Assembly (NCBI RefSeq): GCF_007991175.1
Contig: NZ_BJXV01000012.1
Coordinates: forward strand, 62,001-126,000
DNA from: Halovibrio variabilis
GTDB taxonomy: Bacteria; Pseudomonadota; Gammaproteobacteria; Pseudomonadales; Halomonadaceae
Direction of reading: 5' to 3'
DNA length: 64,000 nt
Shown here in pieces: positions 1 through 64,000 of this stretch (positions within the stretch are counted from its first letter, which is position 1; the number at the start of each line of letters is the position of its first letter). Both the position numbers and the translations under genes were made by a program. Under the pieces are notes generated by a model, which saw only the letters and a list, made by a program, of their open reading frames with translations, was not told where the DNA came from and made no database searches.

Positions 1-1
1 G

Positions 2-679
2 GATAAATTCGGCATCCCCCGCCAGCCGGGACTCGCTCCCGCCGCCAATGCCAGGCTCGTGCTCACCGCGCCCTACAATGATCCGCTGGCGGTGCGCGGC
101 CTGGAAGACTTTAGCCATCTATGGCTAACCTTTATATTTCACCAAAGCCCTGAGCGCTGGGCGCCGTTAGTACGCCCACCACGCCTGGGCGGCAACCGTA
201 AGGTCGGCGTGTTTGCCAGCCGTAGCACCCATCGCCCTAATCGGCTGGGATTATCGCTGGTAAAATTAGCCAGCATCGATACCCAACAAGGCATCGCTTT
301 GCAGCTATTGGGCTGCGATTTAGTCAGCGGCACGCCGGTGGTCGATATCAAACCCTACCTACCCTGGGCCGAAGCGCATCCCCACGCTCAGGCTGGCTTT
401 GCCCCTGAGACACCGTCACTCATGGCGGTCACCTTTCATCCAGCGGCACTGGATACGCTCGCCCAGCGCCAGGACAGCGCCACTCTGCTGGCATTAATCG
501 AGCAGGTGCTGAGCCAAGACCCCAGGCCTGCCTACAAGCAGAAAAATACCGCGTCTGATCGCGTTTACGGCGTTCGCTTGCGCGATGTAGACGTTAAATT
601 TCGTCAGCGCCTAAAAAACGAAGCCACCACCTTAGAGGTGGTGGCTATTGAGCCTTTCGCTGCCAATGGGAACGCTTAG
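2..679 (+). CDS. trmO: tRNA (N6-threonylcarbamoyladenosine(37)-N6)-methyltransferase TrmO, 5' partial
   Basis: TsaA/TrmO-family S-adenosylmethionine-dependent enzyme that adds the methyl group of m6t6A37 in ANN-decoding tRNAs. The frame is open to the window edge, and the first codons read [13 protein letters not shown], the conserved N-terminal motif of the family. The GTG near position 59 is therefore internal, and only about 17-20 N-terminal residues lie outside the window (compared from memory with E. coli YaeB). Visible family motifs are [34 protein letters not shown] and [15 protein letters not shown], and near the end DPRPAY. It ends 4 bp inside the 3' end of the convergent purC. Recognition is by motif and is firm. 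Confidence 0.93.
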
Positions 680-1392
680 CCGGGGAAGGTAATACCCAAA
701 CGGCGGCCCACTTCCTCGTAGGCTTCTATCACGCCGCCCAACCCTTGGCGAAAGCGGTCTTTATCCAGTTTCTCGCGGGTGTTGGCGTCCCATAGACGGC
801 AGCCGTCGGGGGAGAATTCATCGCCCAGCACGACCTCGCCTTTAAAGACGCCAAACTCCAGCTTGTAATCCACCAGCAGCATATCGCCCTCAGCAAACAG
901 CGCTTTGAGGATATGGTTAACCTTAAAGGTTAATAGCTTCATTTTGGCCAGCTGTTCGGGGGTTGCCCAACCAAAGGTCTCCGCCAGCGACTCGTTAATC
1001 ATCGGGTCGCCTTTGTCGTCATTCTTTAAGAACAGCTCGAAGGTAGGCGGGTTGAGCGCTATGCCCTCTTCAACGCCGAGACGCTTGACCAGGCCACCGG
1101 CGGCGATATTGCGCACCACGCACTCTACCGGGATCATCTGCATTTTTTTAACCAGACTTTCCGTATCAGACAGCTGCTTTTCAAAATGAGTGGGAATGCC
1201 CGCTTCCTGGAGCCGCTGCATAATGAAGGCGTTAAAGACGTTATTAACCATTCCCTTGCGCGCCAGCGACTCCACTTTTTTGCCATCGAAGGCGCTGGTG
1301 TCATCGCGAAAATTGAGCACCAACAAATCCGCATCGTCGGTGGTATACACAGATTTCGCCTTACCGGCGTAGAGTTCTTGGCGCTTTTCCAT
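676..1392 (-). CDS. purC: Phosphoribosylaminoimidazole-succinocarboxamide synthase (SAICAR synthetase)
   Basis: Catalyses the ATP-dependent joining of aspartate to CAIR in cytosolic purine synthesis. The protein is 238 aa, close to the roughly 237 aa of the E. coli enzyme. It begins with [16 protein letters not shown] and carries the nucleotide-binding N-terminal segment and the conserved [16 protein letters not shown] and DYKLEFG segments. The frame can be read 21 bp further upstream. I chose the ATG at 1392 because it sits behind a GGAG and matches family N-termini. Last gene of a dapA-bamC-purC cluster, an order also found in E. coli and Pseudomonas. The bamC stop is only 33 bp upstream, so co-transcription is likely. 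Confidence 0.97.
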
Positions 1393-1425
1393 GGGGACTC
1401 CGTAAGGGATCAAAAAATCAACAAA

Positions 1426-2409
1426 TTAACGTAAATAGCCGGAGACACGCTCAAGCAGCTCGCGCTGATCATCGGCGCTGAATGCCCGCTCGCTGGCATT
1501 AATGGCGCGCAAAATCGTCTCGTCGCCGTTGCTCTCTAAGGCAAGCAGGATCTCTTGAGATACCTTGCGAACATCCGCGCTGAAAATGATCTGCAGCGGG
1601 TTACGGTTGCGCTCAGTTTCGGTCATATATTCAACCAGGAACTCGTGAGCACTGGGGTCGGCGGCAAGCAAGTCACGCTGACCTTCCTGGCTAAAATCGA
1701 GCTCAAGGTAGTGATTCAACTCAGCCCATACGCGATCAATCGGCTGCGGTATCACCACTTCCCACTCGTCGCCCTGCTGGCGAACCTGCATCGTTTGCTC
1801 ATTGGTAAGGCGCTGAGCGGTCCAGGAAGAGGATAGGCTGGCAGACGCACTGCGCGCACTCAGGTGGCTTTCCAGCGCATCCAGGCAGCTAGCCAGGGTT
1901 TGTCCGCCGCGCAGGCAGCGTACTTCGCTGCTGCCTGCGCGCAATGCACTTTGTAAGCGTATCTCCGCCTGGGGCGTGATGATAACGCCCTGGGAAGCGC
2001 TACTCTGTTGTACGTTCAACTGGCGGCTGCGCACAAACTCTTCAAGCTGCGGCCAAACCGTACCGGTGTCGGCAGCCACCACTAGCCAGGTGCGATCACC
2101 GACTTCACGACGCTCAACGTAATCAGGCTCTAAACCGCTGCCAATCGCAAGCGACTGGGGCGGACGAATCTCTGCCGCTTCGTCAAGCCGTTCCCCTTGG
2201 GTGGCGGCTTGAGGAACCGGCAGCGCATCGCGGTAGCGTTGGGCATTGCGGGTCTCTGGCAACACCAAAGGCGGGGCAGGCGTGGCCTTGGTATAGTCCA
2301 AATTACGGTCGTCGTAAAAGCCCTCCCGGGCGCAACCAGAGAGCGCCACAGCTGCGGCGAGGGCCAGCGGAATCAATTTAAGCGCACGTTTTTCAAGCAC
2401 AGAGCTCAT
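1426..2409 (-). CDS. bamC: Outer membrane assembly lipoprotein BamC
   Basis: Lipoprotein subunit of the BAM complex, which inserts beta-barrel proteins into the outer membrane. The 327-aa product starts with a basic N-terminus, a hydrophobic stretch and the lipobox LSGC (acylated Cys26 counted from ATG 2409). After it comes the unstructured proline-rich linker typical of BamC, then two helix-grip domains (for example DRTWLVVAADTGTVWPQLEEF). It is slightly shorter than E. coli BamC. The ATG at 2409 has AAGGTGG just upstream; a TTG one codon earlier is less likely. It lies between dapA and purC, the classical nlpB position. Cytoplasmic synthesis, then lipoprotein export by inference. Confidence 0.93.
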   Translation of the reverse strand: MSSVLEKRALKLIPLALAAAVALSGCAREGFYDDRNLDYTKATPAPPLVLPETRNAQRYRDALPVPQAATQGERLDEAAEIRPPQSLAIGSGLEPDYVERREVGDRTWLVVAADTGTVWPQLEEFVRSRQLNVQQSSASQGVIITPQAEIRLQSALRAGSSEVRCLRGGQTLASCLDALESHLSARSASASLSSSWTAQRLTNEQTMQVRQQGDEWEVVIPQPIDRVWAELNHYLELDFSQEGQRDLLAADPSAHEFLVEYMTETERNRNPLQIIFSADVRKVSQEILLALESNGDETILRAINASERAFSADDQRELLERVSGYLR

Positions 2410-2486
2410 CAAGCCACCTTAAGTCAACAAATCAGATACCCAGCTCAGCGATGCGTGAACTGGGTAACAAAGGGTATGGCGCCGGG

Positions 2487-3371
2487 CTACTCCTCGACGA
2501 CGCCCGCCAGCTGCAGCGCTTCGCTGACCGTGGCGTGGTATTTCTCCGACAACCAGGTTAGCGGGAGACGAATACCAGCATCGGCATAGCCCATACGATG
2601 CAGCGCCCACTTCACGGGGATAGGGTTCGACTCTATTCCCAAGTTGGTATGCAGCGGCATCAAGCGCGTATTAATCTGGTGCGCCCTGTCAGAATCACCG
2701 GCCACGGCAGCCGCGCACAGGTCGTGCATCGCCTGGGGGGCAACGTTCGCCGTTACCGAGATATCGCCGTGGCCCCCCATCAACATAAAGTCGCAGGCAG
2801 TCGCATCGTCGCCGGAGTAGAGCATAAAACCGCTGCCCTTTAGGCGGGTAATTAGATCTTCCGCACGCTCCAGGTTCCCTGTAGCGTCTTTTAAACCAAT
2901 GATGTTTTCGACGTCGGCCAAGCGTAGGACGGTTTCGTTGTATAAGTCGGAGCAGGTACGGCCCGGGACGTTATACAAAATGATCGGCAGTTTGCTGCCC
3001 TCGGCGACCGCTTTAAAGTGCTGATACAACCCTTCTTGGGTCGGTTTATTGTAATAAGGGCAAACTGACAAGCAGTAGTCGGCCCCTACGTCGCCCGCGT
3101 AGCGCGCCAGCTCAACCGCCTCTGACGTGGCGTTGGCCCCGGTGCCCGCGATGACGGGAATGCGACCATTCACTTCTTCAACCACGCTGCGAATCACGTC
3201 AAAGTGCTCCGCAAAAGACATGGTGGTAGGTTCGCCCGTGGTGCCCGCAGCTACAATGGCATCGGTGCCATTGTCGAGATGGAAGTTCACCAGACGACGA
3301 AGCGCCTCCCAGTCGATGTCGCCATTGACCTTCATAGGCGTCGCCAGGGCGACGATGCTGCCTGTGATCAT
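2487..3371 (-). CDS. dapA: 4-hydroxy-tetrahydrodipicolinate synthase
   Basis: Condenses pyruvate with aspartate semialdehyde, the first committed step to meso-diaminopimelate and lysine. The 294-aa product keeps all expected catalytic residues at E. coli numbering: Thr44-Thr45 in AAGTTGE, Tyr107 in CPYYNKP, Tyr133 and Arg138 in LYNVPGR, and the Schiff-base Lys161 in [10 protein letters not shown]. The frame extends six codons further, but the ATG at 3371 has AGGAA at good spacing and gives the usual [13 protein letters not shown] start. First gene of the dapA-bamC-purC cluster. In E. coli and Pseudomonas gcvR lies next to dapA; here it is absent. Confidence 0.98.
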
Positions 3372-3550
3372 CCGTTTATTCCTCACCAACCAAAGTGTGA
3401 TATCAACTATTTATATGTTTACCCAAACCGAGCGCTGAGACGCTACATGGCATTAAGCGCCTTCATCGCCACGGGGGCAAATGGTACTCAGGCGATTCGA
3501 GCCTGTACAGCGTAAAGCGCTGTGAGTTTGCCGTCACGCTGTTTTGGGCT

Positions 3551-3579
3551 TTGACAACGCCACCCGGCTTGCGTGTAAT
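3551..3579 (+). promoter_or_regulatory. Candidate sigma70 promoter of bcp
   Basis: TTGACA at 3551-3556, a 17-bp spacer and TGTAAT at 3574-3579: a consensus -35 and a near-consensus -10 at ideal spacing, about 45 bp before the bcp start. It lies in the 253-bp dapA-bcp divergent gap, where I see no other gene. Confidence 0.7.
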
Positions 3580-3624
3580 CACCCAACACTCAACCTTAAC
3601 ACCCTCTCCCAATAAGGAAGTCTT

Positions 3625-4101
3625 ATGTCTGTTGAAATTGGTCAACCCGTTGCTGATTTTTCCGCCCCGGCCACCGGTGACACCACCGTGACGCTGTCAG
3701 ACCTGCGCGGCCAACAAGTCGTGGTGTACTTTTACCCCAAGGCCAGTACGCCCGGCTGTACCACCGAAGGGGGTGATTTCCGCGACCGCAAGCCCGCTTT
3801 CGATGCCGCCAACACGGTGATTCTTGGCGTCTCCCGGGATGGCCTACGTGCCCAGGAGAACTTTAAAGCCAAGCAGGCTTTCAATTTCGAGCTGATCTCT
3901 GACAAAGACGAAACCGTCTGCTCGCTCTTCGACGTCATCAAAACCAAGCAAATGTACGGTAAAGAACATCAGGGTATCGAGCGCAGCACTTTCCTAATCG
4001 ATAAAAACGGCAAGTTAGCCAAAGAATGGCGTGGCGTAAAAGTGCCAGGCCACGTTGACGAAGTACTCGCCGCCGCTGAACAACTTAACGCTGCCAGCTA
4101 A
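3625..4101 (+). CDS. bcp: Thioredoxin-dependent peroxiredoxin, Bcp/PrxQ family
   Basis: Cytosolic peroxidase that reduces H2O2 and organic hydroperoxides. The 158-aa product has the thioredoxin-fold motif YFYPKASTPGCTTE with the peroxidatic Cys45. The resolving Cys found five residues later in E. coli Bcp is replaced by Gly. The only other cysteine is Cys99 (DETVCSLFD), so this is either a 1-Cys enzyme or one that resolves through another cysteine. The start has AAGGAAG upstream. It is followed by an inverted repeat shared with convergent perM. Family assignment is firm; the mechanism is inferred. Confidence 0.95.
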   Translation: MSVEIGQPVADFSAPATGDTTVTLSDLRGQQVVVYFYPKASTPGCTTEGGDFRDRKPAFDAANTVILGVSRDGLRAQENFKAKQAFNFELISDKDETVCSLFDVIKTKQMYGKEHQGIERSTFLIDKNGKLAKEWRGVKVPGHVDEVLAAAEQLNAAS

Positions 4102-4109
4102 CCCTTTAT

Positions 4110-4138
4110 GCCCGCGCTGGTGGTGACGCAGCGCGGGC
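4110..4138. terminator. Hairpin between convergent bcp and perM
   Basis: Perfect 9-bp inverted repeat GCCCGCGCT (4110-4118) / AGCGCGGGC (4130-4138) in the 50 bp between the two stops. There is no clear T-run on either side, so it is a probable but not canonical bidirectional terminator. Confidence 0.45.
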
Positions 4139-4151
4139 GATGAATGCGCGG

Positions 4152-5258
4152 CTACTCACACTCGTCGGCCGTGGCTTGCAAGGCCCGCTTCTCTTGCCGC
4201 TCATGAATACCCCGCGGCCATGCGTAAATCAGAGCTTTTAAAAGCGTGGCCAAGGGTATCGCGAAGAAAATCCCCCAAAAGCCCCAAATACCGCCAAAGA
4301 ACAGCACCGCGACAATAACCGACACCGGGTGAATATTATTGGTTTCGGAGAATAAAACCGGCGCTAATACATTGCCATCCAGCGCCTGGATCACACCGTA
4401 AGCTACTAAAATATAAACGAATTCATCGCTAAGGCCAACGTGGAACCCGGCCACGGCAGCAACGGGCAACGTTGCCACCGCCGCCCCTATATAAGGCACC
4501 AGCACCGAAAAACCCACCAAAACCGCCAGCAGCGCCGTATACGGCAAACCAAAGAAGGCAAAGGTGAAGAACGCTACCGTACCGACGATGATAATTTCAA
4601 TGAATTTACCGCGGATGTAGTTGGCAATCTGATTGTCCATCTCGCGCCAAATCCGCGCTAAAAGCGTACGCTTTTGGGGTAGCAGCGAGAGCATAAAACC
4701 AACCAGCACGTCACGATCTTTGAGCATAAAAAAGACCAGGATCGGCACCAGCACCAAATAAATAATCAGCGCCATGATATTACCCAACGAGGCCAGCGAC
4801 AGCGTTAAGGCACGCTGGCCTAACTGGCTAATCTCGCGGCTCGCCACGCCGATCCAGCTTTGCATTTGGTCCGGTGTAATGATGTTCGGATAGCGCGCTT
4901 GCAGCTCATCCAGCCACCCCTGCCCGCTGGCAAACATACGTGGCGTTTCCTGCACCAGCCCCACCATTTGATTCCAAATCAGCGGCATCAAAATAAAGGC
5001 TAGCGTTAGCAACACACTGATAAACGCTAAAAATACGATAATCACCGCAAGCAGGTGCGGCAGGCCTCGCCGTGTTAGCGCCCCCACGACACCTTGGAGC
5101 AGAAACGCAATCACCAGGGCGGTAAAAAACGGCGCCAACATACGCCCAAATAAGATAATGCCCGCAAAGCCTGCCACCAGCACGACCAACAAAATGAGCG
5201 CCTCCTCATCCGAGAAGTAACGCTCGACCCAGCTTCTAAGAATCGTGCGCAGGGTCAT
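4152..5258 (-). CDS. perM: AI-2E/PerM family membrane permease
   Basis: Polytopic inner-membrane protein of 368 aa. It shows the family pattern: N-terminal hydrophobic hairpins, a long amphipathic central segment (about residues 95-150), then further membrane segments including the conserved GFSVLVPYIGAAVATLP and VLFFGGIWGFWGIFFAIPLATLLKAL. Members include E. coli PerM/YfgO and TqsA, proposed to export small molecules; the substrate here is unknown. The ATG overlaps the stop of the TusA-like gene by 4 bp (ATGA), so translational coupling is likely. The pair has the same order in Pseudomonas. Confidence 0.88.
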   Translation of the reverse strand: MTLRTILRSWVERYFSDEEALILLVVLVAGFAGIILFGRMLAPFFTALVIAFLLQGVVGALTRRGLPHLLAVIIVFLAFISVLLTLAFILMPLIWNQMVGLVQETPRMFASGQGWLDELQARYPNIITPDQMQSWIGVASREISQLGQRALTLSLASLGNIMALIIYLVLVPILVFFMLKDRDVLVGFMLSLLPQKRTLLARIWREMDNQIANYIRGKFIEIIIVGTVAFFTFAFFGLPYTALLAVLVGFSVLVPYIGAAVATLPVAAVAGFHVGLSDEFVYILVAYGVIQALDGNVLAPVLFSETNNIHPVSVIVAVLFFGGIWGFWGIFFAIPLATLLKALIYAWPRGIHERQEKRALQATADECE

Positions 5259-5533
5259 GGGCGCGAATCCCCGGCTTTACGAATCCAGTAAATATACACA
5301 TTATCGTGCTGTTCGCGACCTTCCAGCGTGTGCGCACTCTGCTCGGTAAACGACGCCATATCGCGCCACGACCCCGCGTCAGTTGAGCGTATCTCAAGCA
5401 GTTGCCCAACCGCCAAGCCAGCCAAAGCCTGCTTGGCTTTTAACAAGGGCAACGGGCAGTGCAGGCCGCTCGCATCAAGTACCGTATCAGGCTGAAAGCC
5501 CCCAGCTTGCTCAGACCGTCTTTGTTCAGACAT
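5255..5533 (-). CDS. TusA/SirA-family sulfur-carrier-like protein
   Basis: Small cytosolic protein (92 aa) with the family hallmark GLHCPLPLLKAKQAL, in which the Cys of CPxP carries a persulfide in characterised members. It is not the canonical tusA. Its place between perM and bepA matches P. aeruginosa PA1006, a persulfide-modified protein linked to molybdenum homeostasis. Equivalence of function is inferred from synteny and motif only. The ATG at 5533 is preferred because AGGGAG precedes it; an upstream GTG adds two codons. It overlaps perM by 4 bp. Confidence 0.87.
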   Translation of the reverse strand: MSEQRRSEQAGGFQPDTVLDASGLHCPLPLLKAKQALAGLAVGQLLEIRSTDAGSWRDMASFTEQSAHTLEGREQHDNVYIYWIRKAGDSRP

Positions 5534-5705
5534 AGCCACTCCCTCAAAATGCCCTGCCTGTTCATGGCATGGATTTATAAATGGTGTTACATAAACGGAT
5601 TACATAAACTGATTATTCAGCGATTGTTTTCACGAGGCCGTCGATTTAACGGCACTTCTGGGCCGTAATCAATGTCGTAGCCTAGCGACCACCTGTGAGG
5701 ATGTT

Positions 5706-7169
5706 ATGCCGACACTTCGTTCCGCTTACCCAGGCTGGCTGTGCGCGTTTGCGTTTGCCTGCGCCAGCCTACTGTTTAGCCCGCCAAGCATCGCCACCAA
5801 TGCTGACGGCCTGCCCAGCCTGGGGGCCACTTCCACATCTGTCAGCAATGAAGAGTATCGCCTAGGCCGCGCGTGGTTACGCCAGTTTCGTGCTCAAGCT
5901 CCCCAGTGGCAAGACCCGATTGTAAGCGATTACCTGGAAAGCCTTATTGCCCGCCTCGCACCGCATAGCCAAATAGATAATCTGCGCACAGCCACTGTGA
6001 TGGTCGACAACCGTTCGCTGAACGCCTTTGCCGTTCCTGGCGGCATCGTTGGTATTAACTCAGGGCTATTTGCATTCGCCGAAGATGAAGGGGCCTTTGT
6101 ATCGGTCTTAGCGCACGAATTAGGCCACCTTTCTCAACGCCACTATGCCCGGCGCAGCGCACGCGCGGCACAAACCCAGCTGCCCGCCATGGCGGGCATG
6201 TTAGCCGGCATGCTGATTGCCGCAAGTGGCGGCGGTGACGCGGGTATAGCCGCGGCCATGGGCTCCCAAGCCGCGTTGATTCAGGACCAGCTCAGCTACT
6301 CGCGACTGTTTGAGCAAGAAGCCGACAACATCGGCCTGCAAGCCATGGCTGATGCAGGCTACGACCCCGACGCCATGGTGCGCATGTTTGCATCGATGCA
6401 GCGCATGGCCCGTCTGCAGGGCGACACGCCGCCTGAGTTCCTGCTCACCCACCCGGTCACCGACAGCCGTTTAACGGCGGCGCAGGATCGCGCCGCCCAG
6501 CTTCAAGTTGCCGATGCTTACACGAGCGACACGCTTTACGACATGATGCGCGCCCGTGCGCTGCTGAGCATCAATACCAACACACCGCAACAAGCCACCT
6601 CACGCCTTGCCCAGGAAGGCGCCGAACAAACCGCTCAGGACTACTTAGCCGCGCTGATTGATGCACGCAACGGCCAAACCGACAGTGCCCTGCAGCGCTT
6701 GGATCAGCTCGCCCGCGAACAGCCCGACTTTGCCGTGCTGCCCGCCTCTGCAGCGAGCGTCGCACTGAAAGCCGGCCGCTACAACGAGGCCATCCAGCGC
6801 AGCCAGCGACTGCTGCGGTTTATGCCCAACTATCTGCCGGCTCAGCTACTAATGGCCGAAGCGCAGCTTCAGCGCGACCCTCAGGCGGCTTACGACCTAT
6901 TGCGCGACGTCACCGCTCAGTATCCGGAAAACCCTCAAGGATTTAACCTGTTGGCTGAAGCAGCCGGCCGCAGCGGACACGACAGCTGGGGCCACTTAGC
7001 GCGGGCCGAGCATCTTCAACTAACCGGCCGCGTCGATCGCGGCATTCGCCAGCTGTCTATCGCGCGGGAGGCGGCCGAGCGTGAAGGCAACACCCAGGCG
7101 CTGGCGCGTATCGAGCAGCGTAAAGAGGCCTTTATTGACTACCGCGAGGCGCTGGAAGATTTTAATTAA
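5706..7169 (+). CDS. bepA: Periplasmic M48 metalloprotease/chaperone BepA
   Basis: Quality-control protease and chaperone for outer-membrane proteins, including LptD in E. coli. The 487-aa product starts with a signal-peptide-like segment (about residues 1-30). It has the zinc motif HELGH (His137, Glu138, His141) and the third-ligand motif FEQEAD (Glu205). The later FLLTHPVTDSRL contains the His of the switch described for E. coli BepA. The C-terminal half is TPR-like with repeated Ala/Leu/Tyr helices. It is divergent from the TusA-like/perM pair and convergent with nadA, as in Pseudomonas. Confidence 0.94.
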   Translation: MPTLRSAYPGWLCAFAFACASLLFSPPSIATNADGLPSLGATSTSVSNEEYRLGRAWLRQFRAQAPQWQDPIVSDYLESLIARLAPHSQIDNLRTATVMVDNRSLNAFAVPGGIVGINSGLFAFAEDEGAFVSVLAHELGHLSQRHYARRSARAAQTQLPAMAGMLAGMLIAASGGGDAGIAAAMGSQAALIQDQLSYSRLFEQEADNIGLQAMADAGYDPDAMVRMFASMQRMARLQGDTPPEFLLTHPVTDSRLTAAQDRAAQLQVADAYTSDTLYDMMRARALLSINTNTPQQATSRLAQEGAEQTAQDYLAALIDARNGQTDSALQRLDQLAREQPDFAVLPASAASVALKAGRYNEAIQRSQRLLRFMPNYLPAQLLMAEAQLQRDPQAAYDLLRDVTAQYPENPQGFNLLAEAAGRSGHDSWGHLARAEHLQLTGRVDRGIRQLSIAREAAEREGNTQALARIEQRKEAFIDYREALEDFN

Positions 7170-7189
7170 CGCTGAACGGCAAGCCTAAC

Positions 7190-7222
7190 AACGCCCGCAC
7201 CGCAAAACGGCCGGGCGTTTTT
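7190..7222. terminator. Rho-independent terminator after bepA
   Basis: Stem AACGCCCG (7190-7197) / CGGGCGTT (7212-7219) followed by TTTTT on the plus strand. It lies between the convergent bepA and nadA stops; on the minus strand it is followed by TTGTT and may serve nadA as well. Confidence 0.75.
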
Positions 7223-7233
7223 CCGCCCGCGTG

Positions 7234-8262
7234 TTAGGCGTTAAAATTAAGCATCCGCTCAAGCGGTTTTAAGGCTTTTAGGCGCAGCGCTTCCTCCACC
7301 TGAATTTCGCCGCTGCCTTCGCGCAAGGCGCCCGCCAGATTGTCTAGGGCGTTCATGGCCATCCACGGGCAGTGCGCACAGCTGCGGCAGGTAGCCCCGT
7401 TACCCGCGGTTGGTGCCTCAAACAGCGTTTTATCGGGCACTGCCTGCTGCATCTTGAAAAAGATGCCCCGATCCGTCGCCACAATCAGCTTATCGTTAGG
7501 CAGCGCTTTGGCCGCCTTGATCAACTGCGAGGTTGAGCCTGCCACATCAGCCAGCCTTACCACCGGCTCGGGGGATTCGGGATGCACCAGCACCGCCGCG
7601 TCCGGGTAAAGACGCTTTAAATCCTCAACGCCTTTGGCCTTAAACTCTTCATGGACGATGCAGGCGCCGTCCCACATCAACATATCGGCGCCGGTTTTGT
7701 TCTGAATGTAGCCACCTAAATGCTTATCAGGGGCCCACAGAATTTTCTCGCCTTTTGCCTGCAGGTGTTCAATCACCTCGACGGCAATCGACGAGGTCAC
7801 CACCCAATCCGCGCGCGCTTTAACTGCGGCAGAGGTATTGGCGTAGACCACCACGGTGCGATCAGGATGCGCATCGCAGAAAGCACTGAACGCGTCGGCC
7901 GGGCAGCCAATATCCAGCGAGCAGGTGGCCTCCAAGGTGGGCATCAGCACGCGCTTTTCGGGCGAGAGTATCTTGGCAGTTTCACCCATAAAACGAACAC
8001 CGGCGACCACCAGAGTGGTGGCATCGTGGCGGGCACCAAAGCGCGCCATCTCTAGCGAGTCGGCGACACAGCCACCGGTCTCTTCCGCTAGCTGCTGAAT
8101 CGCGTCGTCGGTGTAGTAATGGGCCACCAATACGGCATTATGGGCTTTCAACAGCCGCTTAATGTCGTCAACCCGGGCCTGATCTTCCGCGGGTATCCGG
8201 GTCGGGCAGTATGCAACGGGCAGCGGCGTATCAAACGCTGCTTGAGTAGTCATCATAGTCAT
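7234..8262 (-). CDS. nadA: Quinolinate synthase A
   Basis: Iron-sulfur enzyme that condenses iminoaspartate with dihydroxyacetone phosphate to quinolinate in de novo NAD synthesis. The product is about 342 aa, close to the E. coli length. It shows the three cluster cysteine regions: [24 protein letters not shown], and [13 protein letters not shown] near the C-terminus. VAHYYTDD and [15 protein letters not shown] are further family motifs. The start is uncertain: in-frame ATGs at 8262, 8256 and 8253 and a GTG at 8274 all lack a well-placed ribosome site. I use 8262. No nadB or nadC is adjacent. Confidence 0.96.
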
Positions 8263-8542
8263 CGTGTCTACCACTGTGACGAACAGGGAATCCCCCTGTT
8301 AAACACTGGGTCACGGCATCGGCACAAATGGCAGTGCCAATGCCGCTCGCTTGCGCGGTGGGCCGCTGCGTCTCTCGCGATGGCCTACCGCTTATCGGCA
8401 CGGTTACTGGCTAAGCGTTACCGACGTTCAATCTCTGCTTAAAGGGCGATATTAACCCTAGCCGCTTAGATCATTGTGGTGGGAAATGGTTGCCGACTGC
8501 AAACAGATTGTCGCCCCAAAAGGATTTTCACACGCACAGCAA
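8263..8542 (-). other. nadA leader and intergenic region with two inverted repeats
   Basis: About 280 bp with no credible ORF. Near the gene is AACAGGG (8282-8288) / CCCTGTT (8294-8300), a 19-bp palindrome whose minus strand contains AGGGGGA. Farther up is an imperfect 11-bp stem at 8315-8325/8334-8344 with an 8-nt loop. Either could be an mRNA leader hairpin or a protein-binding site for NAD-pathway control. I do not recognise a known NAD riboswitch or the E. coli NadR box here. Confidence 0.35.
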
Positions 8543-8574
8543 AACGCCCTTGGCAGCAAACTGCCAAGGGCGTT
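8543..8574 (-). terminator. Rho-independent terminator of tRNA-Lys
   Basis: Perfect 14-bp stem AACGCCCTTGGCAG (8543-8556) / CTGCCAAGGGCGTT (8561-8574) with a 4-nt loop. On the minus strand it ends in a T-run, and it starts 6 nt after the tRNA CCA end. Confidence 0.88.
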
Positions 8575-8579
8575 GAATT

Positions 8580-8655
8580 TGGTGGGTCGTGCAGGATTCG
8601 AACCTGCGACCAATTGATTAAAAGTCAACTGCTCTACCAACTGAGCTAACGACCC
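8580..8655 (-). tRNA. tRNA-Lys (anticodon UUU)
   Basis: A 76-nt cloverleaf with encoded CCA. The acceptor is GGGTCGT/ACGACCC, the D-arm GCTC...GAGC, the anticodon arm GTTGA-CTTTTAA-TCAAT with TTT in the loop, and the T-arm GCAGG-TTCGAAT-CCTGC. It is a single-gene transcription unit: promoter at 8672-8700 and terminator at 8543-8574 frame it. It decodes AAA/AAG. Confidence 0.97.
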
Positions 8656-8671
8656 GCCTGAACGGATGCAT

Positions 8672-8700
8672 ATACTACTCGCGCGCCCTTTTGAGAGCAA
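8672..8700 (-). promoter_or_regulatory. Promoter of tRNA-Lys
   Basis: On the minus strand TTGCTC (-35, 8695-8700) and TAGTAT (-10, 8672-8677) are exactly 17 bp apart. The -10 ends 16 nt before the mature tRNA 5' end. The hexamers are imperfect but spacing and position fit well. Confidence 0.6.
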
Positions 8701-8846
8701 GTGTTTTTTATCTTGAATCTACAACCACTTGGCTTCATAGCAGCAACCATGAGCCGTTGACGCGCCTAAATAGTGCCTTGCTCACCGATCAGGCATTTTT
8801 ACCTTCACAGGCAAATAATCGTCGTCAGGCGCGTCTCACCCTTTTT

Positions 8847-9722
8847 TCAGCGCGCTTTGGTTTTCGGTTTACGCATCGCTTGCACGGGCTTGCGCTTGTG
8901 CTTGTCGCGATTCCAGCGATTCTTTTCATCCGGCGTTAAGGCGGGCACTTTGCGTGTTTCCAAGTTGGCCAGAGTGGCTAAGTCATCCACCTCATCCTGG
9001 GAAAGCTCGACCCATTCACCGGCTTTAGCGCGCTTATCGAGGAAGATGTTGCCATAACGGACGCGTTTCAAACGACTCACCGTAAGGCCTTGTGACTCCC
9101 ACAAGCGGCGCACTTCGCGGTTACGACCTTCCAGAATCACCACGTGGAACCAGGTATTAATACCTTCGCCGCCAAACTCTTGTACATCGGCAAAGCGTGC
9201 GGGCCCATCTTCGAGCATCACGCCATCGACCATGGCCAGAATATGCTCACGCTTTACCTCGCCCATTACACGCACCGCGTATTCACGCTCCACCTGGGTA
9301 GAGGGGTGCATCAAGCGGTTGGCCAACTCGCCATCGGTGGTGAACATCAGCAAACCGCTGGTATTGATATCCAAACGGCCAATCGCAATCCAACGCTCAC
9401 CTTTAAGACGCGGCAAGCGATCGAATACCGTGCGGCGGCCCTCAGGGTCTTTGCGGGTGCACAGCTCGCCTTCCGGCTTGTTGTACATGATCACCCGGCG
9501 CGGCACGTCTTCTTCCGGGCGAAGCGACACCGGGCGATCGTCAAAACTGACTTTATCGCGGGCTTCGACGCGGTCGCCTAGTTTGGCGACCTGGCTATTG
9601 ACCTTAACGCGGCCGGCGGAAATCGCGGTTTCCATTTCACGCCGTGAGCCTAGGCCAGCACGGGCCAAGACTTTTTGCAGCTTTTCGCTGGTGGGCGGCG
9701 TGGTTTTATCACTCTGACTCAT
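8847..9722 (-). CDS. rluB: 23S rRNA pseudouridine synthase RluB
   Basis: Isomerises uridine 2605 of 23S rRNA in E. coli. The 291-aa product has an N-terminal S4 RNA-binding domain (about residues 13-60: [16 protein letters not shown]). The RsuA-family catalytic domain follows, with [15 protein letters not shown] carrying the catalytic Asp118, then [13 protein letters not shown] lysine/arginine-rich C-terminal tail follows. It overlaps the 3' end of scpB by 14 bp, forming scpA-scpB-rluB, an order common in gammaproteobacteria. RluB is preferred over other RsuA paralogues because of this context and the basic tail. Confidence 0.93.
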
Positions 9723-10521
9723 GGTCGTCTGACCTCACATCGGTAGTCTGCGTGCGCCCGCGCTCGTCGTCGTCAGCGCGCTGCGCACGTGCCGCAAGCC
9801 TTGCTTCTAAATCGGCAAAGCTCAGCGGCTGGGTTAACGCCGTCTCGGCGTGCGTGTCGGCTGGTTCAGCCGAGCTTATCTGATCTTTCTGGGGAGGCGC
9901 ATCCTGCACCGTTTTGGTCGTTTCGTCCAGTCCTTCAGGCGCCTCTTCAGGGCATTTTTCAGCTGCCTCTTCGGGTAAGTCGTTTCCCTCCCAGTTTACC
10001 AGGGTGTGCATAGGCGGCAGCGCATCGAGGGTTTTCAAGCCAAAGTCGTCTAGAAAACTGCGCGTGGTGGCGTATACCGCTGGGCGCCCGGGCACATCCC
10101 GGTGGCCCACGACGCGAATCCAGCCACGCTCTGCCAAGGTGCGCATAATCGAGCTGCTCACGCTGACCCCGCGCACCTCTTCGATATCGCCACGGGTAAC
10201 CGGCTGGCGATAGGCGATCAGGGCCAGGGTCTCCAGCAGCGCCCGCGAGTAGCGCTGGGGGCGCTCATCCCATAGCCGCGACACCCACTGGGAAAGCCGT
10301 GGGCGAATGCGCAGCTGATAGCCTGACACCGTTTCCAAAAGCTCCAGCGCGCCCTCCGAGTGGCGCTGCTGTAAACGCTCAAGGACACCGCGAAACTCCT
10401 TGCGTGTGGGGCATTCGCCAGCAAGAAACAGCGTTTCCAAACGCTCCAGGGGTAACGGCTCGCCAGCGGCGAGCAGTGCCGCTTCAATAATGTCATCTAG
10501 CCCGGTGGCGGCGTTACTCAT
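9709..10521 (-). CDS. scpB: SMC-ScpAB condensin subunit ScpB
   Basis: Dimeric winged-helix subunit that, with ScpA, completes a prokaryotic SMC condensin for chromosome compaction and segregation. The 270-aa protein has the family core: [44 protein letters not shown] and [23 protein letters not shown] long acidic C-terminal extension (about residues 180-270) is variable in the family. Its ATG overlaps the scpA stop by 4 bp. No smc gene lies in the window. Confidence 0.94.
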
Positions 10522-11468
10522 GGCGTCTCCTCGCCGGTTTCGAAGGCGGATTCGCCAGAGGCAGCGCCTTCGATCTCATCCTCATCAAAAGCGCCCTCCT
10601 CACCGTCAGTAAGCGCGGCGCGCCGTGCACGTAGGTGAATCGGCGACAGGGGCGCATTCTGGACAATTTCAATCATGGCCTCTTTGGCGAGTTCTAAAAT
10701 CGCCATAAAGGTGACCACCACCCCAGCGCGCCCTTCTTCCAAGGTGAACAGCGCTTCAAAAGGGGTATAGCGGTTATAGGCCTCATCATGGCTTAACTGC
10801 TCCATAATCTTGAGCATACGCTCGCGGGTAGATAGTACCTCGCGACTGATCTGGTGGGCCTGCACCAATTCGGCGCGCTTAAGTACATCGGAGAGCGCGC
10901 TGAGCAACTCATCCAATTCCACCTCAGGGTGGATCACCCGGGATTCCAGCGGCGGTAAGCCCGCCTGCACGCTGAACCAGTCGCGCCCCATGCGCGGCAG
11001 CGTATCCAGTGTTTCAGCGGCTTCTTTAAGGCGCTCGTACTCTTGCAGGCGGCGAATTAGCTCGGCGCGGGGATCTTCCTCGTCGTCGCTTGCGGCCTTG
11101 GGTGGGCGGGGCAGCAGCGTGCGCGATTTGATCTCGGCCAGCATGGCAGCCATTAGCAAATACTCACCCGCCAACTCGATCTCCATGGCTTTCATCAGCT
11201 CCACATACTCGATGTACTGATGGGTAATCGTTGCCACGTTGATGGTCAAGATATCCAGATTCTGGCGGCGGATCAGATAGAGCAGCAGATCCAGCGGGCC
11301 TTCGAACGTCTCTAAAAAGACCCGCAGCGCTTCCGGAGGAATATACAAATCCTCCGGCATTTGCGTAATCGGCTCATTAAACAGACGCCCAAGCGAGGCC
11401 ACCACTGGCTCGGTGGCCGCGGTATCAGAGGTTTCTGAATCAACAGTAACGCTTGGCGTCTCGCTCAC
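10518..11468 (-). CDS. scpA: SMC-ScpAB condensin subunit ScpA (kleisin)
   Basis: Kleisin that bridges SMC heads. The 316-aa product has the N-terminal kleisin helix region FEGPLDLLLYLIRRQNLDILTINVATITHQYIEYV, then YLLMAAMLAEIKSRTLLPRP, and a C-terminal winged-helix segment. The tail is acidic and Gly/Glu-rich. The start is GTG at 11468 with AGAGAG about 10 bp upstream, so the start is less certain than the gene. It overlaps scpB by 4 bp. The gene directly upstream is the DUF2442 gene, 29 bp away, in place of the usual housekeeping neighbours. Confidence 0.94.
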   Translation of the reverse strand: MSETPSVTVDSETSDTAATEPVVASLGRLFNEPITQMPEDLYIPPEALRVFLETFEGPLDLLLYLIRRQNLDILTINVATITHQYIEYVELMKAMEIELAGEYLLMAAMLAEIKSRTLLPRPPKAASDDEEDPRAELIRRLQEYERLKEAAETLDTLPRMGRDWFSVQAGLPPLESRVIHPEVELDELLSALSDVLKRAELVQAHQISREVLSTRERMLKIMEQLSHDEAYNRYTPFEALFTLEEGRAGVVVTFMAILELAKEAMIEIVQNAPLSPIHLRARRAALTDGEEGAFDEDEIEGAASGESAFETGEETP

Positions 11469-11497
11469 GCGGGTCGGCTCTCTTGAGGTGTTTGTAA

Positions 11498-11746
11498 TCA
11501 GGCGACAGCCTGACGATGGCGTGTCAAATCGCCTTGCCCGGCCAGAATTCCATCAATAGACACATCTTCATCCAATGCATCCCAATGAATTCCACGGGCA
11601 CTCAGTTCATAGCATGCCAATTGTTGGGGTGATGCTTTAAGAAGCCGCGGGTACCAAGCCAGCGGCACGCCGACCGTCCGCCCATCGCTTAACTCAACCC
11701 AAAAATTATCCTCATCAAACGTAACTCGCTTAGGAGAAGTAGTCAT
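11498..11746 (-). CDS. DUF2442 domain protein (possible antitoxin-like partner)
   Basis: An 82-aa protein with the DUF2442 features: a short beta-rich N-terminus (FWVELSDGRTVGVPLAWYPRL) and the terminal motif GIHWDALDEDVSIDGILAG. It overlaps the 3' end of the DUF4160 gene by 17 bp and has AGGGGG before its ATG, so the two are co-expressed. Such pairs co-occur widely and are suspected toxin-antitoxin modules, with DUF2442 as the presumed antitoxin. That role is inference. No DNA-binding motif is obvious. It sits between radD and scpA. Confidence 0.85.
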   Translation of the reverse strand: MTTSPKRVTFDEDNFWVELSDGRTVGVPLAWYPRLLKASPQQLACYELSARGIHWDALDEDVSIDGILAGQGDLTRHRQAVA

Positions 11747-11972
11747 GCCAGGCCCCCTCTAGAGCATCGCGGTGTTGAAGAATCATTGCCGTAATAGTGC
11801 GTAGCGCTTTGGCATCGAAGCCATCATTTCTCGCCAATTGAACATCAGGTGAGAGCCAAAATTTAGCTTCAGCGCCCGCTTTAAATATATGGATGTGAGC
11901 AGGCTCTAAAGGATTACCTTCATTTGAATAGAAGAAGAACCTAAAACCCTGCAAGCGTAGCACCGTCGGCAT
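11730..11972 (-). CDS. DUF4160 domain protein (possible toxin-like partner)
   Basis: An 80-aa protein with the DUF4160 signature: MPTVLRLQGFRFFFYSNEG, then PLEPAHIHIFKAGAEAKFWL with two His residues, and a C-terminal helix. Its start is at 11972, where CAGGAG lies 8 bp upstream; the longer frame to 12035 has no support. First gene of a two-gene unit with DUF2442, which overlaps it by 17 bp. The His-x-His element is reminiscent of a catalytic or metal site, but no activity can be assigned from sequence. It lies 66 bp downstream of radD on the same strand. Confidence 0.85.
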   Translation of the reverse strand: MPTVLRLQGFRFFFYSNEGNPLEPAHIHIFKAGAEAKFWLSPDVQLARNDGFDAKALRTITAMILQHRDALEGAWHDYFS

Positions 11973-12038
11973 CGTGCGCTCCTGCAGTTTACAACCTAAA
12001 TGCTGAATAATAGATGGTTTATCGACACAAGGCACATG

Positions 12039-13829
12039 CTACCCCGCCTCCGCGGCTTTGCGGTAGCGTCCGGCATAGTCAAACAGCTTGTCGCGGATTT
12101 GGAAATGGCGCCCCACTTTGCGCCCCACGACAAAATCAGGATGGCGCAAGCGGCGTTGCTCGGCGACGACCTCTTCAGCGCTTAGCGGCTGCCATTTACC
12201 CCCTGGGGCACGCAGGTGATAGCGCAAAAAAGCAGCATAGAAGGCGCGCCGCTGGGCGGAGGTTTCCAGCGCAAACCATTCAGAAAGATGACTGCCATCC
12301 TCGTCGTGGTAAGTTACTTTTAAACGCGGCAAGCCACGGCCGTTGGTAGTGGCTTCCAGCTGCATGCCGCTTACCCGCAATACCTTGGCGTCTTTCAGTT
12401 TTAGGGCATCCTTGAGCTTATCATCCGCGTCCACCAGCAGTTTTTCACAGCCATGGCAGCGGCGGGCGGCGATATCATTCTCGGCGCCACACTCATCGCA
12501 GACTTTAAAACGAAACCGAAATTCACACTGGCGACGCTTGCCTTCATCATCTTCAATTAACCCCTGGCAGCGGCGGCCAAAGTGCTCAATCACTAGCTCG
12601 CCATCGCGCTTACCCCAGTAAAGATTGGCATGACCGCAAGCCGGGCATTCAACCTGAACCGGCTCGCTGTCGCTATCCGGCTTTGGTTCGCCCACTTCCG
12701 GGGCGAAAATATCCCAGGGGTTACCGGCGTAATCCAAAATCAGGCAGTCGCTTTTACCCGGCGATAGGCGCAGCCCTCTACCCACCATTTGCTGATAAAG
12801 ACTTACCGACTCAGTAGGCCGCAAAATGGCGATCAAATCCACGTGGGGCGCATCGAAACCGGTGGTCAGCACCGCGACGTTCACCAGGTATTTAATATCG
12901 CGCGACTTAAAGGCCTTGATGAGCCTCGTGCGCTCTTGGGAAGGCGTCGCACCGGTAATTAACGCAGTCTCTGCGTTGGGCAAGTAACCCACAATCTCTT
13001 CGGCGTGGGCCACGGTGGCGGCAAAGATCATCACGCCCTGGCGCGGTTCAGCGCGCGCCACGATTTGCTCGATAATACCCGGCGTCGCACGGCTGCCCGC
13101 CACCACGCGATTAAGCGCCTCCTCCTGAAACAGGCCGCTGGATGACGGTCTCAGTGCAGAAAAATCGTAGCCTTCAATGGTCATATCCAAGCGCTTGGGC
13201 TCGGCGAGATAGCCCTGCTTGACCATCAGGCGCAGCGGCTGCTCAAACACGCAGTCGCGAAAAAAACTCGTGTCGCTGCCCCGCACCATACCGTGATGGT
13301 GGCGATAGTAGATAAAGCCTTGCCCCAAGCGGTAAGGCGTCGCCGTTAAGCCGAGTATTTTCAGCTGCGGATTTTGCAAGCGCAGATGCTCGATCACCTG
13401 GCGGTAGCTGGCGTCCTCATCAAGCGATACGCGGTGGCACTCATCGATAATCAGCAGCGTAAAGTTAGCGTCGTTAAAACTCGCCAGGTTACGCACCACC
13501 GACTGCACCGAGCCAAACACCACTTGACGGTTGGCCTCTTTGCGCTTTAAACCGGCGCTAAAAATATCCGCCTCAAGCCCATAGGCCTGGTACTTGGCAT
13601 GGTTCTGCTCGACCAGTTCCCGCACGTGGGCCAGCACCAGCACGCGCCCTTTCGCCAAACGCGCCAGCTCGGCAATCACCAGCGATTTGCCACTGCCGGT
13701 AGGCAACACCACCAAGGCCGGGTCGCTGGAAGCGCGAAAGTGCCCCACTACGCGCTTGACCGCTTCCTGCTGATAGGGGCGCAGCTGTGGCGTTAGCGGG
13801 GACGCTTGTGAGACGTTAGGTGTCGGCAA
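12039..13829 (-). CDS. radD: RadD-type DEAD/DEAH-box ATPase in DNA repair
   Basis: Superfamily 2 helicase-like ATPase that in E. coli (YejH) helps process recombination intermediates. The 596-aa product aligns from memory with RadD along its length. It has LRPYQQEAV, Walker A LPTGSGKS (residues 42-49), DECH (129-132), [10 protein letters not shown], and motif [16 protein letters not shown]. Then come RadD-specific cysteine clusters, [12 protein letters not shown]...RRCQG and CDECGAEND...CHGC, likely zinc-binding. The C-terminus HPDFVVGRK is also conserved. The annotated start is a TTG without a clear ribosome site, so the N-terminus is uncertain by some residues. Confidence 0.93.
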
Positions 13830-13967
13830 ATCAAATAGCCTGCTATTGAACTATTGCGACTTTCGTCGCATCTTAATAGTGAAGATTTCAAATCCACGTT
13901 TAATTTCCCGCGTCGTTCTCTCGACGCTCTCTCGACGTTCTGCGGGAATTTAATAAAGAGGTTCGCC

Positions 13968-14210
13968 ATGACAACTAATCATTTCAGCCCTGAATGCCCA
14001 GACTGTGGCAGCCGACTCAAACGCCTGCCGGCCACTCGGCGTGATACCGCTCATGTGCACTGCATGGATTGTGGACACGACTTTGGCCGCTTAGAGTACC
14101 TCGTCGAGCGCTACCGCTTAGAGCTTGAAACGCTGGAGGCCAAGCTAGGTCTGCCGCCCGAGGGAGCGGAGGAAACACAGGCTAGCGCTCCCCAGCAGCG
14201 CTCTTCATAA
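13968..14210 (+). CDS. Small zinc-ribbon protein of unknown function
   Basis: An 80-aa protein with two CxxC knuckles, CPDC and CMDC, about 24 residues apart. This is a zinc-ribbon pattern with basic residues between them (RLKRLPATRR). An amphipathic, charged helix (LEYLVERYRLELETLEAKLGL) and a polar tail follow. I chose ATG 13968 because AAAGAGG precedes it; the frame extends 38 codons upstream without support. It is divergent from radD and convergent with purL. It could bind nucleic acid or a protein partner. I do not recognise a named family. Confidence 0.75.
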   Translation: MTTNHFSPECPDCGSRLKRLPATRRDTAHVHCMDCGHDFGRLEYLVERYRLELETLEAKLGLPPEGAEETQASAPQQRSS

Positions 14211-14212
14211 CG

Positions 14213-14240
14213 GTTAACGGCGACAAAACCCGCCGTTAAC
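14213..14240. terminator. Hairpin between the zinc-ribbon gene and purL
   Basis: Perfect 10-bp inverted repeat GTTAACGGCG (14213-14222) / CGCCGTTAAC (14231-14240), directly after the zinc-ribbon stop and before the purL stop. There is no T-run on the plus strand. Confidence 0.45.
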
Positions 14241-14282
14241 GTGGACGCTATACCCATCGCGTTGTTTAGAGCGCGACAGGGA

Positions 14283-17200
14283 TCAGTTGAGCCAAGCCCG
14301 AGCGTTGCGGAATAGCCGCAGCCAAGCGCCATCGTCAGTCCACTCCGCCGGGCGCCAGGAGTTGGTGACCGCCCGCGCCACCCGTTCGGGGTGCGGCATC
14401 ATAATGGTCACCCGGCCGTCCGGCGTGGTCAGGCCGGTAATGCCCGCTGGCGACCCGTTGGGATTGGCCGGGTAACGGGTGGTGGCCTGCCCGTAGTTGT
14501 CGATATAGCGCATCGCAATCTGGCTGCTCGACTGCATGCTACGCAGGTGGGCGCTGTCGCGGAATGTCGCCTGCCCTTCGCCATGGGCAACGGCAATAGG
14601 CAGTTTTGAGCCTTCCATACCGGCAAGCAGAATTGACGGGCTTTTCTCGACTCGCACCATGGAAACACGGGCCTCAAACTGCTCGGATTCATTGCGCACG
14701 AACGTCGGCCAGTTTTCGGCCCCCGGAATGAGGGTCTTCAGCTGCGACAGCATCTGGCAGCCGTTACACACGCCCAGCGAAAAACTATCGTCGCGGGCAA
14801 AGAACGCTGCAAACTGCTCTCGAGCGCGCTCGTTAAACAGTACCGATTTGGCCCAGCCGCCGCCTGCGCCGAGCACGTCGCCGTAGGAGAAACCACCGCA
14901 GGCGACAAGCCCTTTGAACGCTTCCAGCGACACGCGCCCCTCAAGAATGTCGCTCATGTGGACATCAACGGCATCGAAACCGGCTTTATCAAACGCCCAG
15001 GCCATCTCTACCTGACCGTTAACACCCTGCTCGCGCAGCACGGCCATGGCAGGTTTGGCGGTATTCACAAACGGGGCGCTGATATCCTCGTTGATATCAA
15101 ACGTTGGCGTGGCGGATAGACCCGGATCACGGCTATCGAGCAGATTGTCGAATTCGTTTTTGGCACATTCAGGGTTATCGCGCAGCGCCTGCATGCGATA
15201 GCTGGTTTCCGCCCAGGTGCGCTGGGTGAGCTGGCGCGTGGTTTCCAGCAGCGGCTCTTCAAACAGCGTGACGCGCACTTGATCGTCGTAACGCGGGCGG
15301 GCAATCACGCCGCAGGTTTCGATACCGGCAACGGCAAACTGCGCCAGCACCTCTTCAGTATGCTGGCGATCAACCTGAATCACTGCGCCCAACTCTTCTG
15401 AGAACAGCGCGTGTAGCGCCTCCACCGGCTCGTCGATCATCCAGTCGAGCTTGATTTCAAGCCCGGCATGAGCAGCAAAGGCCATTTCTAGAAGCGTCAC
15501 CAGTAGGCCACCGTCGCTGCGATCGTGATACGCCAGCAGCTTGCCGTCACGGTTGAGGCCCTGAATGACCTCAAAAAACGCCTTGATATCTTCCGGGTCG
15601 TCTACGTCGGGGCAATCATTGCCGACTTGCCCGTACACCTGCGCCAAGGCGGAACCTCCCAAGCGATTTTGGCCGCCCCCCAGGTCAATCAGAATCAGAT
15701 CCGACTCGTCTTGCTCCAGATTGATCTGCGGCGTTAGCGTCGCCAAGGCATCGGTCACCGGGGCAAAGCCGGTCACCACCAGCGACAGCGGCGAGGTGAC
15801 ACTCTTCTCTTCAGGCTCGCCCTGTTCGTTCTCATCAATCCAGGCAGTACGCATCGACATTGAGTCTTTGCCCACCGGAATCGCGATACCCAACGCCGGG
15901 CACATTTCCATGCCCACCGCATAAACGGCGTCATACAGCGCCTGATTTTCACCCGGGTGGTCAGCCGCGCTCATCCAGTTGGCCGAGAGCTTGATATCGC
16001 CCAGCTTGGCAATCGGCGCCGCCGCCAAATTGGTAATCGCTTCGGCGACCGCCAGGCGAGCGCTGGCCGCGGGGTTAATCAACGCCACCGGCGGCCGTTC
16101 GCCCATTGCCATGGCTTCCCCCACATGGCTATCAAAGCTTGCCGTGGTGACCGCCACATCCGCCACCGGCACCTGCCAGGGGCCAACCATTTGGTCGCGG
16201 GCCACAAGACCGGTAATCGAGCGGTCGCCAATGGTGATTAAGAAACTCTTGGAGGCCACCGTAGGCAGACGCAGTACTCGGTCCAGCGCTTCGCGCAGGT
16301 CGAGATTATCCAGCATCACGCCCGAAAGCGCAGGCTGGTGGCGCTCGAATTCGCGCTGCATCTTGGGCGCTTTGCCAAACAGTACGCTCATCGGCAAATC
16401 GACTGGCTGGCTATCAAAATGCCCGTCGCGGACTTCAAGGTGGTGCGCTTCCAAGGCTTCGCCGACTACCGCGTAGGGGCAGCGTTCGCGCTTGCACAGC
16501 GCGTCAAAGGTGGCCAAATCGTCTGGCGCGACCGCTAGCACGTAGCGCTCTTGCGCTTCATTACACCAGATTTCCAGCGGGCTCATGCCCGGCTCGGCGT
16601 TGGGCACCGCACGTAGGTCAAAGCGACCGCCGCGGTTGCCGTCTTTGACCAGCTCCGGCAGCGCATTGGAAAGCCCCCCGGCGCCGACATCGTGAATAAA
16701 CCGAATCGGGTTGTGATCGCCCAGCGCCCAGCAGCGATCAATAACTTCCTGGGCGCGACGTTCGATTTCAGGGTTTTCACGCTGTACCGAGGCAAAATCC
16801 AGATCGGCGCTGGAGGTGCCCGACGCCATGCTGGACGCCGCGCCGCCGCCCAGGCCAATCAGCATCGCCGGGCCGCCCATCACGATCAGCTTGCCGCCAA
16901 CCGGGATATCGCCCTTCTGAACGTGGTGGGCACGAATATTGCCATAACCACCGGCGAGCATAATGGGCTTGTGAAAGCCGCGCCGCTCGACCCCGCCGTC
17001 GTTAAGCGAGTCCTGCTCATAGGTGCGAAAATAACCGGTCAGGTTGGGCCGCCCAAACTCATTGTTGAACGCCGCGCCGCCAATCGGGCCGTCGAGCATA
17101 ATGTTAAGTGCCGACTGCATGCGCTCGGGCTTGCCGTAGTCAGAGGTTTCCCAGGGCTGCACAAACTCAGGAATACGCAAATTGGAGACGGTAAAGCCCG

Positions 17201-18233
17201 ACAACCCGGCTTTGGGCTTACCGCCGATGCCGGTGGCGCCCTCATCGCGAATTTCCCCACCCGAGCCGGTTGCAGCGCCTGGGAAAGGGGCAATCGCTGT
17301 CGGGTGGTTATGGGTTTCCACCTTCATCAGGATATGCACAGGTTCCTGATGAGTAGCGTAGAGGGCACGCTCGCCATCAGCGCCGGTTAGCGGTGCCGAG
17401 AAAAAGCGCCCCGCCTGACTGCCCTTAATCACCGCGGCGTTGTCGCTATAGGCGGAAAGCACATTATCCGGCGAGGTAGCGAAGGTGTTCTTGATCATCT
17501 TAAACAGCGAGTGGCTCTGTGGCTCGCCGTCGATCACCCAGTCCGCGTTGAAAATTTTGTGACGGCAGTGCTCAGAGTTGGCCTGGGCAAACATCATCAG
17601 CTCAACATCGCTGGGGTTGCGCCCCAACTCATTGAAGGCATCGACAAGGTAATCGATTTCGTCGTCTGCCAGCGCCAACCCCAGCGTTTGGTTGGCCTCT
17701 GCCAGTGCGTCTCGGCCGCCGCCCAAGATATCCACACTGCCCAAAGGGGCCGGATCATGCTGGGCAAACAGCTTGGCGGCATCCGAGGCATCGGCCAGCA
17801 CGGTTTCGGTCATACGGTCGTGCAGCATTGCCGTCAGCGCGCTCAAACTCTCTTCATCCGGCATGGCGGTAAAGCTCACCCGGTAGTCGATGCCACGCTC
17901 GATGCGGCTAATCTGACTCAAACCACAGTTATGCGCGATATCGGTGGCTTTTGATGACCAAGGCGACTGGGTGCCTAAACGCGGCACCACCAAAAAGCGC
18001 TGCGCGCGCTCAGGAACGTCTACGCTCGCGTAGGTGCCATCATCAAGTAACTGCGCTAAACGCTCTTGGGAGGCGTCATCTAAAGCTGCTTGACCTTTTT
18101 GGGTATGACTATCAATGAAATGAACATAGTGGGCAGACAGCGCCTCCACCTCGGGAACACGTTCACGCAGCACCGTCAAAAGCCGAGCATGACGGAAGGC
18201 AGAAAGGGCGGGCGCGCCTCGCAGTTCAAGCAT
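14283..18233 (-). CDS. purL: Phosphoribosylformylglycinamidine synthase, large single-chain type
   Basis: Converts FGAR, glutamine and ATP to FGAM in purine synthesis. The 1316-aa product is the fused gammaproteobacterial form. An N-terminal PurS-like region (about 1-150) is followed by two AIRS-like halves with motifs [23 protein letters not shown] (printed elsewhere as HNHPTAIAP) and GVALINPAA-like segments. The C-terminal class I glutaminase has the nucleophile Cys in [10 protein letters not shown] and the terminal HPER. It is divergent from mltF, as in E. coli. A single intact frame with no break. Confidence 0.97.
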
Positions 18234-18416
18234 ATCCTGAAGCCTCTAGAGCAGGGAATTCGAGCAGGGAAATCACCAGGCCGCCGGGCGGCCGTGCTTT
18301 TAAGTTACCGATTAGCCCCTATGATACGGGAAAGCGGCGGCCACACGAAATCAACAAGGTGACAGGACGACCCCGGCTGGGTATTGTGGCAGTCTGTTTC
18401 ATGCCGACAAGACGCA

Positions 18417-19880
18417 ATGCTGACGTTGATTTGCCGACATTTCGTACGCCGCGCCAGCGCTTATTACGCGCTGATCGCGATAACATTACTGGTCATGGTA
18501 CCGACCCTTTCCCTTGTCCCCCCTGGCGAGCACCTAGCGCGTATCAGCGCAAAAGACTTTATTACCGTTCACACCCGCAACACCCCCACGACCTATTACG
18601 AAGGTCGCCACGGCCCTACCGGTTTTGAGTACGAGCTAATGCACCGCTTCGCCGATTACCTGGGGGTGAGCCTTAATCTTGATGCTAGCCATCATCCTGA
18701 GAGCGTGCTGCCGGCCGTGCGCGAAAACGGCGATATCGGCGCGGCGGCGCTACCGCTGCTACCCGGCACGCCGGGAATCCACTACACCCGGCCGATTATT
18801 CAAATGCAGCCGCTGGTGGTATACCGGCGTGGACTAAATGGCATTCAGGCAGCCGGCGACCTGGTCGGTCTGGAGCTTGCCACGCTCAGCGAAGCCGGCA
18901 CCGGCGAAGCGCTACGCGATTTACAGCGCCAGTATCCCGAGCTTAGTTGGAAAGAATCCCATGAGCTGGAAGTCGCCGAACTGCTCTCACGCGTTGAGGA
19001 CGGCACGCTGGACGCCGCGGTCATTTTTGAACATCAGTTTCGCTTAAACCGGCTGTTTTTCCCTAACGTTGAGCGCGGCTTTACGCTAGGCGACCCGCTT
19101 TCGATGGCGTGGGCGCTACCCAGCGGGCGCGGGTTGGGGTTATTGGAAGCCGCCAACCGCTTTCTGCGGGACTTACACGAGAGCGGCACGCTGGACCGGC
19201 TGGTCAGCCGCTACTTTGGCCATGACGACTACTTAGAGTATGTGGGCACCCGCACCTTTCTTGAGCACCTTGATGAACGCTTGCACCGCTACACCGACCT
19301 GTTTAAACAGTCTGCTAAAGAAACCGGCTTTGATTGGCAATTGCTCGCCGCGGTGGGCTACCAGGAGTCTCATTGGGACCCGGAGGCTGTCTCGCCAACC
19401 GGGGTACGCGGATTGATGATGCTAACCAACCCGACGGCCAGTGAAATGGGCATTAGCAACCGCCGGGACGCCGCCCAGAGCATCGACGGCGGCGCTCGCT
19501 ACCTACGCAGTATTAAAGACCGTTTACCGGACAGCATTACCGGGGATGACCGCCTTTATATGGCCATGGCATCCTATAACGTGGGGCTAGGCCATCTGTA
19601 CGATGCGCGCAAGATCGCTGAAATGCGCGGCGGCGACCCAGACAGCTGGGCCGATGTCCGCGTCGCGTTGCCGCTCCTGCAACAGCGTGAATGGCACAGC
19701 CAAACGCGCCACGGCTATGCGCGTGGCGGCGAGCCGGTGATATACGTGCGTAACATTCGTCGTTACTACGAAATGATTCAATACGTGGAGCGCAGCCGTC
19801 AGCAGTTCTTTCAGCTAGAACAAACGCCGGTCAACGAGGATCCGTTGCTATTGTTCGACCTGGTGCCGCCGCTGAATTAA
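18417..19880 (+). CDS. mltF: Membrane-bound lytic transglycosylase F
   Basis: Cleaves peptidoglycan glycan strands to give 1,6-anhydromuropeptides. The 487-aa protein has an N-terminal membrane or signal segment (about residues 15-35) and a periplasmic amino-acid-binding-like domain (about 45-270, with [14 protein letters not shown]). The C-terminal SLT domain carries catalytic Glu317 in [22 protein letters not shown], and [10 protein letters not shown] chose ATG 18417. The frame begins at a TTG 33 bp upstream, which would add 11 unlikely residues. It is divergent from purL; tadA converges on it, the E. coli arrangement. Confidence 0.94.
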
Positions 19881-19902
19881 CCTCACGCTCATCTGCCAAG
19901 GC

Positions 19903-20463
<561 letters not shown>

Positions 20464-20494
20464 CTACAGATAGACAGCACCAAGGATACCGATA

Positions 20495-21313
20495 ATGACA
20501 GACGCGCTGAACAAGCTGGTGGCGTTACTCGAGCTAGAGCCTCTCGAAGAGACGCTGTTTCGCGGCCAAAGCCAGGACTTGGGCTTTCCACAGTTGTATG
20601 GCGGCCAAGTGCTGGGGCAAGCGCTCGCGGCAGCCGCGCGCACCGTACCCGATGAGCGTCGCCCACACTCGCAACACGGCTATTTTCTGCGCCCCGGCGA
20701 CCCGCATCGGCCCGTCGTCTATCAGGTGGACACTATTCGCGACGGCGGCAGTTTTACTACCCGCCGGGTCACCGCCATTCAAAAAGGCCGGCCGATCTTT
20801 TTCTGCAGCGCCTCCTTTCAAAGCGAGGAGGCGGGCTTTAATCATCAGCGCGCCATGCCGGATGTACCCACACCCGAAGCGCTTATCGACAGCGGCGAGG
20901 CCAAACACGAGCGCTTTCCCGGCCACCCGATTGAGTTTCTGCACCTTGCGGGCAACCCCGACAACGCCACACCAGCGGGCCAATGCTTATGGTTTCGCCT
21001 GGCAGGCACGCTGCCTGATGACCCAGCACTACACCGCCACCTGCTGTCTTACGCCTCTGACTTTAACCTGCTGACCACAAGCCTGACCCCGCACGGCATT
21101 CAATTCCGCGACCCCAAGCTGCGCATTGCCAGTCTTGACCACGCCCTGTGGCTGCATCAGGACACCCGCTTGGACGACTGGCTGCTCTACGTGATCGACT
21201 CACCCTGGGCAGGCGGGGGCCGGGGCCTGGCACGGGGGCATATTTACAGCCGCGACGGCCGCTTGGTGGCCTCCACAGCCCAGGAGGGGTTAACGCGCTA
21301 TTCGCAAGACTAA
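20495..21313 (+). CDS. tesB: Acyl-CoA thioesterase II
   Basis: Hydrolyses medium- and long-chain acyl-CoAs. The 272-aa product has the double-hotdog TesB layout. The first half reads ETLFRGQSQDLGFPQLYGGQVLGQALAAA and SFTTRRVTAIQKGRPIF. The second contains DFNLLTTSL and SLDHALWLHQ with the family Asp, and ends SPWAGGGRGLARGHIYSRDGRLVAS with the conserved Gln-containing tail VASTAQEGL. AAGGA precedes the ATG. Its physiological role is uncertain even in E. coli. Confidence 0.93.
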   Translation: MTDALNKLVALLELEPLEETLFRGQSQDLGFPQLYGGQVLGQALAAAARTVPDERRPHSQHGYFLRPGDPHRPVVYQVDTIRDGGSFTTRRVTAIQKGRPIFFCSASFQSEEAGFNHQRAMPDVPTPEALIDSGEAKHERFPGHPIEFLHLAGNPDNATPAGQCLWFRLAGTLPDDPALHRHLLSYASDFNLLTTSLTPHGIQFRDPKLRIASLDHALWLHQDTRLDDWLLYVIDSPWAGGGRGLARGHIYSRDGRLVASTAQEGLTRYSQD

Positions 21314-21335
21314 ATTAAAGCCCCTAAAACACTGA

Positions 21336-21355
21336 CGCCCGCTAAAAAGCGGGCG
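21336..21355. terminator. Hairpin between convergent tesB and maeB
   Basis: Stem CGCCCGCT (21336-21343) / AGCGGGCG (21348-21355) with an AAAA loop, in the 67 bp between the two stops. There is only a weak T stretch on the minus side. Confidence 0.5.
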
Positions 21356-21380
21356 CCCGTAATGACAAGATCGCAGCGAT

Positions 21381-22652
21381 TTAGCCGCCGTAGACATCGT
21401 CGATTGACTGCAACGGATAGTGTGCCGGGAAAGGCTTACGCGCCACACCTGAGTCGACCGCCGCTTGGGCCACCGCCGAAGAGACCCGCGCCAGCAGGCG
21501 GATATCGATAGGTGTAGGAATGATATACTCGCGGCCAAAGCTCATCTCGGTGCGCTCATAGGCGTCAAGCACCGCCTGAGGCACCGGCTCGCGGGCCAGG
21601 TCTTTCAGCGCATGCACCGCCGCCAGCTTCATCTCTTCATTAATGCGGGTCGCGCGAACATCCAGCGCGCCACGGAAGATAAACGGGAAACCCAGCACAT
21701 TGTTGACCTGGTTGGGGAAATCCGAGCGGCCGGTGGCCATAATCACATCCGGACGCACTTCACGGGCAACGTCCGGGTGAATTTCTGGGTCCGGGTTAGT
21801 GCAGGCAAAAATCACCGGATCCGGGGCCATTTTCTTGACCTGATCCGCCGAGAGCAACCCAGGGCCCGACAAGCCGATAAACACATCAGCGTTATCCATG
21901 GCATCGTCTAAGGTGCGCATGTCGGTATCGCGAGCAAACTCAGCTTTGTATTCGTTAATGCCTTCGCGATCGGTGTGAATAACACCCCGGCGGTCGAGCA
22001 TAATCAGGTTGGCTTTCTGGGCACCACAAGCCACCAGTAGCCGCATGCAGGCAATCGCCGCCGCCCCTGCGCCCATGCAGACAATTTTAACGTCTTCGAT
22101 TTGTTTACCGGCGATAGCCAACGCATTAAGCATGCCCGCTGCGGTCACAATCGCGGTGCCGTGCTGATCGTCGTGAAATACCGGGATGCTACAGCGCTCA
22201 ATCAGCGCTTTCTCGATTTCAAAGCACTCCGGCGCCTTGATGTCTTCCAGATTGATGCCGCCCCAAGTGTCGGCAATGCGCGCCACGGTATCGATAAACG
22301 CCTGCGGGCTTTCCGCATCCACTTCGATATCCACCGAGTTGATACCGGCAAAGCACTTGAACAGCACGCCTTTACCTTCCATCACCGGCTTGCTGGCCAA
22401 TGGGCCCAGATTACCCAAGCCGAGAATGGCGCTGCCATCGGAAATCACCGCCACCAGATTACCTTTGCCGGTGTAGCGGTAGGCGTTTTCCGCCTCGCGG
22501 GCGATTTCACGCACTGGCTCAGCCACGCCTGGACTATACGCCAGCGCCAAATCCCGTGCGGTGGCGGTGGGTTTAGTCAACTCCACCGACAGCTTACCGG
22601 GAATCGGTTTGGCGTGATAATCCAAAGCAGCCTGCTTATTTGCATCCGTCAT
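21381..22652 (-). CDS. maeB: Malic enzyme (decarboxylating), short MaeB type
   Basis: Oxidatively decarboxylates malate to pyruvate, supplying NAD(P)H. The 423-aa protein has the malic N-domain (LALAYSPGVAEPVREIA; the catalytic Lys region VISDGSAILGLGNLG) and the metal-site motif EDIKAPECF. The Rossmann domain has CMGAGAAAIACMRLL and FACTNPDPEIHPD. It lacks the C-terminal phosphotransacetylase domain of the 759-aa E. coli MaeB, like the short Pseudomonas enzyme. Cofactor preference (NADP presumed) cannot be read from the sequence. It is convergent with tesB. Confidence 0.92.
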   Translation of the reverse strand: MTDANKQAALDYHAKPIPGKLSVELTKPTATARDLALAYSPGVAEPVREIAREAENAYRYTGKGNLVAVISDGSAILGLGNLGPLASKPVMEGKGVLFKCFAGINSVDIEVDAESPQAFIDTVARIADTWGGINLEDIKAPECFEIEKALIERCSIPVFHDDQHGTAIVTAAGMLNALAIAGKQIEDVKIVCMGAGAAAIACMRLLVACGAQKANLIMLDRRGVIHTDREGINEYKAEFARDTDMRTLDDAMDNADVFIGLSGPGLLSADQVKKMAPDPVIFACTNPDPEIHPDVAREVRPDVIMATGRSDFPNQVNNVLGFPFIFRGALDVRATRINEEMKLAAVHALKDLAREPVPQAVLDAYERTEMSFGREYIIPTPIDIRLLARVSSAVAQAAVDSGVARKPFPAHYPLQSIDDVYGG

Positions 22653-22805
22653 GGTCAGAGTCCAGTTACGTAAAATAGATTAAGTGGTGCCAGAATATAG
22701 AAAAAAACCAAGCGCCTCAAGCGCATTGTCAACCTATAACAAAACGCTCGTTTAACTGAATTTTAACTTCACTTTCGTTACTTTTCGCGACCATTTACTG
22801 CATCT

Positions 22806-22824
22806 TATACTGACAACCATTATC
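22806..22824 (+). promoter_or_regulatory. Fur-box-like operator overlapping a -10 element
   Basis: The 19-mer TATACTGACAACCATTATC matches the classical Fur consensus GATAATGATAATCATTATC at 15 of 19 positions, counted by hand. Its first six bases, TATACT, form a good sigma70 -10 on the plus strand; no strong -35 is seen. Its nearest genes are maeB (divergent, 154 bp away) and rpmE (convergent), and no ORF follows on the plus strand before the 22882 hairpin. Confidence 0.5.
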
Positions 22825-22910
22825 AATAACGTTTTGCCAGCGGCCCTGACGCAGCGTTTATAAAAAGCTTTTTCAAAAACAAAAACCCACGCCGGAGCGT
22901 GGGTTTTGCG
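22818..22910 (+). ncRNA. Candidate Fur-controlled small RNA (speculative)
   Basis: If the TATACT at 22806-22811 is a -10, transcription would start near 22818 and run about 90 nt to the hairpin at 22882-22907, with no start codon that opens a gene. The transcript would include a self-complementary AAAAAGCTTTTT (22862-22873) followed by an A/U-rich stretch, a layout seen in Hfq-binding RNAs. Size and promoter type resemble RyhB/PrrF-like iron-stress RNAs, but no sequence homology is recognised. The hairpin is also the terminator of rpmE on the other strand, which is a simpler reason for its presence. Confidence 0.3.
22882..22907. terminator. Rho-independent terminator of rpmE (bidirectional)
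   Basis: 11-bp stem AAAACCCACGC (22882-22892) / GCGTGGGTTTT (22897-22907) with a 4-nt loop. On the minus strand it runs into a T-rich tail after rpmE; on the plus strand it ends in TTTT. Confidence 0.82.
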
Positions 22911-22950
22911 CGAGCACAGGGCGTACTTGCGATATGGCTATCCAATAGGC

Positions 22951-23166
22951 TTAGCCGCGCTTAACAGCAGCGCCAAAACGCTTGTTAAAGCGCTCTACGC
23001 GGCCACCAGTGGTCGCTTGCTTCTGCTTACCGGTGTAGAACGGGTGGCAGTTGGAGCACACGTCCAGAGAAAAGTCCTGACCAGAGGTAGAACCAACCTG
23101 GAAGTTAGCGCCGCAAGAACAGCTAGCGGTGACCGTGTTGTAATTCGGGTGAATACCTTGTCTCAT
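22951..23166 (-). CDS. rpmE: 50S ribosomal protein L31, zinc-binding type
   Basis: Ribosomal large-subunit protein. The 71-aa product starts [10 protein letters not shown] and has the four zinc ligands Cys16, Cys18, Cys37 and Cys40 (CSC and CSNC), so it is the C+ (RpmE) form. An RpmE2-type paralogue, if any, is outside the window. An in-frame ATG four codons upstream exists, but GAGG lies between the two ATGs and selects 23166. It is divergent from priA and followed by a clear terminator. Confidence 0.96.
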
Positions 23167-23350
23167 CTTGAGCCTCATAAGCTATATGCCGCCACCTGAT
23201 CTTGTGCCAGGCACCGCATACGGGTTTAAAAAAACGACTAACCGGTTAGCCGCTCTGTCGTTACGATAGACCTCTAAGACAGCGCTTTAAGATAGATCGT
23301 TAAGAGTGAGAGCGGTCGCATATACTAGCAAAACTAACGCCGGAGGCCAA

Positions 23351-25597
23351 TTGCCTGATTCTGTTTCTTCGCAAGCGCCTTCTAAAACGCGGGCACACGT
23401 GCTTAAAATAGCGCTGCCTTCGCCGCTGCGCCGCCTGTTCGATTACTTGCCGTCTCAGGCAACGCCTCCCTGTGGCTGGCAGCCAGGGTTAAGGGTGCGA
23501 GTGCCGTTTGGACGACGCGAAGTGGTTGGCGTCATTGTCGAGCTGGCTGAGCACAGCGAGCTGCCGCGCAGCCAGCTGCGCGCCATCAGCGAAACCCTGG
23601 ATGACGCACCGCTGCCGGCAGACTGGCTATGGCTATGCCGTTTTGCCGCCCGCTACTACCAGCACAGCCTGGGCGACACCCTGCATCACGCCATGCCCGC
23701 GCGGTTGCGCCAGGGCCATCCCATGGCGGGGCGCACGCAAACGCTATGGCTCGCCCAGGGTGAAGACACAGACGCAACCCTCAGCCGCGCGCCCAAACAG
23801 GCCGAGCTTTACACGCTGCTGCGCCAACACCCTCATGGGTTGCCCAGTCGTGCGGTTAGCGCCCACGGCTTTACGCGCGACCAGCTATTAGCGCTGGTAA
23901 AGAAAGGCTTAGCGGTCAGCCAGGAAATCATCCTGACCGCCCCTGAGCCACAAAGCGGTAACCTACTTGCCGCCCCGGCGCTGCCCCTTAACCGGGAACA
24001 GGCGTCGGCGCTGGCTGCGCTGCATGAAAAGCTCGATGGCTACCACCCTTGTTTGCTGGAAGGCGTCACCGGCAGCGGTAAAACAGAAGTCTATCTGCAG
24101 CTTATCGAAGCGGTGGTCGCCAAAGGCAAACAGTCACTGGTGTTAGTCCCCGAGATCGGCTTGACGCCGCAGACCCTGGCGCGCTTTAGAAGCCGTTTCC
24201 GCGTGCCTGTGGTGGCGCTTCATTCAGGGCTCACCGACCCCGAACGGCTGGATGTCTGGGAAGCCGCTGCTAGCGGCCGGGCGCTGATTATTATCGGCAC
24301 GCGTTCGGCGATCTTCACCCCGCTGGCTAACCCCGGCACGATTATTGTCGACGAAGAGCACGACGGCTCTTATAAACAGCACGACGGCTTGCGCTACCAC
24401 GCCCGGGACTTAGCCGTCGCCCGCGCCCATTACCATAAAATCCCGCTACTCATGGGCAGTGCAACGCCGTCGTTGGAGAGCTTGCATCAGGCGCTTAGCG
24501 GCGCCTACCGCCACCTGCGCTTGACCCAGCGCCCCAGCCGTCATCCACCGGCCAAGCTGGAATTGATCGACCTGCGTCATCAGCGCCGCCAGGGGGGGTT
24601 ATTACCGGGCGCCATCAAGGCGATTAAAAACACCCTCGCTAGCGGCAAGCAGGTGCTGATTTTTATCAACCGGCGCGGCTTTGCCCCAACGCTTGCCTGC
24701 CATGCCTGCGGCTGGATGGCCGAGTGCGGCCAGTGCGACGCGCGCATGACGCTACACCGCCAGCCAGCGCTGCTCGCCTGCCACCACTGCGACAGCCGCC
24801 GCGCCCTGCCGGACGCCTGCCCCGAGTGCGGCAGCGGCGACCTGCGTGCCCTGGGCAGCGGCACGGAACGCACCGAAGAGACACTGCAAACGCTGTTTCC
24901 GAAAACCACGATTCACCGTATTGACCGCGACAGCACCCGGAGGAAAGATAGCTTTGAACAGGTGCTCAAAGAGATTCAGCGCGGTGAGCCCTGCGTATTG
25001 GTCGGCACCCAGATGCTGGCCAAAGGGCACCACCTGCCCCACGTTACCCTGGTGGTAGTGGTCAATGCCGATGGTGGCCTCTACGCCGCTGACTTTCGCG
25101 CCCTGGAACACAGCGCCCAGCTGCTGGAACAGGTGGCGGGCCGCGCGGGCCGCGCCGCCCACCCAGGCCGGGTGCTGGTACAAACGCTGCACCCCGACGA
25201 CCCGCACTTAGGCCAGTTGGCCGAACACGGCTACGGGGCGCTGGCACGTAACATGCTGGAAGAGCGCCGTATCGCTCAATTGCCGCCATTCTGCTTTATG
25301 GCGCTGCTGCGCATCGAAAGCCCTAAAGAGGAGGCCGCTCTGGCATTGGCCCAGCAGGCTGCCCAGGCGCTGCGCCAATGGCTAAAAGAGACCGGCGTGG
25401 CCACTCGCTGCCTGGGGCCGGTGCCTGCGCCGATGGAGCGGCGCCAGAACCGCTACCATTTACACGTTATGCTGGCAGCCGATAAACGCAGCCAGCTACA
25501 CCCTGCGGTTAGCTGGCTGGTGCAGTGGCTGGAAGCCAATCGCGAGGCGCGCAAGGTACGCTGGTCGATTGATATTGACCCACAAACGCTCTCTTAG
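23351..25597 (+). CDS. priA: Primosomal replication restart helicase PriA
   Basis: Helicase that rebuilds replisomes at stalled forks. The product is about 748 aa. The N-terminal 3'-DNA-binding domain (ALPSPLRRLFDYLP, LRVRVPFGRREVVGVI) is followed by Walker A EGVTGSGKTEVYL, DEEH (IIVDEEHDGSYKQ), and MGSATPSLESL. The cysteine zinc module is C-x2-C repeated (CHACGWMAECGQC, CHHC, CPECGSG). The C-terminal helicase motifs are VGTQMLAKGHHLPHVTLV and EQVAGRAGRA. I propose TTG 23351 as start because CGGAGG precedes it by 4 bp; a GTG at 23306 lies upstream of a TATACT element and is less likely. Confidence 0.94.
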   Translation: MPDSVSSQAPSKTRAHVLKIALPSPLRRLFDYLPSQATPPCGWQPGLRVRVPFGRREVVGVIVELAEHSELPRSQLRAISETLDDAPLPADWLWLCRFAARYYQHSLGDTLHHAMPARLRQGHPMAGRTQTLWLAQGEDTDATLSRAPKQAELYTLLRQHPHGLPSRAVSAHGFTRDQLLALVKKGLAVSQEIILTAPEPQSGNLLAAPALPLNREQASALAALHEKLDGYHPCLLEGVTGSGKTEVYLQLIEAVVAKGKQSLVLVPEIGLTPQTLARFRSRFRVPVVALHSGLTDPERLDVWEAAASGRALIIIGTRSAIFTPLANPGTIIVDEEHDGSYKQHDGLRYHARDLAVARAHYHKIPLLMGSATPSLESLHQALSGAYRHLRLTQRPSRHPPAKLELIDLRHQRRQGGLLPGAIKAIKNTLASGKQVLIFINRRGFAPTLACHACGWMAECGQCDARMTLHRQPALLACHHCDSRRALPDACPECGSGDLRALGSGTERTEETLQTLFPKTTIHRIDRDSTRRKDSFEQVLKEIQRGEPCVLVGTQMLAKGHHLPHVTLVVVVNADGGLYAADFRALEHSAQLLEQVAGRAGRAAHPGRVLVQTLHPDDPHLGQLAEHGYGALARNMLEERRIAQLPPFCFMALLRIESPKEEAALALAQQAAQALRQWLKETGVATRCLGPVPAPMERRQNRYHLHVMLAADKRSQLHPAVSWLVQWLEANREARKVRWSIDIDPQTLS

Positions 25598-25718
25598 CAG
25601 CTGCAGCGCATCACACGGCTTTGAAACTGCGGCTCAATTGCCGATAATAGCCGCTTTGCCGACGCACCTCTCAGGTGCGCGTTAGCACACGCCGCCACCG
25701 ACGACACCGGATACCGAC

Positions 25719-27404
25719 ATGAAAGATACGATAGTTTCTCTGCTCGAAGGCGCGGTGACCGCGCTCAAACACAAAGGCGTGCTGCCGAATGACCTTCAGC
25801 CCACCATCAAAGTGGACCCAACCAAAGACAAAGCCCACGGCGATTACGCCACCAATTTAGCGCTCATGCTAGCCAAGCCTGCTGGCATGAAACCCCGCGA
25901 GCTTGCCGATACATTGATTGCGGCCCTGCCCGACAGCGACGCTATTCAAAAAACCGAAATCGCAGGGCCTGGCTTTATCAACTTCTTCGCCGCCGTCGAT
26001 GCCGCCGCGCAAATCGTTGCCCAAGTGCTCGACTGCGGCGATACCTTTGGCCGCAGCTTGATCGGCAAAGGCGAAAAAGTGCAGGTGGAGTTCGTTTCCG
26101 CCAACCCCACCGGCCCGCTGCACGTCGGCCACGGCCGGGGCGCTGCCATAGGCGACTGCCTATGCCGCCTGCTTGAAGCCACCGGTTATGACGTTTCCCG
26201 CGAGTTCTACTACAACGACGCTGGCGCCCAGATCGCCCACCTAGCGCGCTCCGTACAGGCACGGGCAAAAGGCCTGGGCCCTGACGATGCCGGCTGGCCG
26301 AAAGACGGCTATCGCGGCGAGTATATTGACGATGTGGCCAAGGACTATCTGGCAGGCAAAACGGTGAGCGCCGATGACCGCGAAGTCACTGCCAAAGCCG
26401 ACCCAGACGATATCGACGCGATTCAAGCCTTTGCCGTGGCGTGGCTACGTCGCGAACAGGATCTGGATCTAAAAGCCTTCGGTGTCGAGTTCGACGTCTA
26501 TTTCTTAGAGTCGTCACTCTACGAAGATGGCAAAGTAGACGCCACCGTTGAGAAGCTGGTGAGCGCAGGCCACACCTATGAAGACGACGGCGCCATGTGG
26601 CTGCGCACCACCGACTTCGGTGATGACAAAGACCGCGTAATGCGCAAACGCGACGGCGGCTACACCTATTTCCTCCCCGATGTGGCTTACCACCTGGACA
26701 AGTGGCAGCGCGGCTTTAAAACCGTGATCAACGAACAGGGCGCCGACCACCATTCGACGGTGACCCGGGTGCGCGCCGGCCTACAGGCGCTGGAAGTCGG
26801 CATCCCCGAAGGCTGGCCCGACTACGTGCTCCACCAGATGGTGATGGTCACCCGCTCCGGCGTCGAGGTAAAACTCTCCAAGCGCGCCGGCAGCTACGTC
26901 ACCGTGCGCGATTTGATCGACGAAGTCGGCCGCGATGCCACGCGCTTCTTCCTCGCCGCGCGCCGCGCCGACTCCCAGTTGACCTTTGATATCGATTTGG
27001 CCCGTTCGCAGTCGAACGACAACCCGGTCTACTATATCCAGTACGCCCACGCGCGGGTGTGCAGCATGTTGCGCAAAGCCGAAGAGGCCGACCAGCCCTT
27101 CGACCACGCCCTTGCATTGGCCAACCTGGCGCTGCTGGACAGCGACCAGGAGAAAGCCGTACTCAACCGCTTGGCGCGCTTCCCTGACGTCGTGGAAACC
27201 GCCGCCAGAAACCGCGAGCCCCAGCAGGTTGCCCAGTATTTGCTCGACTTATCGGGTGATTTCCACACCTGTTACAACGCCGTCAAAGTCATGGTCGAGG
27301 ACGACACCCTACGCAATACGCGTTTGGCACTGGGCCTCGCCACCCGTCAAGTGCTACGCAATGGGCTTGATTTAATGGGGGTTAGCGCCCCAGAGGAGAT
27401 GTAA
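25719..27404 (+). CDS. argS: Arginyl-tRNA synthetase
   Basis: Class I aminoacyl-tRNA synthetase charging tRNA-Arg. The 561-aa product has the N-terminal Add1 domain (about 1-110), the HIGH-type motif in [20 protein letters not shown], and [18 protein letters not shown] is degenerate to [11 protein letters not shown], as is usual for ArgRS. The C-terminal DALR anticodon domain ([13 protein letters not shown] to the end) finishes with [11 protein letters not shown] and GLDLMGV. It is 3 bp upstream of the SPOR-domain gene. Confidence 0.97.
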
Positions 27405-27407
27405 GCC

Positions 27408-28133
27408 ATGGCTAGCCCGCGCAAAAAGCCCGCCCCCCGTCGCGGCGCCACTTCACAGCGCAAGTCGAACCGCCGCTCGAGCGGCGGCTTTCGCCTACCC
27501 GGCTGGCTATGGGGCCTTGCGGGAATGGCGGCAGGCTTCTTTCTTGCTCAGCATCAGCACGGCACCGCGCCGTGGCAGGAGCAGAGCGAGACGCCCCAAG
27601 CCACCGTGCTGCCCAAGCCCTCCGAGAGCCAAGAGCGTGCCGCCGCGCGGGAAACCGAGGAGGCGGCCGAGCCGTCGATGCCGACGTTTGAGTTTTATAC
27701 CCTGCTGCCTGACACCGAGGTCATTGCCCCCGGCGTGACGCTGCCGTCAAGCGTTGTGCGCCCAGAGGCCCCTGAACAGACGGAAGAAGATAGCGATACC
27801 GCCGCCAGCGACGACCCTATCGCCCAGGTGATTGCGGCCAATACCCGGCCTGAAGATCAGGTGTCAGCAGCCCAGGAGAACGCTGCCACCAACGCCCCGG
27901 GGCGCTACATGCTGCAGGCGGCCTCCTTTCGTGAGGCAAGTGACGCCGAACAGCTGCGCGGCCGACTGCGCAATTTAAGCCTGCTGGCGGAAGTCAGCAA
28001 AGTACAGGCGGACGGCAATACCTGGCACCGCGTCCAAGTGGGACCTTACGAGGACACCCGCGAACTGAATCGCGCCCAGGATTTGATGAACACCCAAGGC
28101 ATCGAACCCCTGCTGATTCAGTTGCAAAACTGA
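27408..28133 (+). CDS. SPOR-domain membrane protein (FtsN-like)
   Basis: Bitopic inner-membrane protein of 241 aa. A very basic cytoplasmic N-terminus (KKPAPRRGATSQRKSNRRS) is followed by a membrane segment (LPGWLWGLAGMAAGFFLAQ, about residues 29-47). A long acidic/proline linker leads to a C-terminal SPOR domain (about 163-241: GRYMLQAASFREASDAEQLRGRL, WHRVQVGPYEDTRELNRAQDLM). SPOR domains bind denuded septal glycans, so a cell-division role is inferred. The same gene follows argS in Pseudomonas. It is shorter than E. coli FtsN (319 aa), so the ftsN name is withheld. Confidence 0.88.
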   Translation: MASPRKKPAPRRGATSQRKSNRRSSGGFRLPGWLWGLAGMAAGFFLAQHQHGTAPWQEQSETPQATVLPKPSESQERAAARETEEAAEPSMPTFEFYTLLPDTEVIAPGVTLPSSVVRPEAPEQTEEDSDTAASDDPIAQVIAANTRPEDQVSAAQENAATNAPGRYMLQAASFREASDAEQLRGRLRNLSLLAEVSKVQADGNTWHRVQVGPYEDTRELNRAQDLMNTQGIEPLLIQLQN

Positions 28134-28154
28134 TAAACCCCTTCTGAATACCCG

Positions 28155-28190
28155 GCGGGCGGTTGATTTTTTATCAGCCGCCCGCATTTT
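28155..28190 (+). terminator. Rho-independent terminator of the argS-SPOR unit
   Basis: 13-bp stem (28155-28167 with 28173-28185, one G-U pair) with a T-rich loop, followed by ATTTTG. It begins 22 bp after the SPOR-gene stop. Confidence 0.75.
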
Positions 28191-28271
28191 GTTGTGAACG
28201 CTTACACAACGGCCGCTTATTGAGCGATCCACCAGTCATCGGGAGCGAGCCTCCCCCAAGGAGTTATCTCC

Positions 28272-28805
28272 ATGACCACAATTGTCTCCGTACGTCGCGG
28301 CAACCACGTCGCCCTTGCTGGCGACGGGCAAGTATCGCTGGGCAATACCGTAATGAAAGGTAACGCCAGTAAAGTACGCCGCCTCTATCGTGGCAAAGTG
28401 CTGGCCGGGTTTGCCGGCGGCACCGCTGACGCTTTCACGCTATTTGAGCGCTTCGAAGCGCAGCTGGAGAAATATCAAGGCCATTTGACCAAGGCTGCCG
28501 TTGAGCTGGCGAAGGATTGGCGCACCGACCGCGCCCTGCGCCGCTTAGAAGCGCTACTCGCTGTCGCGGACCATAGCGCCTCGCTGATCATTACTGGCAA
28601 CGGTGACGTGGTTGAACCCGAGCAGGGCATTATCGCCATTGGCTCCGGGGGCTACTATGCACAAGCCAGCGCGCGTGCCTTGCTGGAAAATACTGAACTG
28701 TCAGCGCGGGAAATTACCGAGAAGTCGTTGTCTATCGCTGGTGACATCTGCGTATTCACCAACCATCACGTGACGCTTGAAGAGCTCTCGATCGACGGGC
28801 GCTAA
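28272..28805 (+). CDS. hslV: ATP-dependent protease peptidase subunit HslV
   Basis: Proteasome-like threonine peptidase of the HslUV complex, usually heat-shock induced. The 177-aa product begins [27 protein letters not shown]. The N-terminal Thr2 becomes the nucleophile, and Lys/Gly residues in [15 protein letters not shown] are conserved. AAGGAG precedes the ATG. hslU follows 28 bp later, so one operon. I looked for a sigma32 promoter in the 80 bp after the upstream terminator and did not find a convincing one. Confidence 0.97.
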
Positions 28806-28833
28806 GGCATCAATAAACGCAAAGGTTACTTTT

Positions 28834-30156
28834 ATGACTCAGATGACACCCCGCGAAATCGTCCACGCCCTGGACCAGTACATTATTGGCCAGCAAGACG
28901 CTAAACGCGCCGTTGCCATTGCCCTGCGCAACCGCTGGCGCCGCATGCAGCTGGATGACGACCTACGCCCGGAAGTAACGCCCAAAAATATTTTGATGAT
29001 TGGCCCTACCGGCGTGGGTAAAACCGAAATTGCCCGGCGTTTGGCCAAGCTGGCCAACGCCCCGTTTATCAAAGTCGAAGCGACCAAATTTACCGAAGTC
29101 GGCTACGTGGGCCGCGATGTTGAGTCGATCATTCGCGACCTGATGGAAGCGGCGATCAAGATGGTTCGCGAACAGGCCAAAGAGGAAGTCAGCCACCGCG
29201 CTGCCGATGCCGCCGAAGACCGCGTGCTCGACGCCCTGCTGCCGCCGGCCCGCGGCCAGGAAGATAAGCCACGCGAAGATAACGGCACCCGCCAGACCTT
29301 CCGCAAGAAGCTACGCGAGGGCGAGCTGGACGATAAGGAAATCGACATCGAGATTTCCGCCCAGGGCCAAGGCATCGACATCATGACCCCACCGGGCATG
29401 GAAGAGATGACCAGCCAGCTGCAGAGCATGTTTTCCAACATGGGCCAGCAAAAGCGTGAAAACCGCCGCGTAACGGTCAAAGAAGCGCTGGCACTGCTGC
29501 GCGATGAAGAAGCGGGCAAGCTGGTCAACGAGGAAGAGATCAAGGCCCGCGCTGTCTACTCTGTGGAACAGCACGGCATCGTATTTCTGGATGAGATCGA
29601 TAAAGTCGCCAAGGGCAGCGGCCAGTCCAGCGGTGGCGAAGTCTCCCGCGAGGGCGTTCAGCGCGACCTGCTGCCGCTGATTGAAGGCTCGACCGTATCG
29701 ACCAAACACGGCATGGTCAAAACCGATCACATCCTGTTTATCGCCTCGGGCGCCTTTCACCTGTCGCGCCCGTCGGATTTAATTCCCGAGCTACAGGGCC
29801 GTCTGCCGATTCGCGTTGAACTTGACGCGCTCACGCCCAACGACTTCAAGCGCATCCTCACCGAGCCTTCCGCCTCGCTGACCAAGCAATATCAGGCGCT
29901 GCTGGCCACCGACGGACTCGACATTGAATTTACCCCGGACGGTATCGAGCGTATCGCGCAGATCTCCTGGCAGGTTAACGAAGGCACCGAAAATATTGGC
30001 GCCCGCCGCCTGCACACGGTGATGGAACGGCTGCTGGAAGAGGCCTCTTTCCGCGGCGGCGATATGGACAGCCCGCTGCTGATTGACGGCGACTACGTCA
30101 ACGCGCAGCTTGGCGAACTGGCGGTCGACGAAGATCTATCGCGGTATATTTTATAA
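28834..30156 (+). CDS. hslU: HslUV protease ATPase subunit HslU
   Basis: AAA+ unfoldase partner of HslV. The 440-aa product has [28 protein letters not shown], Walker [14 protein letters not shown] and Walker [13 protein letters not shown]. The variable I-domain (about 110-240) is between them. The sensor region and C-terminal [18 protein letters not shown] and EDLSRYIL (the HslV-docking tail) are intact. The frame opens 57 bp earlier inside hslV, but ATG 28834 with AAAGG gives the family N-terminus. Confidence 0.97.
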
Positions 30157-30182
30157 GCTGCGTTTGTAGGTATAGTCAGCAA

Positions 30183-30211
30183 CAGCAAACCCGCTCTTGG
30201 CGGGTTTGCTG
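30183..30211 (+). terminator. Terminator-like hairpin after hslU
   Basis: Perfect 12-bp stem CAGCAAACCCGC (30183-30194) / GCGGGTTTGCTG (30200-30211) with a 5-nt loop. There is no T-run after it, so termination may be partial and the next gene may be read through. Confidence 0.55.
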
Positions 30212-30239
30212 CTATGCCACTTAGCGATGAGGTCTCACT

Positions 30240-30623
30240 ATGAATGCCCCTACTCCCACCCAGGTTCATTACCATAAGCAGGACCGCGAGCTGGAACTTG
30301 GCTACGCCAATGGTGACACTTTCCGCCTGCCGGTGGAATTGTTACGTGTCTACTCCCCTTCTGCCGAGGTGCGCGGCCACGGCGGCGATACCGCGGTGCT
30401 GCAGGTGGGTAAAAAAGACGTTGGCCTGCAAAACATTACCCAGGCTGGCAACTACGCGCTGAAACTGCACTTTGACGATGGTCACGACAGCGGGCTATTT
30501 AGCTGGAACTACCTTTTTGATCTCGCTACTCACCAAGAGGACTACTGGAACAACTACTTGCAGCGTTTGAAAGAGGCCGGTGCCTCGCGCGAACCCGCCA
30601 GCATCCAATTCAAGCAACTGTGA
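30240..30623 (+). CDS. DUF971 / gamma-butyrobetaine hydroxylase-like N-terminal domain protein
   Basis: A 127-aa cytosolic protein made of the small domain (VHYHKQDRELELGYANGDTFRLPVELLRVYSPSAEV, then GIYSW-like SGLFSWNYLFDLATHQEDYWNNYL). It is found both alone and at the N-terminus of carnitine-pathway dioxygenases. As a stand-alone protein its role is not established; a link to iron-sulfur or iron proteins has been suggested for the domain family. It follows hslVU as in Pseudomonas. Confidence 0.87.
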   Translation: MNAPTPTQVHYHKQDRELELGYANGDTFRLPVELLRVYSPSAEVRGHGGDTAVLQVGKKDVGLQNITQAGNYALKLHFDDGHDSGLFSWNYLFDLATHQEDYWNNYLQRLKEAGASREPASIQFKQL

Positions 30624-30773
30624 CGGTACGACTCAGCTCAACCTCAGGCTGCTAGAGCAGACAAGCAAGGGCGGACAAGGCTACAATGGCGCAACTCTTT
30701 TAATCGCGTCGGCCGTACGTCAGAAGACCCCAGGCCGATTTGCCACCGCCTCGACTTCGGGAGCTACTGCCCC

Positions 30774-31529
30774 ATGAGCCCCACAGAAAAACGCACCACT
30801 GATTTTGGCTTTCAGGAAGTACCGGTTGACGAAAAAGCCTCGCGAGTAGCCGATGTCTTCCACTCCGTGGCAGCCCGCTATGACGTCATGAACGACCTGA
30901 TGTCGATGGGTATCCATCGGATATGGAAGCGCATGACCATCGAGCGTGCGGGCGTGCGTCCTGGCCAGCATGTGCTGGATATCGCGGGCGGCACAGGGGA
31001 TTTGACCCTTAAGTTTTCGCGTTTGGTTGGCCCGCGCGGCAAGGTCGTACTCGCCGACATTAACGCTTCCATGCTTAAAGTCGGGCGCGATAAACTGATG
31101 GATAGCGGCGTGGGCGGCAACGTTGAGTACGTTCAAGCCAATGCCGAAAGCCTGCCGTTCCCCGACAATAGTTTCGACTGCATTACCATCGCCTTTGGCC
31201 TGCGCAACGTCACCGACAAAGACGCCGCGCTGCGTTCCATGGCGCGCGTGCTCAAGCCAGGCGGGCGTCTTTTGGTGTTGGAATTCTCCAAGCCCAATAA
31301 CCCGCTGCTCTCCAAGGCCTACGATGAGTACTCCTTCCGCCTGCTGCCCAAAATGGGTGAGCTGGTAGCCGGTGACGGCGAAAGCTACCGCTATCTGGCG
31401 GAGTCGATTCGTATGCACCCGGATCAGGAAACGCTTAAAGCCATGATGGAAACCGCGGGGCTTGAGCGGGTCGAGTTCACCAACCTCACCGGCGGCATTG
31501 TGGCGCTACACCGCGGCATTAAGCTATGA
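30774..31529 (+). CDS. ubiE: Ubiquinone/menaquinone C-methyltransferase UbiE
   Basis: SAM-dependent C-methyltransferase of the quinone ring. The 251-aa product is E. coli length. It has [37 protein letters not shown] motif [15 protein letters not shown], and [20 protein letters not shown], then [12 protein letters not shown]. It is the first of ubiE-ubiJ-ubiB. The 150 bp upstream contain TACAAT at 30682-30687 as a possible -10, without a clear -35. In Pseudomonas the pha genes lie between the DUF971 gene and ubiE; they are absent here. Confidence 0.97.
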
Positions 31530-31587
31530 GCTTAGCGAGCAGTAAGACGCCAATGAACCGCCTGACGCCACCAACCCAGAGGTCAGC

Positions 31588-32235
31588 ATGCTGGTAACCC
31601 CGACCCTGCTGTTGGCCGGATGTGAACGCACGCTCAATGCCCTGCTCGCCCGCGACCCGGCAGCGCCTGCACGGCTGGCGGCGCTGGCGGGCAGTCGCCT
31701 GCTGGTGCGTCTCGAACAGCCCCACCTTGAACTGGTGATCCACTACCATCATGCCGGGCTGGACTTGAATCGCGGCGATGGCATTGACGAAACCCAGGTG
31801 GACGCGGTCATCGAGCTTACCCCAGAGACATTCTCACAATGGCTTAGCGGCGCATCAATTGAACGCTTAATGTTTGACGGCAAGCTGGCCATGCGTGGCC
31901 GTGTTCATCTACTCGAAGCCACCCGCGAACTTTTCTTAGACCTAGACATCGACTGGGAAAGCGAGCTGGCTCGCTGGCTGGGTGATATGCCCGCCCACTC
32001 ACTGGCGGAGGGCCTACGCCGCGCCGCGCGCTGGGGACTGCGCACCAAAGACGAGCTAATGCAGGATGTTTCTGAGTACGTCTTTGAAGAGGCGCGCCTG
32101 CTACCAGGGCGGCAACAGCGCAACGTGTTGCGCGAACACCTCACCGAACTTGAGGTGGCGACCGATCGCCTGGAAGCGCGCCTAAACCGCTTACAGCGGC
32201 GCCTGGAACAACGTCAGCCGGAGCCACGCCCATGA
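31588..32235 (+). CDS. ubiJ: Ubiquinone biosynthesis accessory factor UbiJ
   Basis: SCP2-domain protein that binds ubiquinone intermediates as part of the Ubi metabolon in E. coli. The 215-aa product has a lipid-binding SCP2-like fold ([22 protein letters not shown]..., [33 protein letters not shown]). A C-terminal amphipathic helix ([29 protein letters not shown]) follows. It lies between ubiE and ubiB, the diagnostic position, and overlaps ubiB by 4 bp. Confidence 0.9.
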
Positions 32236-33854
32236 GCCTGCGCCTGCTGCGGATCAGCTGGGTGATCAGCCGCCACCGACTGGATACCCTGCTGCCGATA
32301 GCGCGCCTGCCCTGGTGGCTACGGGTACTGCTATGGTTTTCGCCGCTTCGTCTGGTGCCCTTGGGCAAGCGCTCTCGAGGCGAACGGTTACGTTTGGCCT
32401 TGGAAGCGCTGGGGCCAATCTTCATCAAATTCGGCCAAATGCTCTCCACCCGCCGCGACTTACTGCCGCCCGATATCGCCGATGAGCTAAAGCGGTTGCA
32501 AGACCAAGTGCCCCCCTTTCCAGGCGACCTTGCCGCCGCCCGGATTGAGAAAGCGTTGGAAATGTCGCTGGAAGAAGCCTTTGCTGAGTTTGACCGGGTA
32601 CCCTTAGCGTCGGCGTCAATTGCCCAGGTACACGCGGCACGGCTGCACAGCGGCGAAGACGTGGTGGTGAAAATTATTCGCCCCAGCATTGACCGGGTGA
32701 TGCGCCAGGACATGGCGCTGATGTACCAAGTGGCCAAGTTACTGGCCAAGGTCCCCGAAGCGCGTCGTCTACGCCCGGTGGAAGTCATCCGTGACTACGA
32801 AGCCACGCTGTTTGACGAGCTCGACCTCTACAAAGAAGCCGCCAACACCTCGCAGCTCAAGCGTAATTTCAAAGACTCACCGCTGCTTTATGTGCCCAGT
32901 ATTTATTGGTCCTTCACCCGCCGCAACGTCATGGTGCAGGAGCGCATTCGCGGTATTCCCGTTGCCGACATAGACACGCTGGTGGCCCGCGGCACCAATC
33001 TCAAAAAGCTCGCCGAGCGCGGTGTCGAACTTTTCTTTACCCAGGTGTTTCGCGACAATTTCTTTCACGCCGATATGCACCCCGGCAATATTTTTGTCAA
33101 CTGCGACAACCCTGAAGACCCCCAGTACATTGCCATCGACTGCGGCATTGTGGGTAGTCTCACCCGGGAAGATCAGGACTATCTGGCGCGTAACTTACTG
33201 GCGTTTTTCCATCAGGACTATTACGAAGTCGCCGCGCTACACATCGAATCCGGCTGGGTCGGAGAGAACACCCGCGCCAACGAATTCGCCGCGGCGATTC
33301 GCACCGTCTGCGAGCCGATTTTAGAGAAGCCGCTAAAAGATATTTCCTTCGGCCAGGTGCTGCTGGGGCTGTTTCAAACCGCCCGGCGCTTTAATATGGA
33401 AGTGCAGCCGCAGCTGGTACTGTTACAGAAAACGCTGCTTAACATTGAAGGCCTAGGGCGCCAGCTGTATCCCGATTTAGACCTGTGGAGCACTGCCAAA
33501 CCCTTTTTAGAGCAGTGGATGAAAGAGCGCGCCGGGGTCAGCGGCTTATGGGAGTCGCTAAAGCGTCAGGCGCCGGAGCTTTCGCACCAATTGCCCGAAC
33601 TCCCCGTTCTGGCTCACCAGGCGCTCAGCCGCATGGAGCACGAGCACCGTCAGCGCCACCAGCAGGTCGACTCGATCAACGCCATGCGCGTGCAGATGGC
33701 GCGCCAGGGCAAGCGCCTTTACCGGCTGCGCCTGGGCTTGATTCTACTCGCGGTGGCACTCGCCTGGCAGCCATTAAGCGGTTGGATTGCGCTTCAAGAG
33801 TGGCCGATACTCGCCGCCGCCGCCATCGGCCTACTGCTGTTAGTGTGGCAATAG
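32232..33854 (+). CDS. ubiB: Ubiquinone biosynthesis atypical kinase/ATPase UbiB
   Basis: ABC1/ADCK-like membrane-associated protein needed for ubiquinone synthesis. The 540-aa product has the KxGQ motif [19 protein letters not shown], the A-rich loop [15 protein letters not shown], Lys in VVVKIIRP, catalytic [12 protein letters not shown] and the DCGIVG metal motif. Two C-terminal membrane helices follow (about 495-540: [17 protein letters not shown] and [17 protein letters not shown]). The ATG overlaps the ubiJ stop by 4 bp. Confidence 0.96.
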
Positions 33855-33886
33855 AAGGGCGTGATTTAACGATGACAAGGATTCAC

Positions 33887-34249
33887 ATGGACAACAACTC
33901 ACTACCGCCTAGCAATACGCATGTACTTGATACGCTCAATGAGGTATTAAAACAGCGGCGCCATTCAGCGGCGGAAAATTCTTATGTTGCCTCCTTGCAT
34001 CATAAGGGATTGAACAAGATACTCGAAAAGATTGGCGAAGAAGCTACCGAAACAGTGCTTGCCGCCAAAGATGCCGAGCACGGTGGCGAGGCACAGCGCC
34101 AAGCGGTGATTTGTGAAACCGCCGACCTGTGGTTTCATAGCTTGGTGATGCTCTCGCACCTGGGGATGGATCACCAAAGTGTGTTGGACGAACTGGCAAA
34201 GCGCGTTGGCATTTCCGGACACGAGGAAAAAGCCGCCCGAAAGCCATAG
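33887..34249 (+). CDS. hisE: Phosphoribosyl-ATP pyrophosphatase HisE
   Basis: Hydrolyses phosphoribosyl-ATP to phosphoribosyl-AMP in histidine synthesis. The 120-aa product has the MazG-like helices: [44 protein letters not shown] (EExxE-type metal site), and [20 protein letters not shown] 33887 is preferred, with AAGGA 6 bp upstream; ATG 33872 is possible and adds five residues. In Pseudomonas hisI lies between ubiB and hisE; here the gap is only 32 bp and hisI is absent. tatA follows after a repeat-rich leader. Confidence 0.94.
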
Positions 34250-34277
34250 GGTCATATAAGCTGTCGTACAGTGGTAA

Positions 34278-34329
34278 CAGTCCGTGGTAACAGTCCATAG
34301 TAACTGTCCATAGTAACTGTCTATAGTAA
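34278..34329 (+). repeat. Four tandem 13-bp repeats in the tatA leader
   Basis: Consecutive units CAGTCCGTGGTAA, CAGTCCATAGTAA, CTGTCCATAGTAA and CTGTCTATAGTAA fill 34278-34329. A shortened fifth copy (ACAGTGGTAA) lies immediately upstream. Neighbouring units contain CAGT/ACTG arms that could form small alternative hairpins in mRNA. The array ends 36 bp before the tatA ATG. Confidence 0.9.
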
Positions 34330-34365
34330 CAACGAACGTTAATCTGCTCTCATGAGGAAACGCAT

Positions 34366-34674
34366 ATGTTAGGTGGTATCAGTATTTGGCAGTTGCTGAT
34401 TGTTCTGGGCATCATCATCCTGGTTTTCGGCACCAAAAAACTGCGCAATGTGGGCACCGACCTCGGTGGGGCGGTCAAGGGCTTTAAGAAAGCCATTAAC
34501 GACGAAGAGAAAAATAAAGAGGACGATCAACAAGACACCGAGCAGCCGCACGCCAAAGTAAGCCACGAAGAGCCGGGGAATACTTACGACGTTCAGGCCG
34601 AGGAAAAACGTGCCGCGGAGGGCCGCCCCACGGATAGCCGCCCGACAGAAGAACGCAACGAAGAGCGCAAATAA
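34366..34674 (+). CDS. tatA: Twin-arginine translocase subunit TatA
   Basis: Forms the protein-conducting assembly for export of folded proteins. The 102-aa product has a short periplasmic N-terminus, one membrane helix ([22 protein letters not shown], residues 5-25), the hinge and amphipathic helix ([18 protein letters not shown]). A long charged tail rich in Glu/Lys/Arg follows. GAGGAAA precedes the ATG. First gene of tatA-tatB-tatC, with 3 bp to tatB. Confidence 0.96.
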
Positions 34675-34677
34675 CCC

Positions 34678-35145
34678 ATGCTGGATGTCGGCTTTCTTGA
34701 ACTGATGCTTATTGGCATCGTCGGGCTGTTGGTACTTGGCCCGGAGCGCTTGCCGCGCGCCGCCCGCACGGCAGGCATGTGGATCGGCAAAATCAAGCGC
34801 ACGGTATCCGGCATGCAGCGCGAAATTAGCGCCCAGTTGGAAGCAGAAGAGCTACGTCAAAAGCTTAACGAGCAGCAGAAAAATCTCGACGATAGCTTGA
34901 AAAAAGCCAAGTTGGACGTAGAAAGCATTGCCGATGCGCCGACTGATGCGAAGTCAACGCCGAAAACAGACGCGGCGCAAAGCGAAACGGAAAAGCGCGT
35001 CGCCAAGGCCAGCTCTCGATTGGATGACGCGCTGCAAACGGTGCGTGAAGACCCGGCGCCTACTTCGTCTTCCGCATCGTCCTCACCGAGCACTGCCGCA
35101 AGCACGCCGGCTGAATCTGCTGATAAGGATCGACATCACCAATGA
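34678..35145 (+). CDS. tatB: Twin-arginine translocase subunit TatB
   Basis: Partner of TatC in the twin-arginine signal receptor. The 155-aa product starts MLDVGFLELMLIGIVGLLVLGPERLPRAARTAGMWIGKI. The conserved Glu in the membrane helix and the LGPERLP hinge separate it from TatA. A long amphipathic/charged helix (QLEAEELRQKLNEQQKNLDDSLKKA) and a Ser/Thr/Pro tail follow. The stop overlaps the tatC start by 4 bp. Confidence 0.95.
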   Translation: MLDVGFLELMLIGIVGLLVLGPERLPRAARTAGMWIGKIKRTVSGMQREISAQLEAEELRQKLNEQQKNLDDSLKKAKLDVESIADAPTDAKSTPKTDAAQSETEKRVAKASSRLDDALQTVREDPAPTSSSASSSPSTAASTPAESADKDRHHQ

Positions 35146-35927
35146 GTATGCCTAGCGATTCAAAGGAGCCCCAGCAAGAGCAACACCAAGCGCCGCTGAT
35201 AGAACACCTGATCGAACTTCGCTCGCGGTTGATGCGTGCCGTGCTCGTTATTTTGGTCATCTTTTTGAGTCTCTACGCTTTTGCCAACGACATCTATACG
35301 TTTGTTGCCGAGCCGCTGATGGCGCTGCTGCCCGAAGGCTCGCAGATGATCGCCACTGAAGTGGCCTCGCCGTTTTTAGCGCCGTTCAAGCTCACCCTGG
35401 TCGTCGCCGTCTTTATTGCCATTCCATTTGTATTGCATCAGGCATGGGCGTTTATTGCCCCGGGGCTTTACGATAATGAAAAGGCCCTGGCGATCCCCAT
35501 TTTGACCTCGAGCATTGCGCTTTTCTACGGTGGCGCGGCGTTTGCCTATTACGCGGTGTTTCCGCTGCTGTTTGAGTTTTTCACCCAAACAGGGCCTGAA
35601 AACGTCGCCGTAATGACCGATATCAACCAGTATTTGAACTTTGTTCTCAAGCTGTTTTTTGCCTTTGGGGTGGCCTTTGAAATCCCCATTGCGACTTTTT
35701 TGCTGATTCTATCGGGTGCCACCACGGTGGAAAGCCTGTCTAAGAAGCGGCCGTATATCCTGCTAGGCTGCTTTATCGTCGGCATGGTGCTAACGCCACC
35801 GGATGTGATTTCGCAAAGTCTGCTGGCGATCCCCATGTACCTGCTTTACGAAGTTGGGCTGCTGTTTGGGCGTCTGGTGCGTAAGCGCAGAGACGAGAAA
35901 GAAGCCGCCGAAGAGCAAGAAGAATAA
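35142..35927 (+). CDS. tatC: Twin-arginine translocase subunit TatC
   Basis: Polytopic receptor for twin-arginine signal peptides. The 261-aa product has LIEHLIELRSRLMRAVLVI at the N-terminus, six predicted membrane helices, and the conserved FLAPFKLTLVVAVFIAIPFVLHQAWAFIAPGLYDNEK. FGVAFEIPI and MVLTPPDVISQSLLAIPMYLLYEVGL are further motifs. The C-terminal tail is charged. It ends the tat operon, with a hairpin 16 bp later. Confidence 0.96.
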   Translation: MSMPSDSKEPQQEQHQAPLIEHLIELRSRLMRAVLVILVIFLSLYAFANDIYTFVAEPLMALLPEGSQMIATEVASPFLAPFKLTLVVAVFIAIPFVLHQAWAFIAPGLYDNEKALAIPILTSSIALFYGGAAFAYYAVFPLLFEFFTQTGPENVAVMTDINQYLNFVLKLFFAFGVAFEIPIATFLLILSGATTVESLSKKRPYILLGCFIVGMVLTPPDVISQSLLAIPMYLLYEVGLLFGRLVRKRRDEKEAAEEQEE

Positions 35928-35943
35928 AGGCTAACCAACTAAA

Positions 35944-35975
35944 AAGCCGTCGGCCTCAAGTGAGGCTGGCGGCTT
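35944..35975. terminator. Terminator-like hairpin between tatC and elbB
   Basis: 14-bp stem (35944-35957 with 35962-35975) containing two G-U pairs, 4-nt loop AAGT, in the 82 bp between convergent genes. On the minus strand it is followed by TTTT-rich sequence. Confidence 0.6.
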
Positions 35976-36009
35976 CAAATACGCCTTCAACGGTCAACGC
36001 AGCTGCCGC

Positions 36010-36669
36010 TTAATCCATCATGTCAACAACGCGATCGACCAGCTTAAAGATACCAATCGCCGCTTCGCTGATTCGCGTTGCCAGCATATACGCAGGCGTA
36101 GTGACCACGCGGTGTTCTATATCAACGACAATATCTTCCACGCCGCAGCTGCGGTGAAGCCCGCCCATGGCGCTGATGGCGCCGGAAACCGCCGGGTCAT
36201 TGCCCACCGTCACCGCAATACCATCATCGAACAGGCGGGGTACTAGTAGCGAGGCAATACACATTAAACCAATCGGTTTGGCCGCTGCACGAAAACCACT
36301 CAACGCCTGTTTTAATGCATCCAGCACTTGCATATTGTCACCGGCGCTGGCGAAGTCCGATAGGTTTTTAGAGACGCCAAAGCCACCCGGCACGATCACC
36401 GCCTCAAAATCATCCGCGTCCAATGCGTTCAGCGGGCTGATCTCACCTCGCGCCAAGCGGGCAGACTCCTGAAGCACGTTGCGCGGCTCGCCGTCAGCCA
36501 CTTCTTGGTTGCGATGATTGACGACGTGATGCTGTTCAATATCAGGGGCAAAACAGCGGTAACCAATGCCCAACTGATCCAAGCGCAGCAGCGTCAACGT
36601 GGTTTCATAAATGTCAGAACCATCGTAAACACCGCAGCCGGCTAAAATCACTGCCACCTGTTTGGTCAT
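36010..36669 (-). CDS. elbB: Isoprenoid biosynthesis glyoxalase ElbB
   Basis: DJ-1/PfpI-superfamily protein of 219 aa (E. coli ElbB is 217). It shows VAVILAGCGVYDGSDIYETTLTLLRLDQ, an internal EAVIVPGGFGVSKNLSDFA and LMCIASLL, where the nucleophile-elbow Cys is expected. E. coli ElbB has weak glyoxalase activity and its link to isoprenoid synthesis is historical. AGGAG lies 6 bp before the ATG. It is divergent from hemB. Confidence 0.93.
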   Translation of the reverse strand: MTKQVAVILAGCGVYDGSDIYETTLTLLRLDQLGIGYRCFAPDIEQHHVVNHRNQEVADGEPRNVLQESARLARGEISPLNALDADDFEAVIVPGGFGVSKNLSDFASAGDNMQVLDALKQALSGFRAAAKPIGLMCIASLLVPRLFDDGIAVTVGNDPAVSGAISAMGGLHRSCGVEDIVVDIEHRVVTTPAYMLATRISEAAIGIFKLVDRVVDMMD

Positions 36670-36778
36670 GCCTATCTCCTTATCCCAGGGTCTGCCGAAC
36701 GCAATACAGCAAAGCAGCCGCTCACTCTAGCCACTCTGGCGTGGCGCCACAAGACGGCTTTCGCCGCAGGGTATGCCT

Positions 36779-36786
36779 GATATACT
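36779..36786 (+). promoter_or_regulatory. Extended -10 promoter element before hemB
   Basis: TGATATACT (36778-36786) is an extended -10, about 42 bp before the hemB TTG. No consensus -35 lies 17 bp upstream, which extended -10 promoters can tolerate. Confidence 0.45.
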
Positions 36787-36815
36787 GCCAGTAGGCCTAC
36801 ATTTACGATCCTTAA

Positions 36816-37836
<1,021 letters not shown>

Positions 37837-37838
<2 letters not shown>

Positions 37839-37871
37839 GATGACAATCAGGTGACACTTGTTTGTCATCTT
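37837..37871. promoter_or_regulatory. 10-bp inverted repeat overlapping the hemB stop, Pho-box-like
   Basis: AAGATGACAA (37837-37846) / TTGTCATCTT (37862-37871) with a 15-bp spacer. Within it, the minus strand has GTGTCAC-N4-TTGTCAT, resembling the CTGTCAT-N4-CTGTCAT direct repeat of PhoB boxes (11 of 14). It lies between hemB and ppk, 75 bp before ppk. It may be a hemB terminator stem, a PhoB site, or neither. Confidence 0.4.
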
Positions 37872-37945
37872 CTCCCCGCATACTGGGCAAAAACACCGGC
37901 AACCAATTATGATACGTTTACGTCAGCCACGCGGGGAGAGCCACC

Positions 37946-40135
37946 ATGGACGAGCAAGACTCACGACACTTACCAGTAGCGTCTGCTGATCAAACCAGCC
38001 ACGACGGCGATATGCCGCTGCGTATCAATCGCACCTCCAACGGTGTGCAAGCAAAAGAAGCGCTAGCGGAAACCGATCTTGACGACACCCAGCTCTATTT
38101 CAATCGCGAGCTATCCCACCTGCAATTTAATATTCGCGTGTTGGAACAGGCGTTAGACGATTCTCATCCGCTCCTTAACAGGCTGATGTTCCTGCTTATA
38201 TTCTCGTCCAACATGGATGAGTTCTTTGAAATACGCGTGGCGGGGCTAAAGCATCAAGTTGCCTTAGGCGATGAAACCGCCGCCGCCGATGGCCGTTTGC
38301 CCAAAGCGGTATTGGCGGAAATATCCCAAGTTGCCCATGCGCAAATTGATCGTCAGTATCAGATACTCAACGATATCCTGCTGCCCGCCCTGGAAGCCCA
38401 GGGACTGCGTTTTCGTCGCCGTGACCAGTGGACCGATGCACAAAAAGACTGGGGACGGGCATTTTTTGATAACGAAATCATGCCGGTAATCAGCCCTATT
38501 GGCCTCGATCCGTCGCATCCCTTCCCGCGCCTGGTCAATAAAAGCCTCAACTTTATCGTCGAGCTGGAAGGTAAAGATGCCTTCGGTCGCGCCGGTGGCA
38601 TGGCGATATTACCCGCGCCCCGTTCGCTGCCGCGTTTAATGGCGCTGCCCAAGGAGCTATGCGAAGAGGGCTTTTCAGAGTACGTCTTCTTATCATCGAT
38701 GATCCATGCCCACGCTGAAGAGCTGTTTCCCGGTATGCGCGTACGCGGCTGCTACCAGTTCCGGTTGACCCGTAACGCGGATATGAGCGTAGACCCCGAG
38801 GAGGTTTCGGACCTGGCCTCGGCGCTGCGTGGTGAACTCTTGGCCCGCCGCTATGGCAGCGGCGTACGCTTGGAAGTCGCCGACAACTGCCCCGATGACC
38901 TCACCAATTTTCTACTCCGCCAGTTTGAGCTTGCAAACGATGATTTGTATCGCGTTAAAGGGCCGGTGAACTTAACCCGGATGATGTCGGTGCTCGGCGA
39001 TGTAGATCGTCCCGACCTGGTCTATCGGCCTTACACGCCAAGCATCCCCAAAGCGCTCAGAGCAGGCAGCCTGTTTGACGCCATTGCCAAGAACGATATT
39101 CTGCTGCATCACCCTTTCCAGTCGTTTACCCCCATTGAAGATCTGCTACGCGAAGCAGCGCGTGACCCTAACGTACTGGCAGTGAAACAGACGCTTTACC
39201 GCACGGGCTCGGACTCCCCCATTGTCAGCGCGCTGGTGGAAGCCGCCAGCCAGGGTAAAGAGGTCACGGTGGTGATCGAGCTGCGGGCGCGTTTTGATGA
39301 AGCCGATAACCTGCAGCTCGCCTCGCGCCTACAGGAAGCCGGGGCAATCGTCGTCTACGGGATTATGGCGTATAAAACCCACGCCAAAATGCTGCACATT
39401 GTGCGTCGCGAGAAAGGCGAACTGTGCTATTACGCACACCTGGGCACCGGCAACTACCACTCCAAAACCGCCAAGCTGTACACCGACTACAGCCTGCTGA
39501 CGGCTAATAAAGCGCTCTGCGCCGACGTACATAAGGTATTCCAGCAGCTCTCGGGCATGGGCCGCGCGCGTAAAATCGATACGCTGCTGCATGCGCCGTT
39601 CACGCTGCATGAGCGGCTGGTGGCAATGATCGACCGCGAAGCGCAGATAGCGCGTAAGGGCAAGCGCGGGCACATTATCATTAAGTGCAACTCATTGACC
39701 GAGCCCAAGCTGATTAAAGCACTCTATCGCGCCTCCCAGGCGGGGGTTGAATGCGACTTGATCATTCGCGGCATGTGCTGTCTGAAACCGGGCGTGCCGG
39801 GCGTTTCAGACAATATTCGCGTACGCTCGATTATCGGCCGTTTTCTGGAACACACGCGGGTGTTTCATTTCCATCACGACGGCAAGCCGGAGATCTGGTG
39901 CTCCAGCGCCGACTTTATGTCGCGCAACATGTTCCACCGTGTGGAAACCTGCTTTCCGCTGCTGGATAAGAAACTCGCTACCCGGGTACGCAAAGACCTG
40001 GAAACCTACCTGGTGGATAACTGCCAGAGTTGGCTGCTGCAGAGCGATGGCAGCTACCGGCTCCGGGACCCTGGTGAAGGCGACGCGATCAGCGCCCAGG
40101 AAACCCTGCTCTACGCTTATGCAACGAAAGGCTAG
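37946..40135 (+). CDS. ppk: Polyphosphate kinase 1
   Basis: Reversibly transfers the terminal phosphate of ATP to inorganic polyphosphate. The 729-aa product has the N domain (YFNRELSHLQFNIRVLEQA, SSNMDEFFEIRVAGL), the head domain, and the catalytic PLD-like halves. RTGSDSPIVSAL leads to VYGIMAYKTHAKMLHIVRRE with the phosphohistidine, and YYAHLGTGNYHSKTAKLYTDYSL follows. The C-terminal half has FLEHTRVFHFHHDGKPEIWCSSADFMSRNM. It is longer than E. coli Ppk (688 aa) through an N-terminal extension of about 40 residues. Upstream sits a Pho-box-like repeat. Confidence 0.96.
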   Translation: MDEQDSRHLPVASADQTSHDGDMPLRINRTSNGVQAKEALAETDLDDTQLYFNRELSHLQFNIRVLEQALDDSHPLLNRLMFLLIFSSNMDEFFEIRVAGLKHQVALGDETAAADGRLPKAVLAEISQVAHAQIDRQYQILNDILLPALEAQGLRFRRRDQWTDAQKDWGRAFFDNEIMPVISPIGLDPSHPFPRLVNKSLNFIVELEGKDAFGRAGGMAILPAPRSLPRLMALPKELCEEGFSEYVFLSSMIHAHAEELFPGMRVRGCYQFRLTRNADMSVDPEEVSDLASALRGELLARRYGSGVRLEVADNCPDDLTNFLLRQFELANDDLYRVKGPVNLTRMMSVLGDVDRPDLVYRPYTPSIPKALRAGSLFDAIAKNDILLHHPFQSFTPIEDLLREAARDPNVLAVKQTLYRTGSDSPIVSALVEAASQGKEVTVVIELRARFDEADNLQLASRLQEAGAIVVYGIMAYKTHAKMLHIVRREKGELCYYAHLGTGNYHSKTAKLYTDYSLLTANKALCADVHKVFQQLSGMGRARKIDTLLHAPFTLHERLVAMIDREAQIARKGKRGHIIIKCNSLTEPKLIKALYRASQAGVECDLIIRGMCCLKPGVPGVSDNIRVRSIIGRFLEHTRVFHFHHDGKPEIWCSSADFMSRNMFHRVETCFPLLDKKLATRVRKDLETYLVDNCQSWLLQSDGSYRLRDPGEGDAISAQETLLYAYATKG

Positions 40136-40164
40136 GGCGTCGAAACGTTAGCACGCATACCCAA

Positions 40165-40190
40165 AACCCCGCGGCTAGTGCCGCGGGGTT
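40165..40190. terminator. Bidirectional terminator between ppk and metE
   Basis: Perfect 11-bp stem AACCCCGCGGC (40165-40175) / GCCGCGGGGTT (40180-40190), loop TAGT. On the minus strand it is followed by TTTT for metE; on the plus strand by GGTT. Confidence 0.78.
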
Positions 40191-40209
40191 GGTTCTGACT
40201 TCTAATCGT

Positions 40210-42507
40210 TTAGGTGTAGCGTTGGCGGAGTCGTTTGGCGGCTTCCACCATATTGGCCAGCGCGGGCTCTACTTCCGCCCAGCCACGGGTTTTGAGGCCG
40301 CAGTCTGGGTTGACCCACAGCCGCTCGGCGGGGATTTTTTCAAGCGCTTTTTCCAGCAAATCGACCATCCAGCTCACCTCGGGAATATTAGGGGTGTGGA
40401 TATCGTAAACCCCAGGGCCGATTTCGTTGGGATAAGCAAAGTCCTGGAAGGCGTCCAGCAGCATCATATCTGAACGCGATGTCTCAATGGTGATCACATC
40501 GGCATCCAGCGCGGCAATCGCGCCGATAATATCGTTGAACTCCGAGTAGCACATATGGGTATGAATCTGCGTCGCATCGGCAACGCCTGCAGCACTTAGC
40601 TGGAAGCTCTCTACCGCCCAGTCAAGGTAGGCCTGCCACTCATTTTGGCGCAGCGGCAGCCCTTCGCGCAGCGCTGGCTCATCAATTTGCACAATGTTGA
40701 TGCCGGCTTTTTCCAGATCCAGCACCTCATCGCGCAGCGCCAGGGCAATCTGGCGGCAGGTGGTTTCCCGCGGCTGGTCATCGCGCACAAACGACCACTG
40801 CAGAATGGTCACCGGCCCTGTGAGCATGCCTTTCATGGGCTTATCGGTCAGTGTCTGGGCGTACTGACTCCAGCGTACCGTCATCGGCGCGGGGCGAGAC
40901 ACATCACCAAAAATCACCGGCGGCTTTACACAGCGCGAACCATAGCTCTGCACCCAGCCAAAGCGGGTAAAGGCAAAGCCTTCTAACTGCTCGCCAAAGT
41001 ACTCCACCATGTCGTTGCGTTCGGCTTCGCCGTGCACCGGCACGTCAATACCCAGCGCTTCCTGACGCTCGACGGCGTAGGCAATCTCGGCCTGCATGCG
41101 GGCTTCGTAGTCGGCTTGGGTAAGCTCACCGGCTTTAAACGCGCGCCGAGCAGCACGAATCTCATTGGTCTGCGGAAAGGAGCCAATGGTCGTCGTCGGG
41201 AACAGCGGCAGCTTGAGTGCCTGCCGCTGGGCCTCTACGCGCACGGGGTAAGGCGCCTGGCGCTGGCTATCGGCGGGGCTAATCGCCGCCAAACGCTCGC
41301 TGACCGCCGCTTGATGAATGCGCGCTGATTCTCGCCGAGCGTCGAGCGCGCGGGTGGCTTCGTCCAAGCGTTGTTCATCGGCGGGCGTGGCCTGGTTATC
41401 GATCACGCGCGCCAAGGTCACCACCTCGCCAAGCTTCTGCCGCGCGAAGGCCAGCCAGCTGGTTAACTCAGCCCCCAAATCCGTCTCCTGCGCCAAATCC
41501 ACCGGCACATGGAGTAGCGAGCAACTCGGTGCCAGCCAAAGCCGCTGGCCCAGGCGTACTTTTAATGGCAGCAGGCGTTCGCGTAGCGCAGCGAGATCGG
41601 CCCGCCAGATATTACGACCATCGACGAAGCCAATGGATAGCACCTGATGCGGGCCGAGGCGGTCAATCACACTGTCTACCTGTTGCGGCGCGCGCACGGC
41701 ATCAATGTGCAACCCCGCCACGGGCAGACGGGTTGCCAGCGAAAGGTTATCGCCCAAGCCCCCGAAGTAAGTGGCCACTAACAGCTTTAGCGGCGCCGAC
41801 TGGAGGCGATGATAAGCCCGCTCGTAAGCCTGCTGCCAGGCCAGCGGGAGATCCTGTACCAGCGCCGGTTCGTCCAGTTGCACCCACTCAATGCCTTGCG
41901 TCGCCAGCCGCGCTAATATTTCGCCGTAGACGTTGAGGACGCTGTCGAGCAGCGTCAGGCGGTCAAAGTCGCCGCCCTTGGTTTTGCCTAACCATAGCCA
42001 GGTTAGCGGCCCCGTTAGCGTTACCTTGGGGGTAAAACCCGCACGTAACGCTTCATCCACTTCGTCAAACAGACGCTTGGATGCCAGGGTAAAGGTTTGC
42101 CCTTCATGCAGCTCCGGGACGAGATAGTGGTAGTTGGTATCGAAGTATTTGGTCATTTCACAGGGCGCGGCGGGTTCGCCGCTAGGCGCTCGACCGCGGG
42201 CCATTCGAAAAGCCGTATCAAGGTCGATATCGCCACCCGCAACTTCCGCTTGGGCGTTAAAGCGAGCAGGCACCGCCCCCAGCGCCACCGATACGTTAAG
42301 CACTTGATCATAAAAAGCAAAATCGCCCACGCTAACAAAATCCAAATCTGCATCCTGCTGAGCCTGCCAGTGGCGCACACGCAGTTCGTGGCCGGTACTT
42401 TCCAGCTCGCTGCGCGTGCACTCGCCTTTCCAATAGGCTTCCGTGGCCTTTTTGAGCTCACGCCGGGCGCCAATGCGGGGATAGCCGAGAATATGAGAAA
42501 CTGTCAT
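40210..42507 (-). CDS. metE: Cobalamin-independent methionine synthase
   Basis: Transfers the methyl group of 5-methyl-tetrahydropteroyl-triglutamate to homocysteine. The 765-aa product has both barrels: N-terminal [25 protein letters not shown] and C-terminal [16 protein letters not shown]. The zinc site is in [13 protein letters not shown] (His, Cys) and [11 protein letters not shown] (Cys). ATG 42507 has AAGG upstream and the family N-terminus; a longer frame adds ten unlikely residues. It is divergent from metR, the classical MetR-controlled arrangement. Confidence 0.97.
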
Positions 42508-42523
42508 GATGAACCTTACCAAC

Positions 42524-42537
42524 GTGAATGATTTCAC
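42524..42537. promoter_or_regulatory. Candidate MetR operator
   Basis: Palindrome GTGAA (42524-42528) - TGAT - TTCAC (42533-42537), 17 bp before the metE start. It resembles the MetR site TGAA-N5-TTCA but with a 4-bp spacer, so the fit is imperfect. Position between metE and metR supports a regulatory role. Confidence 0.5.
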
Positions 42538-42606
42538 ACAGTCTGGGCACCACTTATCGGTGAATCAAACTAAAGTTTTTAATATTGAAGATGAAAAATA
42601 CTCACC

Positions 42607-42693
42607 ATGATCACACACCGCCATGATTGAACTCATTATGATCACACAACGCCATGATTGAACTATGCCATGATTGAACTATGCCATGATTGA
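42607..42693 (+). repeat. Nested tandem duplications of the metR start region
   Basis: A 31-bp direct repeat (42607-42637 and 42638-42668, nearly identical) runs into 16-bp repeats that copy the metR start. ATGATTGAACT occurs at 42623, 42654, 42670 and 42686; only the last opens metR. Reading the upstream ATGs gives mini-ORFs of 7, 12, 7 and 7 codons (starts 42607, 42623, 42654, 42670), each stopping at a TGA just inside the next copy. No ribosome site precedes any of the copies. Confidence 0.9.
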
Positions 42694-43624
42694 ACTACGC
42701 CACCTCCGTACGCTGCTCGCGCTGCGCGAAACCGGCTCGCTCGTCGACGCCGCCGAACGCGTTCATCTGACCCAGTCGGCGCTTTCTCATCAGCTGAAGG
42801 ACCTTGAAAGCCGGGTCGAGAGCCCGCTGTTTGTGCGCAAAACCCGCCCGGTGGAATTTACCCGCGCGGGGCTGCGACTACTCGAACTAGCCGACCAAAT
42901 CCTGCCTGAAGTACGCAAGGCGGAGCGTGATTTGGCGCGTTTGGCAGGCACCGAGCAAGGCCGTTTGCATATGGCCATTGAGTGCCATAGCTGCTTCCAG
43001 TGGCTGATGCCGACGGTGGATTATTTTCGCGATCACTGGCCGGAGGTGGAAATCGATATTCCCAGCGGCCACCACTTCGACCCGCTCCCGGCGCTTGCCC
43101 GGGAACAGCTCGACCTGGTGATCACTGCCGACCCTCAGCCGCTGGAGGGCATTCACTACGCGCCGCTGTTTCGCTATGAGGGCTTACTGGCCGTCGCCCG
43201 CCAGCACCCGTTTGCAGGCCGGGGCTTTATTGAACCCCAGGCACTCGCCAATGAAACCTTGATTACCTATCCCGTCGAACAGTCGCGGCTGGATATTTTT
43301 ACGCAATTTTTGCAACCGGCGAACGTTCGTCCCCGGGAGATCCGCACCGCCGAATTGACCATTATGATGATGCAGCTGGTGGCCAGCGGACGCGGCGTCT
43401 GTGCGCTGCCCAACTGGGCGCTCACCGAGTACCTGGAGCGCGCTTATGTTAGCGCGGTGAAGCTGGGCGAGCAGGGGGTGTGGAGCACGCTGTACGCGGC
43501 GATTCGCGAAGAAACCCGCGAAGCGCCGTGGATGCAGGATTTCTTACGCACCGCACGGGAGACCTCCTTTGCGGTGCTGTCGGGGGTTAGGCCGGCGGAT
43601 CGCGACGCGGAATCAGCAGCGTGA
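42686..43624 (+). CDS. metR: LysR-family transcriptional activator MetR
   Basis: Homocysteine-responsive activator of methionine genes. The 312-aa product has the LysR helix-turn-helix (MIELRHLRTLLALRETGSL, then AAERVHLTQSALSHQLKDLE) and MetR-type effector features. These are RLHMAIECHSCFQWLMPTVDYFRDHWPEVEIDI, FDPLPALAREQLDLVIT, and GRGVCALPNWALTEYL. The start is ATG 42686, giving the usual MIELRHL. A TTG at 42674 is in frame. Divergent metE is the expected target. The last 38 bp overlap the 3' end of the convergent histidine kinase gene. Confidence 0.94.
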   Translation: MIELRHLRTLLALRETGSLVDAAERVHLTQSALSHQLKDLESRVESPLFVRKTRPVEFTRAGLRLLELADQILPEVRKAERDLARLAGTEQGRLHMAIECHSCFQWLMPTVDYFRDHWPEVEIDIPSGHHFDPLPALAREQLDLVITADPQPLEGIHYAPLFRYEGLLAVARQHPFAGRGFIEPQALANETLITYPVEQSRLDIFTQFLQPANVRPREIRTAELTIMMMQLVASGRGVCALPNWALTEYLERAYVSAVKLGEQGVWSTLYAAIREETREAPWMQDFLRTARETSFAVLSGVRPADRDAESAA

Positions 43625-45188
43625 AACGCGCACCGCCCAAGGTGGGGCTGGTGTCGATGGTCACGCTGCCACCGTGGCCGGCCATGATTTTCTGTACAAT
43701 CGACAGCCCTAACCCGTAGCCGCCAGAGCTACGGGCGCGGCTGTCGTCCAGCCGGGCAAAGGGCTTGAAAATATCGGCGCGTGCTTCCGGCGCAATACCG
43801 GGGCCGTCGTCTTCCACATCAATCCGCACCAAACTGGGCTCATCCCAGAGCTGAATTATCACGCTGGACTTGGCATGGCGGCAGGCGTTACCGACGAGGT
43901 TCTGCAACGCGCGCTGGAGATAGCGCGGCTCCGCCAGCAGTTCGATTTCAGGGCCAGGGGCGAGCGATAGCGCTAGGTCTTTATGCAGCGGCGTGAGCGT
44001 ATCAATCACCCGCTCGGCCATGGCGCGGCACTCTACTAACGAAGTATCAAGCTCGGCGCCGTTCACCGATTCTCCGCCTAAGCGTGCATAGGTGAGAATT
44101 TCATCGACCAGCTCATCGAGTTCGGCAATATCGGCATCAATACCCTGTAGCTGGCGGCGGATAGCAGGCTGGTCGGTCATGTCGTCGACCATTTGTACAG
44201 CAAACCGGATGCGCGCTACCGGGGTGCGTAGCTCGTGGGAAACCGCGCGAATCATCTCCTGCTGGCCGCGTAGCAGGCTCTGCACCTGGTTGGCCATGCC
44301 GTTAAACGCCATGCCCAAGCGGCCTAAGAAGTCTCCACTCTCTACCTTGACACGGGTTTCCAGGCGGCCGCTGGCGATCCGCGTGGCAGCCAGTTCCAGC
44401 CGCGCCATGCGAGCTTCAATGCTACGCATGATCAAATAGATAATCAGGCTGAGGACAATCATCAGCCCCACTAATAGAGGCAGGTGTAAATTCGGTGGCA
44501 GCGTATCGCCACGGGAAATGGGGCCCGCTTGTAGCCACTCAGCTTCGCCCGGCGGTGGCAGCTGATAGAGAAGCGTCACCGACAGCTGATCGGACACCAA
44601 CCGTGTCACCACGCTGCCGTCAGTTAACTGTGCTCGCTGTGCCGCCATTAGCTCAGCAGGTAACTCGGTGATTAGCTGCAGCGGCCAGCTACCTGAGTTT
44701 AACGCGGCGAGGCGACTTTCACGCTCGCCTACCGGCTGAGCCGCCAGCCAATCGCCAAGCAGCGCGATGCTGCCGTGCCACTGATGTTCACTCCAGTCAT
44801 CAAGCCTGGCTTGCAGCAACTGCGTCTCACCGGGCAGACGCTGCTGTAACAGCCAGGGGCTCTCAGCGACCAGTGTTTTGCCTTGCTCCAAGCGCTCCCG
44901 TTCAAAATAGCCAAGCTCAGCAGCGCTAACCGGAATCAAGGTGAGCTGCAAGGCTAACCGGTCTGAAAAACGCTCAAGCAGGGGGCCACGCTCAGCCCTA
45001 GGCGTCTCGGCGAGCCATCGGGTCATGAGCGACATGGGTAACGCGGCAAGCTGTTCACGGTAGTCTTCGCGGCGCACCTGTTCAATAAAAGAGCGCCCAG
45101 CAAAAGCAATCACAAACACCACTAACAGTGCCAAGCCCAGCAACACATAAAAGCGTAAAAACGAGCCGCTACTGAGCACCCGCCGCAT
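43587..45188 (-). CDS. Sensor histidine kinase, RstB-like
   Basis: Inner-membrane sensor of 533 aa. The first membrane helix (FLRFYVLLGLALLVVFVIAFAG) is followed by a periplasmic domain of about 210 residues. The second membrane helix (LLVGLMIVLSLIIYLIM) leads to HAMP, the H-box VSHELRTPVARIRFA, and the ATPase boxes NLVGNACRHAK, DDGPGIAPE and SSGGYGLGLSIV. I chose ATG 45188 because AAGGAG lies 8 bp upstream; a TTG 24 bp earlier is also in frame. The regulator gene ends 21 bp upstream. The stimulus cannot be deduced. It overlaps metR 3'-to-3' by 38 bp. Confidence 0.9.
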   Translation of the reverse strand: MRRVLSSGSFLRFYVLLGLALLVVFVIAFAGRSFIEQVRREDYREQLAALPMSLMTRWLAETPRAERGPLLERFSDRLALQLTLIPVSAAELGYFERERLEQGKTLVAESPWLLQQRLPGETQLLQARLDDWSEHQWHGSIALLGDWLAAQPVGERESRLAALNSGSWPLQLITELPAELMAAQRAQLTDGSVVTRLVSDQLSVTLLYQLPPPGEAEWLQAGPISRGDTLPPNLHLPLLVGLMIVLSLIIYLIMRSIEARMARLELAATRIASGRLETRVKVESGDFLGRLGMAFNGMANQVQSLLRGQQEMIRAVSHELRTPVARIRFAVQMVDDMTDQPAIRRQLQGIDADIAELDELVDEILTYARLGGESVNGAELDTSLVECRAMAERVIDTLTPLHKDLALSLAPGPEIELLAEPRYLQRALQNLVGNACRHAKSSVIIQLWDEPSLVRIDVEDDGPGIAPEARADIFKPFARLDDSRARSSGGYGLGLSIVQKIMAGHGGSVTIDTSPTLGGARFTLLIPRRDPPA

Positions 45189-45208
45189 GATGCCGCTCCT
45201 TTGAGTGA

Positions 45209-45967
45209 TCAACTGTCTTTGACGAAGAGATAACCCTTACTACGCACGGTTTTGATCCGATGAGGCTGATTGGGATCATCGCCAATCTTGGGTCGAATGC
45301 GCGATACGCGCACATCAATAGAGCGGTCCTGACCGTCATATTTAATGCCCCGCAAATCGCTGAATATTTCCTCGCGGGTCAGCACGCGCCCTGCATTGCG
45401 AGCCAGCAGCCAGAGCAAATCAAATTCGGCACTGGTTAAGTCGATTCGCTCACCCGAGAGCCTGGCTTCGCGGGTGGCGTTATCTATTTCCAGGTTCTCG
45501 AAACGCAGGCGCATTTCACCATTGGGTGCTGGGGCGTCGGCTCGGCGCAGCAGAGCCCGCATACGGGCCAGCAGCACCCGTGGCTGGACAGGCTTTGGCA
45601 CATAGTCGTCGGCGCCCATTTCAAGACCCAACACTTGGTCAAGGTCATCGGTGCGCGCGGTTAACATCATAATAGGCCCTGCAAAATTGGGCCTTACCCG
45701 GCGACAAATCGCTAGCCCGTCTTCGCCGGGTAGCATTAAATCTAAAATCACCAAATCGGGTTGTAGCGTCAAGATACGATCAACCCCTTTAGCCCCATCA
45801 GCTTCTAGCGTTACCTGGAAACCATTGGCTTCCAAGTAATCACGGGTGAGCTCGGCCAGACGCCGGTCATCCTCAATGATCAGGATATGATCTTGACCGG
45901 GATAATCAGGTATTACAGACTCTTGCGACTCAAGCGCCTGAAATTGCTGTTCCAAATGATCTACCAT
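45209..45967 (-). CDS. OmpR-family response regulator, RstA-like
   Basis: Cytosolic DNA-binding regulator of 252 aa. The receiver domain (about 27-140) has acidic pocket IIEDD (residues 30-34), phosphoacceptor Asp76 in DLVILDLMLPGEDG, Thr in MMLTARTDD and Lys in DDYVPKPV. The winged-helix domain (about 150-250) has LTSAEFDLLWLLARNAGRVLTREEI and ISIDVRVSRIRPKIGD-like sequence. The N-terminal extension of about 25 residues is unusual and the start may be internal. It forms an operon with the downstream kinase. Confidence 0.9.
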   Translation of the reverse strand: MVDHLEQQFQALESQESVIPDYPGQDHILIIEDDRRLAELTRDYLEANGFQVTLEADGAKGVDRILTLQPDLVILDLMLPGEDGLAICRRVRPNFAGPIMMLTARTDDLDQVLGLEMGADDYVPKPVQPRVLLARMRALLRRADAPAPNGEMRLRFENLEIDNATREARLSGERIDLTSAEFDLLWLLARNAGRVLTREEIFSDLRGIKYDGQDRSIDVRVSRIRPKIGDDPNQPHRIKTVRSKGYLFVKDS

Positions 45968-46201
45968 CCTTTTTATACACTCCGCTTATAGGCAGTTTAT
46001 CTTCTCACCCGCTCACCCTTTACTAACGCAGATGACCTCTTAATGGTCCACAGGATAACCCAGAACACTTAAAACACCCGCTTCTGTCGTTACCATTGCG
46101 GGCTTATGCGTAAATACGTTTCGGCTAATACTTGATTCTCACACCCGCGAGGGCTAGTGTAGAAGAGCTAACTGTCGACACTTTGACAGGAGGAACCTGC
46201 C

Positions 46202-46342
46202 ATGAAAAATAGTAACGCCAAAAGTGTGATTAAACGTGTTTATGTGCCAACCCAGGTGCGCGACCTGCCCAACGGAGAGAAGCTAAAAATTCCCGGGCAT
46301 TATAAAGCGCCACCGGACGAGGGTAATGACACGATTGAGTGA
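46202..46342 (+). CDS. Small 46-aa protein of unknown function
   Basis: Short basic-then-acidic protein starting MKNSNAKSVIKRVYVPTQV and ending DEGNDTIE, with a proline-rich middle (KIPGHYKAPPDEG). No membrane segment, no cysteines. Support for being real: a perfect AGGAGG 8 bp before the ATG, a weak promoter (TTGATT 46132-46137, 17 bp, TAGTGT 46155-46160), and a strong terminator 32 bp after the stop. It stands alone, divergent from the two-component operon. I do not recognise a family. Confidence 0.75.
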   Translation: MKNSNAKSVIKRVYVPTQVRDLPNGEKLKIPGHYKAPPDEGNDTIE

Positions 46343-46374
46343 TTTAGCATTGAGTAATCACTACTCAAGTTACC

Positions 46375-46405
46375 AAAAGGCAGGCCGATTGGCCTGCCTT
46401 TTTTT
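46375..46405 (+). terminator. Strong rho-independent terminator
   Basis: 12-bp stem AAAAGGCAGGCC (46375-46386) / GGCCTGCCTTTT (46391-46402), loop GATT, T-run to 46405. It follows the 46-aa gene and lies before the convergent retropepsin-like gene. Confidence 0.9.
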
Positions 46406-46453
46406 GATTTATCGTTAGATCAATGATGCCAGCGATTCGTTCACAAACCGCAC

Positions 46454-46981
46454 TCATGGCTCGGGAAGGCTCAACACCATCTCCCCTGCCTGTATTTCAA
46501 TCGTTAATAGATTTAAAAAACTCATACCGAGCAGTACGATATCCCGTTCCATATTAGGGCTAATCGAGCCCTGAACATTGTGTACTTTCAGCCCCCCTAG
46601 CGAAACCTCGTCTAGCTCGGTTAACGACCCTTCAACGCGACCATTAGCGGTATTAAACCAAGCGCTGCGGCCTGGCTCCAAGCCAAGTTCGCTGGCCAAA
46701 TCGGCCGGTATCGCCACATAGGTGGCGCCGGTGTCGAGTAAAAAGGTCACCGGCTCGCCGTTAATTCGCCCCGGCGCCTCAAAGTGCCCAGCACGATTTC
46801 GCTGTAAAGTGACCGGCTCTCCTGTGGGCAGCGTATGCACCACATTAGCATTGGGGCGCATCATATCCTCAAGGCCTCCGTGTATCCACCAAGTGCCCAC
46901 CGCCATTAATAATACCCAGAACAGCAGCATCATAACGATGCCGCCGCGCTGAGCGGATGGTCTTGCCATGTGCGTTGCCAT
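46454..46981 (-). CDS. Retropepsin-like aspartic protease, membrane-anchored (TIGR02281-type)
   Basis: A 175-aa protein with one N-terminal membrane helix (GGIVMMLLFWVLLMAVGTWWI, about residues 13-33) and a periplasmic domain. The retropepsin motif is FLLDTGATYVAIP (Asp83-Thr84-Gly85), followed by IVLLGMSFLNLLTIEIQ, the second family hallmark. It resembles bacterial clan AA proteases whose substrates are unknown. ATG 46981 follows GAGG; the frame starts four codons earlier at GTG. The UMF1 transporter ends 24 bp upstream on the same strand. Confidence 0.86.
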   Translation of the reverse strand: MATHMARPSAQRGGIVMMLLFWVLLMAVGTWWIHGGLEDMMRPNANVVHTLPTGEPVTLQRNRAGHFEAPGRINGEPVTFLLDTGATYVAIPADLASELGLEPGRSAWFNTANGRVEGSLTELDEVSLGGLKVHNVQGSISPNMERDIVLLGMSFLNLLTIEIQAGEMVLSLPEP

Positions 46982-47005
46982 ACTCCACCTCACTGAGGTA
47001 AGGCC

Positions 47006-48364
47006 CTAGGCTTTAGGATAGGTGTTTTGCCAGGATAGCGCGGCCGCCCGGCCGCGGCGCTCATTGACCCCGGCACAAATCAGCATCGCGATGACGAACA
47101 GGCCAGCGCATAGCAAGATAGACGCTTGCAAGCCCACCAGTGTTTGCAATAAACCCAGCATCACTATGCCCAATACGCCCGCCAATTTGTTAGCCAATCC
47201 CCAGAAGCCGAAAAACTCCGCGGATTTAGCCAAGGGGGAAAACAGGCCGACCAAGGCTCTACTCGCCGACTGGCTGGAACCAAGACTAAGCCCCGCTAAG
47301 CAGCCGACCACCAGAAACACATATTGCGCTTGCCACTCCAGGGCAAATTGCCCGTTAAACCACTGAGTCAACTCCGGCGTCGCCCAGATCGCCATAATCG
47401 CCAGCACCCAAAGCGCCAGCGTCATCAAATAAGTACGCTTGGCACCAAGTTTATCCTGTAGCCAACCGAACCCCAACGCCCCCGCCGCAGCGGTAACCTG
47501 AACAACAATGAACATGATATTGCGCACGCTTTCATCCCAGCCAATCACTTGAGCGCCATAGATGAACGCAAACGCAATAATGATGTAAACACCCGCCATC
47601 GAGAACAGCAGCGATATTAAAAATACGCTCAGATCTTTGAAGTAGCGCAATTCATGTAGCGTTCTGGTGACACGCGTCACGGCGATATGGGGATAGGAGA
47701 CGCCGCGAGGCTCGGGGGTACCCCGCTCTTTCAACCATAAAAAAGTAGGCATAGCGGTAATCAGGAAAAAACCCGCAGCGAAAGGACCGACCCAGCGGAT
47801 GCGTTCAAAATTTTCGGCGCTGGCTTCGCCGAGTACCACCAGGGTAAAGCCCGCCGCGAATAGCCCGCCGATATAACCTAACGCCCAGCCAAAACCGGAA
47901 ATTTTACCCAATGACGCTGGCGGCCCAAGTTCAGGCAGAAAAGCGGCAATAAACGACTCACCCATGGAGTAAGCGTAATTAGACAGAATAATCAATATCA
48001 GCCCAATAACGACATAGCCGGGCTCCACAAAGTAAAGCATCGCCGTGGTCACCACGGTCGCTAAGTAGCTAATCAGCAGAAAACGCTTCTTCTCGGCACG
48101 ATAGTCCATGATGGCGCCGCACAGCGGCGCGGTGATCACTACCATTAGGTAGCTAATGGCCAGGGCAAGGCTCCATAAGAAATTGGCAAGCCGAAAATTA
48201 TCGCCACGATCTCCCACAATCACAGTGGTAAATAGCTCGCCAAATACCACGGTAATAATCAGTAGCGTGTAGGCCTGATTGGCAAAATCAAACATTGCCC
48301 AGCCGAAGATTTCGCGACGCGACGCGTAGGTATCCGTTACTTTAACAGCGTTAGCAGCCAGCAT
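47006..48364 (-). CDS. UMF1-family MFS transporter
   Basis: A 452-aa inner-membrane protein with about 12 helices. Family marks are REIFGWAMFDFANQAYTLLIITVVFGELF at the N-terminus and APLCGAIMDYRAEKKRFLL. GKISGFGWALGYIGGLFA and GLSLGSSQSASRALVGLFSP (the Atg22-like signature) follow. Yeast Atg22 effluxes amino acids from vacuoles; the bacterial substrate is not known. The frame extends 17 codons upstream, but ATG 48364 gives the better N-terminus; its ribosome site is weak. Confidence 0.86.
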   Translation of the reverse strand: MLAANAVKVTDTYASRREIFGWAMFDFANQAYTLLIITVVFGELFTTVIVGDRGDNFRLANFLWSLALAISYLMVVITAPLCGAIMDYRAEKKRFLLISYLATVVTTAMLYFVEPGYVVIGLILIILSNYAYSMGESFIAAFLPELGPPASLGKISGFGWALGYIGGLFAAGFTLVVLGEASAENFERIRWVGPFAAGFFLITAMPTFLWLKERGTPEPRGVSYPHIAVTRVTRTLHELRYFKDLSVFLISLLFSMAGVYIIIAFAFIYGAQVIGWDESVRNIMFIVVQVTAAAGALGFGWLQDKLGAKRTYLMTLALWVLAIMAIWATPELTQWFNGQFALEWQAQYVFLVVGCLAGLSLGSSQSASRALVGLFSPLAKSAEFFGFWGLANKLAGVLGIVMLGLLQTLVGLQASILLCAGLFVIAMLICAGVNERRGRAAALSWQNTYPKA

Positions 48365-48442
48365 TTGAGTTCTCTCGCAGGGGGGAGCCGTAAGCCTAGC
48401 AGGTGGCACCGGCAAGACGCTGTCGGCGTTGCCAGTATGTCA

Positions 48443-48465
48443 ACGCCCGGCGTAAAGCCGGGCGT
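48443..48465 (-). terminator. GC-rich hairpin downstream of the 48-aa gene
   Basis: Perfect 9-bp stem ACGCCCGGC (48443-48451) / GCCGGGCGT (48457-48465) with a 5-nt loop, 33 bp after the small membrane ORF stop. No T-run follows on the minus strand. Confidence 0.45.
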
Positions 48466-48497
48466 CATGATCATGATAGAAACAGAAACAGGCATTC

Positions 48498-48644
48498 TTA
48501 CAGCAGCCAGTGAGCCGCGACAGCGGCAAGGCCAATGACCAGGGCCGTTAGCACAGCGACCGTTACCGCGCGGTCAAGCCAACGGTCAAAGCCAGCCCTT
48601 TTGGGCAACCTTCGGGTTGCCCCATGGCGCTCTTGCCGAGCCAT
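48498..48644 (-). CDS. Small single-span membrane protein (48 aa), hypothetical
   Basis: Short frame giving a basic N-terminus (MARQERHGATRRLPKRAGFDRW) and a hydrophobic helix (AVTVAVLTALVIGLAAVAAHW) up to the C-terminus. This is a believable Nin single-span protein. The ATG overlaps the TAA of a five-codon mini-ORF (MKRRC, start 48661), which itself has AGGGGAG 10 bp upstream, so the pair may be coupled. No family recognised. The gene call rests on composition and layout only. Confidence 0.45.
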   Translation of the reverse strand: MARQERHGATRRLPKRAGFDRWLDRAVTVAVLTALVIGLAAVAAHWLL

Positions 48645-49068
48645 TAGCACCGTCGCTTCATGTGTTATTGCTCCCCTAACAAAGCACTGATCGAGTCACA
48701 CCAAGACCCACTATTAAGACCTACTATTAAGACTAACTATTAATGCGCTGATTGACCACACTGGGAGCATGGCGCAGACGCTCTTCTTCACCTCTGGACT
48801 CATAGAATAGCTCAGCCTCGAAGGCGTCAGCGCGGACAGCACCGATGCCGACTGAAAACCGGTCAAACCACCTGATGCCATCAGCCCACCCTCAGATGAC
48901 GCGCTTGTACAGCGGAGTACGCTACCCGTTGAAAAACGTAACCGCATTCTAGGGCTCAGATTGTCCTGTGATTATTTCCGGCTACGTCCAACATTGCCTC
49001 CCTGCCCCACATTGAACTTGCGGCCACTAGCGGGTTCCAATGGTAGCGAATAACCGATGGAGGCTTAT
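48645..49068. other. Repeat-containing 424-bp region without a confident gene
   Basis: Holds three 13-bp tandem units of the type CCACTATTAAGAC (48708-48720, 48721-48733, a decayed copy to 48746). It also holds an open minus-strand frame (48733-48891, 52 codons) with protein-like composition (WFDRFSVGIGAVRADAFEAE, then LFYESRGEEERLRH) but no ATG, GTG or TTG start near its beginning. It could be a decayed gene or a start at a rare codon. The minus-strand ORF on 48714-48947 in another frame looks like a shadow of it. Confidence 0.4.
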
Positions 49069-49419
49069 ATGCCACAAATGAATCGCGACCAACGCAATGC
49101 GGCATGGCAAGCGGCTAACCAATGGCGTGCACGTGCAGCGAAGACCCAACCGACCGGCTTGGCGGGCAGTTTAAAACTACTCTTCACGTGGCTGGCCTTT
49201 GGCGCGCTAATGATAGTCGGCGTGGTATTTGGCCTGTTTTTCTTATTAATTGGCTGGGCCATGATGCCGTTTGTACGCCATAAAATGAAAAAGCGTATGG
49301 AACAAATGCGCGCTCAGCAGGCGCAAGATATCGGCGGCGGCCATGCCGACCCTGCAACACGTCCCGGTCATCAGGACGTGTTGGAAGGCAGTTATGAAGT
49401 CAAAGACGATCAGCGCTAA
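49069..49419 (+). CDS. Small membrane protein of unknown function
   Basis: A 116-aa protein. A polar N-terminus (MNRDQRNAAWQAANQWRARAA) is followed by a strongly hydrophobic stretch of about 38 residues (LLFTWLAFGALMIVGVV and FGLFFLLIGWAMMPFV), probably one or two helices. A basic stretch (RHKMKKRMEQMRAQQ) and an acidic, Gly/His-rich tail follow. ATG 49069 has GGAGG 6 bp upstream; the ATG at 49057 precedes that site and is rejected. The stop overlaps the convergent glnE stop by 4 bp. Not a family I can name. Confidence 0.78.
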   Translation: MPQMNRDQRNAAWQAANQWRARAAKTQPTGLAGSLKLLFTWLAFGALMIVGVVFGLFFLLIGWAMMPFVRHKMKKRMEQMRAQQAQDIGGGHADPATRPGHQDVLEGSYEVKDDQR

Positions 49420-52388
49420 GGCCTGTTCGCTGTATTAGGTTCCAGAAAACGCTGCCAGAGCGCGATAATTATCTCGCGATGGGCGTGAAACGCTTCACCC
49501 TCAGCGCGGGCTTTTTCACCGGTGAGCGCCGCCCGGTGAATCGCGCTGCGATAAGCCAAATAGGCTTCGCGTAGGCGCTCTGCTTCTTCACGGGGTAAGT
49601 GCCCCGCTTCCGCCAGCACCTCTAAGATACGAATATTATCGCTATAGGTGAGTAACGCAGGGGTTTGGTGGGCCAGGGCCAACACCGCGTATTGGCAGAG
49701 AAATTCGATATCGACCATACCGCCGGCATCGTGCTTTAAGTTAAAACTGTCACTGGCGTTTTTACTGCCCAAGTGATCGCGCATTTTCTGGCGCATCTTA
49801 ACCACCTCTTCGCGCAACGCGGCGTTATCGCGCTGGCTACCTAGAATATCCCCGCGCAGCTGCCTGAATCGCTCGGCTAGCGCCTCGCTGCCCGCCACCA
49901 CACGTGCCCGCACCAAAGCTTGGTGCTCCCAGGTCCAGGCATTCTGGCGCTGATAGTCAGCAAAGGCTTTTAGTGAGGTCACCAACAGGCCAGAGTTACC
50001 CGACGGGCGTAGGCGCATATCCACCTCGTAAAGACTACCCGCCGGTGTCACCGCCGTCAGTAGGTGGATAATCCGCTGGCCCAAGCGGGTAAAAAACAGT
50101 GGCGTATCAATGGGTCGCGGGCCGTCGGTAACGTCTTTACCGTCGCTGTCGTGAATAAACACAAGATCCAAATCGGAGCTGTAACCCAGCTCGATCCCCC
50201 CCAGTTTGCCGTAGCCGACAATCAGAAACTCAGCCTCACGCGCATTCAGTCCTTCAGGAACGCCATGCTTGCGAGTGATATGCTTCCACGCCATGGCTAA
50301 TACCGCGTCTAAAATCACTTCAGCAATATAGGTTAAGTAATCACTTACGTTCATCAAGTGGCGCGTACCCGCGACATCCGAGGCCGCCACGTGCAGCGTT
50401 TGGGCATGCTTGAATACCCGTAGCGCCTCAAGCTGCGCCTCTTCATCATCCTCCGGCAGGCGATTCAGCGTTTGCCGGAGTTCATCGGCCAGGCGCGCTT
50501 TATCGGCGGGCGTATACAGCGTTTCCGGGGTGAGCAGTTCGTCGAGCAGGATGGGGTACCGCGCCAGCTGTTCGGCGATCCATGGGCTGGCGGCACACAG
50601 ATGCATTAGGTGCTCCAGCGCCTGGGGATTCTCGCGCAAAAGCGCCAGATAGGCGGTGCGTCGCAGCACCGCTTCGATCAACGGCTGAACCCTGGCCAGC
50701 GCAACATCCGGCGCGTCGCTGTCGGCTACCGCATCCAGCAATAGCGGCATCAACGCATCCAAGCGCTCAAAACCAATCCGCTGCATGCTCTGTACTTGAC
50801 GTGAGTGGTAGAGGCTATGCAGCCTTTTCAAGGCTTTGTCGGGTTCGTTAAAGCCCGCTTCGGCGAGGTGCGCGTTGGCTTCCTCCGGCTCTAACTCGCC
50901 ACGCCAAATAAGCCGCCACTGAGCCAAACCCAGCTGGTTATCAACGTTGGCTTCCTCGACATCCTCTTCGGGGTCGGCAATCACCGCGTCAAAGTGCTGA
51001 CGCACCCTTTCGCGTACTTCATCCAACTGGGCGATTAACCCCGGCCAGTCTTCATGGCCCATGGCGAAGGCCACCCGTTCACGATCATCATCATCGCTGG
51101 GTAGGGTTTGTGTTTGGCGGTCTTCCAGCGCCTGAAGAGCATGCTCCACATCACGCAAAAAGGCGTAATCGGGCAGCAGCTCATCGACCACGTTTTGCGG
51201 TAACAGGCCTAGCTCGGGCAAGCGCTTGAGCGCGGTTTTCAGCGAGGTAACCTGTAGCTCTGTATCGCGGCCGCCACGGATCAGTTGAAACGCCTGCACC
51301 ACAAACTCAACCTCGCGAATACCGCCGGGGCCGAGCTTGATATTGTTTTGCATGCCCTTGCGCTTCACTTCGCGATTGATCATTGCCTTCAATTCGCGCA
51401 GCGACTCAATGGCGCCAAAATCCAGATATTTGCGATAAACAAAGGGTCGCAGCCCGGCAAGTAGCTCGTCGCCCGCGTCTCGGTCGCCCGCCACGGGGCG
51501 CGCTTTGAGCATCGCGTAACGCTCCCATTCGCGGCCTTGATCCTGGTAATAGCTGGAGAGCATGGCAAAACAGCCCACTAGCGGGCCGCCGTCGCCCAAT
51601 GGCCGCAGACGCATATCGACGCGGAAGGCGAAGCCGTCGGCGGTCATGGCATCCAGCGCGGCAATCAACTTTTGCCCCAGCTTAGTGAAATACTCCTGGT
51701 GCTCTAAGGGCTTACGGCCACCTTGGGTTTCGCCTTTTTCGGGGAAGGCAAAGATCAGGTCGATATCAGAGGAGAGATTCAATTCCCCCGCCCCCAGCTT
51801 GCCCATGCCCAGAATCACCAGACGCTGCGGCGTTCCGTCCTGGCGCGGAGCCGGCAAGCCCCAACGCGGCGCGTAAAACTGCTCAAGCCACGTTAATGCT
51901 GCGTCTAAACACGTTTCGGCAAGCGCGGATACCGCCTGCGCGGTATCCCACATGCGATAACCGCTAGGACGATTAAGGTCGCGCCAAACAATAGCCAGCA
52001 TGCGCTTACGACGAAAACGCCGCATCGCCCGCTGCATGGCTTCCTCGTCGGCGGCGTGCTCAAGCAATTCATCCAGCCAGCCGGCAAGTTCCTCACGTCC
52101 TGGCTGGATGTCCAGTTCACCGCCAATATCCAGTTCAACCAGCCACTCGGGGTAACGCGCCAGGGTATCCAGCGCAAAGGTTGAAATGGCCAGCACCCGC
52201 GCAAGGGCCTCGCGTCGCGGCTTAGCAAGCGCCTGCCAGCTACTGGAAGGCAATTCCTGCTGGGTCATATCGGCGACATTGTCGGCCTGTTCCAGCGATT
52301 CGCTTAACCGCTCCCAAGCGGCTCGGGTCGCGGTATGTAACGACGCTGGCAGCGCTGCCAACGGCAAAAAATTGTCGTTCAGTTGCAT
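49416..52388 (-). CDS. glnE: Bifunctional glutamine synthetase adenylyltransferase/deadenylase
   Basis: Adenylylates and deadenylylates glutamine synthetase in response to PII and glutamine. The 990-aa product has two nucleotidyltransferase domains. The N-terminal deadenylase has LGMGKLGAGELNLSSDIDL (about residues 190-215), and the C-terminal adenylylase has VGYGKLGGIELGYSSDLDLVF. Each is followed by its regulatory helical domain (GPGGIREVEFVVQAFQL and DAGGMVDIEFLCQYAVL). ATG 52388 has GCGAGG just upstream; a GTG two codons earlier is in frame. glnA is not in the window. Confidence 0.96.
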   Translation of the reverse strand: MQLNDNFLPLAALPASLHTATRAAWERLSESLEQADNVADMTQQELPSSSWQALAKPRREALARVLAISTFALDTLARYPEWLVELDIGGELDIQPGREELAGWLDELLEHAADEEAMQRAMRRFRRKRMLAIVWRDLNRPSGYRMWDTAQAVSALAETCLDAALTWLEQFYAPRWGLPAPRQDGTPQRLVILGMGKLGAGELNLSSDIDLIFAFPEKGETQGGRKPLEHQEYFTKLGQKLIAALDAMTADGFAFRVDMRLRPLGDGGPLVGCFAMLSSYYQDQGREWERYAMLKARPVAGDRDAGDELLAGLRPFVYRKYLDFGAIESLRELKAMINREVKRKGMQNNIKLGPGGIREVEFVVQAFQLIRGGRDTELQVTSLKTALKRLPELGLLPQNVVDELLPDYAFLRDVEHALQALEDRQTQTLPSDDDDRERVAFAMGHEDWPGLIAQLDEVRERVRQHFDAVIADPEEDVEEANVDNQLGLAQWRLIWRGELEPEEANAHLAEAGFNEPDKALKRLHSLYHSRQVQSMQRIGFERLDALMPLLLDAVADSDAPDVALARVQPLIEAVLRRTAYLALLRENPQALEHLMHLCAASPWIAEQLARYPILLDELLTPETLYTPADKARLADELRQTLNRLPEDDEEAQLEALRVFKHAQTLHVAASDVAGTRHLMNVSDYLTYIAEVILDAVLAMAWKHITRKHGVPEGLNAREAEFLIVGYGKLGGIELGYSSDLDLVFIHDSDGKDVTDGPRPIDTPLFFTRLGQRIIHLLTAVTPAGSLYEVDMRLRPSGNSGLLVTSLKAFADYQRQNAWTWEHQALVRARVVAGSEALAERFRQLRGDILGSQRDNAALREEVVKMRQKMRDHLGSKNASDSFNLKHDAGGMVDIEFLCQYAVLALAHQTPALLTYSDNIRILEVLAEAGHLPREEAERLREAYLAYRSAIHRAALTGEKARAEGEAFHAHREIIIALWQRFLEPNTANRP

Positions 52389-52448
52389 AACCACCTCGCT
52401 ACCAAGCGCCTCGCGCTGGGTTAAAAAATGCGGGAATTTAACATCAGC

Positions 52449-52820
52449 TTAGCTAAAGAACTTTTCCCAGCCTAATAGCCCCCAGGTAACGCCCGCCATG
52501 ATCAGCGACAGCATTACCGCCGCCGAACCAATATCCTTGGCACGCCCTGAAAGCTCATGATGCTCAGAACCAATGCGGTCGACCACGTTTTCTATCGCAC
52601 TATTGAGCAGCTCTACTATCAGCACAAAAAACAGACTACTCACCAGCATCAGCCAACTGACAGGGCCCTCCCCGATCCACCAAGCAAGCGGCAGCATCAC
52701 CGCCGTAACGCCTACTTCCTGACGAAAAGCCGCCTCGTTTCTAAACGCCGCTTTCAAGCCTTTCCATGAATAGCGCGTGGAGTGCACTAAATGCGTTAAG
52801 CCGGTATGCCCAGGTTTCAT
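52449..52820 (-). CDS. dgkA: Diacylglycerol kinase (integral membrane, DgkA type)
   Basis: Phosphorylates diacylglycerol to phosphatidic acid, recycling lipid from membrane-derived oligosaccharide or LPS modification. The 123-aa product is E. coli size, with an N-terminal amphipathic helix (YSWKGLKAAFRNEAAFRQE) and three membrane helices. The catalytic signature is LIVELLNSAIENVVDRIGSEHHELSGRAKDIGSAAV. It lies between dacB and glnE on the same strand with short gaps. Confidence 0.95.
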   Translation of the reverse strand: MKPGHTGLTHLVHSTRYSWKGLKAAFRNEAAFRQEVGVTAVMLPLAWWIGEGPVSWLMLVSSLFFVLIVELLNSAIENVVDRIGSEHHELSGRAKDIGSAAVMLSLIMAGVTWGLLGWEKFFS

Positions 52821-52854
52821 TCACATTGCCTCAACTTGTCAGCGTAGAGTTGCT

Positions 52855-54381
52855 TCAGTTTGCTAATATCATCGCATCGAGATCCTGCGACAACGGGTCC
52901 AACACCCCAGACCAGCTTAAATAGGGCGTACCGCTACCCCCATTGACCATGACGCTAAACACCCCCCAGCGGCCTTGCGCGGTGCGGAAATAGCCCGCCG
53001 CGGCGCGTACTGAAAACGGCTGGTTCAGCGTGCCGGTTTTTAACATGACATTGTTTTGAAACGTGGAAGATCCCCGCCGGGTAAAACGCATCACGCCATT
53101 GGCAGGCGACTGGAAGGCCGCCACAAAACTCGGGAACAGCGCGCTTTGATGAAACATGTTTTCCAGCATCACGTTAACACCTCGAGCAGAGGTGCGGTTT
53201 TCAGTGGTGAGGCCACTACCGCTGTAGAGCGTTATCGGGCCGTGGCCGGGTAGGCTTTGGGCGTAGGCCTCAATGGCCTGACCCGCTTGGCGTAGCTGCG
53301 CCTGGGGCGTCTCAACCAGATTCAACGCCAGCACATCGGCCATGTAGTTATTGGAGTAGTTCATGATGCGCAGCAATAACTCCTGCAGCGGCTGGCTATC
53401 CACCGCCGCCAGGCGCTGGGCGTTGCTGGGCGGCCGAGACGAGCTGACGCGCCACGGTTCGCGCACCTGAATGCCTGCTTGGTTGAGCATGCCCATCAAG
53501 ACCTGCGCGGTTGTCTCGGCGGCATCGCCCGCACCGCGATACACATCACGGGCGCTGGCATTGGTGGAAATTTGCCCGGTTAAGCGCATCACATCGCCGC
53601 GCGCATCGGTGATGCGCTCAGCGCCGAGCTTTGTGCCGCTGTTAGCAGGGCGAGTCGCCACTTGGTTATCAATGGTAATTGTCGACGCCTGACTATCGCA
53701 AAGCCCTACCTGAGCAGGCGCCCCGGCTGTGCTGGCAGGCGCGACATTGACACACCAGCTACCAAAATTAACCCCTGCCGAGGAGAGCGGCGCGCTGTAG
53801 GCATTGGCAACCCGCGATAGCGCATCGCAGCGGTCGGTAGTGATGCAGTCCACCGGGCCAAAGCGCCATTGGCTTATCACCAACGCGCCGTCAACTTCAC
53901 GCACCCCCGCCAGATGCAAACGCTGCACCAGTCGCCACAGGTTCTCAGTGGTCAGGCCCGGGTCACCGCCCCCCTCAAACACCAGGTCGCCGCGCAGCAC
54001 GCCGTTATCGATACCGGCTGTGCTGACTAGCTGGCTGGTAAAACGGTGCTGGGGGCCAAAACGATCCAGTGCTGCCGCCGCTAAATACGCTTTTGTGACG
54101 GAGGCGGGCGACAGTTGGCGCTCCGGGGTAATGCTGCCTAATAGCGCATTGGCACCCGAATCCGCATCCAAAAGGCGCGCCTCGGCGCTAATCGCAAAGC
54201 CTTGGTCCTGCAGCTGGCTTAACCGACTAAAATCGGCCCACAGCGGGGAGCTGGCACACAGCGCCGCCGTGGCAACCCCGGCGGCCAGCGACCAGCGTCG
54301 CGCGCGCCTCACCATCAAACGCCCGGAAGCCAAACCATTCGCCAAACGAGAAGCGCGAAACAGAAGTGGGTAAAAACTCAT
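52855..54381 (-). CDS. dacB: D-alanyl-D-alanine carboxypeptidase/endopeptidase (PBP4 type)
   Basis: Periplasmic class C penicillin-binding protein that trims peptidoglycan cross-links. It has SPASVTKAYLAAAAL with the nucleophile Ser and Lys (SxxK), the SxN motif in MNYSNNYMADVLALNLV, and KTG in MLKTGTLNQPF. A signal-peptide-like stretch (RRARRWSLAAGVATAALCA) is about 35 residues from the TTG that opens the frame at 54399. Start candidates are TTG 54399 (overlapping the SMR stop), ATG 54381 (used here) and ATG 54315, which would put the signal peptide right at the N-terminus. Confidence 0.9.
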   Translation of the reverse strand: MSFYPLLFRASRLANGLASGRLMVRRARRWSLAAGVATAALCASSPLWADFSRLSQLQDQGFAISAEARLLDADSGANALLGSITPERQLSPASVTKAYLAAAALDRFGPQHRFTSQLVSTAGIDNGVLRGDLVFEGGGDPGLTTENLWRLVQRLHLAGVREVDGALVISQWRFGPVDCITTDRCDALSRVANAYSAPLSSAGVNFGSWCVNVAPASTAGAPAQVGLCDSQASTITIDNQVATRPANSGTKLGAERITDARGDVMRLTGQISTNASARDVYRGAGDAAETTAQVLMGMLNQAGIQVREPWRVSSSRPPSNAQRLAAVDSQPLQELLLRIMNYSNNYMADVLALNLVETPQAQLRQAGQAIEAYAQSLPGHGPITLYSGSGLTTENRTSARGVNVMLENMFHQSALFPSFVAAFQSPANGVMRFTRRGSSTFQNNVMLKTGTLNQPFSVRAAAGYFRTAQGRWGVFSVMVNGGSGTPYLSWSGVLDPLSQDLDAMILAN

Positions 54382-54395
54382 TACGTTAACGTACC

Positions 54396-54725
54396 TCAAT
54401 GCACATTCATTTTAGAAAACACTTGCAGCATCACCACGCCCGCCACTATTAAGCTAATACCGATAACCGCAGGCAAATCAGGTTTTTCGCCAAACACAAA
54501 AATGCCCACCAAGGTCACCAGCACAATGCCTAAACCCGCCCAAATCGCATAGGCGACACCCACCGGCAAAGTACGCAGTACCAAGCTGAGCAGGTAAAAG
54601 GCCAATCCATAGCCAACCACGACCACCACGCTGGGCAGCGGTCGGGTAAACCCCAGGGAGGCTTTTAACGCGCTCGTGGCGATCACTTCAGCCACAATCG
54701 CAAGCACCAAAAACACAAACGTCAT
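54396..54725 (-). CDS. Small multidrug resistance (SMR/EmrE-like) transporter
   Basis: A 109-aa, four-helix proton-coupled exporter. Family marks are the membrane Glu13 in LAIVAEVIATSALK, LPVGVAYAIWAGLGIVLV with Trp62, and GEKPDLPAVIGISLIVAGVV. It most resembles EmrE/QacE-type members; a guanidinium (Gdx/SugE) role cannot be excluded, and no guanidine riboswitch is seen because the gene overlaps the upstream methyltransferase by 4 bp. Substrate unknown. Confidence 0.9.
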   Translation of the reverse strand: MTFVFLVLAIVAEVIATSALKASLGFTRPLPSVVVVVGYGLAFYLLSLVLRTLPVGVAYAIWAGLGIVLVTLVGIFVFGEKPDLPAVIGISLIVAGVVMLQVFSKMNVH

Positions 54726-55387
54726 GTCCTCTCCAAATCAACGCATAAACGCCACAGCGGTTGGCCACTTTGCGCATACTTAGCCTCAAAGGGAGTCAAA
54801 TAGTCGCCCTTAGGCGTAAACTCGCCCACCTTTGGCTGCTTGCCGGTCACCTGCGCCACCGCCAAGGCAAACTCTGCGACGTATATTGACCAGTTGGAGC
54901 GCAGCTCAAGACGCCCCCCGAGGGCCAACAGTGTGGGTAAAACAGCATGCCCATGCCAGCGCATTTTTAGGTGGCCCACCTTGGGGTAAGGGTTTGGATA
55001 AAGCAGGTAATGATACGCGGGCGCCCAGCCAGCCTGATAAGCCAAGCGCCAAAAGTCGATAAGATCAGCTCTTACCAGCAGCGCATTGCCCGGCAGCTCG
55101 CCGTGGTCACGCCCCAAGCGATCCTCACTGCGATCAACGCCAATCACCGCATGTGCCGGGAACTGCATCGCCAGTTGGCGCGTCGAAAGCCCTACCCCGC
55201 AGCCTGAATCAAGTATCAGCGGTGCCTGGCGGGCTTGGTACCACTGCGCCGCCAGCGCAAAGTTATGCTGGGTGTGCTCGGCAATCGGCTTGCGCAGCGG
55301 ATGCATTAGGGCGCGATTCACCCGGCGAGCCAAATCCTGATGCGGACCCGGCTGATTCGAAATCACTGGTCGAGAATTATGCTGCAT
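54722..55387 (-). CDS. TrmB-like SAM-dependent methyltransferase (divergent)
   Basis: A 221-aa protein with Rossmann motif I LILDSGCGVGLSTRQLA, motif GVDRSEDRLGR and LLYPNPYPKVGHLKMRWH. These match the TrmB (tRNA m7G46) fold, in particular YPNPYPK in place of the usual FPDPWPK. Sequence around motif I (DSGCGVG rather than EIGFGMG) is unlike canonical TrmB, so it could be a paralogue with another tRNA or substrate. It overlaps the SMR gene by 4 bp. The chain TrmB-like, SMR, dacB is likely one transcript. Role is inferred. Confidence 0.75.
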   Translation of the reverse strand: MQHNSRPVISNQPGPHQDLARRVNRALMHPLRKPIAEHTQHNFALAAQWYQARQAPLILDSGCGVGLSTRQLAMQFPAHAVIGVDRSEDRLGRDHGELPGNALLVRADLIDFWRLAYQAGWAPAYHYLLYPNPYPKVGHLKMRWHGHAVLPTLLALGGRLELRSNWSIYVAEFALAVAQVTGKQPKVGEFTPKGDYLTPFEAKYAQSGQPLWRLCVDLERT

Positions 55388-55581
55388 GCCATCTCTCGGC
55401 TTAAAACGCTGATTCTATCAGTACCGAGCGCTTGCAGCATGACGCCGTTGCACGGCCGGTGCTATGATCATGCTTGAAGAACCGATTAGTGTACTCATTA
55501 AGCGCATGGTGGCGGGCGAAATATGCCCATTCACCATGCCAATAATTGTTATCACCACCACCGCACCACGAGGAACCCGGC

Positions 55582-57980
<2,399 letters not shown>

Positions 57981-58026
57981 CCAATGCCATTGTTGAGTAA
58001 AATACTCGGGTATTGCATTACAATAG

Positions 58027-58308
<282 letters not shown>

Positions 58309-58313
58309 GCCTA

Positions 58314-59618
58314 ATGCGAATTTGGGCCTTAGCCTGGCCAATCATCCTTTCCAATATCACCGTCCCGCTGCTCGGGTTGGTGGATACTGCCGTGGTCGGC
58401 CACCTGCCCGATTCGCGCTATTTAGCTGGCGTTACCCTGGGAGCCACCCTGTTTAGCTTCCTGTACTGGGGCTTTGGCTTCTTGCGGATGGGTACCACGG
58501 GGCTAGTCGCCCAGGCCATGGGCCGCGACAGCGACACTGATGTACGCAACCTGCTGGGGCAATCGCTGATCATGGCGCTGGTGATTGGCAGCCTGCTGAT
58601 TGTGTTTGCCTCGCCACTCATTACCTTGGGCTTGTGGCTGTTAGATGGCAGCGAAATCGCCACTCACCTAGCCCACGAATACGCCCATATCCGCCTCTGG
58701 TCTGCACCCGCCGTACTTGCCAACTACGCCATTCTGGGCTGGTTTTTAGGCCAGCAGAATTCTCGCGTCACGCTAATGATTCTGCTGTTTACCAACAGCG
58801 TCAATATCGTGCTGGACTTATGGTTTGTGGTCGGGCTAGACATGACCAGTAACGGCGTTGCCTGGGCCAGCGTGATCGCCGACTACAGCGCGCTGGTGTT
58901 TGGCAGCTACTTGGTACTGCGCCAGTTAGCAACGTTAGAGGGCCACTTTTTGCGCGAGCGTCTGCTGGCGACAGCGGCCTACACCGCCCTGTTTAACGTT
59001 AACGCCAACCTGTTTGTGCGCACCCTCGGCCTGCTGTTTGCCATGGCGTTCTTCACCGCCCAAGGTGCCCGCCAGGGCGACACAGTACTCGCCGCTAACG
59101 CCGTATTGCTGCAATTCATCATGTTGACCAGCTACGCCCTGGATGGCTTCGCCCATGCCGCGGAGTCGTTGATAGGACGTGCTTATGGACGCCAGGACTG
59201 GCGAGAATTTGCCGCTACGGTGCGCGCCGCCGCGCACTTTTCTTTCTGGACCGCGGGCGCCGCTGCGCTGTTATTTGCGTTAGGCGGCAATGCGCTGATT
59301 GCGCTGCTCACCGGCCTTGAAGAAGTCCGCGCAACGGCAGCGCAGTATTTGCCGTGGATGGTGGTCATGCCGCTGATCGCGGTATGGAGCTACCTGCTTG
59401 ATGGGGTATTTATTGGCACTACCGCCGTGCGTGAAATGCGTAACAGTATCTTTATCGGCCTCGCTGTCTACCTGCCCGCATGGTGGCTTGCCCAGGGGCT
59501 TGGCAATCATGGGCTGTGGCTGGCGTTTACGCTGTTTATGCTGGTTCGCTCGGCGGTACTGATCAACTATTACCGTCTTAACTACTATCGCCTTCACTAC
59601 CATCACCGCTACCGTTAA
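58314..59618 (+). CDS. MATE-family efflux transporter (DinF-like)
   Basis: Inner-membrane transporter of 434 aa with about 12 helices in two similar halves. It shows WPIILSNITVPLLGLVDTAVVGHLPDSRYLAGVTLGATLFSFLYWGFGFLRMGTTGLVAQ (longer run given by its first 60 residues) and DGFAHAAESLIGRAYGRQDW. The N-terminal signature GLVDTAVVGHL and WGFGFLRMGTTGL are of the DinF subgroup. Likely Na+ or H+ antiport of toxic compounds; substrates unknown. The ATG is 5 bp after the ferredoxin stop. Confidence 0.88.
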   Translation: MRIWALAWPIILSNITVPLLGLVDTAVVGHLPDSRYLAGVTLGATLFSFLYWGFGFLRMGTTGLVAQAMGRDSDTDVRNLLGQSLIMALVIGSLLIVFASPLITLGLWLLDGSEIATHLAHEYAHIRLWSAPAVLANYAILGWFLGQQNSRVTLMILLFTNSVNIVLDLWFVVGLDMTSNGVAWASVIADYSALVFGSYLVLRQLATLEGHFLRERLLATAAYTALFNVNANLFVRTLGLLFAMAFFTAQGARQGDTVLAANAVLLQFIMLTSYALDGFAHAAESLIGRAYGRQDWREFAATVRAAAHFSFWTAGAAALLFALGGNALIALLTGLEEVRATAAQYLPWMVVMPLIAVWSYLLDGVFIGTTAVREMRNSIFIGLAVYLPAWWLAQGLGNHGLWLAFTLFMLVRSAVLINYYRLNYYRLHYHHRYR

Positions 59619-59782
59619 AACCCTGACGCTACAACCGGCGCTATTATCGTCATCTGCTAATATAAAACCTAGAAGGCAGCTTCAAGGTGAAAATTTCCAC
59701 ACTCCCCCGTATATTAGCCATACCATTGAAGTTCTGTAGGCACTTGCATAGCCACTAATAATTAATAACGAGAGGGCATTCC

Positions 59783-61093
59783 ATGCTTAAAATGATCTCA
59801 AAACCAGCGGTCAAGCTGGTGGAGCGCTATCTACCCGACCCGTATATTTTCGTTCTCCTGCTGACGTTAATTGCCTCGGTCGCCGCCATCGCTATTGAGC
59901 GCCAGTCACCGCTGGCGGTGCTGCGCTTCTGGGGCGATGGCTTCTGGGGCTTGTTGACGTTTTCAATGCAGATGCTATTGGTGCTGGTGACCGGCTTTAT
60001 GCTGGCAAGCTCGCCGCCGGTAAAGCGCATATTGCAAAAAATCGCCAGTACCGCTAAAACGCCCGGCGGCGCTATCATCCTCGTCACGCTGGTTTCCTTG
60101 GCCGCCAGCTGGATTAACTGGGGCTTTGGTCTGGTGGTCGGTGCGCTGTTTGCCAAAGAACTGGCCCGGCTGATCCGCGTTGACTACCGGCTACTGGTCG
60201 CCAGCGCCTACTCCGGCTTTGTGGTGTGGCACGGCGGCTTGGCGGGCTCAATACCACTGACCATCGCCACCGAAGGCCACTTTTCCGCCGACCAGATTGG
60301 CATAATCGGCACTGGCTCAACGATTTTCGCCTTTTTTAACCTCGCTATCGTCGTCTGCCTGTTTATTTCCATCCCGTTGGTCAACCGCATGATGCTGCCG
60401 GATGAGAAAGATAGCGTCTACGTCGACCCTAAAGTGCTCGACGACGCCCCCGAGTCGGCCGGGCGCATTTCCCGCCCGGCTGAGCGCCTTGAAAACAGCG
60501 TGTCCCTCGCCCTGCTCGTTGGGGTGCCCGGCCTGCTTTTCTTGCTCGATCACTTTTTGCTACGCGGCGGCGGCTTGAACCTCAACGTGGTTAACTTTAT
60601 GTTTCTGTTCCTGGCCATTGTGCTGCACCGCACGCCGCGTAATTTGCTCAACAGCCTGAACGAAGCGATTAAAGGCGGCGCGGGGATCGTCATTCAGTTT
60701 CCATTTTATGCCGGCATTATGGCGATCATGGTTCAGTCTGGGCTGGCAGAAAGCCTGTCCGAGTCATTGGTCTCCTTTGCCACCGCAGACACACTGCCGT
60801 TCTGGTCGTTTATCAGTGCAGGGATTGTGAATCTCTTTGTGCCTTCCGGCGGTGGCCAGTGGGCCGTGCAGGCACCGGTGATGCTACCCGCCGCTGAGGC
60901 GCTGGGTGCCGATATTTCCCGTATCGCCATGGCGGTTGCCTGGGGCGATGCCTGGACTAACCTGCTGCAGCCTTTTTGGGCGTTACCGGTACTCGCCATT
61001 GCCGGGCTGAAGGCGAAAGACATTATGGGCTTTTGCCTCATTCAACTGTTTATTACCGGCATTATCATCTCAATCGGTCTGACGTGGTTCTAA
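59783..61093 (+). CDS. Short-chain fatty acid transporter, AtoE family
   Basis: Polytopic membrane protein of 436 aa. It has ERYLPDPYIFVLLLTLIAS, TFSMQMLLVLVTGFMLASSPPVKR, SWINWGFGLVVGALFAKELAR, and the family C-terminus NLFVPSGGGQWAVQAPVML and AVAWGDAWTNLLQPFWALP. AtoE imports acetoacetate and butyrate in E. coli. No ato genes are adjacent, so the substrate is uncertain. GAGAGGG precedes the ATG. A hairpin follows. Confidence 0.88.
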   Translation: MLKMISKPAVKLVERYLPDPYIFVLLLTLIASVAAIAIERQSPLAVLRFWGDGFWGLLTFSMQMLLVLVTGFMLASSPPVKRILQKIASTAKTPGGAIILVTLVSLAASWINWGFGLVVGALFAKELARLIRVDYRLLVASAYSGFVVWHGGLAGSIPLTIATEGHFSADQIGIIGTGSTIFAFFNLAIVVCLFISIPLVNRMMLPDEKDSVYVDPKVLDDAPESAGRISRPAERLENSVSLALLVGVPGLLFLLDHFLLRGGGLNLNVVNFMFLFLAIVLHRTPRNLLNSLNEAIKGGAGIVIQFPFYAGIMAIMVQSGLAESLSESLVSFATADTLPFWSFISAGIVNLFVPSGGGQWAVQAPVMLPAAEALGADISRIAMAVAWGDAWTNLLQPFWALPVLAIAGLKAKDIMGFCLIQLFITGIIISIGLTWF

Positions 61094-61111
61094 TCCCATT
61101 AGGCGCAGGTC

Positions 61112-61133
61112 GCCCACCCGGCTCTGGGTGGGC
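61112..61133 (+). terminator. Terminator-like hairpin after the AtoE-like gene
   Basis: Stem GCCCACCC (61112-61119) / GGGTGGGC (61126-61133) followed by TTGTT, 18 bp after the stop and before the thioesterase gene. Confidence 0.6.
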
Positions 61134-61156
61134 TTGTTAAGCACAAGGAGCAAACT

Positions 61157-61693
61157 ATGTCAGAAACTGGAATCGGCGCAAACACGGCCTTCCCAGGGCA
61201 ACACGAACTTTCGATGACCGTGCTGATGACGCCCGACATGGCCAATTTCAGCGGCAAAGTGCACGGTGGTGCCATTCTTAAAAAACTTGATGAAGTCGCC
61301 TTTGCCTGTGCCAGTCGCTATTCAGGCCACTATGTGGTGACATTATCAGTGGATCAGGTGCTGTTTAAACAGCCGATTCATGTCGGTGAACTGGTGACCT
61401 TTTTAGCCTGCGTCAACCACGTCGGCCACTCGTCAATGGAGATTGGCATCAAGGTCGTCGCTGAAGATATTCGCAATAAGCTGATACGCCACACCAATAG
61501 CTGTTACCTCACCATGGTCGCCGTGGACACTGACGGCAAACCCGCCAGCGTACCGCCACTCACCTTGGCAACCCCCTTGCAAAAACTACGCTTTGAAAAG
61601 GCGGCGCTGCGTAAAAAGTTACGCAAACAAGCGGAAAGAGAAGAACTGATCACCCAGCAACAGCATCAGTCTCAAGCCCAATCGCCGACCTAG
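61157..61693 (+). CDS. Acyl-CoA thioesterase, hotdog fold (YciA/BFIT-like)
   Basis: A 178-aa protein with one hotdog domain (about residues 10-130). The core motif is NFSGKVHGGAILKKLDEVAFACASRYSG, with the Gly-Gly helix cap and an acidic LDE. YVVTLSVDQVLFKQPIHVGELVTF and LIRHTNSCYLTMVA follow. The C-terminal tail is highly charged (KKLRKQAEREELITQQQ). AAGGAG precedes the ATG. Substrate chain length is not readable from sequence. Confidence 0.88.
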   Translation: MSETGIGANTAFPGQHELSMTVLMTPDMANFSGKVHGGAILKKLDEVAFACASRYSGHYVVTLSVDQVLFKQPIHVGELVTFLACVNHVGHSSMEIGIKVVAEDIRNKLIRHTNSCYLTMVAVDTDGKPASVPPLTLATPLQKLRFEKAALRKKLRKQAEREELITQQQHQSQAQSPT

Positions 61694-61717
61694 CATCACC
61701 CATCACAAGGAGTTCGC

Positions 61718-62722
61718 ATGCCTGCCAGGGAACGCTACCCGCACCTGCCGAAAGCGGTTGAATATACCCATATCGGCTGGGACTTTTTCATTCTGGCGGC
61801 AGTGGTCATTAACCTCGGCCTGCTACTGTTTGACTCCTTGTTCCTACTGGAACCAATTAATCAGGGCATCGACAACCTCGCCCCAGGGTTTCACGCCTTT
61901 TACGATGAGACGATTCATCGTCGCTTTATCACTATCGATTTAATGTTTGTGGGCATTTTTATCGCCGACGTATTGCTGGGCTGGTCAATCGCCATTGCAG
62001 AGCGGCGCTATCACCGCTGGTTCTTTTACCCGTTCGTGCACTGGTATGACGTGCTGGGTTGTATTCCATTGTCGGGCTTTCGCCTGTTGCGTATTTTACG
62101 CGTGGTGTCGCTACTCAATCGCCTACAGCGACTCGGCCTTATTGATGTGACGCACTGGCGTATCTATCAATTTGTGGCCAAGTACTATGACATCCTGCTC
62201 GAAGAGCTCTCCGACCGCATCGCACTCAGACTGTTAGGCAATGTACAGGAGCAGATCCGCGCTAGCGACTCGCTCACCGAGCGGGTCATCGACCGTGTGA
62301 TTATGCCGCGCAAGGCACAGCTGATTCATGAAATAGCCCAACGTTTGGAAAATACCGTCGGCAAGGCCTACCAGCACAACCGTCAAGCCATCATGGCGGC
62401 GATCAGCGACTTAGTCAGCCGCACACTGCGCGAAAGCCCTGAGATTCAGCGCTTTAACCGCCTGCCCATGGGGCAACAGGCCACCAGTGCAATGGAAGCA
62501 TCACTCAGCGGCGTTGCCCAGCGGCTAGTCGATGAACTGGTGCTCGGGATTCACTCTGAGGAGTTCAAGCAGCTGGTCGAGCGCACCGCCGACAGCGGGT
62601 TCGATACCTGGCTGACCGTTGACGAAGGCAGCAACCGGGTCACCGAGCAGGTGCTCTACGACATCCTCGAAATGCTCAAAGAGCAAGTTAGCCACCAGGG
62701 TTGGAAAGACCGTTATGAATAA
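61718..62722 (+). CDS. Voltage-sensor-like membrane protein without a pore domain
   Basis: A 334-aa protein with four N-terminal membrane segments: S1 about 21-44, S2 about 70-93 with Asp74 and Asp84, S3 about 101-118 with Asp111, and an S4-like helix. The S4 has arginines every third residue (R122, R125, R128, then R135, R138). After S4 comes a long soluble, helical, charged region to the C-terminus, with no S5-pore-S6 and no selectivity filter. It resembles ion-channel voltage-sensor domains used alone. Function unknown; annotation tools may call it an ion transporter. The stop overlaps the next gene by 8 bp. Confidence 0.7.
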   Translation: MPARERYPHLPKAVEYTHIGWDFFILAAVVINLGLLLFDSLFLLEPINQGIDNLAPGFHAFYDETIHRRFITIDLMFVGIFIADVLLGWSIAIAERRYHRWFFYPFVHWYDVLGCIPLSGFRLLRILRVVSLLNRLQRLGLIDVTHWRIYQFVAKYYDILLEELSDRIALRLLGNVQEQIRASDSLTERVIDRVIMPRKAQLIHEIAQRLENTVGKAYQHNRQAIMAAISDLVSRTLRESPEIQRFNRLPMGQQATSAMEASLSGVAQRLVDELVLGIHSEEFKQLVERTADSGFDTWLTVDEGSNRVTEQVLYDILEMLKEQVSHQGWKDRYE

Positions 62723-63323
62723 TCAATGGGTGGTAATCCTGGGTCCGGCGGCGCTCTATATGATGTCGATGACGCTTACCCCTGGGCCGAACAACGTTAT
62801 GCTCACCGCCTCTGGCGCTAACTTTGGTTTTCGGCGCACGCTACCACACATGTGGGGAATTTTAGGCGGCTGCTTTTTACTCTTTGCGGGCATAGCGCTG
62901 GGCTTGGGCGTTTTGTTTGAACGCTACCCGGCGATTCAAACCGCGTTGCGCTGGGTAGGCAGCGCGTATCTGCTCTATTTGGCATGGAAAATTGCCAGCG
63001 CCCCGCCACCCAACCTTAACGCCCAAGCCCATAGCGTACCGTTTACGTTCTGGCAGGCAGCGGCGTTTCAGTTCGCCAATCCTAAAGCGTGGGTGATGGG
63101 GCTGGCGTTGATGGCGGGCTTTCTGCCCGAAAGCGGCCCGCCGATAGTCAACGCGCTAGTGCTGGCGGGCTTTGCTGAACTCGTGGGGCTACCGTGCATC
63201 GCTTTGTGGGCTGCCTTTGGCAGTGCAATTGGGCAGTGGATCAAAAGCGACGGCGCATGGCGGGCATTCAATATCACCATGGGGGTATTGACCGCCGCCT
63301 GCGTCGTACTCATTTTAAGATGA
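62715..63323 (+). CDS. LysE/RhtB-family amino-acid exporter
   Basis: A 202-aa inner-membrane exporter. Family marks are the N-terminal MTLTPGPNNVMLTASGANFGFRRTLPHMWGILGG, AIQTALRWVGSAYLLYLAWKI, and FWQAAAFQFANPKAWVMGL, followed by further helices. LysE-type proteins export lysine, threonine, homoserine or related metabolites; the substrate is not determined. ATG 62715 overlaps the upstream gene by 8 bp and gives the family start. The long frame beginning near 62619 is rejected. Confidence 0.9.
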   Translation: MNNQWVVILGPAALYMMSMTLTPGPNNVMLTASGANFGFRRTLPHMWGILGGCFLLFAGIALGLGVLFERYPAIQTALRWVGSAYLLYLAWKIASAPPPNLNAQAHSVPFTFWQAAAFQFANPKAWVMGLALMAGFLPESGPPIVNALVLAGFAELVGLPCIALWAAFGSAIGQWIKSDGAWRAFNITMGVLTAACVVLILR

Positions 63324-63330
63324 CAAATCG

Positions 63331-63702
63331 CTAGCCGCAGCGTAGGTCTTCAATCATATCTTGATCATCAAGATGCACATTCAAACGATCCGGGCGGTGA
63401 TCCATCGTGGCGGCTTCACCAGGGCGCAGCACACGCACTTGGCGGGCACCGCTATCGCTTTGCAGCTGCGACAGCTTGGCTTCATCGAAGGGTTCACCGA
63501 TAGCGGATTGGATAGCGTCTAGATCACAGCTGGCAGCCTGCTCTTCACCAGGACCGTTTGGCGCTACCGTTGGCGGCGGTGGCGCTGCGTCTACGTCGTC
63601 GCCAGCGGGTGACATCGGCATTTGGGAGCTAACGCATGCTGTTAGCAGCATTGCACAAGTGCCAACTGCAGCGAGCTTAGCCAGAGTAATACGGGGTTTC
63701 AT
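63331..63702 (-). CDS. I78-family peptidase inhibitor, lipoprotein
   Basis: A 123-aa lipoprotein with signal peptide and lipobox LLTAC (Cys23) and a low-complexity Pro/Asp/Gly linker. The C-terminal I78-type domain is CDLDAIQSAIGEPFDEAKL, VRVLRPGEAATMDHRPDRLN, and a final Cys in LRCG pairing with the first. The DHRPDRLNV core matches the elastase-inhibitor-like family (Pfam I78). Its target protease is unknown. The gene ends 7 bp from the convergent LysE gene. Confidence 0.85.
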   Translation of the reverse strand: MKPRITLAKLAAVGTCAMLLTACVSSQMPMSPAGDDVDAAPPPPTVAPNGPGEEQAASCDLDAIQSAIGEPFDEAKLSQLQSDSGARQVRVLRPGEAATMDHRPDRLNVHLDDQDMIEDLRCG

Positions 63703-63746
63703 CCGTGAATCTCCAAATTGCAGGTTATAAAATACAGGTGCTACTC

Positions 63747-63780
63747 ATCACCGGGCCGGGCATTTGCCCGGCCCGGTGAT
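63747..63780 (-). terminator. Long GC-rich hairpin after the entericidin gene
   Basis: Perfect 15-bp stem (63747-63761 with 63766-63780) and 4-nt loop, 23 bp after the entericidin stop on the minus strand and before the I78 gene. No T-run follows, so it may terminate poorly, or act as a stabiliser. Confidence 0.55.
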
Positions 63781-63803
63781 GAACATTATCGTGCTAATGC
63801 AGC

Positions 63804-63935
63804 TTAACTGGCTGCCTCTTGGACGGCTTCACCGCCCTCTTGTACATCCTGGCCAGCGCCAGCGATGGTGTTGCAACCAGTTAGAACACCCGCCGTCATC
63901 AGCAGCATAAAACTCATGGCCAATAATTTTTTCAT
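63804..63935 (-). CDS. Entericidin A/B-family small lipoprotein
   Basis: A 43-aa lipoprotein. The signal peptide is MKKLLAMSFMLLMTAGVLTG, followed by lipidated Cys21 (LTGC), then a short polar segment NTIAGAGQDVQEGGEAVQEAAS. The spacing NTIxGxGxDVQxGGxAV is the entericidin hallmark. In E. coli ecnA/ecnB form a stationary-phase antidote/bacteriolysin pair; here only one is seen. AAGGAG lies 8 bp before the ATG. The gene is too short for many annotation cut-offs. Confidence 0.88.
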   Translation of the reverse strand: MKKLLAMSFMLLMTAGVLTGCNTIAGAGQDVQEGGEAVQEAAS

Positions 63936-64000
63936 TTCCGTTCTCCTTAACGAGTCGTTCAACATCGGGAAACTCCACTGGCAACGTAATTTACCACTTG

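Follow-up and report, generated by a model that had tools for sequence, protein, structure and literature searches.

Bacteria respond to membrane potential, and we know of no dedicated bacterial protein receptor for it, apart from channels, that has been established. Voltage sensors without a pore are already known from eukaryotes, namely Hv1 and the voltage-sensing phosphatases (VSP). The S4 segment of Hv1 carries three consecutive third-position arginines with the spacing RxWRxxR, and the active site of the voltage-sensing phosphatases has the motif HCx5R. In these phosphatases, the movement of S4 drives a cytosolic effector, according to the available part of one study (PMC12332018). The accessible text of a 2023 proton-channel review describes the S4 Trp as totally conserved in Hv1, mentions no Hv channels reported in prokaryotes, and states from database searches that every voltage-sensing domain known in prokaryotes is joined to a pore for K+, Na+ or Ca2+ (PMC10377628). 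Likewise, searches of the open-licence literature on voltage sensors, including the available portions of PMC12652588 and PMC4878010, turned up no bacterial pore-less voltage sensor.

We have analysed a gene near the end of a stretch of 64,000 nucleotides (the window), for which the original prediction proposed a voltage-sensor domain protein with no pore. The gene and its surroundings are as follows.

59783..61093: short-chain fatty-acid transporter gene, preceding the 4HBT thioesterase-family gene
61157..61693, + strand: 4HBT thioesterase-family gene, upstream of the voltage-sensor gene
61707..61712, + strand: Shine-Dalgarno-like AAGGAG, 5 nt 5' of the ATG of the voltage-sensor gene, read directly
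61718..62722, + strand: gene of the voltage-sensor-domain protein without a pore, from ATG to TAA, encoding 334 aa
62715..63323, + strand: LysE-type gene, beginning with an ATG inside the voltage-sensor gene (8 nt of overlap)

The nearest named relatives of the encoded protein belong to Vreelandella/Halomonas. Positions 57486..58308 contain one ORF resembling phosphopantetheine adenylyltransferase and another resembling a 4Fe-4S ferredoxin, which we take by eye to be ordinary housekeeping genes. The same genome also codes for one BacNaV-type channel (TFEDW) and one Kv-type channel (TVGYGD), and therefore the pore-less gene comes on top of ordinary channels. The presence of these channels would fit an auxiliary role, in which the protein senses voltage for an ion channel or transporter encoded at another locus, as would the finding, in the available part of PMC13095418, that split channels work without a covalent link between voltage sensor and pore. 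We consider such a role very improbable, since Pfam finds no channel among 10 neighbouring genes, the other neighbours having been compared among themselves, and two genomes (G061 and G064) carry the gene but give no Ion_trans match.

The segments of the membrane part have been placed as follows.

61775..61849, + strand: S1, residues 20-44, with D22, N32 and D39 conserved; from hydropathy, the model helix 12-43 and conservation
61850..61924, + strand: S1-S2 loop, residues 45-69, net acidic, with two short model helices; placed outside by charge
61925..62002, + strand: S2, residues 70-95, with F81-xx-D84 and, in the window protein, Gly88; from conservation, model and hydropathy
62027..62068, + strand: S3, residues 104-117, YPFVHWYDVLGCIP; from conservation
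62078..62131, + strand: S4, residues 121-138, with R122-xx-R125-xx-R128, then R135 and R138; aligned to channel S4

S4 of the window protein reads FRLLRILRVVSLLNRLQRLG. The prediction of arginines at every third position from 122 to 138 holds for Arg122, Arg125 and Arg128 and fails beyond them, where Ser131 is followed by Arg135 and Arg138. The acidic residues expected in S2 and S3 are present, as D84 (with D74 near the start of S2) and D111, respectively. The model helices (12-43, 70-95, 98-115 and 122-138), together with hydropathy, give four membrane segments and none past S4. The family-mean 19-residue hydropathy is 2.4 for S1, 1.7 for S2 and 1.35 for S4, and is weak for S3 (only 0.9), where the linker to S4 is very short. 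Centred at residue 150 or later, the same mean never exceeds 0.61. That is, a second membrane half is absent, and the soluble region estimated earlier at about 190 residues comes to ~185, with no hydrophobic segment from residue 150 on. The mean net charge over 40 representatives is +2.1 in the S2-S3 loop, +3.2 after S4, -1.3 in the S1-S2 loop and about 0 at the N-terminus, a pattern that suits N- and C-termini inside.

In the samples searched, the family is confined to Gammaproteobacteria and is patchy there. A protein search gave matches in 36 of 58 genomes, including 31 of the 36 further genomes from the genus, in 68 of 293 genomes (30 of 118 genera) of the order, and in 13 of 299 genomes of a phylum sample, with one match per matching genome; these three sets overlap in genomes. 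A profile of 26 members matched 20 of 398 genomes in a phylum sample. With a profile of the C-terminal domain alone, 7 of 321 genomes in a class sample were matched, and the five outside the order all have the whole architecture. Second profile matches in two genomes (G072 and G210) were rejected as family members, being pore-bearing channels with TVGYGD. Among 596 pattern-matched stretches of a species-level genome collection, at least 573 proved to be relatives; two patterns were searched, so that a locus may count twice, and 80 loci were kept.

No relative was found in the viral collection. Two records named 'Acinetobacter phage MD-2021a' (CAKLQH020000030.1 and CAKLQF020000028.1) hold a relative of the gene, and these may be bacterial sequence, not phage. 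In the plasmid collection the annotation of the family gene is uninformative or wrong, consisting of no feature, 'hypothetical protein' or SecA. Actually, in CP040048.1 and CP035931.1 (A. baumannii) the gene is labelled 'preprotein translocase subunit SecA', which the sequence does not support.

To what extent the S4 charges are kept matters here, as the arginine spacing by itself is not rare. Shuffling the 334 residues 20,000 times gave RxxRxxR somewhere in 3400 of the shuffles, so that the spacing alone counts for little as evidence; 32 of the 20,000 had it with hydrophobic spacers. Conservation, rather than the bare pattern, is the real evidence for S4. For this analysis, 202 ORF hits were reduced by the 3 scoring 100 bits or less, the remaining 199 contained 151 different sequences, which with the window protein make 152 aligned rows, from which 40 representatives were taken at 70% identity. 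Poor conservation of the S4 arginines among homologues had been named beforehand as a sign against the prediction. We have found Arg in 39 of the 40 representatives at 122, in all 40 at 125 and 128, and in 39 at 135. The first three are present together in 39 of 40 representatives and in 151 of 152 rows, and the sole exception (L165, genome G054) has His at 122. Among the 29 Arg columns of the protein, only six have Arg in at least 36 of 40 representatives, namely R100 (36), the four S4 positions R122, R125, R128 and R135, and R167 (39), while the seventh best, R198, has Arg in 28.

The acidic partners are conserved as well. Position 84 in S2 is Asp or Glu in 40/40 representatives, and so is position 111 in S3 (Asp in 34, Glu in 6); F77, W89, W101, P105, W109, Y110 and P117 are the same in all 40. 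The S2 motif of voltage sensors is given as [FYW]xx[ED]xxx[RK] in the available part of PMC4878010. Its aromatic and acidic positions ([FYW]81 and [DE]84) are both found in 35 of 40 representatives, and 20 of 40 have Arg or Lys at 88 as well. Position 88 is Arg in 24 representatives, and the window protein, with F81 and D84 present, has Gly there.

Some of these positions bear on whether ions cross the voltage-sensor domain itself, i.e., whether the protein is a proton (or cation) channel of the Hv1 kind. The general plan would agree, since Hv1 also has a pore-less S1-S4 with three S4 arginines. At S1 position 32, Asn is found in 36 of 40 representatives, Asp in 3 and Ser in 1, and Asn32 of the window protein presumably corresponds to the essential Asp in the middle of Hv1 S1. 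Two residues past R122, where Hv1 has Trp in its S4 spacing, stands Leu124, which is nearly invariant in the group labelled A1. With Asn in S1 and no such Trp in S4, a proton channel like Hv1 becomes less likely, and for a simple proton channel the conserved C-terminal domain of ~185 residues would be superfluous. Overall we regard this alternative as improbable, even considering that the isolated Shaker voltage sensor conducts cations, as stated in the title of PMC5092046 and reported in the available parts of PMC12332018 and PMC13095418.

Direct comparison with channels relates the membrane part to voltage sensors. In hhalign, the S1-S4 columns of the family match 31 pore-bearing channels from the own and related genomes at 87.6% (E 3.5e-6), with residues 19-131 placed over S1 to S4 of the bacterial Nav/Kv channels. 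In this alignment the arginines of S4 are in register, as are the acidic residues of S2 and S3 and the aromatic residue of S2. Nine control families from the gene neighbourhoods reach at most 0.4%, their profiles of 3-5 sequences each being thinner than that of the 31 channels. Ion_trans is the commonest Pfam match, which 19 of 26 members give with an E value of at most 1 (the lowest being 1.5e-4), below the Pfam cut-off. For the window protein it scores 17.1 bits against a cut-off of 25 and covers only profile positions 4-116 of 241, which is the S1-S4 half. Since this match stops at 116 of 241 and no hydrophobic segment lies past S4, a pore of S5-S6 with selectivity filter is absent from the protein. 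Overall, homology to voltage sensors and the absence of a pore are well supported, and the central claim of the original prediction stands on the conserved S4 arginines, the model and the profile alignment with pore-bearing channels.

Other searches added little. MTLN, the next Pfam match (9 of 26 members, best 0.0063), was set aside together with DUF4378, TetR_C_11, MMS19_C and others, as these matches are weak and look like noise from helical composition. The window protein has no match in NCBIfam, where a few A1 members give unrelated weak matches (best E 0.0092), and no match in PHROGs up to E 0.1; PADLOC gives it only a weak oligonucleotide-cyclase match (E 0.019). Sequence searches of the PDB returned no voltage sensor, only weak matches, mostly to helical proteins.

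The predicted structure is consistent with a voltage-sensor fold and is not decisive. The voltage-sensor-only model (residues 10-152) was built from a shallow alignment of 73 Halomonadaceae sequences (the window protein and 72 of the 80 kept loci) and has a pLDDT of 75.4 and a pTM of 0.59, with the S1-S4 helices and two short helices in the S1-S2 loop. With this model, Foldseek places NavAb first at E 3.8 among 7 matches, which include ZnT1 and a ribosome-complex chain. In VIA, which compared only the top 145 chains of Foldseek, the best 50 are all 6TM cation channels, channel constructs or SLC9C1, with Z from 6.9 to 9.5, values that bundles of helices can reach through their shared arrangement; TRPML2 (9.5) ranks above NavAb (8.1 and below). 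A fold unlike a voltage sensor had also been named beforehand as a sign against the prediction. The four predicted helices follow the voltage-sensor order and the matches are mostly S1-S4 domains, with fold scores that are not significant alone. The full-length model is poor (pLDDT 58, pTM 0.30), and its fold search, also headed by NavAb, is not used as evidence. For this reason the C-terminal domain is left with no reliable structure.

The part of the protein after S4 has the following features.

62165..62719, + strand: C-terminal region, residues 150-334, predicted all-helical, with no membrane segment and no assigned family; probably cytosolic
62201..62218, + strand: EELSDR motif after the S4 linker, residues 162-167
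62462..62473, + strand: LPMG motif, residues 249-252, with P250 and G252 in 40/40 representatives and P250 also in the sister branch described below

A survey of homologues for conserved cytosolic residues had been proposed, and it shows that E162, S165, D166, R167, P250 and G252 are kept as strongly as the S4 arginines. In the EELSDR motif, E162 is found in 40 of 40 representatives, E163 in 37, and S165, D166 and R167 in 39 each. A kinship of this domain with DUF445 (PF04286) was suggested by Pfam matches with an E value of at most 1 in 3 of 21 members (the lowest being 3.8e-4), and it found no support in hhalign, which gives 1.7% against two DUF445 proteins only.

One genome (G069) has kept the C-terminal domain alone. 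Its sole family match is a protein of 185 aa (L243:4351-4908), and no voltage-sensor sequence can be detected within the 7.1-kb stretch around it. A nitroreductase gene adjoins the gene of this protein, and another lies beside the full-length gene in G054. Because the domain is kept there without the voltage sensor, it may have a voltage-independent job. By eye, the EELSDR stretch is not kept in this protein, which fits a role of the motif, in the window's branch, in linking the domain to the voltage sensor; this is one case, and the sister branch has the sensor without the motif.

The sister branch consists of proteins of about 260-285 aa in Tsukamurella tyrosinosolvens (L259), Nocardia farcinica (L258) and two gammaproteobacterial genomes, G136 (L230) and G712 (L253), so that it spans Actinomycetota as well. 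It was found from a divergent 261-aa protein in G136, to which the G712 relative is 53% and the Nocardia and Tsukamurella proteins 46-49% identical; the Tsukamurella gene is annotated as hypothetical protein. In profile comparison the two branches match at 99.3% (E 1.7e-20, 202 columns), and the C-terminal domain alone matches the sister branch at 80.8% (E 1.3e-5). Against the channel profile, the sister branch alone scores 87.9%, and in PHROGs it matches phrog_7872, of unknown function (E 1.6e-6). It is like the window's branch in the S4 spacing, the WY..G..P of S3, the lack of a pore and a C-terminal LP/IP motif, and unlike it in a shorter S1-S2 loop and C-terminal region and in the absence of EELSDR. 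Across four members per branch, D22, W89, W109, Y110, G114, P117, R122, R125, R128, P250 and V324 are invariant.

The two branches help to weigh the main rival, according to which a voltage-insensitive sensor-like domain anchors and orients the cytosolic helical domain and the charges are structural salt bridges. This would agree with the TRP-channel voltage-sensor-like domains among the best fold matches in VIA, with the lineage (G069) that kept the C-terminal domain after loss of the membrane part, and with Gly at the S2 basic position in the window's branch. TRP-type voltage-sensor-like domains have lost most S4 arginines, unlike the present proteins, where the three S4 arginines are (nearly) invariant across two bacterial branches; the countercharge positions in S2 and S3, Asp or Glu in 40/40 representatives, also argue against a mere anchor. 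We hold this rival to be rather unlikely.

The genomic neighbours do not point to one common partner. Of the 80 Halomonadaceae loci, 79 of which extend at least 700 nt upstream, 44 have a 4HBT thioesterase gene immediately before the voltage-sensor gene and 9 have LysE immediately after it. Acinetobacter (L145) and nine genomes of a family (f36: L161, L162, L223-L229) that resembles L145 and is therefore taken to be Moraxellaceae share one gene order: an acyltransferase gene, the voltage-sensor gene, minC and minD, all on the same strand. It is seen in 10/10 loci whose copy is full-length. In L224 the acyltransferase is matched weakly (E 3.7e-6), and in L145 the acyltransferase and MinC are recognised by Pfam, with minE annotated. 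None of the acyltransferase, minC or minD neighbours is found at L230 of G136, which has the sister-branch gene only. In another family (f29), 3 of 5 loci (L150, L153 and L154) have immediately upstream a gene of a single protein family (~1300 aa), represented in L153 by a DUF1631-GGDEF-EAL protein. Comparing 27 loci (with the L156 ORF set lacking the family gene itself), we found no common genomic partner, because the neighbours differ between families and are conserved only within them. The minC-minD/acyltransferase setting makes cell-division placement or membrane-lipid metabolism candidate outputs in those loci.

Two A. baumannii proteins have been considered in this connection. AdvA was rejected as a family member, being described in the available part of PMC7481262 with a DUF4175 domain and two membrane helices. 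GO593_10640 might be one: the available part of PMC11975115 gives it as a predicted, transporter-like membrane protein whose knockdown resembles ftsY/ffh knockdowns, a link to signal recognition particle genes that comes from chemical genomics.

Based on the above analyses, we see about an even chance that the window protein is a stand-alone bacterial sensor of membrane potential which moves a cytosolic helical domain, with the sensing and the output deduced from sequence and model. S1-S4 would form a voltage-sensor domain in the inner membrane, where a change of membrane potential would shift R122, R125 and R128 through a charge-transfer centre made of F81 and D84 of S2 and D111 of S3. With no S5-S6 pore involved, the linker and the EELSDR motif would then relay the movement of S4 to the helical domain at the C-terminus, and this domain would presumably bind a partner or change its oligomeric state. 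The near-invariant S4 charges and their acidic partners argue that voltage sensing has been kept, and the equal conservation of C-terminal residues argues for a cytosolic output, as in the voltage-sensing phosphatases without the enzyme. Against the sensor reading stand the run of only three consecutive third-position arginines, the short linker between S3 and S4, the weak hydropathy of S3, Gly88 in the window's branch, the low fold scores, the poor full-length model, the C-terminal domain kept alone in G069 and the lack of a common partner among the genomic neighbours. The broader proposal, that the proteins make up a widespread bacterial receptor family in which the pore-free sensor moves the helical domain and so reports the proton-motive force to a cellular machine, is tentative, and we put it somewhat below even.

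Since the relatives keep the key residues of the sensor, bacteria may have a stand-alone membrane-voltage sensor. The family contradicts the rule, given in the available text of the 2023 review, that prokaryotic voltage sensors carry a pore (PMC10377628), and it is relevant to the question of whether eukaryotes alone gave rise to voltage sensors without a pore. It also supplies genes, residues and gene removals for testing whether bacteria signal directly by voltage, and small bacterial sensors from which voltage indicators could be engineered.

Among known systems, the bacterial Nav (BacNaV: NavAb, NavCt) and Kv channels of Ion_trans (PF00520) have an S1-S4 in register with that of the window protein, with a VIA Z of ~8 for NavAb; these channels have S5-S6 and a selectivity filter, whereas the window protein has neither. 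Hv1/VSOP is alike in the pore-less S1-S4 and the three S4 arginines, and differs from the window protein, which has Asn in S1 instead of Asp (by the presumed correspondence), L124 instead of Trp, and a large extra C-terminal domain. The HCx5R phosphatase motif occurs in none of the 152 aligned rows, and no phosphatase family is among the Pfam matches listed. In overall plan, the voltage-sensing phosphatases (Ci-VSP family, eukaryotes) have an S1-S4 sensor followed by a cytosolic domain, with no pore, as in the window protein, which in contrast to them is bacterial and ends in a domain of no assigned family that is predicted to be all-helical.
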